Shown here one piece after another: positions 1 through 33,707 of a DNA stretch of 33,707 nt. The stretch spans positions 1-33,707 of the forward strand of contig JAFAPI010000140.1 in NCBI GenBank assembly GCA_019247195.1, given 5' to 3'. The stretch comes from Gammaproteobacteria bacterium (GTDB lineage: Bacteria > Pseudomonadota > Gammaproteobacteria > Steroidobacterales > Steroidobacteraceae). The notes below the pieces were generated by a model. That model had not been told where the DNA came from. It saw only the letters and a list, made by a program, of their open reading frames with translations, and did not search any database. Made by a program: the position numbers and the translations under genes. Every line of letters starts with the position of its first letter. Position 1 is the stretch's first letter.

Positions 1-3733
<3,733 letters not shown>

Positions 3734-3749
<16 letters not shown>

Positions 3750-5524
3750 ATCAACTGGACGGCGCCGCGGCCCCCGCTGCGGGGGGCCGGGTCAACATTC
3801 TGCTGGTCGATGACCAGCCCGCGCGGCTGCTTACCTACGAGTCGATCCTGGCGGAGCTGGGACAGAACCTGGTGCCCGCCCGCTCGGGCGTCGAGGCGCT
3901 CGAGAAGCTCATGCGCGATGAGTTCGCGGTGGTGCTGCTCGATATCAGCATGCCCGAGATGGACGGTTTCGAGACCGCGCGGCTGATCCACGAGCACCCC
4001 CGCTTTGAGAAGACGCCCATCATCTTCGTCACCGGCGTGCACATCTCCGAGCTCGACCGCCTCAAGGGGTACAAGGCCGGCGCGGTGGACTACGTCTCCA
4101 TCCCGGTCGTGCCGGAAATCCTGCGCGGCAAGGTGGCGGTGCTGGTGGAGCTCTACTGCAAGCGCCGCGAGCTGCGCGAACTCAATGAGAGTCTGGCGCG
4201 CACCAATGAGCGCCTGGCGCGGGCGAACAGCGACCTGCAGCTGGAGAAGACCCGGCAACTCGAGACGCTCAACGCCGCGCTGCGCCGCTCCAATGACGAG
4301 CTGGCGCGGGCCAACCGCAACCTGCACTCCGAGGTCATCGAGCGCGCGCGCATCGAGCACGCCCTCAAGGAGGCCGACCGCCACAAGGATGAGTTCCTCG
4401 CCATGCTGGCGCATGAGCTGCGCAACCCCCTGGCGCCGATCCACAACGCCGTGCAGCTCATGCGGGCGCTGCCGGATGCCGGGGCGCAGCACGTACGGCT
4501 GCGCGAGATGGTCGAGCGGCAGCTGCGCCACCTCACCCGTCTGGTGGACGACCTGCTCGACGTCTCGCGCATCACGCGCGGCAAGATCAAGCTCACGCGC
4601 GAGCCGCTCGAGGTCGCCAACCTCATCGCGCGCGCGGTGGAGACCGTCGAGCCGCTGATCCGCGAGAACGGTCACACGCTGGAGACTGACGTGCCGCCGC
4701 AGCCGCTGCGTCTGTTCGGCGATCCGCTGCGGCTGACCCAGATCGTGGGCAACCTCCTCAGCAATGCCGCCAAGTACACCGACCCGGGCGGCCGCATCCA
4801 GCTCGTCGTGCAGCCGGTGGGCAGCGAGGTCGAGATCCGCGTGCGGGACAATGGCGTCGGCATACCGCCGGACCTGCTGCCGAAGATCTTCGAGCTGTTC
4901 ACGCAGCTGGACCGGCGCCTCGATCGCCCGCAAAGCGGCCTCGGCATTGGCCTCGCGCTGGTGCAGCGTCTGGCGGAGATGCACGGCGGCAGCGTGCGGG
5001 CCCACAGCGACGGGGAGGGGCGTGGCAGCGAGTTCGTGATCCGCCTGCCCCTCGTGCAGGAGGAGAACGAGCGCAAGGCGAGCTCGGCCGAGGCGCCGCG
5101 CAGCCCTCCCTCCCTCGTGTCGCGGCGCATCCTGGTGGCGGATGACAACGCCGATGCCATGGAGAGTCTCGCCACGCTGCTCGAGCTCGAGGGACACCAG
5201 GTGATCCGCGCTACCAACGGGCCCCTCGCACTCGAGGCCGCCGAGCAGCATCTGCCGGAGGTGATCCTGCTCGACATCGGCATGCCGCAGCTGGATGGCT
5301 ACGAGGTCGCACGCCGCATCCGCGAGCAGCCCTGGGGCACACAGATGCTGCTCGTCGCGCTCACCGGCTGGGGCCAGGACTCAGACCGCCGCCGCTCGCG
5401 CGATGCCGGCTTTGACTGCCACTTGGTGAAGCCGCTGAACCTGGAGGAGCTGACCCCGCTCCTGTCGCGCCTGCCGGGGGGCACCGAGGCGCTCGAGACG
5501 GCACTCACCGACTTGCGCCGCTGA
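3734..5524 (+). CDS. Receiver-HisKA-HATPase-receiver hybrid histidine kinase
   Basis: A 596-residue protein with no membrane segment, so likely a cytoplasmic sensor. The GTG start lies inside the last codons of the preceding kinase (16-nt overlap), implying translational coupling. The N-terminal receiver (20-135) has Asp70 in LLDISMPEM but Ile123 where receivers normally carry the conserved Lys before Pro (YVSIPVV). A long coiled coil (137-220) repeats Leu-Ala-Arg-x-Asn elements. HisKA has His227 in AHELRNPL; HATPase_c shows GNLLSNAAKYT, DNGVGIP and GLGIGLAL. The C-terminal receiver has Asp514 and a normal LVKPL lysine. The missing Lys suggests the first receiver switches differently or acts as an interaction domain. 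It is a likely partner of the poly-HAMP kinase; the signal is unknown. Confidence 0.93.
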
Positions 5525-5574
5525 CCAGGGCGCACCCCACTCAACGCGCCGGGTGGCAGCGCGCGTAGACTCGC

Positions 5575-7221
5575 GTGGTGCGCACCGTCTGCCTCCTACC
5601 CACCACGCTCATCGGACTGGCGCTTGCTGGTCCGCTCACGGCGGCGGAGTCGTCCAGGCTGGCCGGCCTGGAGCAGATCTACGCCGATTTCAATGACGCT
5701 CAGGGGGCCGTGGCGTACCTCGACTCCGGCTCGCTGGCGCAGGACCGGTACGCGGGCCGCTCGCGGCAGGAATGGCAGCAGGTCTATGTCGCGGACCGCA
5801 CGCGCCTTCTCGCCGGACTGAAGACCGTGGCGGTGCCGGGAGCGGCACGCGATCGGCGGGCGCTCAGCGTCATGCGTGCGGCCGTGCAGGAGAGTCCACC
5901 CGCCCCCGAGTCGCTCGCCCCGGTCGGTCGCTGCAGCGAGACGCGAGCCGTGCAAAGCCTGCGCCGCCTGCAGCAATCGCTCTACGCCTGCTTCAGCGAG
6001 CTCGGCAACCAGCTGTCGTTCGAAGGGGGCACGGTGACACGGGTCGCGGCCTTCGAACTCCTCACCCGCCTGCCGGAGCCCGAGCGGCGGCGGGCTCTCT
6101 TCATGGCTTTTGTGCCGCTGTGGCGCGCACTGAATGGCTCGGGTGAGGCCAACAGTCCCTATCGGCGCATGATCCTGCGCGCCGCCGCCCAGGCGCGCAG
6201 GCGCGGCTCGGCGGTGACCGCCGCGGCCCAAACCCTGGGAGTCTCTGCGCAGGAGGTCGAGCGCTGGCTGGAGCGCGTGCTACGGACCTGGGCGGACGTG
6301 GCCCCCGCTGAGCCGGTGGAACCCTGGGACTATCGGTTCGCCGCCGGGCCGGCGGAGCGGGAGTTGGCCGAGGCGGTGCCCCGGGAGGCCTTGCGTGGGC
6401 TCAACCAGAGGTTCTATGAGGACTTGGGGCTGAACCTCGCCGGCGCGCAGGTGGTCTACGACCTCGAGCCGCGTGCCGGCAAGGCACCGCTCGCCTACAC
6501 CGACTACATCCGGCGCGGCCGCATGGAGGCTGGGACCTGGCAGCCGACCCTGGTGCGCGTCTCGGCCAGCTACGAGCGCGGCGGGCTGGGTCCGCTTAAC
6601 GAGCTCGTGCACGAGAACGGACATGCCGCGCACATGCTGGCACTGCGCACCCGGCCGGCCTTTATGGACCTTGGCGACGCACTCTTTTATGAGGCCTTTG
6701 CGGACGTGCCGGCCTGGAGCGTGTATGAGGCGGCCTGGCAGCAAAAATATCTCGGCCGCCACAGCGATCCGGCGGCCGCACTGCGCGCCCATCACTCGGC
6801 GGTCATGCTCGATGTGGCCTGGGCACTGTTTGACTGTCGCATGCTCGATCGGCCGGGTGCCGATCCCAATCAGGTCTGGACCGACATCACCAGCCGCTAC
6901 CTGCACGTCATCCCGCATCCCGAGCTGCCGTGGTGGGCGATGCGCGTACAGCTCGTCGATGAGCCGGGCTACATGGTGAACTACGGCCTGGGGGCGGTGA
7001 TCACCGCGGACCTGCGCCGGCGCATCCAGGAGCAGATCGGGTCGTTTGATGCCGGCAACCCGCGCTGGTTTGTATGGCTGCAGGCTCAGTTACTGGGCAG
7101 TGGCGAGGAGTACCCCACCTCGCAGCTGCTGCGGCGATTTCTGGGACGGCCGGTCTCGACCGCCGCGTTGCTCGAGCAGCTGCGCCGCGATGCGTTGCCG
7201 CCCGAAGCCGCGGGCCTTTAG
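5575..7221 (+). CDS. Exported zinc metallopeptidase, M3-like gluzincin
   Basis: A 548-residue protein with a cleavable-looking N-terminal signal (hydrophobic LLPTTLIGLALAGPL, then AAE), so the enzyme probably acts in the periplasm. The zinc motif HENGH is at residues 346-350, with a downstream YEAFAD whose Glu373 would be the third zinc ligand, as in gluzincins. Motif and helical C-terminal half resemble peptidase families M3 and M2, but the third-ligand context is not the textbook M3 one, so the exact family is uncertain. The start is either of two adjacent GTG codons (5575 or 5578); no clear Shine-Dalgarno is visible. It stands alone after the kinases and its stop overlaps the convergent epimerase stop by 4 nt. 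Substrate unknown. Confidence 0.8.
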   Translation: MVRTVCLLPTTLIGLALAGPLTAAESSRLAGLEQIYADFNDAQGAVAYLDSGSLAQDRYAGRSRQEWQQVYVADRTRLLAGLKTVAVPGAARDRRALSVMRAAVQESPPAPESLAPVGRCSETRAVQSLRRLQQSLYACFSELGNQLSFEGGTVTRVAAFELLTRLPEPERRRALFMAFVPLWRALNGSGEANSPYRRMILRAAAQARRRGSAVTAAAQTLGVSAQEVERWLERVLRTWADVAPAEPVEPWDYRFAAGPAERELAEAVPREALRGLNQRFYEDLGLNLAGAQVVYDLEPRAGKAPLAYTDYIRRGRMEAGTWQPTLVRVSASYERGGLGPLNELVHENGHAAHMLALRTRPAFMDLGDALFYEAFADVPAWSVYEAAWQQKYLGRHSDPAAALRAHHSAVMLDVAWALFDCRMLDRPGADPNQVWTDITSRYLHVIPHPELPWWAMRVQLVDEPGYMVNYGLGAVITADLRRRIQEQIGSFDAGNPRWFVWLQAQLLGSGEEYPTSQLLRRFLGRPVSTAALLEQLRRDALPPEAAGL

Positions 7222-8396
7222 CGGCTGGTGAACCGGTAGAGGATCGTCTGCCGGTATTCCTCGCCGGGCCGCAACACCGTCGATGGAAAATCCGCCTGGT
7301 TTGGCGAGTCGGGAAAATGCTGCGGCTCCAGGCAGAGGCCGTCGTTGCGCGCATAGCGCCATCCACCCTTGCCCGCCTGCGAGCCATCGAGCTGGTTGCC
7401 GCTGTAGAACTGCAGCCCCGGCTGCGTCGATAGCACTTCCAGCACCCGGCCGGATTGCGGTTCGTAAACGCTCGCCGCGCGCTGCAATCCGCCTGACGTG
7501 TCGAGAACAAAGGTGTGGTCGTAACCCTTTGCGTAGCGCAGCTGCTCGTCCACATCCCCGATCTGCGCGCCGATCGCGCGTCCGGTGCGGAAATCGAAGG
7601 GAGAACCGGCCACGGCGCGCCGCTCGCCGGTGGGGATCAGGGTGCCGTCGACGGGCAGGAACCGCGCGGCGGGGATTGTGACCACATGGTCCAGGACGTT
7701 GCCCCGAAGCTCAGCCCCGCGCAGGTTGAAATAGGAATGAGCGGTCAGGTTGAGGACGGTCGCCCGGTCGGTGTGCGCTTCAAACTCAAGCCTCAGGGTG
7801 TCGTCCTCGCTCAGGGTGTAGGTCGCGCTCACGCGCAGCGTACCCGGGTAGCCCTCCTCGCCGTCTCGGCTCAGGTAACTCAGACGTAAGGTGGCTCCGC
7901 CGGGTATTGCGCGCGCCTCTTCGACGTGCCAGAGCGCCTGATCGAATCCGTGGCGTCCGCCATGGAGGCTGTTGGGGCCATCATTGAGGGTCAGCTGGTA
8001 GCTGCGCCCGTCCAGCGTGAAGCGGCCCTTGGCGATGCGGTTGCCATAACGGCCGACGAGGGCGCCGAAATAGGGCGGGTTCGGCAGGTATCCGGCGAGG
8101 CTATCGTGGCCGAGCACCACGTCGTCATAACGCCCCTGCCGGTCGCGGGCGGTGAGCGAGGTGATGATCCCGCCGTAAGTCATGATCGAAGCCTGCATGC
8201 CGTGGCGATTGCGCAGACGATAGAGCTCGACGTGGCGGCCGTCGGGCAGCTCGCCGAAGGGAGTCGCGACGATGCTGCCGGCATCCGGCGCGGCAGCCCT
8301 GGAAAGATCTGCTGTCATGGTGGATCCCGTTACGGCTAGAGCAATTGCCAGAGGCACTGCCCGGCTGCGGAGGCGGATAGCGTGGCCTTTGCTCAC
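7218..8396 (-). CDS. galM: Exported aldose 1-epimerase (galactose mutarotase)
   Basis: This 392-residue protein interconverts alpha and beta anomers of aldoses. Family marks are LTAHSYFNL with catalytic His220, GYDHTF, QPGLQFYSGN, and LEPQHFPDS with catalytic Glu357. It is longer than cytosolic GalM (about 350 residues) because of an N-terminal signal-like stretch (VPLAIALAVTGST, then SRAAA), so it is probably periplasmic, as in many sugar-scavenging bacteria. The GTG start at 8396 is supported by an AGGGGA sequence 5-6 nt upstream. It is convergent with the metallopeptidase. No sugar transporter or other sugar gene is adjacent, so the substrate cannot be narrowed. Confidence 0.92.
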   Translation of the reverse strand: MSKGHAIRLRSRAVPLAIALAVTGSTMTADLSRAAAPDAGSIVATPFGELPDGRHVELYRLRNRHGMQASIMTYGGIITSLTARDRQGRYDDVVLGHDSLAGYLPNPPYFGALVGRYGNRIAKGRFTLDGRSYQLTLNDGPNSLHGGRHGFDQALWHVEEARAIPGGATLRLSYLSRDGEEGYPGTLRVSATYTLSEDDTLRLEFEAHTDRATVLNLTAHSYFNLRGAELRGNVLDHVVTIPAARFLPVDGTLIPTGERRAVAGSPFDFRTGRAIGAQIGDVDEQLRYAKGYDHTFVLDTSGGLQRAASVYEPQSGRVLEVLSTQPGLQFYSGNQLDGSQAGKGGWRYARNDGLCLEPQHFPDSPNQADFPSTVLRPGEEYRQTILYRFTSR

Positions 8397-8449
8397 GTCG
8401 GTCCCCTATGCCTGCGATTGGAAGCAGAGCATTCGCCGCGGAAGCCGCT

Positions 8450-8507
8450 TTGACAATCGGCGATGGCTAGTCATCGCCTGCGCGACTCTGGCGATTGACA
8501 ATCGATC
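8450..8507. promoter_or_regulatory. Cluster of inverted and direct repeats, possible operator
   Basis: TTGACAATCG occurs twice (8450-8459 and 8495-8504). Between them is a perfect inverted repeat, GGCGATG (8459-8465) and CATCGCC (8472-8478), with a 6-nt spacer. The second copy sits inside CGATT-GAC-AATCG (8492-8504), also palindromic. The sites are 55-110 bp upstream of the epimerase start on the minus strand. A dimeric repressor or activator site is the simplest reading; the regulator is unknown. Confidence 0.4.
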
Positions 8508-8873
8508 GGGGGACGCCGTCCCAACCTCTTCCTCGGGCGGGCCAGCGACGACTCGGCCGGGCGCAGAGCGCGCGAGCTCCCGTGCAACCTGCGCGCCGCC
8601 GATGCACCAATGCGAGGACCAACGAACAACCTGAGATACCGTCACGAACTGTGCGACTAAAGATACGAGAATCAATGTCTTAACCTGCCCAACTTTTCGG
8701 CCGCGGCACGCGCGTGCCCGCAGCGCTGCACCACGGGGCGAGTGTTGCGCGCACTTTCGCTCCCGCCGTGTGCGCGCCGTGCAGGCTCGCGTAGGGCGGG
8801 AATACCCGTACGGAAATTGCGCACCGGTATCTATAGGCGGACACTCAGGTTGCGCCTCTACTAACAAATCAAT

Positions 8874-8886
8874 GAGAGGGGGTCTC
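8874..8886 (+). promoter_or_regulatory. Strong Shine-Dalgarno inside a small inverted repeat
   Basis: GAGAGGGGG (8874-8882) is an unusually G-rich ribosome binding site 6 nt before the ATG at 8889. GAGA (8874-8877) pairs with TCTC (8883-8886), which would place the G run in a 5-nt loop. The stem is only 4 bp, so an effect on translation is speculative. Confidence 0.35.
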
Positions 8887-8888
8887 TT

Positions 8889-10313
8889 ATGAGCACACTC
8901 CGTTTCCTCGCCATCGTGTTCACCGGCTGGCTGCTGAGCACGCCGGCCATGGCCGACTACGCTTCCACTCAGATTGGGGTTACGAACGGCGATGACTGGG
9001 AGCCGGCCATCGCGGCGGACGGGATGACCGTCTACGCGTACTGGCCGCACTATCTTGCCAATGGATCCAATCCGGTCGTGACCGACTCACAGGGAACGAA
9101 GTGCCCCGCCAGGTCTAAGACCTGGACGTCCTACATGTATTTCCAGAAGTCGACCGACGGAGGCGTGACGTGGGGTCCGATAACGATTCCGCATTGTCCG
9201 ATAAACGGCAATGTCGTCGATGCGCAGGTAGTCATCGGACCCAATCACCGCGTCATCATCTCGAACATGGACGGAGCTTCGAGCGAGACGCCCATCTACG
9301 TGAACTATTCGGATGACTTTGGCGCGACGTGGCATACCCCCATCAATGTCGCCCCTACACAAGGCGGCGATCATCCCTGGCTGTTGGTCAATAGCAGCGG
9401 TGAGGTGACGGTCGGATCGGAATGGGCCGCGAGCTCAGGCACCGCCCGTTGCATCACCACGGTGGCTCACATTGCCAATCTCGCTACTGGCGTGGTTGAT
9501 TTGAACGTGGTCCCCCCGCCGTCTTCCATCGTCGTTGATCCACACGTTAAAGGGCACCAAACCGATGCTTCGCTCACCACAGGTGGCGGGATTGATACGC
9601 ACGGGAACTCGTACTATGTGTACGCAGACGCGTTGGGCCCGGCGAAGGTAGCCACCGGCGATACCTACTTCTGGCTCGCCCGATCAAACAATCACTTCGC
9701 CTCGGGAAGCGTCACCGAATCGATCATCGATCAGTCCGGACCCGAACTGACCATCTCCGGCGAGGGCTGGGACTATTTCGGCGGCTCGATACAGATGACT
9801 GTCCTGCCGCGGCCCGGCATGGCGACCGACCGCATCGTCGTAGTCTTCAATCTGTCGACGGCTCTCTATCCGGCAACGCCCATCGCCCAGCGCATCTACA
9901 CCCGCTACTCCGATGACAATGGGGTCACTTGGAGCCCGCGGGTCGAGCTGACGACGGCGCCGGTCGGGACCATGCACGGGTTCCCGTCGCTCGCTGCCAC
10001 CACCAGTGGGGTTCGGGTGATCTGGCAGGACAACCGGGTCAATGACGTGTGTACCAGTCAGAGTTCTTGCGGCACCTGGAACAACTACACCCGCTTCAGC
10101 GCCGACGGCGCGTCCAACTGGACGGCGGAGACGTTGGTCAAAGCAACCCACTTTATCGGTGCGGTGCCGGTTGGCATCACGTCCGCCGGGTTTGCCCACC
10201 CCTATGGCGACTACACGGCAACCACAACGGACGGACTGGGGAATTTCTTCTCCATCATGGGAGAGGGGAAGAGCTACACCGGGCCTGGCACTATCTACGT
10301 CGTGAAGTATTAG
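8889..10313 (+). CDS. Exported Asp-box beta-propeller (sialidase-superfamily fold) protein
   Basis: A 474-residue protein with a clear signal peptide (FLAIVFTGWLLSTPAMA, cut before DYAST). It carries four Asp-box (BNR) motifs, S-x-D-x-G-x-x-W: STDGGVTW at residue 88, SDDFGATW at 141, SDDNGVTW at 341 and SADGASNW at 404. These mark a six- or seven-bladed propeller of the sialidase/neuraminidase superfamily. I did not find the arginine triad and FRIP motif of true sialidases, so a sialidase activity should not be assumed; it may be a binding protein or another hydrolase. Base composition is visibly less GC-rich than the flanking genes, which could mean acquisition by transfer. It ends 23 nt inside the convergent gene. 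Confidence 0.75.
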   Translation: MSTLRFLAIVFTGWLLSTPAMADYASTQIGVTNGDDWEPAIAADGMTVYAYWPHYLANGSNPVVTDSQGTKCPARSKTWTSYMYFQKSTDGGVTWGPITIPHCPINGNVVDAQVVIGPNHRVIISNMDGASSETPIYVNYSDDFGATWHTPINVAPTQGGDHPWLLVNSSGEVTVGSEWAASSGTARCITTVAHIANLATGVVDLNVVPPPSSIVVDPHVKGHQTDASLTTGGGIDTHGNSYYVYADALGPAKVATGDTYFWLARSNNHFASGSVTESIIDQSGPELTISGEGWDYFGGSIQMTVLPRPGMATDRIVVVFNLSTALYPATPIAQRIYTRYSDDNGVTWSPRVELTTAPVGTMHGFPSLAATTSGVRVIWQDNRVNDVCTSQSSCGTWNNYTRFSADGASNWTAETLVKATHFIGAVPVGITSAGFAHPYGDYTATTTDGLGNFFSIMGEGKSYTGPGTIYVVKY

Positions 10314-11082
10314 TCCGACGCAGAAAGAACCAAGTCGCGATGGCGATCGCGGCCGCCGCGATCGCCATCCTCAGCCCGCCCCCCGCGCGACCGCGCGCGG
10401 TTTGCAGGCTGGCAGGCGCTCGCGTTTCTTGTGAAAACCCTGGATGCGCGGACGGGTGCTGGATGGAAACGGAAGCTGGCGTCACCGCTCCTGGGGCATC
10501 TTTGCCGGCCGTTACCTGGGGCACGTCGCTCTGCGCGATCCGACGGAAGACCTCCATCGGCACCTTGGCATTCGCAATCTTTCGATGCACGTCCTTCGGG
10601 GATACTGAATCTGCGTCCACCCCCAAGCCATTGACCAACACGCTGTCGCCGTCCTGGCCAGACACCACCCTGTAAAAGCCGTTGCTGAAGCCCGGGGCAG
10701 CGCTGTAGCTTCCGTCGCGCGGATCCCGCGTGCCCAACGCCAGGATCAGCTCACGGATGCCACTCTCGCCATCGTCGCGGGACCTGTCGGAGTCGTCCGT
10801 TTGTGAGCTCACCGGTTCGCGGACGAGGATCACCGACTCCTGGATGGACCCCTTTAGGACGTCGGTAACCTCAAATTGCATGTCCAAGAACCGTTCTCCG
10901 GCGCTCGAGGTGTAGACCTGCATCGCGAGAGCTCGCCCCCGTACCACGTATGTGGCCTGGTCTAGCACCTGCCTCAGCGACCGGGGGTCAAAATCCAAGG
11001 CGTCTGCTGCGGCCCTTGCGACCTGGCTGAGCGCGCCGCACACCAGTACGACGCAAAGTCCAAAAACACGCGACACCCGCAT
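10291..11082 (-). CDS. Unknown exported protein with a C-terminal membrane helix
   Basis: I do not recognise a family. The ATG at 11082 gives 263 residues and a good signal peptide (VFGLCVVLVCGALSQVARA); a GTG three codons upstream is also possible. The mature part is hydrophilic, with a segment resembling a small beta-rich domain (ATYVVRGRALAMQVY to VTDVLKGSIQESVILV). A low-complexity Pro/Ala/Ser linker follows, then one hydrophobic helix (MAIAAAAIAIATWFFL) ending in an Arg-rich tail, RRTNTSRRR. This layout suggests a periplasmic domain held to the inner membrane, or a C-terminal sorting signal. The gene overlaps the propeller gene tail to tail by 23 nt, and its membrane-helix codons contain the palindrome at 10339-10369. 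Confidence 0.6.
   Translation of the reverse strand: MRVSRVFGLCVVLVCGALSQVARAAADALDFDPRSLRQVLDQATYVVRGRALAMQVYTSSAGERFLDMQFEVTDVLKGSIQESVILVREPVSSQTDDSDRSRDDGESGIRELILALGTRDPRDGSYSAAPGFSNGFYRVVSGQDGDSVLVNGLGVDADSVSPKDVHRKIANAKVPMEVFRRIAQSDVPQVTAGKDAPGAVTPASVSIQHPSAHPGFSQETRAPASLQTARGRAGGGLRMAIAAAAIAIATWFFLRRTNTSRRR
10339..10369. repeat. 31-bp perfect palindrome at the convergent gene end
   Basis: Fifteen-base arms (10339-10353 and 10355-10369) are exact reverse complements around one central C (10354). It contains two GCGATCGC octamers. It lies 26 bp after the propeller gene stop, inside the coding sequence for the C-terminal membrane helix of the opposing gene. It could fold into a strong hairpin on either transcript and end the propeller gene transcript, but no T tract follows, so a Rho-independent terminator is not proved. 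Confidence 0.7.
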
Positions 11083-11677
11083 GGCGGCCACCCGGGCATT
11101 CTACGCGTGCCTCCGGAGATCTACGCCCGGCCCATGACTCGGCGCTGCAGTGCGGGCGGACACGAGTAGCTGCTCGGGGGCAGCCAGCGATGCGATGCGG
11201 TCTACGCCCGGCTCGAGTGGCATCAGCTCGTAAGGTCTATGCGAGGCCGGGCTATGAGACGCCGGCAGTAGCCCTGAAGCGTCTCGCCGTATTCACGACA
11301 CCCGATCTTATCCGCGTAAAGAGGCGATCCGGGAAATGTGCTGGGTGTGTTGTCTCGAGTCGCACAAAAACTGACGCTCGTTTCATCAACGAGCGATTGC
11401 ATTTGACTCCGGAGATTCGTGAGAGCCGTACGAGCAGTTTCCCACCCGTCACGCCCTCGATTTCCCCGATCCTATAGGGCGGACGGACGGGCGGCCGCCG
11501 ACCGCCATGCCCAGTTCGGCGCGCTCGACGGCGAGTCCGTTTCGTTTATGCCCGATTAACGGCCATGCCGACAGCACGTGGTGGAGCGGTGGATGAATGG
11601 TATTTTTCAGTCCGATAGGGCACTTTGATCGCAAGCTGTAGAAGAATAGATCACTGTCTTGGCATCAAACCTAAGTT
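11083..11677. other. 595-bp region without a supported gene
   Basis: The region lies between the divergent unknown exported protein and dusA. The short open frames in it (for example 11190-11477 plus) have no recognisable protein features. The dodecamer TCTACGCCCGGC occurs at 11120-11131 and 11201-11212, with a degenerate third copy near 11236. A GC-rich block (11470-11500) precedes more AT-rich DNA (11560-11670) that probably holds the dusA promoter, but no good -35/-10 pair is visible; TTGATC (11625) and TAGATC (11647), 16 bp apart, are a weak candidate. Confidence 0.5.
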
Positions 11678-12700
11678 ATGAGCGAGCCAGATCGACGGAT
11701 TTCCGTGGCCCCGATGATGGACTGGACCGATCGACACTGCCGTTACTTCCTGCGCGGCTTTGCTCCGCACGTGCTGCTCTATACCGAGATGATTACCGCG
11801 GCCGCCTTGGTGCGCGGCGATCGGGAGCGGCTGTTGGAGTTTCACCCCGAGGAGCATCCGCTCGCCCTGCAGCTCGGCGGCAGTGACCCTGAACAGCTGG
11901 CCGCGGCTGCGCGGGCGGGCGAGGCGGCGGGTTACGACGAGATCAATCTCAACTGCGGCTGTCCGAGCGAGCGTGTCGTGAGTGGCTCCTTCGGAGCCTG
12001 TCTGATGCGCGAACCATCGCTGGTGGCCGAGTGCGTGGCCGCCATGCGCGCGGCCGTGGGCGTCCCGGTCACCGTGAAGATGCGCATCGGAGTGGTAAGC
12101 GGCGGGGGGACTCGCGCCGCCGAGCTCCTTAGCGGGTTCAGCGCGGAGGATAAGGAAGAGCTGTGGCGGTTTACTGCGCAGGTCAAGGCTGTCGGCTGCG
12201 AGGTTTTCATCGTGCACGCCCGCAAGGCCGTGCTCGGCGGCCTTTCCCCTAAGGCAAACCGCGAAGTCCCGCCGCTCCGCTATGACGTGGTGCGCGAGTT
12301 ACGGGCGGGCTTTCCGCAACTGACCTGGGTTGTCAATGGTGGTTTGCGCCAGCCTCGTGACATCGTCGAGGCATTGGCGTGGTGTGACGGGGTCATGCTC
12401 GGTCGGGAGGCCTATCACCGGCCCTACGTGCTCGCACAGCTCGAGCAGCATCTGCATCCTGACACGCCGGTGCCGACACGAGCTGCGCTGATTGAGCGCA
12501 TGCAGCGCTACATCGCCATCGAGATGGCGCGCGGCAGCCGACTCAGTCCTATCACGCGCCACATGCTCGGGCTGTACGCAGGCGAGCCGGGAGCGCGCGA
12601 TTACCGGCGTACCCTCAGCGAGGGTGCGCGCGACCCGCGCGCCAACGCCGACCTGCTTTCGCGGGCCGCACATGCGGCGCAGGCACATGCCGCTTTGTAG
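11678..12700 (+). CDS. dusA: tRNA-dihydrouridine synthase A
   Basis: This FMN enzyme reduces uridine to dihydrouridine in the D loop of tRNA, at positions 20/20a for the DusA subfamily. The 340-residue product starts with the DusA signature APMMDWTDRHCRYFLR and has LLYTEM. The catalytic Cys95 is in NCGCPS, followed by the FMN-site VKMRIG and a VNGGL strand. Length and the DRHCR signature separate it from DusB and DusC. It is preceded by the long gap at 11083-11677. The cyclase gene follows after 36 nt but appears to have its own promoter. Confidence 0.95.
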   Translation: MSEPDRRISVAPMMDWTDRHCRYFLRGFAPHVLLYTEMITAAALVRGDRERLLEFHPEEHPLALQLGGSDPEQLAAAARAGEAAGYDEINLNCGCPSERVVSGSFGACLMREPSLVAECVAAMRAAVGVPVTVKMRIGVVSGGGTRAAELLSGFSAEDKEELWRFTAQVKAVGCEVFIVHARKAVLGGLSPKANREVPPLRYDVVRELRAGFPQLTWVVNGGLRQPRDIVEALAWCDGVMLGREAYHRPYVLAQLEQHLHPDTPVPTRAALIERMQRYIAIEMARGSRLSPITRHMLGLYAGEPGARDYRRTLSEGARDPRANADLLSRAAHAAQAHAAL

Positions 12701-12719
12701 CGATACCAGAGCGCTTGCG

Positions 12720-12725
12720 TATAAT
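12720..12725 (+). promoter_or_regulatory. Consensus -10 element TATAAT, probable leaderless start
   Basis: A perfect TATAAT ends 11 bp before the ATG at 12737, so transcription would start about 5 nt before the start codon. An in-frame TAA at 12722-12724 rules out an earlier start, and no Shine-Dalgarno is present. The -35 is poor: TTGTAG at 12695 is 19 bp away. The mRNA is therefore likely leaderless if this promoter is real. Confidence 0.5.
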
Positions 12726-12736
12726 CGAATGGCTCC

Positions 12737-13636
12737 ATGGGCAAGGACATTGAACTCGCTATCCTGTTCGCCGATGTCGTGGGTTCGACCCGACTTTACG
12801 ACATCATGGGAGACCTGCGCGCGCGCGACATGGTCTCCATCTGCATCGATGTCATGCGCAGTGCCACGGAGCAGCGACAGGGTACGGTGATCAAGACGAT
12901 GGGCGATGAGGTGATGGCCACCTTCCCCTCACCGGATGCCGCGCTCAACGCGGCCGCGCAGATGCAACAGCAGATCTCAAGTCACGCCCAGCTCAAGGTG
13001 GACGGACAGCCGGTGTCGATCCGCATCGGCTGCCACTATGGACCAGTGATGCTGGAGAACCGCGACGTGTTCGGTGCCGCGGTTCATACCGCGAACCGTA
13101 TGACGAGCCAGGCCAAAGCCGGGCAGATCGTGACGACCGCGGCCACCGTCGAGCGGCTCTCGCCTGAGTGGCGCGCGGCCTGCCGTCAGATCGACATCGC
13201 GACCCTGAAGGGGCAGGGCAACGAGGTCGCGCTGTACGAGGTGTTGTGGCAGATCGAAGACGTGACCAGTATGGTCCCGGGTATCACCGAGCCACGGCCG
13301 ACGCGGGCCATGCGGCTGCGCCTGCGCTGCATGGACCGCGAGCTGCTGATGGACGAGCGTCACCCGAGCATCACCATCGGCCGGGCCGAGGACAATGACG
13401 TGGTGGTCAAGGGCAGCCTGATTTCGCGCCTGCATGCCCGCATTGAGATCAACCGCAGCAAGTTCGTGCTCATCGATCAGAGCACCAACGGAACTTTCGT
13501 GCAGAGCACCGACGGCGAAGAGTCCTTCGTGCGGCGCGACAGTCTGCAGCTGAAGGGTCAGGGGATGATTGGACTCGGGCGCCTGCCCGAGCAGGGCTCG
13601 GCGCAGACGATCCGCTTCACCTGCGAAGACAGCTGA
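12737..13636 (+). CDS. Class III nucleotidyl cyclase fused to an FHA domain
   Basis: A soluble 299-residue protein. Residues 8-170 form a class III cyclase domain. The two metal-binding Asp residues are in LFADVVGST and KTMGDEV; the adenine-selecting Lys (of KTMGD) and Asp (of RDVFG) are present, favouring ATP over GTP. The usual transition-state Asn is replaced by His117 (VHTANRM), with the partner Arg kept, so activity may be altered. Residues 205-295 form a forkhead-associated phosphothreonine-binding domain, with ITIGRAEDNDVVV, SRLHARI and STNGTF. The protein may make cAMP under control of Ser/Thr phosphorylation of a partner; no such kinase is in the window. The start is fixed by an upstream in-frame stop. 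Confidence 0.88.
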   Translation: MGKDIELAILFADVVGSTRLYDIMGDLRARDMVSICIDVMRSATEQRQGTVIKTMGDEVMATFPSPDAALNAAAQMQQQISSHAQLKVDGQPVSIRIGCHYGPVMLENRDVFGAAVHTANRMTSQAKAGQIVTTAATVERLSPEWRAACRQIDIATLKGQGNEVALYEVLWQIEDVTSMVPGITEPRPTRAMRLRLRCMDRELLMDERHPSITIGRAEDNDVVVKGSLISRLHARIEINRSKFVLIDQSTNGTFVQSTDGEESFVRRDSLQLKGQGMIGLGRLPEQGSAQTIRFTCEDS

Positions 13637-13639
13637 GCC

Positions 13640-15406
13640 CTAAAGCTGCTGCTCGCAGTGGTCGAGCTCTTCGAGCAGCGCCGGCGGCAGCCGCTCGCCA
13701 TATCGGCCCAGGTACTGGCGCACCTCCGCGTACTCCTTGCGCCATAGTCCCGGATCGACCGCGAGCAGTGCCTGCAGCGCTTCGGGGCTGATGCTCAGGC
13801 CCTGGGTGTTGAGATCAGACGGCCGCGGGACGCGCCCGATCGCAGTCTCAACAGCCCCGGCCGTGCCGGCGCAGCGGCCGAGCATCCAGGCGAGGACGCG
13901 CAGGTTCTCGCCGTACCCGGGCCAGAGGAACTTTCCCTGCGCATCGCGGCGGAACCAGTTGACGTGGAAGATGCGCGGTGCCCGCGTCAGGCGTGGGCCC
14001 ATGGCGAGCCAGTGCCGCCAGTAGTCCCCGAAGTTGTATCCGCAGAAGGGTTGCATGGCCATGGGATCGCGCCGCGTTACGCCCACCTGCCCGACCGCGG
14101 CGGCGGTGGTCTCGGAAGCCATGGCGGCGCCGACCAGTACGCCATGACGCCAGTCACGGGCCTCGTAGACCAGCGGCGCCACCTCGCGACGGCGGCCGCC
14201 GAAGACCAGCGCTGAAATGGGCACACCGCTCGGGTCTTCGGTGTGCGGGGAATAGCTCGGGTTACGCCGCACCGAGACCGTGAAGCGGGAGTTGGGATGC
14301 GCGGCGGGGCCATTGGCGGGGTCATAAGGACGCCCCTGCCAGTCCAGCGCGGGGGTGCCGCTCAGACCCTCCCACCAGGGCTGGTCGTCCTTCGTCACGG
14401 CGACGTTGGTGAAGAGCGTGTCGCGCCGGATCATCTCGTAGGCGTTGCGATTGGTCTGGGGGTTGGTACCGGGCGCTACGCCGAAAAACCCCGCTTCGGG
14501 GTTGATGGCCCACAGACGTCCGTCGGGGCCAGGGTGCAGCCAGGCGATGTCATCGCCGATCGTGAACACCCGCCAGCCGGGCATGGACGCCGGCGGTACG
14601 AGCATCGCCAGGTTGGTCTTGCCGCACGCGGACGGGAAAGCGCAGGCCAGGTAGTGGGTGGCACCGTGCGGATCCTGCAACCCGACGATCATCATGTGCT
14701 CGGCGAGCCAACCTTCGCTGCGCGCCTGCCAGCTGGCGATGCGCAGCGCGTGACATTTCTTCCCGAGCAGCGCGTTGCCGCCGTAGCCGGAGCCATAGCT
14801 CTCGATCGCGAGCTCCTCCGGGAAGTGCATGATGAAGCGCCGCTCCGGGTCGAGCTCTCCGGTGGAGTGCAGGCCGCGCACGAAACGGCCCTCGCGCGCG
14901 ATGCGCTCCAGGGCCCCTCGGCCAGCCCGCGTCATGATCAGCATGCTCAGCACGACGTAGGGACTGTCGGTGATTTCCACGCCGCACCGTGCCAAGGGCG
15001 AATCGAGCGGTCCCATGCAGTAGGGAATGACGTAGAGGGTCCGCTCCCGCATGCAGCCCCGAAACAGCGCGCGCATCTGCTGATGCGCCACCTGCGGGTC
15101 CATCCACAGGTTGTTCGGACCGGCATCCGCCTGAAGGCGGGTGCAGATGTAGGTGAGGTGCTCGACGCGCGCCACATCATTCGGCGTGGAGCGATAGAGG
15201 TGACAGTTCGGGAAGTGCTCCGGGTTCAGGGCATGCAGCTCGCCGTTGCGCAGCAGGAGTCCGGTGAGCTCGCGCGTCTGAGCTTCGCTGCCGTCGCACC
15301 AGTACACTGCGCGCGGCTGCGTCAGCTCCCGTACGGCCTGCACCCAGTCGTTGACCGGACGGCTGAGCTGGGCGAGCGGAGTCAGAACATGGGCAGCGGT
15401 CGCCAA
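13640..15406 (-). CDS. pckG: Phosphoenolpyruvate carboxykinase (GTP)
   Basis: This enzyme converts oxaloacetate and GTP to phosphoenolpyruvate, GDP and CO2, the entry step of gluconeogenesis. The 588-residue length fits the GTP-dependent family, not the ATP-dependent one (about 540). The kinase-1 loop FPSACGKTN includes the hyper-reactive Cys261, the mark of GTP-type enzymes. Other family stretches are NPEAGFFGVAPGTN, the nucleotide-site FGGRRR, and GYNFGDYW. No ATG fits the N-terminus: translation begins at TTG (15406), supported by AAGAGGA 8-9 nt upstream, and no other start lies in frame just before it. It is convergent with the cyclase gene (3-nt gap) and divergent from yoaA. Confidence 0.95.
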   Translation of the reverse strand: MATAAHVLTPLAQLSRPVNDWVQAVRELTQPRAVYWCDGSEAQTRELTGLLLRNGELHALNPEHFPNCHLYRSTPNDVARVEHLTYICTRLQADAGPNNLWMDPQVAHQQMRALFRGCMRERTLYVIPYCMGPLDSPLARCGVEITDSPYVVLSMLIMTRAGRGALERIAREGRFVRGLHSTGELDPERRFIMHFPEELAIESYGSGYGGNALLGKKCHALRIASWQARSEGWLAEHMMIVGLQDPHGATHYLACAFPSACGKTNLAMLVPPASMPGWRVFTIGDDIAWLHPGPDGRLWAINPEAGFFGVAPGTNPQTNRNAYEMIRRDTLFTNVAVTKDDQPWWEGLSGTPALDWQGRPYDPANGPAAHPNSRFTVSVRRNPSYSPHTEDPSGVPISALVFGGRRREVAPLVYEARDWRHGVLVGAAMASETTAAAVGQVGVTRRDPMAMQPFCGYNFGDYWRHWLAMGPRLTRAPRIFHVNWFRRDAQGKFLWPGYGENLRVLAWMLGRCAGTAGAVETAIGRVPRPSDLNTQGLSISPEALQALLAVDPGLWRKEYAEVRQYLGRYGERLPPALLEELDHCEQQL

Positions 15407-15603
15407 TCCACGAGTCCTCTTGTTATAGGGCGTCCTTGAACCGGGAAGTATATGCCGGGCCGGACGGGGGGCCTGTTAAAGTAACCCCGCGGGAATAGCC
15501 GGGCTCCGGACGGCAGACTCCCGGGCGCAGTAAATTCAGACACATAGGACATGCGCGTGCCTAGCCGCGGCCCAGACGTCGGGGGCGTAGGCGGCAACTG
15601 ACA

Positions 15604-17565
15604 GTGTTGGATCTGCAGGACATATTCGGGCGCGACGGGCCCTTGCAGCGCGCGTTGCCCGATTTTCGCGTGCGGCGGGAACAGCTGCGCATGGCCGAGC
15701 GCGTCGCCGCCGCCCTGGCCGCGCGCGATGCGCTGATCGTCGAGGCCGGCACGGGCACCGGCAAGACCTTCGCTTATCTGGTCCCCGCGCTGCTCTCGGG
15801 CCGGCGGGTGCTGATATCGACGGGCACCCGCGCACTGCAGGACCAACTGTTCAGTAAGGACCTGCCGCTGGTGGCCGCCGCCTTGGGACGACCGGCGCGG
15901 GTCGCGCTGCTGAAGGGTCGTTCCAATTATCTCTGCCGCTATCGTCTCGAGCGCGTCGAGGCTCCCGCCGAGCAGCTCTCACTCGCCACGCCTCCGCCCG
16001 CGTCCGCGACGCAAACGATGCTCGGGCGCATCCGCACGTGGGCACGCACGACCCGCAGCGGAGATCTGGCCGAGGTGCGCGGGCTCGCCGACGAACACCC
16101 GGTGTGGACCCAGGTGACCTCGACTCGCGAGACCTGTCTGGGCGCGCGCTGCGGCGAGTTTGCCCGCTGTCACGTCGTCCAGGCGCGGCGCGAGGCACTC
16201 GAGGCCGACGTGGTGATCGTCAACCACCATCTACTGCTCGCCGACCTCGCCCTCAAGGAGGACGGTTTCGGCGACCTGCTGGGTGCCGCCGACGCCATCA
16301 TCCTGGACGAGGCGCATCAGATCCCCGACCTCGCCACGCAATTCTTCGGTGCCCGGGTCAGCGATCGTCAGGTGGAGTCCCTGCTGCGCGAGGTCCGCGC
16401 CGAACTCACGGTAGCGATGCCGGGCACGATGGATCGCACGCGCGCGCAACTCGCCGAGGCCGATGCGGCCCTGCAGGCCCTGCGGCTCGCCGCGGCCGGC
16501 GTGCGCGGCGCCTGGTCCGCAGGGGTCGGCCCGCTCGGCAGCGCGGTCGACGCGCTGCAGGGGGCGCTGGCTGAGCTCAGCGCCGCGCTCGCCGCCGCCG
16601 AGGCCGCGCAGACACTCCAGGCACTCGCCGAGCGGTGCGCGGAGCTGGCCGCGAGCCTCGCGCGTATCAGCGCGATCGACGAACTGGAAGGTGCGCGTAC
16701 CCTCGAGCCGAGCGGCAGGGGGTTTGCGCTGACGCTGATGCCCTTTGACATTGCGCCGCGGTTTCGCGCGCTCACCGAGGCGCGTGGCGGCGCGTGGATC
16801 TTCACCTCGGCGACTCTCTCGGTGGGGGAGGATTTTCGTCACTTCAGCGCACGCCTCGGGCTCGATTCGGCCGCGACGTTGCTGATCGCCAGCCCCTTCG
16901 ACCATGAGCGGCAGTGCCTGCTCTACCTGCCGCCAGGGCTGCCGCCGCCCTCCGCGCCGACCCATACGGCGGCGGTGATCGAGACCGCGGAGCCGCTCAT
17001 CCGGGCGGCCGGCGGGGGCGCATTCGTGCTGTTCACCAGTCACCGCGCCCTCTCGCAGGGCGCCGCCTTGCTGCGCGCCCGCTGGGGCGAGGGCACGCCT
17101 TATCGGCTCCTGGTGCAGGGGGAAGCACCGCGCGAACGTATGCTCGAGGAGTTCCGCCGCGACGGCAACGCGGTGCTGCTCGGCACCGCGAGCTTTTGGG
17201 AAGGCGTGGACGTCAAGGGCGCAGCGCTGCGTCTGGTGATCATCGAGAAGCTGCCGTTCGCCTCACCCGAGGACCCCTTGGTGCGGGCGCGCATCGAACA
17301 CCTGACCGCCAGTGGCGGCGACGCCTTCCGCGACTTCCAGCTCCCCGATGCCGCGCTGGCACTGAAGCAGGGCGCCGGGCGGCTGATTCGCAGCGAGGAT
17401 GACTACGGGGTGGTGGTCATCTGCGATCCACGCATGGTGGGCCGCGCCTATGGACGCGTATTCTTCGCCGCGCTGCCAGCGATGAATGTGACGCGCGACC
17501 CCGCGGAGGCGCGGCGCTTCCTGGCACGTCATGCCGCGCCGGCTGCCCGTGTCACGGCGTCGTGA
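15604..17565 (+). CDS. yoaA: DinG-family ATP-dependent DNA helicase YoaA
   Basis: This is an XPD/DinG-type superfamily 2 helicase, 5'-3' in the family, with a role in repair of blocked replication forks. The 653-residue protein has Walker A EAGTGTGKT at 47-55 (Lys54) and a DEAH box at 235-238. Four cysteines, Cys111, Cys178, Cys183 and Cys189, are placed as ligands of the family's 4Fe-4S cluster. C-terminal helicase motifs include FTSHRAL, GTASFWEGVD and the arginine-finger stretch QGAGRLIRS. The start is GTG at 15604. Its stop overlaps tsaB by 4 nt. The yoaA-tsaB neighbourhood is also found in E. coli, which supports YoaA over DinG itself. Confidence 0.93.
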   Translation: MLDLQDIFGRDGPLQRALPDFRVRREQLRMAERVAAALAARDALIVEAGTGTGKTFAYLVPALLSGRRVLISTGTRALQDQLFSKDLPLVAAALGRPARVALLKGRSNYLCRYRLERVEAPAEQLSLATPPPASATQTMLGRIRTWARTTRSGDLAEVRGLADEHPVWTQVTSTRETCLGARCGEFARCHVVQARREALEADVVIVNHHLLLADLALKEDGFGDLLGAADAIILDEAHQIPDLATQFFGARVSDRQVESLLREVRAELTVAMPGTMDRTRAQLAEADAALQALRLAAAGVRGAWSAGVGPLGSAVDALQGALAELSAALAAAEAAQTLQALAERCAELAASLARISAIDELEGARTLEPSGRGFALTLMPFDIAPRFRALTEARGGAWIFTSATLSVGEDFRHFSARLGLDSAATLLIASPFDHERQCLLYLPPGLPPPSAPTHTAAVIETAEPLIRAAGGGAFVLFTSHRALSQGAALLRARWGEGTPYRLLVQGEAPRERMLEEFRRDGNAVLLGTASFWEGVDVKGAALRLVIIEKLPFASPEDPLVRARIEHLTASGGDAFRDFQLPDAALALKQGAGRLIRSEDDYGVVVICDPRMVGRAYGRVFFAALPAMNVTRDPAEARRFLARHAAPAARVTAS

Positions 17566-18260
17566 AACTGCTCGCGCTCGATACCGCGACGGAGAACTGC
17601 TCGGCGGCCCTCCTCCTGGGTGGCGAGATCGCACGACGCGAGCAGCGCGCACCGCGGGCCCATGCCGCACTCATCCTGCCGATGATCGGCGAGCTGCTCG
17701 CCGATGGCGGCGTCACCCTCGGCAGTCTCGATGCGATCGCCTTCGGCTGTGGACCCGGCGCCTTCACCGGGGTGCGTCTCGCCGCCAGCCTTACCCAGGG
17801 GCTTGCCTTCGGGGCAGACTTACCGGTCATCCCCATTTCGGATCTGCGGGCGGTCGCTCAGCAGGCGCTCGAGCTGCAGCCCGCAGCGGCGCGCGTCCTG
17901 GTCTGTAACGATGCGCGCATGCAGGAGGTCTACTGGGGCTGCTTCGAGCGCCGCCTCGAGCTCGCGGCACCGTCCGGTGTGGAGCATGTATCGGTAGCCG
18001 GGCAGGTGAGCGTCCCGGCCACCTGGGCCTCACACACCTTCCTCGGAGCGGGCAGTGGATTTGCCCTCTATCCGCTGCTTATCGCACTCCCGGGCGTAGG
18101 CTCGGAGCGGGTACACGCTGAGCTGCTGCCCCGGGCCGATGAGGTACTGCGTCTGGCGCTGCCGGAGCTCGGCGCGGGACGGGTTTTACCCGCGGAGCGC
18201 GCCCTGCCGGTCTACCTCCGCGAGGAGGTGGCGCGCCTGCCGCCTGAGTCACGGATCTGA
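17562..18260 (+). CDS. tsaB: tRNA threonylcarbamoyladenosine biosynthesis protein TsaB
   Basis: TsaB is the scaffold partner of TsaD in the complex that adds threonylcarbamoyl to A37 of ANN-decoding tRNAs. The 232-residue product has the ASKHA-fold start LLALDTATENCSAAL, the loop GPGAFTGVRLA, and the middle strand VCNDARMQEVYWG. No metal-binding histidine pair is present, which separates it from TsaD. The start is GTG at 17562, coupled to yoaA by the GTGA overlap. Its end lies 80 nt before phoB, and the phoB Pho box follows it directly. Confidence 0.93.
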   Translation: MKLLALDTATENCSAALLLGGEIARREQRAPRAHAALILPMIGELLADGGVTLGSLDAIAFGCGPGAFTGVRLAASLTQGLAFGADLPVIPISDLRAVAQQALELQPAAARVLVCNDARMQEVYWGCFERRLELAAPSGVEHVSVAGQVSVPATWASHTFLGAGSGFALYPLLIALPGVGSERVHAELLPRADEVLRLALPELGAGRVLPAERALPVYLREEVARLPPESRI

Positions 18261-18275
18261 CACGAACGCCAGGCG

Positions 18276-18309
18276 CTGTCATGAATCTGCAATAGAGTGG
18301 CCCTGTAAT
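18276..18309 (+). promoter_or_regulatory. Pho box and -10 element of the phoBR promoter
   Basis: CTGTCAT-GAAT-CTGCAAT (18276-18293) matches the 18-bp Pho box (two 7-bp PhoB half-sites with a 4-bp spacer). Exactly 10 bp later comes TGTAAT (18304-18309) as the -10. In known PhoB promoters the box replaces the -35 at this distance. Another half-site-like CTGACAC is at 18257 but is out of the 11-bp phase. The arrangement predicts autoregulation of phoB by PhoB. Confidence 0.8.
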
Positions 18310-18340
18310 AACGCGGGCCCGCAATCCGTAAGCCCCTCTC

Positions 18341-19036
18341 ATGCCAGCAAAAAATGTGCTGATCGTCGAGGACGAGCGCCCCATTCGCGAGATGATCGCG
18401 TTCGGGCTGAAGCGCGCCGGCTTCGAGGTGCGGGAGGCCGAAGACTGCCGCGCGGCGCGCGCCGCGCTGGCTGATGCCCGTCCGGACCTGGTCCTGGTCG
18501 ACTGGATGTTGCCGGACATGAGCGGCCTGGAGCTCACGCGGGCGCTGAAACGCGACCGCGAGACCCGCGAGCTGCCGATCATCATGCTGACCGCGCGGGC
18601 GGAGGAGGGTGACAAGGTCGCGGGCCTGGAGGGCGGAGCCGACGACTACGTCACCAAGCCCTTCTCCCCGCGCGAGCTCCTGGCCCGGATCAACGCCGTG
18701 CTGCGCCGTAGCACGAGCAGCGGGGTGGATGAGCTCATTGAATTCGAAGGGCTGGTGCTTGACCAGGGCAGCCACCGGGTCACGGTCGGCGAGCGCACCG
18801 TCTCCCTGGGGCCGACCGAGTACCGCATGCTCGAGTTCTTCATGACGCACCCCGAGCGCGTCTATACGCGTGATCAGCTCCTGGATCGGATCTGGGGCGG
18901 GAACGTGTACGTCGAGGAGCGTACGATCGATGTGCACATCCGGCGACTGCGCAAGGCGCTGGAGGATTTCGGGTACGATCACTTCGTGCAGACGGTGCGC
19001 GGGGCGGGCTATCGCTTCTCGGCCCGCACGGAATAG
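18341..19036 (+). CDS. phoB: Phosphate regulon response regulator PhoB
   Basis: PhoB activates phosphate-starvation genes once phosphorylated by PhoR. The 231-residue protein has a receiver domain (5-120) with the acidic pair in [10 protein letters not shown], phosphorylated Asp54 in [11 protein letters not shown], and Lys in YVTKPFSP. An OmpR-type winged helix follows (about 130-230), with [15 protein letters not shown], the recognition segment [14 protein letters not shown], and [11 protein letters not shown]. It is very like E. coli PhoB over its whole length. No Shine-Dalgarno is obvious before the ATG. A Pho box lies 48-65 bp upstream, and phoR follows after 24 nt. Confidence 0.97.
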
Positions 19037-19060
19037 ACAGCGCGCAGGGAGCTCCCGTAC

Positions 19061-20386
19061 ATGCAACCCGCGACACAGGCCTGGTGGTTCGCGGCAGTCA
19101 GACTCCTCGGCACCGTGCTGCTCGGCAGCACCGTCGGCTGGCTGTTCGGCAACACCTGGGGCGGACTGGCGTGCGCCCTCGTCCTGCACCTCGCCTGGGT
19201 GCTCGCCAATCTCTTCCGCCTCGAGTGGTGGCTGCGCCACCGCAGCTACGCCGACCCACCCGATGTCGGTGGCGTTTGGGGCGAGATCATCGCGCAGATC
19301 GTGCGCCTGCACCGGCGCAAACGCTTCCACAAGCAGCGCTTCGTGCAGCTGATGCGGCAGCTGCAGCGCTCGACCGCGGCCCTGCCCGATGGCGTCGTTA
19401 TCCTCAATGCGCAGCGCGAGATCGTTTGGTTCAACCGCATGGCCGGACGGCTGCTGAACCTGCGCCGCGTCGGCGACCTCGGCATGCGGGTCGAGCACCT
19501 GCTGCGTGCTCCGGAGTTCGTGCGCTACCTCGCCGGGCACGATTTCTCCAACCCCGTGACCGTGCGCACCACGAGCGGCGAGGATGGTTTCCTCTCGTTG
19601 CAGGTGGCGCCGTACGGCGAGGGGCAACTGCTGCTCTTGGTGCGTGACGTCACCCGGCAGATGCGCCTCGAGGCCGTGCGCCGCGACTTCGTCGCCAATG
19701 CCTCGCACGAGCTGCGCTCACCGCTTACCGTGATCTCGGGGTACCTCGAGACGCTCGCGCAGGAGGGGGGCCTCGACCCCGAACTCAAGGGGCCGGTGGC
19801 GGAGATGCGGCGCCAGGCCGAACGCATGACCACGATCATCCGCGACCTGCTCGAGCTCTCGCGGCTGGAGGAAACCGAGGAGATCGAGGGAGGCGTGCCG
19901 GTGGACGTGGCCGCGCTCGCGGCGCTGCTGCGCAAGGACGTGCTGGCGCGCCCGGTGCACCCGCACGAGGTGCGCCTGCGTATCGAGTCGCCGTTACAAC
20001 TGGTGGGCGATGAGCCCGAGATCCATTCGGCCTTCTCCAACCTGGTGGACAACGCTGCCAAGTACACCCCGGCCGAGGGCTCCATCGAGATCCGCTGGTG
20101 GGCCGACGAGGAGGGCGGTCATTTCGCCGTCACCGATACCGGCATGGGCATCCCGCCGGAGCATATCCCGCGTCTGACGGAGCGTTTCTATCGCGTCGAT
20201 CGAGGCCGCTCGCGCGCGACCGGCGGCTCAGGGCTCGGCCTGGCGATCGTGAAGCACGTGCTGCAGCGCCACGGCGCACGGCTCGAAGTGCAGAGTGAGA
20301 TCGATGCCGGCAGCTGCTTCGTCTGTCACTTTCCACCGCAGCGACTGGTGCCTGCGCAGCGCGCGCTCACTAGCGCGACGGGTTAG
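19061..20386 (+). CDS. phoR: Phosphate regulon sensor kinase PhoR
   Basis: PhoR is the inner-membrane partner of PhoB; it reads phosphate status through the Pst transporter and PhoU and has no large periplasmic sensor. The 441-residue protein has two N-terminal hydrophobic segments (about 8-30 and 32-50) separated by a very short loop, a charged linker, and a PAS domain (about 100-200, with PDGVVILNAQREIVWFNR). HisKA carries His216 in SHELRSPL. HATPase_c shows NLVDNAAKYTP, DTGMGIP and GGSGLGLAI. AGGGAG lies 9 nt before the ATG. Length and layout match the E. coli protein (431 residues). It is in one operon with phoB. Confidence 0.96.
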   Translation: MQPATQAWWFAAVRLLGTVLLGSTVGWLFGNTWGGLACALVLHLAWVLANLFRLEWWLRHRSYADPPDVGGVWGEIIAQIVRLHRRKRFHKQRFVQLMRQLQRSTAALPDGVVILNAQREIVWFNRMAGRLLNLRRVGDLGMRVEHLLRAPEFVRYLAGHDFSNPVTVRTTSGEDGFLSLQVAPYGEGQLLLLVRDVTRQMRLEAVRRDFVANASHELRSPLTVISGYLETLAQEGGLDPELKGPVAEMRRQAERMTTIIRDLLELSRLEETEEIEGGVPVDVAALAALLRKDVLARPVHPHEVRLRIESPLQLVGDEPEIHSAFSNLVDNAAKYTPAEGSIEIRWWADEEGGHFAVTDTGMGIPPEHIPRLTERFYRVDRGRSRATGGSGLGLAIVKHVLQRHGARLEVQSEIDAGSCFVCHFPPQRLVPAQRALTSATG

Positions 20387-20430
20387 CTTTGCCGCGCAAG
20401 CGCCTCTTGCTTCAGAAAGACTTCGCCACC

Positions 20431-20459
20431 CTGTCACAGAACTGACACACGGCTGTCCG
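20431..20459 (+). promoter_or_regulatory. Pho box with three in-phase half-sites before the PlcP-like operon
   Basis: CTGTCAC-AGAA-CTGACAC (20431-20448) is a near-consensus Pho box. A third half-site, CTGTCCG, begins at 20453, exactly 11 bp after the second, so the sites lie on one face of the helix. The next gene starts at 20504. A -10 is not clear; CCCTAG around 20461-20466 is a weak candidate. The position predicts PhoB activation of the plcP-like, glycosyltransferase and phoU operon, separate from phoBR. Confidence 0.8.
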
Positions 20460-20503
20460 ACCCTAGCTGCGCCCGCCTCAGGGTTTGCAGGACGCCTCAC
20501 CTC

Positions 20504-21313
20504 ATGGCAAGGCCCGCCGCGCGGCCGTCGCGCCTCAGTGTACGCACGCTCTTTTTGTCGGACATCCACCTGGGGTTCCGCCACGCCAGAGCCCGCGAGC
20601 TCAACGAGTTCTTGGCGGGCATCGCGGCGGAGTGCATCGTGCTGGTCGGGGATATCGTCGATGCGCTGAGTCTGGCCCGCCGCGCCTTCTGGAGCGCCGA
20701 GCACACGCAGGTGATCCGCACGCTCCTCGCGCGCCAGCGCGCCGGGACGCGACTCATCTATATCCCCGGCAACCATGACGCGAGCCTCGCTCTCATGGCG
20801 CAGATGCTGCAGGGACAGCTCGAGGTGCACCGCGAGTGGGTGCACCGCGGCGCCCGCGGGGCGCGGCTGCTCGTCATGCACGGGGATCAGCTGGATGGCG
20901 ACATGAGCGCGCCGGCCTGGCTCACCCGGCTCGGCGATGCGCTGCACGGCATGACCGTCGGAGTCAGCCACCGGATCAACAACGTACGCCGCGCGCTCGG
21001 CCGGCCGTACTGGGCACTCACCGCGCCGCTGAAGCTCGGTCTTCCCAGCAGTGCCCGCTACATCGAGCGCTTCGAGACCCTGGCTGCCGGTTATGCGCGC
21101 CAGCACGGTTACGACGGGGTCGTCTGCGGACACATCCACTCGGCGAACCTGCGCGAGATCGGGGGGACTCTCTACGCCAACACGGGCGACTGGATCGAGT
21201 CCTGCTCCGCCCTGGTGGAGACCGCCCACGGGGAGCTGCGACTGCTGCGACCTGCCCAGCCACTGCATGCGAGCTGCCGCGCGCCCGCCACGCCCCTGCC
21301 GGAGCTCGCGTGA
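20504..21313 (+). CDS. plcP: PlcP-like metallophosphoesterase (LpxH-related), probable phospholipase C
   Basis: A 269-residue calcineurin-fold enzyme with the di-metal motifs SDIHLG (Asp20, His22), GDIVD (Asp50), PGNHD (Asn90, His91), MHGD (His126) and CGHIH (208-212). Such proteins are often annotated UDP-2,3-diacylglucosamine hydrolase (LpxH). The C-terminal NTGDWIESCSALVE stretch (from 226), the Pho box upstream and the coupled glycosyltransferase fit better with PlcP, the phosphate-starvation phospholipase C that cuts phosphatidylcholine or phosphatidylethanolamine to diacylglycerol. That function is inferred, not shown. AGGA lies 11 nt before the ATG. The stop overlaps the glycosyltransferase GTG by 4 nt. 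Confidence 0.75.
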   Translation: MARPAARPSRLSVRTLFLSDIHLGFRHARARELNEFLAGIAAECIVLVGDIVDALSLARRAFWSAEHTQVIRTLLARQRAGTRLIYIPGNHDASLALMAQMLQGQLEVHREWVHRGARGARLLVMHGDQLDGDMSAPAWLTRLGDALHGMTVGVSHRINNVRRALGRPYWALTAPLKLGLPSSARYIERFETLAAGYARQHGYDGVVCGHIHSANLREIGGTLYANTGDWIESCSALVETAHGELRLLRPAQPLHASCRAPATPLPELA

Positions 21314-22413
21314 GGATTGCACTCGCGACCGATGCCTGGGAGCCGCAGACCAACGGCGTCGTCACCACACTGCGGGCGACCCGCGCCGAGCTCGCCACGC
21401 TCGGGCACGAGGTGCGGCTGATTCACGGGCAGCAGCTGCGCAGCATCGCGGCGCCCAGCTACCCCGAGATCCGCCTGGCACTTAATCCGGGGCCGTACGT
21501 GGCCCGCGAACTCAAGGCCTTCCGTCCGCACGCGGTCCATATCGCCACCGAGGGGCCGATCGGCCTTGCGGTGCGACGCTACTGCCGGGCGCGCGGCGTC
21601 CCCTTCACCACCTCTTATCACACCCGCTACCCCGAGTACCTCGCCATGCGCTGGCCGATACCGCCGGCGCTCACGTACGCGTGGCTGCGGCGCTTCCATA
21701 ATGCCGCCGCCCGGACCTTCGTCAGCAGCCCGACCCTCGAGCAGCAGCTGCGCGTGCATGGCCTGGGGAGGTTGCACCTGTGGCGGCGCGGCGTTGATCT
21801 CGGCTGCTTCTTTCCCCGGCCGCGCGCGCACCCCCTGCTCGTGGAGCGGCCGCGCCCGCTCATGGTGTGCGTCGGGCGGCTGGCGGTGGAGAAGAACCTC
21901 ACCGCCTTCCTCGAGCTGCCACTGCCGGGCACCAAGGTGCTGATCGGTGACGGACCGCAGCGCGCGGCACTCGCGGCGCGCTACCCGCACGCGCTCTTCG
22001 CCGGTTACCGCTTCGGCACGGAGCTGGCCGAGCTCCTCGCCTGCGCCGACGTGCTGGTGTTCCCGAGCCGCACCGACACCTTCGGTCTCACCATGATCGA
22101 AGCGCTCGCCTGCGGGGTGCCCGTCGCCGCCTACCCGGTCGCAGGTCCGCTCGATGTTCTCGAGGCCGGCGTGAGCGGTGTCATGGACGAGGACCTCGCG
22201 GCCGCCGTGCGCGGCGCACTGCAGCTGGAGCGTGCCGTGTGCGCGAAGCGTGCCGGCGCCTTCAGCTGGCGGGTCGCCACGCAGCAATTCCTCGCCGGAC
22301 TCGCGCCGCTCCCGACCGCGCTGCGTGCCACGCTGGCCGTGCGCCGCAGTTCAGCTATGATCGTCCGCAGGCTGGCGCACAGGCCCACCAGCCAGGCCGG
22401 AGACGCGCTCTGA
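21310..22413 (+). CDS. GT4 glycosyltransferase, probable diacylglycerol glycosyltransferase (Agt/SqdX-like)
   Basis: A 367-residue GT-B enzyme; the true start is GTG at 21310, in GTGA overlap with the PlcP-like gene, because the frame open further upstream is antisense-free read-through without the fold. The N-terminal domain opens with IALATDAWEPQTNGVVTT, the typical start of the SqdX/Agt/MgtA group, and has TSYHTRYPEYL. The C-terminal domain has VCVGRLAVEKN, the donor-site IGDGPQ, and SRTDTFGLTMIEALACG, a D-x7-E form of the E-x7-E motif as in SqdX-like enzymes. No signal peptide or membrane segment is evident. Proposed role: add sugar to diacylglycerol made by PlcP when phosphate is short. 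Donor sugar unknown. Confidence 0.82.
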   Translation: MRIALATDAWEPQTNGVVTTLRATRAELATLGHEVRLIHGQQLRSIAAPSYPEIRLALNPGPYVARELKAFRPHAVHIATEGPIGLAVRRYCRARGVPFTTSYHTRYPEYLAMRWPIPPALTYAWLRRFHNAAARTFVSSPTLEQQLRVHGLGRLHLWRRGVDLGCFFPRPRAHPLLVERPRPLMVCVGRLAVEKNLTAFLELPLPGTKVLIGDGPQRAALAARYPHALFAGYRFGTELAELLACADVLVFPSRTDTFGLTMIEALACGVPVAAYPVAGPLDVLEAGVSGVMDEDLAAAVRGALQLERAVCAKRAGAFSWRVATQQFLAGLAPLPTALRATLAVRRSSAMIVRRLAHRPTSQAGDAL

Positions 22414-23156
22414 TGGAAACCGCCGACTTAAGTCACCACATCTCGCGGCGCTTCAACGAGGATCTCGAGCGCGTGCGCAGCAAGGTGCTCGGCATGGGCG
22501 GCTTCGTCGAGCAGCAGCTGCGCAAGGCGATCACCGCGCTGGTCGAGGGCGACAGCTCGCTCGGCGAGTCGGTCGCGCTCGATGACCATCAGGTGAACAA
22601 CATGGAGGTCGCGATCGACGAGGACTGCAGCAAGATCCTCGCCACGCGCGCGCCGGCGGCCGGCGATCTGCGCGTCATCGTCGCCATCATCAAGACCATC
22701 ACGGACCTCGAGCGCATCGGCGATGAGGGCGAGAAGATCGGCTACATCGCCTCACGCCTGGCCACCATGGAGCGGCCGGCCGACAAGTACCGTGAGATCA
22801 AGCACCTCGGCCGCGTGGTGTCGGACATGGTGCATGACGCCCTGGACGCCTTCGCGCGCATGGACGTCGACTCGGCGCTGCGCGTCGCGCGGCAGGACCG
22901 CCTGGTGGACGAAGAGTACGAGGCGATCCAGCGCCAGAGCATCACCTTCATGATGGAGGACCCGCGCACCATCCGCCGCGCGCTGGACGTGATGTGGGTG
23001 GTGCGCGCCCTGGAGCGTATCGGCGATCATGCCAAGAACATCAGCGAGTACGTGATCTACATGGTGCACGGCAAGGACATCCGCCACACCTCGCTCGATG
23101 ACGTGGAGCGCGAGCTGCGCGACGGGCGGCCCGGCTTGCCCGGCGCCACGGCCTGA
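22413..23156 (+). CDS. phoU: Phosphate signalling regulator PhoU
   Basis: PhoU links Pst transporter status to PhoR and keeps the regulon off when phosphate is plentiful. The product from the ATG at 22413 is 247 residues and all-helical, with the two PhoU repeats and their metal-binding signatures: ITDLERIGDEGEKIG in the first and VRALERIGDHAKNISE in the second. The ATG overlaps the glycosyltransferase TGA (TGATG) and GGAG lies about 11 nt before it; the frame upstream of it is shadow sequence. In E. coli phoU ends the pst operon; here it closes the PlcP-like operon and lies 1.9 kb from pstS, with dsbB and dapE between. Confidence 0.96.
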   Translation: METADLSHHISRRFNEDLERVRSKVLGMGGFVEQQLRKAITALVEGDSSLGESVALDDHQVNNMEVAIDEDCSKILATRAPAAGDLRVIVAIIKTITDLERIGDEGEKIGYIASRLATMERPADKYREIKHLGRVVSDMVHDALDAFARMDVDSALRVARQDRLVDEEYEAIQRQSITFMMEDPRTIRRALDVMWVVRALERIGDHAKNISEYVIYMVHGKDIRHTSLDDVERELRDGRPGLPGATA

Positions 23157-23176
23157 CCTGCCCGCTCTGAGCACGC

Positions 23177-23683
23177 GTGGCGGACTCGGCGCGGCGGTCG
23201 CTCAACTTCACGGGTTTCGCGCTGTGCGCGGGACTGCTGGCCTACGCGCTATTTACTCAGCTGCACGGCGGGCTCGAGCCCTGTCCGCTCTGCATCTTCC
23301 AGCGCATCGGTATCGCACTCACCGGCGTGCTGTTCCTGGTGGCGGCACTCCATGACCCCCGCGCCGGCGGGCGCACCGTTTACCTGCTGCTCATCATCCT
23401 CGCCGCCCTGGCCACCGCCGCGGTGGCCGCGCGCCACGTGTACGTCCAGCACCTGCCGCCGGGCTCGCTACCCTCGTGCGGTGCGCCGCTGAGCGTGCTG
23501 CTGAAGTACACGCCGGTGTGGCAGGTGGTGCGCAAGGTGCTCACCGGCAGCGGGGAGTGCGGCGAGGTCAATTGGCGGTTCCTCGGGCTGGCCATGCCCG
23601 CCTGGGTACTGTTGTGGTCGCTCGCGCTGGCAGCACTTGCGCTGCGCGCCAACCTCAGGCCAGCAGCTCGCGCAGGACGCTGA
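23177..23683 (+). CDS. dsbB: Disulfide bond formation protein DsbB
   Basis: DsbB reoxidises periplasmic DsbA and passes electrons to quinone. The 168-residue protein has four hydrophobic helices. Both redox pairs are present: Cys36-x-x-Cys39 in EPCPLC, and Cys101 with Cys128 in the second periplasmic loop, close to E. coli Cys41/44 and Cys104/130. The quinone-site Arg follows in CIFQRIG. The start is GTG at 23177, 20 nt after phoU, so it may be read through from the phoU operon. Its 3' end overlaps convergent dapE by 29 nt. No dsbA is in view. Confidence 0.95.
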
Positions 23684-24782
23684 CGTACATCGACTGCAGG
23701 GTATCGATGTCCGCGATGCGTACACACTCGTCGAGCTTGTGGATGGAGGCGTTGACCACCCCGAGCTCCACCACCTGCGCGCCGGTGGGTGCGATGAAGC
23801 GTCCATCCGAGGTCCCTCCGTCGGTCGAGAGCCGCGGCGGCGTGCCGCGCACGGCGGCGACCGCCTTGCACACTGCCGCGGTGAGCTCGCCCCGGGGGGT
23901 ATAGAAGGGCTCGCCCGACAGGAACCACTCCAGGCGGTAGCGCACGCCATGCCGGCGCAGCACCTCTTCCACGCTCGCCTTCAGGGCCGGGAGGGTCTGG
24001 GTGGGGCAGTAGCGCAGGTTGAAGCGGGCCGTGAGCTCACCCGGGATGACATTCGGGGCGCCCGTGCCGGCGGTGAGGTTCGACACCTGAAAGCTCGTCG
24101 GCTGGAAGTGCTCTGTGCCCTCGTCCCAGCGCCGGGTCGTGAGCTCGAGCAGCGCGGGGGCGAAGGCGTGCACCGGGTTGTCGGCCAGGTGGGGATAGGC
24201 GATGTGACCCTGCACCCCCTCCACGGTGAGGCGACCGCTGAGGGAGCCGCGCCGGCCCACCTTCAGCGCATCCCCGAGCGAGGCCTCGCTCGAGGGTTCC
24301 CCCACCAGGCACCAATCGATGCGCTCGCCGCGGGCCTGAAGATGCTCCATGACGCGCCGGGTGCCATCGACCGAGGGCCCCTCCTCATCGCTGGTGAGGA
24401 GAAAGGCAATCGAGCCGCGGTGCGCAGGGCAGGCGGCGACGAAGGCCTCCGCCGCGCAGACCATCGCCGCCAGCCCGCTCTTCATGTCCGCTGCGCCGCG
24501 ACCGTACAGCAGACCTTCGCGCACGACCGGCTGAAAGGGGTCGCTGTGCCACGCCTCGCGCGGGCCGGCGGGCACCACGTCGGTGTGCCCTGCGAAGCAG
24601 AAGAGGGGACGGTCCCGTCCCCGCCGCGCCCAGAGGTTCTGCACCGGGCCGAAGGGCAGCGACTCCACCGCGAAACCTGCGCGCGCCAGGCGGGTCCCGA
24701 TCAGCGCCTGGCAGCCGCCATCCTCGGGGGTCACCGAGGCGCGCGCGATCAATTCCTGAGTGAGTTCAACGGCTTGAGACAT
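23655..24782 (-). CDS. dapE: Succinyl-diaminopimelate desuccinylase DapE
   Basis: DapE hydrolyses N-succinyl-LL-diaminopimelate to LL-diaminopimelate and succinate in lysine and peptidoglycan synthesis. The 375-residue product is an M20 di-zinc enzyme with [11 protein letters not shown] (His66, Asp68), [10 protein letters not shown] (bridging Asp), the catalytic acid in [19 protein letters not shown], and the C-terminal GGTSDGRF. Length equals E. coli DapE (375). The ATG is at 24782. It is divergent from pstS and on the same strand as dapD and dapC, which lie beyond the pst block; TATATA at 24820-24825 may be its -10. Confidence 0.96.
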
Positions 24783-24923
24783 GTCTTGGCGGCGGCACCG
24801 GTCCCCCCGGCACGGGGCTTATATACGGGCGGCGGTGGGGCGGCAAGGCGCCCCGCCGTCATGCCTCTGTCAAAGTAACTCGCAACACTAAGGCGGCGGC
24901 GGGGCTTCCCGGGCCGGGGTCCG

Positions 24924-24957
24924 CTGTAATGAGACCGTCACATCATTGTCATCTAAT
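24924..24957 (+). promoter_or_regulatory. Pho boxes and -10 element of the pst operon
   Basis: Three half-sites lie in 11-bp phase: CTGTAAT (24924), CCGTCAC (24935) and TTGTCAT (24946), giving two overlapping 7-4-7 boxes. TCTAAT (24952-24957, five of six to the -10 consensus) begins 10 bp after the first box, the spacing also seen before phoB. AGGAG at 25011-25015 serves the pstS ATG at 25022. The leader would be about 60 nt. Confidence 0.8.
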
Positions 24958-25021
24958 TGCGCGAAGCGGCGGCGGCCCCCGGCGGCGCGAAAGTTGAGTC
25001 CTTCTCAGCGAGGAGCAAAAA

Positions 25022-26083
25022 ATGAACCCATTCAACGCAAAGCGCGCGCTGCTGGCCCTCACCGGCGTGGTCGCGCTGGGCGCGGCGCAGGCCGCCGACA
25101 TCTCCGGCGCCGGCGCGACCTTCCCCTACCCGATCTACTCCAAGTGGGCGGATGCATACAAGCAGCAGACCGGGGTTGGACTGAACTACCAGTCGATCGG
25201 CTCGGGCGGGGGCATCAAGCAGATCAAGGCCAAGACGGTCACCTTCGGCGCCTCCGACATGCCGCTGAAGCCCGAGGAGCTCAAGGAGTCCGGGTTGGTG
25301 CAGTTCCCGATGATCATCGGCGGCGTGGTCCCGGTGCTGAACGTCAAGGGCGTCGCGGCCGGCCAGCTGGTGCTCGATGGCCCGACGATCGCCGCGATCT
25401 ACATGGGCGAGATCACCAAGTGGGATGACGCGCGCATCAAGAAGCTCAACCCCAAGGTGATGCTGCCGCCCACGACCATCGCGCCCGTGTACCGCTCCGA
25501 TGGCTCCGGAACCAACTTTCTCTTCTCCGACTACCTCTCCAAGTCAAGCGCGAAGTTCAAGAGCTCGATCGGCGCCAGCACCTCGGTGCAGTGGCCGGTC
25601 GGCATCGGCGCGAAGGGCAACGAGGGCGTCGCCAACATGACGCGCCAGACCGACGGCGCGATCGGTTACGTCGAGTACGCGTTCGCCAAGCAGACCAACA
25701 TGGCGTACGCCGACCTGATCAACAAGGCCGGCAAGACGGTGGTGCCGAAGGCGGAGAGCTTCCAGGGTGCGGCGGCGAGTGCCGACTGGGCCCACGCGGA
25801 GGGCTACTACCTGATCCTCACCGATCAGTCAGGCGCCGCCAGCTGGCCGATCACCGGTGCGAGCTTCATCCTCCTCTATGCCAATCCGCCCGATGCCGGC
25901 GCGACCAACGAGGCGCTCAAGTTCTTCGATTGGGCCTACAAGAACGGTGGCAAGATGGCCACCGACCTCGACTATGTGCCGCTGCCCGAGGGGCTGATCA
26001 AGCAGGTGCGTGCGACGTGGAAGCAGATCAAGGGCGAAACCGTCGCGCAGCGCTCCGCACCGGGATCCGCGCACGGCGGTTGA
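25022..26083 (+). CDS. pstS: Periplasmic phosphate-binding protein PstS
   Basis: PstS captures phosphate in the periplasm for the PstCAB importer. The 353-residue precursor has a signal peptide (RALLALTGVVALGAAQA, cut before ADISGAG). Phosphate-contacting segments of the family are present: GAGATFPYPIY, IGSGGGIKQI, GASDMPL and YRSDGSGTNF. No lipobox cysteine is present, so it is soluble. It is the first gene of the operon, under the Pho boxes at 24924-24957. A 69-nt GC-rich gap to pstC holds a possible hairpin (26101-26122). Confidence 0.97.
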   Translation: MNPFNAKRALLALTGVVALGAAQAADISGAGATFPYPIYSKWADAYKQQTGVGLNYQSIGSGGGIKQIKAKTVTFGASDMPLKPEELKESGLVQFPMIIGGVVPVLNVKGVAAGQLVLDGPTIAAIYMGEITKWDDARIKKLNPKVMLPPTTIAPVYRSDGSGTNFLFSDYLSKSSAKFKSSIGASTSVQWPVGIGAKGNEGVANMTRQTDGAIGYVEYAFAKQTNMAYADLINKAGKTVVPKAESFQGAAASADWAHAEGYYLILTDQSGAASWPITGASFILLYANPPDAGATNEALKFFDWAYKNGGKMATDLDYVPLPEGLIKQVRATWKQIKGETVAQRSAPGSAHGG

Positions 26084-26100
26084 GGGCGCGGACGGGCCAG

Positions 26101-26122
26101 GCGGCGCCGCGCGCGACGCCGC
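26101..26122 (+). terminator. Possible attenuating hairpin between pstS and pstC
   Basis: GCGGCG (26101-26106) pairs with CGCCGC (26117-26122) around a 10-nt loop. No T tract follows. Such intercistronic hairpins often keep more binding-protein mRNA than permease mRNA, but this one is weakly supported in such GC-rich DNA. Confidence 0.25.
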
Positions 26123-26152
26123 TGCCGCGAGCGGACCTGTGAGTCGGCGGCG

Positions 26153-27121
26153 ATGAGCACGGTGGCCGCTATCGAGCCGCGGCACGTGAGCGGCCAGCGT
26201 CTGCGTGAGCGTCTCTTTCGCAGCTCCACGCTCGCGGCGGCGCTGCTGGTGCTGCTGCTTCTGGGCGGGGTCGCCCTGTCGTTGCTCCTCGGCGCGTGGC
26301 CTGCGCTCAAGCACTTCAAGCTGGGCTTCCTCACCCGTGAGGTGTGGAACCCGGTGACCGACCAGTACGGTGCGCTCGCGCCGGTGTACGGCACGCTCGT
26401 GACCTCTGCGCTCGCGCTGCTGCTCGCCATCCCGGTGAGCTTCGGCATCGCCATCTTCCTCACCGAGCTCGCCCCGGCATGGCTCAAGCGGCCGGTGGGC
26501 GTCGCCATCGAGCTGCTCGCCGCCGTGCCGAGCATCATTTACGGCATCTGGGGTCTGTTCGTGCTCGCCCCGGTGCTGCAGCAGCACGTGCAGCCGTGGC
26601 TGATCAACGGGCTCGGTCCGTTGCCGCTGATCGGCAAGCTCTTCCAGGGGCCACCCTTCGGCATCGGCGTGCTCACCGCCAGTTTCGTGCTTGCGATCAT
26701 GGTCATTCCCTTCATCTCCGCGGTGATGCGCGACGTGTTCGAGACCGTGCCCGACGTCCTGAAGGAGTCCGGTTACGGCCTCGGCGCCACCACCTGGGAG
26801 GTCATCTGGCAGGTCGTCGTGCCCTATGCGCGCACCGGCATCATCGGTGGCATCATGCTCGGCCTGGGCCGCGCCCTCGGTGAGACAATGGCGGTGACCT
26901 TCGTCATCGGCAATGCGCACCGCATCGGCTCCTCGCTGCTCGCCCCCGGCACCACCATCTCCGCCTCCATCGCCAACGAGTTCGCCGAGGCGGTGGGCGA
27001 TCTTTATACCTCCTCGCTGATCGCGCTCGGCGCGTTGCTTTTCCTCATCACCTTCACCGTCATCGCCGCCGCGCGGTTGCTGCTGCTGCGCCTGGATCGG
27101 CGTGCCTTGTCCTCGGTATGA
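26153..27121 (+). CDS. pstC: Phosphate ABC transporter permease PstC
   Basis: PstC is one of the two membrane subunits of the phosphate importer. The 322-residue protein has about six hydrophobic helices, the first near residues 25-45. Family stretches are [29 protein letters not shown] and the coupling-helix EAA-like loop [21 protein letters not shown], followed by [17 protein letters not shown]. No good Shine-Dalgarno precedes the ATG. The stop overlaps pstA by 4 nt (ATGA). Confidence 0.96.
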
Positions 27122-27966
27122 GCCGCCGCGCCCTCCGCAGCCTCACCAATGCCGGGGCGCTCGCCCTCTCGGGGCTCGCCACGGCGATCGGGCTTTTCTT
27201 CCTCGGCGCCATCCTCTGGACGCTCGTAAAGAACGGCGTCGGCGGCATGTCCGCCCAGGTGTTCAGCGCCATGACGCCGCCGCCGGGCAGCAGCGGCGGC
27301 CTGCTCAACGCCATCTACGGCAGCGTCGCCATGACGGTCATCGGCATCGCTATCGGCGGTCCGGTAGGGATGCTCGCCGGCACGTATCTGGCAGAGTACG
27401 GACGTCACTCGAGGCTCAGCACGGTCATCCGTTTCGTCAACGATGTCCTGCTGTCAGCGCCCTCGATCATCATCGGGCTGTTCGTCTATCAGCTGCTGGT
27501 GGTCCGCATGGGGCATTTCTCCGCCATCGCCGGGGCGGTCGCGCTGGCCATCATCGCCATGCCCGTCACCGTGCGCACCACCGAGGACATGCTCCTGCTC
27601 GTACCGCAGGGCATGAAGGATGCCTCGACCGCCATGGGGGCCTACCCCTGGCGTACCATCCTCAGTGTCATCTATCCGGCGGCACGCAGCGGTGTGGTGA
27701 CCGGACTGCTGCTCGCGGTCGCGCGCATCAGCGGCGAGACGGCGCCGCTGCTCTTCACCGCGCTCAACAATCAGTTCTGGAGCTCGAACCTCGGCGCACC
27801 CATGGCCAACCTGCCGGTGGTGATCTTCCAGTTCGCACTCAGCCCGTACCCGAACTGGCAGCAGCTCGCCTGGTCGGGCGCGCTGCTGATCACCGCCAGC
27901 ATTCTGGTACTGAGTATCGCCGCGCGCATCATCGTCTCGAGTCTCGGTCCGGGGGGGCGACGCTGA
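27118..27966 (+). CDS. pstA: Phosphate ABC transporter permease PstA
   Basis: PstA is the second membrane subunit, pairing with PstC. The 282-residue protein has about six hydrophobic segments, with [26 protein letters not shown], the EAA-like loop [18 protein letters not shown], and [16 protein letters not shown], all typical of PstA. The ATG overlaps the pstC stop (4 nt) and the TGA overlaps the pstB1 ATG by 1 nt, so the whole block is translationally coupled. Confidence 0.96.
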
Positions 27967-28769
27967 TGCCGGCGGCGGCGCAGCCGGCACCAGGGGTCGC
28001 GTCGCAGCCGGCCGAGGCGGTCAAGTTCGAGGTGCGGCAGCTGGATTTTTTCTACGGCAGCATCCAGGCGCTGAAGAACATCAACCTGGTGCTGCGTGAC
28101 CGGCAGATCACCGCCTTCATCGGCCCATCGGGCTGCGGCAAGTCGACGCTGCTGCGGGTCTTCAACCGCATGTATGCGCTGTACGCGGGCCATCGCGCCA
28201 GCGGCACCGTGTTGCTCGACGGCGAGGACATCCTGGCACCCAGCGTGGACGTCGCGCAGCTGCGTTTCCGAGTGGGCATGGTGTTCCAGAAGCCGACGCC
28301 TTTCCCGATGTCGATCTTCGACAACGTCGCCTTCGGTTTGCGGTTGGCGCGACGCATCTCGCGCAGCGAACTGACCGATCGCGTGGAAGAGGCGCTGCGC
28401 GATGCGGCGATGTGGGAAGAGGTCAAGGACAAGCTGCACGAGGATGGGCGCAGCCTGTCCGGGGGGCAGCAGCAGCGGTTGTGCATCGCGCGCACGCTCG
28501 CTCTGCAGCCCGAGGTGCTGCTGTTCGATGAGCCAACCGCCGCGCTCGACCCCATCTCGACCCTGCGGGTCGAGGAGACGCTGCAGAGCCTGCGGGAGCG
28601 CTACTGCATCGCGATCGTCACGCACAACCTGCAGCAGGCGGCGCGCGTCTCCAACGTCACCGCCTTCATGTACCTCGGCGAACTGGTCGAGATGGGGGCG
28701 ACGGAGCAGATCTTCACCGCTCCCAAGAGCCGCCGCACCGATGATTACGTCACCGGCCGGTTCGGCTAG
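27966..28769 (+). CDS. pstB: Phosphate ABC transporter ATPase PstB, copy 1
   Basis: This is an ATPase subunit that powers phosphate import. The ATG at 27966 gives 267 residues; open frame further upstream is shadow of pstA. Walker A is GPSGCGKST (53-61), the Q loop lies in [14 protein letters not shown], the signature is LSGGQQQR, and Walker B is [12 protein letters not shown], with the switch His in VTHNLQQ. It ends in [10 protein letters not shown], the usual PstB tail. DEPTAALDP differs from the DEPCSALDP of copy 2, so the two copies have clearly diverged. An 18-nt gap separates it from copy 2. Confidence 0.94.
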
Positions 28770-28787
28770 AGTGGCGACAGGACACCC

Positions 28788-29756
28788 ATGAACGACACCC
28801 CCGACACCAACGCCGGCGAGGTGCGCCGCAGCCGCGGCGCACCCGCCGTGCCCACCAAGGCCGGCGTGGCGCTGCCGTTGGAGCGGGCGGTGCGCGCGCG
28901 CGCCGAGGAGGGCGGCCTCAACCTCAAGCCGAGTGGACGGCAGCCCACCAGCGCCCTGGAAGGTCGGGGCGCGGCGGCCGAGGCGGTCACCCCGCTCGCC
29001 GACGCCGTGTTCATCTGTCGGGACGTGAACGTGTTCTACGGCGCAAAGCAGGCACTGAAGAACGTATCCATCGACATTGCGCCTCGCCAGGTGCTCGCGC
29101 TTATCGGTCCATCGGGCTGCGGCAAGTCGACCTTCCTGCGCTGCCTTAACCGCATGAACGACACCATACCCGGTGCGCGGGTGACCGGATCGATCAAGCT
29201 CGATGGCCAGGACATCCACGATCCCGCACTGGATGTGGTGCAGCTGCGGGCGCGCATCGGCATGGTGTTCCAGAAGCCGAACCCTTTCCCCAAGTCCATC
29301 TACGACAATGTCGCCTACGGGCCGCGCATCCACGGGCTCGCGCGCAGTCGCGCGCAGCTCGACGAGATCGTGTGCTCGAGTCTGACCCGTGCGGGGTTAT
29401 GGGATGAGGTCAAGGACCGCCTGCGCAGCCCCGGGACCGGGTTGTCCGGCGGCCAGCAGCAACGGCTGTGCATCGCACGCACGATCGCCGTGCAGCCCGA
29501 GGTCATTCTGATGGACGAGCCCTGCTCGGCGCTCGACCCGGTGGCCACCGCGCGGATCGAAGATCTGATCGACGAGCTGTGTCAGTCCTATGCGATCGTC
29601 ATCGTGACGCACTCGATGCAGCAGGCGGCGCGGGTCTCGCAGCGCACCGGCTACTTTCACCTCGGGGAGCTCATCGAGGTCGGCGACACGGACCGGATCT
29701 TCACCAATCCGCGCCACCGACTCACCGAGGACTACATCACCGGCCGCTTCGGCTGA
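28788..29756 (+). CDS. pstB: Phosphate ABC transporter ATPase PstB, copy 2 with N-terminal extension
   Basis: A second PstB, 322 residues. Walker [10 protein letters not shown] is at 107-115, 54 residues further in than in copy 1, after a hydrophilic Ala/Arg/Gly/Pro-rich extension of about 70 residues. The rest is canonical: [37 protein letters not shown], and the tail [10 protein letters not shown]. The extension codons keep the high third-position GC of coding DNA, which supports the ATG at 28788, though GTG codons inside could also start. Copy 2 is closer to the textbook PstB. With one pstC and one pstA, the two ATPases may form a heterodimer or compete. Confidence 0.93.
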
Positions 29757-29780
29757 GCGCGGGGCTAGAAGCCCCAGCGC
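29757..29780. terminator. Hairpin at the pstB2/porin convergent junction
   Basis: GCGC-GGGGCT (29757-29766) pairs with AGCCCC-a-GCGC (29770-29780) around a 3-nt loop, with one bulged A. It directly follows the pstB2 stop and spans the porin stop (29765-29767), so it could end transcription from both sides. No T tract is present on either strand. Confidence 0.5.
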
Positions 29781-30991
29781 AGGTAGACACCGATCTCGTC
29801 GAATTTGCCCTGGCCCGCACCGGTGGCACCGCCGATCGTGTAGCTGCCGTTGGCGTTGCCCCCACTCACCGACGTGCTGCCGTTCTCCACCTTCTCGTAC
29901 TTGTAGACCAGCGCTACATCCAAGGCAGACAGCGGCTTGTAGGCGATGCCGACGTTGGCGTAATGGTCCTTGAGGTTGGCGGCGACGTCCTTGCTGAGCT
30001 TGGCCTCGTCATAGCGGGCGAACACGGACCAGTCCGGAGTGAACTGGTACGAGGCCCACGCCGAGTAGCCGTCTGCCTTGTCGCTCACCGGAGTCGTGCC
30101 GGTCGAGGTCACGATCGAGGAGGTGCCGAAGGCCGAGGCGGCGAGGTTGTTCACCGTCTTGTAGTTCTTGGCATTGAAGTACTCCACCCCCACGCGCAGC
30201 CCGGCCACATCCACGCCGACCACGCCATCGAAGCGGGTCGCCGTGTTAGTCGGAAACGTGTCATTGCTGGCAGTGACCTGGCCGAGGTGGCCACTGTAGA
30301 AGCCCGCACCGAGCGTCAGCCACTCGATCGGCTTCACGTGCACGCGGCCCTCCAGGTCGACATCCTTGGTGCGGGTGGGGTTCTTGTAACCACCGCCATT
30401 GAGCACCGATACGGAGTAGCCGGCGAGCTCATGGTCACCGAAGCTGCCGAAGGCGTTGAGCCCCCAGTCGGCCGAGGTGCCGAACCCGAGCCGGTCGATC
30501 GTCACCTTCTCGACCCAGCGGTAGCCGTACAGGCTGTTTTCCAGCCAGGGCACCCAGGGCGTGTCCGCCGCGCCGACGCGCAGGCCGAATTCCTGCTGCG
30601 GTTTGTATTGCAGATACGCCTTCTTGATGAACACCTCGGTCACGCCGCCACTCGTGTTCTGGCCGGTGACGGCCGTGGTCGTGCCCGTGGGTGTGGTCAC
30701 CGTCGTGGTCGTCGCGCTCGAGTACTGCGCATCGGTCGTGAGGTTCGCCGACCAGACGTCGTTGAAGGTATGGTTCACGATGAGGTAGAAACGCTTGACG
30801 TCCAGGCCCGTTCCCGTGGGGGGCGTGTCGACCTCCTTGCCGGTCTTGTCATCGTTCTTGAGATCGATGTGGCTCGCGTCCGCGAAAACGACGCCACCGA
30901 CGCTGGTCTTATCGGTGATCTGCACGTCCGCTAGAGCTGTTGCAGTAGCGCAACTTAAGACTAGGGCGGCGGGGATGAGAGAGTTCCGCAT
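29765..30991 (-). CDS. Outer-membrane porin of the phosphate-starvation cluster
   Basis: A 408-residue beta-barrel protein with a signal peptide (LIPAALVLSCATATALA, cut before DVQ). The mature protein alternates short amphipathic strands with Gly/Asn/Thr-rich turns and ends in YLRWGF, the C-terminal Phe needed for barrel insertion. FNDVWSANLTTDAQY and FIKKAYLQYKP resemble the OprO/OprP-like porin group. The Pho box and the pst neighbour make phosphate or polyphosphate uptake the likely job, but selectivity is not visible in the sequence. AGGAG lies 7 nt before the ATG. Convergent with pstB2. Confidence 0.85.
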   Translation of the reverse strand: MRNSLIPAALVLSCATATALADVQITDKTSVGGVVFADASHIDLKNDDKTGKEVDTPPTGTGLDVKRFYLIVNHTFNDVWSANLTTDAQYSSATTTTVTTPTGTTTAVTGQNTSGGVTEVFIKKAYLQYKPQQEFGLRVGAADTPWVPWLENSLYGYRWVEKVTIDRLGFGTSADWGLNAFGSFGDHELAGYSVSVLNGGGYKNPTRTKDVDLEGRVHVKPIEWLTLGAGFYSGHLGQVTASNDTFPTNTATRFDGVVGVDVAGLRVGVEYFNAKNYKTVNNLAASAFGTSSIVTSTGTTPVSDKADGYSAWASYQFTPDWSVFARYDEAKLSKDVAANLKDHYANVGIAYKPLSALDVALVYKYEKVENGSTSVSGGNANGSYTIGGATGAGQGKFDEIGVYLRWGF

Positions 30992-31080
30992 TCTCGAGCT
31001 CCTGCTAGGGGCTTGGTTGTGACAGTTTTATGGCCGAAAGCGCCAGCCCGCACTTGGCAGCGCGATCAAACAGATAGCGG

Positions 31081-31114
31081 ATCGTACGACGGCGGTATGA
31101 CATCCAGATGACAC
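31081..31114 (-). promoter_or_regulatory. Pho box and -10 element of the porin promoter
   Basis: Read on the minus strand, GTGTCAT-CTGG-ATGTCAT (31114 to 31097) is a 7-4-7 Pho box. After exactly 10 bp comes TACGAT (31086 to 31081), four of six to the -10 consensus. The leader to the porin ATG would be about 85 nt. No third in-phase half-site was found. Confidence 0.72.
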
Positions 31115-31278
31115 CGGAAGAGCCACCTCGCGCCAACCCGCGAAGCCCGCGGCGCGAGTGAATCGCACCGGAGGCACAGGCGCCTTAGCGCAACGCGCAG
31201 ATGTTCCCGGCGTCAGCCCCGGCGAACCGCGCGCCCGGCCTGCCGCACCCACCTGTGGGTCAGCGGCAGGTCAGTTAT

Positions 31279-31827
31279 ATGAGGAGTGCGTCTTCAGTCG
31301 GGCGCAGCATTCCACTTTTACTGTGGGTGCTGACCGCAGGGGCGCATACGCTCGATGCCGGCAATACCGAGGTTACCCTGGAAGTGTGGCAGTTCGGGCT
31401 GCGCTGGCTCAGCGCGCAGTTCCGCCAGCTCAGTGGTCAATTCACGCCCGCGCAGGACGGGGGCCGCCTGGACGTCGTCGTGCGCACCGACTCGATCGAT
31501 TGCCGCGATGGAGAGTGGAATGTCCGTCTGCGCTCGGCGCAGTGGCTCGACACGGTCCGGTTCCCGGAGATGGTGTACCACTCGACCCGCATCGAGGTCA
31601 GCGGCGCCTCCGCCCTGGTGCAGGGCGAGCTGACGCTGCACGGGGTCACGCGCCCCCTGGCGCTACACATCACCGGGCTGGCCTGCGGCCGCGCACCGCA
31701 GGGTACCGCGCTCGCCTGCCGCTTCGAGGGTCGGGGCGAGCTCAGGCGCTCCGAGTTCGGACTGCCCCACGGTACCTGGCAGGGGGGCGACCTGGTGCAG
31801 GTGCGGGTGAGAGGGTTCGGCGGCTAG
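31279..31827 (+). CDS. YceI-family exported protein
   Basis: The ATG at 31279 gives 182 residues with a signal-like start ([15 protein letters not shown]), and GGCAGG lies 8 nt before it; a longer frame from 31201 lacks a signal peptide at its end and is less likely. The YceI lipocalin-like barrel is shown by [13 protein letters not shown] near the start, [18 protein letters not shown], and [14 protein letters not shown]. Members bind isoprenoid or other hydrophobic ligands in the periplasm; the ligand here is unknown. It is divergent from the porin, so it could share the Pho-controlled gap (30992-31278), but the visible Pho box points the other way. It overlaps dapD tail to tail by 4 nt. Confidence 0.85.
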
Positions 31828-32660
31828 GCGTCGACGCTGCGCAGGAGCTCGTTGAGCGAGGTCTTGGCTCGCGTCTGCGCATCGACGCGTTTGACGATCA
31901 CCGCGCAGGCGAGGGCGTAGCGTCCGTCGGCGGAGGGCAGCGAGCCGGCGACCACGACCGAGCCGGCCGGTACGCGGCCCCTCAGGATGGCGCCGCTCGC
32001 GCGGTCATAGATGCGCGTACTCTGGCCGATGAAGACGCCCATCGAGATCACCGCGCCGCGCTCGACGATGACGCCCTCGACGATCTCCGAGCGCGCGCCG
32101 ATGAAGCAGTCGTCCTCGATGATGGTGGGCGCCGCCTGCACCGGCTCGAGCACGCCGCCGATCCCGACGCCCCCCGACAGATGCACGTTGCGGCCGATCT
32201 GCGCACAGGAGCCGACCGTCGCCCAGGTGTCGACCATGGTGCCGGAATCCACGTAAGCGCCGATGTTGACGTAGCTCGGCATCAGTACCACGTCGGCAGC
32301 CACGTGCGCGCCGCGGCGCACGATGGCGTGCGGCACGACGCGCACCCCGGCGGCGCGCAGCTCCGGCTCGGTTGCCTGCGCGAATTTCAGCGGCACCTTG
32401 TCGTAGAAGCGCGTATAGCCCGCATCGGTGAGCACGTTGTCGCGCACACGGAAGGACAGCAATACGGCCTTCTTCAGCCAGGTGTTGACGTGCCAGCCTC
32501 GCTCGCGGGGCTCGGCGACCCGCAGCCGCCCGTCATCGAGCAACTCGAGGGTCTCCTCCAGCGCGGCGGCCAGCTCCCGCGGCACGTTCTGCGGGTTAAG
32601 CTCGGCGCGACGTTCGAAGGCGCTCTCGATCCGACCCTGCAGCTCCTCGAGCTCACTCAT
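31824..32660 (-). CDS. dapD: Tetrahydrodipicolinate N-succinyltransferase DapD
   Basis: DapD transfers succinyl from succinyl-CoA to tetrahydrodipicolinate, the first step of the succinylase branch of lysine and diaminopimelate synthesis. The ATG at 32660 (MSELEELQ) gives 278 residues, close to E. coli (274); 26 extra codons upstream are non-homologous in character. Family features are [16 protein letters not shown], the left-handed beta-helix with hexapeptide repeats ([37 protein letters not shown]), and [14 protein letters not shown]. It follows dapC by 29 nt on the same strand. Confidence 0.96.
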
Positions 32661-32689
32661 AGCGGCGCAAGTCTCGCACGGCGCGACCG

Positions 32690-33707
32690 TTAACGGGTGC
32701 GCAGGAAGTCGCGCAGCCGCTGTGCCGCCTCCACGCAATCCCCGAGCGCAGGTACGAGCGAGATGCGCACGCGGCCGGCCCCCGGATTGCCGGCCCCGGC
32801 ATCGCGTCCGAGGTAGCGGCCGGGCAGGACCGTCAGGTTGCAGCGCCGGTAGAGCTCACGCGCAAAGCGCTCATCGTCGGGCCCGACCTCGGGCCAGAGA
32901 TAGAAGGCGCCCGCCGGCGGCTGTAGTGCGAGGTGGGGGACGAGCAGCGGCAGCACGCGCGCGAACTTCTCCTGGTACAGGGCGCGGTTGAGCGCGGCGT
33001 AGCCCTCGTCCTGCCAGGCCACGATGCTCGCCTGCTGGGTGGGCAGCGGCATGGCGCAGCCATGATAGGTGCGGTAGCGCAGGAAGCGCTCGATCAGTCC
33101 CGCCTCGCCGGCTGCAAAACCAGAGCGCAGCCCAGGAACGCTCGAGCGCTTCGACAGACTGTGGAACACCACGCAGCGCTCGAAACCGCGCCGGCCCACG
33201 CTCTCGCAGGCCTCGAGGAGGCCGCCGGGCGGCCGCGCCTCATCGAGATAGATATCCGCGTAGCACTCATCGCAGGCGATGACGAAGTCGTAGCGCTCGG
33301 CGAGATCGAGCGCGCGCACGAAAAACTCGCGCGGCAGCACCGCGCCGGTCGGATTGCCGGGACTGCAGAGGAAGAGCAGCTGGCAGCGCTGCCACACCGC
33401 CGGCGGCACGGCCTCGAGTCGCGGCAGAAAACCCTCGCTCGCCGGCGTGTCAAGGTAGTACGGCTCGGCGCCGGCGAGCAGCGCCGCCCCCTCGTAGATC
33501 TGGTAGCAGGGATTGGGCATCGCCACCACGGCGCGACGCCCGGCATCAACGAGCGCCTGCACGAACGCAAAGAGCCCCTCGCGCGTGCCGTTGACCGGCA
33601 GCACCATGCGCTCCGGGTCGACCCCGCCCTCGCGCAGGCCGTAGCGGCGCGTCAGCCACGCCCCGCAGGCCGCGCGCAGCGCCGGGAGCCCGGCGGTGGT
33701 GGGATAG
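32690..33707 (-). CDS. dapC: Succinyldiaminopimelate transaminase DapC (5' end outside window)
   Basis: DapC is a PLP enzyme that makes N-succinyl-LL-diaminopimelate from the keto intermediate, between DapD and DapE. The frame stays open to the right edge and reads [14 protein letters not shown] before the internal Met at 33607, so the true start is beyond 33707. Fold-type I features: [21 protein letters not shown], the PLP-binding [10 protein letters not shown], the Schiff-base Lys in [16 protein letters not shown], and the C-terminal Arg in [18 protein letters not shown] is typical of DapC rather than ArgD. It forms a unit with dapD. Confidence 0.93.

Follow-up and report, generated by a model that had tools for sequence, protein, structure and literature searches.

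A Pho-box-preceded plcP-agt cassette between phoBR and phoU, and a probable separate promoter for phoU inside agt

In the window (the whole 33,707-nucleotide stretch of DNA analysed here), phoBR is followed directly by a Pho box, plcP, agt and phoU, in that order (Table 1). Two questions are raised by this locus: (i) whether the first two genes form a lipid-remodelling pair; and (ii) whether phoU, the gene for the brake on the phosphate response, is transcribed with them or from a promoter of its own. The answer that we consider probable is that a Pho-box-driven plcP-agt cassette is situated between phoBR and phoU, and that phoU has its own promoter. The original prediction of a Pho box and three overlapping genes right behind phoBR proved real, coordinates and overlaps included, the one correction being the start of the GT4 gene, a GTG at 21310. 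No Rfam matches were found in the window.

Table 1. Features of the phoBR-plcP-agt-phoU locus, in window positions
Feature	Position	Strand	Basis
phoB response regulator	18341..19036	+	NCBIfam TIGR02154, 347.7 bits (cut-off 296.2)
phoR sensor kinase	19061..20386	+	NCBIfam TIGR02966, 397.2 bits (cut-off 334.2)
Pho box with two good half-sites and a weak third, at 11-bp intervals	20431..20459	+	motif scoring
plcP-type metallophosphoesterase, divergent subfamily	20504..21313	+	Metallophos, 39.3 bits; tree; metal-site motifs
agt-type GT4 glycosyltransferase, GTG start	21310..22413	+	Glyco_transf_4 and Glyco_trans_1_4
TATGAT, -10-like element upstream of phoU, inside 3' end of agt	22356..22361	+	conservation
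phoU	22413..23156	+	NCBIfam TIGR02135, 234.7 bits (cut-off 130.25)

The Pho box at 20431-20448 consists of CTGTCAC and CTGACAC separated by AGAA. It fits CTGTCAYNNNNCTGWCAY with zero mismatches and is the sole site with zero or one mismatch in the 33.7-kb window; shuffled sequences gave a mean of 0.03 sites per shuffle, and 3 of 100 shuffles had one. Against the stricter half-site CTGTCAY the box matches at 13 of 14 positions, and the third half-site, CTGTCCG (20453-20459), is weaker, with 5 of 7 matches. In 15 of the 19 scorable full-cassette genomes, the window included, the 120 nt preceding plcP contain a box scoring at least 11 of 14, and the remaining 4 score below 11; 120 nt were used for every row having that much sequence (in the first scoring, phoR was missing from the locus in G015, G078 and G034, and 120 nt were already the basis for G003 and G067). 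plcP is accordingly predicted to be under Pho-box control.

The first gene product groups with PlcP-type proteins. In a quick tree of 118 rows, 21 window-type proteins (support 100) are nested in a PlcP clade of 36, mostly from Gammaproteobacteria (support 96), where PlcP type was judged from agt neighbours and not from experimentally characterised PlcP, and 12 LpxH rows, chosen by SDxHL and GNRD, stand apart (support 100). The tree took 74 of the 77 named rows outside the genus, L124 and L183 being dropped as too short and L170 being presumably identical to a row already present; the LpxH locus L193 was also dropped. The motifs SDIHLG, GDIVD, GNHD, HGD and GHIH are kept in the window PlcP. 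D20, H22, D50, N90, H126, H210 and H212, which we take from LpxH to be the metal ligands, are invariant in nine aligned rows, and the two-metal site is intact. A PDB search with the single PlcP sequence returned nothing at 0.001, and a search with the PlcP alignment found LpxH to be the closest solved family. The predicted structure has a mean pLDDT of 78.9; its best Foldseek matches are likewise LpxH, with a TM of about 0.5 and an rmsd of 7.5-13.6 over the LpxH matches, and the comparison therefore supports the fold only.

The second gene is classed as putatively Agt-type by its family and by its closeness to plcP-adjacent GT4s. The window Agt is 47-56% identical to four such GT4s outside its own group. 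Across 15 genomes, the remaining GT4s show 29-38% identity over their longer matches, except for 49-57% copies in G002, G020, G079 and G080. A tail unique to window-type Agt was considered and rejected: lengths of 358-367, from a comparison in which window-type rows repeat genomes, overlap the 330-371 of 53 named proteins. The original prediction that the two genes are a PlcP-Agt-type pair is supported by the tree and by the genome's separate LpxH. The putative PlcP would release diacylglycerol from phospholipids, and the putative Agt product would be MGDG or GADG.

The distribution of the cassette is patchy. Among 58 genomes of the genus, 20 have phoR-plcP-agt-phoU and 28 have phoR adjoining phoU; of the rest, two are without agt at the site, one is without plcP at the site, one is cut, and in six phoU was not found. 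G034 was counted as agt-only in the element, change and overlap counts, although its contig ends inside agt. An Agt-type glycosyltransferase is paired with window-type plcP in 20 of the 22 genomes having that plcP. In the other two, G020 and G075, plcP lacks an agt partner at the site; G020 carries a 56% agt in another place, and in G075 (97% complete) no close agt is present at all. At least five changes between empty and cassette states are required. Where the site is empty, 8 of 8 genomes of the cassette group still show a relic, a stop codon that overlaps the start of phoU, versus 1 of 20 in the other group. A single gain of the cassette followed by several losses is the probable history. 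A second PlcP type is found in none of the 22 genomes having the window type; of the 36 without it, 8 have this second type and one more has a fragment of it (p 0.009, or 0.016 without the fragment, both uncorrected for relatedness).

The substrate of the window PlcP is inferred, because the protein is a fast-diverged form. Its stem in the 118-row tree is long (2.07). Among 85 other PlcPs, 73 columns show conservation of 90% or more; the window type keeps 60 of these and has altered 13, among them W55, E93, R96, S171 and D227. The long stem and the altered columns mean that the substrate may differ. It is conceivable, if unlikely, that the enzyme acts on another phospholipid or a different lipid and that the glycosyltransferase decorates the product, in something other than ordinary remodelling. 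The two genomes with plcP but no agt at the site fit that idea, though one of them has the copy elsewhere. Against it stand the retained metal-site motifs, the regular pairing with Agt, and the fact that genomes lacking the window type appear to have an ordinary PlcP in its stead.

The second question concerns transcription. The spacing of plcP, agt and phoU is tight and conserved. The plcP stop and the agt GTG overlap by 4 nt (GTGA) in 20 of 20 full cassettes, and in the window the last base of the agt TGA is also the first of the phoU ATG (TGATG). This in-frame 1-nt overlap occurs in 16 of 20 full cassettes when read in the agt frame, or 18 of 20 if any stop triplet at the phoU start is counted; G024, G032 and G064 have a gap of 3-20 nt, and the G015 agt is broken across two frames. 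Such an arrangement, with a Pho box upstream and no terminator-like site found between the genes, is what would be expected if the Pho box drove most transcription of phoU along with that of plcP and agt, remodelling and brake then rising jointly, and in the excerpts available PhoU is described as Pho-dependent in Pseudomonas putida and Phaeobacter. We nevertheless judge such coupling to be rather improbable. Of 52 genomes of the genus, 51 have TAT(C/G)AT (TATSAT) in the 110 nt that precede phoU, with the cassette present or absent (27 of the 28 cassette-free genomes are among them); the background is 10 of 2509 windows, and two further planned controls, the dsbB and pstS leaders, yielded 0 of 0 rows. 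In 20 of 20 full cassettes the element falls inside the extracted agt reading frame. In addition, the 120 nt preceding phoU contain no Pho box scoring at least 11 in all 20 basal empty genomes and in 7 of the 8 that are derived, and the state of the site has changed repeatedly, as noted above.

The conserved -10-like element points against phoU being without its own promoter. No -35 hexamer was recognised at spacers of 16-18 (mean match 2.29, versus 1.88-2.44 for shifted controls), and a sigma-70 scan of 18000-25200 gave 0 sites, so that the argument for the element is one of conservation. Since the element stands before phoU whether the cassette is present or not, phoU has most probably retained a promoter of its own, and starvation-induced read-through from the Pho box would be the most that the cassette adds. 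The earlier suggestion that lipid remodelling is coupled to the brake is thus weakened by the separate promoter-like element and by the apparent repeated loss of the cassette while phoU stayed; the gene order itself is conserved in 20 of 58 genomes. That the plcP product is the genome's LpxH, for lipid A synthesis, is hardly credible even with LpxH as its closest solved family, since the LpxH model gives 23.5 bits against a cut-off of 134, a separate LpxH is encoded at G000:C78 (274 bits, cut-off 190.35), the window protein has GNHD where that LpxH has GNRD, and the tree separates the two.

On the preferred reading, of a Pho-box-driven cassette before a phoU with its own promoter, phosphate starvation would lead PhoB to bind the Pho box and switch on PlcP and Agt. 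PlcP would cut phospholipid head groups to leave diacylglycerol, to which Agt would add a sugar, giving a phosphorus-free glycolipid. The older promoter of phoU would now lie within the last agt codons, so that PhoU could be made without the cassette promoter, with read-through from the Pho box adding to the supply. A tentative extension, less likely than not, is that read-through pre-loads extra PhoU over the basal supply from the agt-embedded promoter, so that cells with remodelled membranes would shut off the Pho response faster in recovery, an effect lost with the cassette, and that in parallel the PlcP substrate was narrowed or shifted. Related genomes with and without the cassette before phoU, in which the same promoter-like element is kept, offer a natural experiment on whether effector genes between sensor and brake alter phosphate-response dynamics. 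The locus also suggests how a promoter may survive inside a coding sequence that came to overlie it, and flags a divergent PlcP subfamily.

Finally, we compare the locus with known systems. Outside the genus, 177 PlcP loci were surveyed, comprising 100 of 104 non-window matches from a class survey of 369 genomes (G442, G140, G111 and the second match of G397 were not fetched) and 77 named loci. An Agt-like glycosyltransferase lies within 1.5 kb at 101 of them. No phoU-linked plcP-agt was found among the 177, but contig ends cut some flanks, and absence outside the genus is therefore not proven; L282 alone has a phoU no more than 5 kb away; that phoU is encoded on the other strand, and the locus has no agt. 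Six phoBR-plcP(-agt) loci (L123, L175, L295, L202, L204 and L208) resemble the window in having plcP directly downstream of phoR, with agt next in five; they differ in that the fetched flanks, some of them cut off by the end of a contig, showed no phoU behind the genes.

The likeness to pstSCAB-phoU operons is that phoU lies downstream of Pho-regulated genes and that more than one promoter is possible; the E. coli pst operon has alternative promoters (Spira et al. 2010, as cited in the available parts of PMC12096839 and PMC11389368). Unlike in those operons, the window phoU is not behind pstB, lipid enzymes precede it, and the putative promoter is inside agt. The pairing of plcP with a GT4 agt is shared with marine isolates (PMC4796936), PA3219-PA3218 of Pseudomonas aeruginosa (PMC8528852) and Methylosinus trichosporium (PMC9239053), the first two with a Pho box upstream according to the portions available; a search of the three papers' main texts found no mention of phoU. 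What sets the window apart from these operons is the position of the pair between phoR and phoU, the overlap of agt with each of its neighbours, and a divergent PlcP. The pathway is known; the phoR-plcP-agt-phoU arrangement, its repeated loss and the likely separate phoU switch inside agt look new.

The locus is probably a Pho-box-driven plcP-agt cassette set between phoBR and phoU, with phoU keeping a putative promoter of its own. The window is contig G000:C222 of a 257-contig assembly, and its features are collected below.

Features of the phoBR-plcP-agt-phoU locus and its surroundings
Feature	Position	Basis
dinG, tsaB	upstream of phoBR	named by eye, without family search
phoB	18341-19036	identified by family profile
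phoR	19061-20386	identified by family profile
Pho box CTGTCAC-AGAA-CTGACAC	20431-20448	no other site in the window comes within one mismatch of CTGTCAYNNNNCTGWCAY
metallophosphoesterase, plcP-type	20504-21313	domain match
GT4 glycosyltransferase, agt-type	21310-22413	domain match
TATGAT, -10-like element before phoU	22356-22361	conservation
phoU	22413-23156	identified by family profile
dsbB-like gene	next after phoU	named by eye, without family search
pstS-like gene	at 25022, beyond the dsbB-like gene	named by eye, without family search

By chance, a mean of 0.03 sites of the Pho-box class is expected per shuffle of the window. The original prediction had claimed three in-phase half-sites, and the third does stand in register behind the first two, matching at only 5 of 7 positions; the sequence likewise agrees with the claimed overlaps, GTGA between plcP and agt and TGATG between agt and phoU. 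Pho-box-like sites with two mismatches occur before phoB (18246-18293) and before the pstS-like gene (24924-24952). Others lie upstream (31019-31114) of a porin-like gene on the minus strand (29765-30991; by eye), with 2-3 mismatches, a level common by chance. Two neighbouring pstB-like ATPase genes follow a pstA-like gene (27102-29756; by eye), and phoU is not behind them.

The phosphoesterase can be ruled out as LpxH. The NCBIfam LpxH model gives it 23.5 bits, below the cut-off of 134, and the separate lpxH that the original prediction had proposed looking for is present in the same genome (274 bits with TIGR01854; cut-off 190.35). The proposed tree was built by quick maximum likelihood from 118 rows, of which 21 are window-type, 12 are LpxH, 11 come from relatives and 74 are named, none being a characterised PlcP. 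It leaves the LpxH rows alone on one side of a branch (support 100). Window-type PlcPs, the divergent plcP-type proteins like that of the window, form their own group (100) nested in a clade (96) whose 36 rows are mostly gammaproteobacterial, many with a neighbouring agt; many inner forks are weak, and such supports in a quick tree with long rows need caution. Membership of the PlcP family is supported by these comparisons, with a putative substrate. The stem of the window type measures 2.07 changes per column. Of 73 columns with at least 90% conservation across 85 other PlcPs, 13 are altered in this type, including W55 and S171 (each 85/85 in the others), E93, R96 and D227. Residues that we take, from LpxH, to form the metal site are invariant in an alignment of nine rows. 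Residues near-universal elsewhere are replaced in the window PlcP at I231 and P250, and at L130 in both it and one relative, which hints at relaxed constraint.

The glycosyltransferase is, by its sequence relationships, of the Agt type. With four plcP-adjacent GT4s from outside its group it shares 47-56% identity, and the remaining GT4s in 15 genomes show 29-38% identity over longer matches, except for copies of 49-57% in G002, G020, G079 and G080. Outside the genus, an Agt-like glycosyltransferase (at least 150 bits) lies within 1.5 kb at 101 of 177 PlcP loci. Tree and GT4 identities together bear out the prediction of a putative PlcP and Agt-type pair. In one genome, G015, agt (L035 / L029) is broken over two reading frames, through a frameshift or an assembly error.

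Among the 58 genus genomes returned, plcP-agt-phoU occupies this place in 20, plcP without agt in two (G020, G075) and agt without plcP in one (G035); phoR immediately precedes phoU in 28 (empty genomes), a contig end interrupts the site in one (G034), and phoU was not found in six. The cassette is preceded by phoR in 18 of the 20, the stretches of G015 and G078 ending before that point, and the G016 contig holds just the first 22 phoU residues. The plcP-agt overlap of 4 nt is found in 20/20 and an in-frame one-base overlap of the agt stop with the phoU start in 16/20; such overlaps would fit translational coupling, short of proof. G005, G010, G034, G035 and G077 carry a second PhoU-like gene, 31-39% identical; in the last four it shares a contig with phoU at a distance of 4-8 kb, and in G010 it contains stop codons.

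On a 52-row tree of PhoB, PhoR and PhoU, all whole and partial cassettes are confined to one 32-genome group (100/99), opposite 20 empty genomes. At least five changes between empty and cassette are required, a count by itself neutral between gain and loss. However, a stop codon overlaps the phoU start, as with agt, in 8/8 empty genomes of the cassette group versus 1/20 on the other side, and the empty G062 has a Pho box at the usual position behind phoR (11 of 14 bases matching two 7-nt half-sites) and, by eye, sequence resembling the agt 3′ end before phoU. Because of these relics, one gain and several losses is the favoured history, although the relics could partly be shared leader sequence.

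A second PlcP type is absent from all 22 genomes with window-type PlcP and whole in 8 of the 36 without it (G002, G007, G011, G017, G031, G068, G079, G080); G035, also among the 36, has a fragment. This distribution (Fisher p 0.009, or 0.016 without the fragment, relatedness ignored) fits replacement by an equivalent enzyme. Five second-type proteins (L023-L027, from G007, G002, G031, G017 and G011) are 39-42% identical to the window's and group with mostly betaproteobacterial PlcPs in the 118-row tree, which suggests horizontal gain.

Is phoU then coupled to the lipid genes, as predicted? The overlaps speak for it; a promoter-like element conserved even in empty genomes speaks against it. TAT[CG]AT lies at most 110 nt upstream of phoU in 51/52 genomes (G062 has TATTAT), as against 10/2509 background windows from the same loci, 2/36 phoB leaders and 0/15 plcP leaders (dsbB and pstS leaders supplied no rows), and it is kept in 27/28 empty and 20/20 full-cassette genomes. 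In full cassettes it falls inside the extracted agt frame, in identical register in 19/20; third-position conservation is 1.0, 0.75, 0.95, 0.5 and 0.9 in the five codons around it and 0.4-0.95 in 18 neighbouring codons. No -35 stood out and a sigma-70 scan did not call the element, so we infer the phoU promoter from conservation. The 120 nt before phoU contain a Pho box of at least 11/14 in 0/20 empty genomes outside the cassette group and 1/8 inside it, and the 120 nt before plcP contain one in 15/19 full-cassette genomes; the ancestral phoU thus seems to have had no nearby Pho box, the cassette bringing one. Reports of Pho-dependent PhoU in P. putida and Phaeobacter count against a simply phosphate-independent phoU, and alternative promoters are recorded for the E. 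coli pst operon (Spira et al. 2010, as cited in PMC11389368).

From established biology, phosphate shortage would lead PhoB to activate the cassette; PlcP would then free diacylglycerol and Agt would build glycolipid, saving phosphate. We propose that phoU would be supplied by its own promoter and at most read-through.

Outside the genus, phoBR directly precedes plcP at 6/177 loci (L123, L175, L295, L202, L204, L208), five of them with agt and none with phoU behind within the stretches examined; the phoU-linked named MAG contigs fall within the genus (JAFAKO010000257 and PMHN01000193 carry the full cassette; DAHUXE010000021 lacks agt). Linkage of phoBR to plcP is therefore wider, and linkage to phoU is seen only in the genus. 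At L202, L204 and L208, a second, distant GT4 (26-27%) lies on the opposite strand behind phoBR-plcP-agt.

The functions assigned here draw on published work. In P. aeruginosa, MGDG and GADG are reported to require plcP and two agt genes, a plcP mutant retaining a little GADG (PMC8528852); SAR11 Agt expressed in E. coli yields both lipids (PMC4796936); and in M. trichosporium, GADG disappears from a plcP-agt mutant while MGDG remains (PMC9239053). Passages from open-access papers on both genes, including PMC12981677, do not describe plcP beside phoU. The pathway is known; its placement before phoU appears to be a new arrangement.
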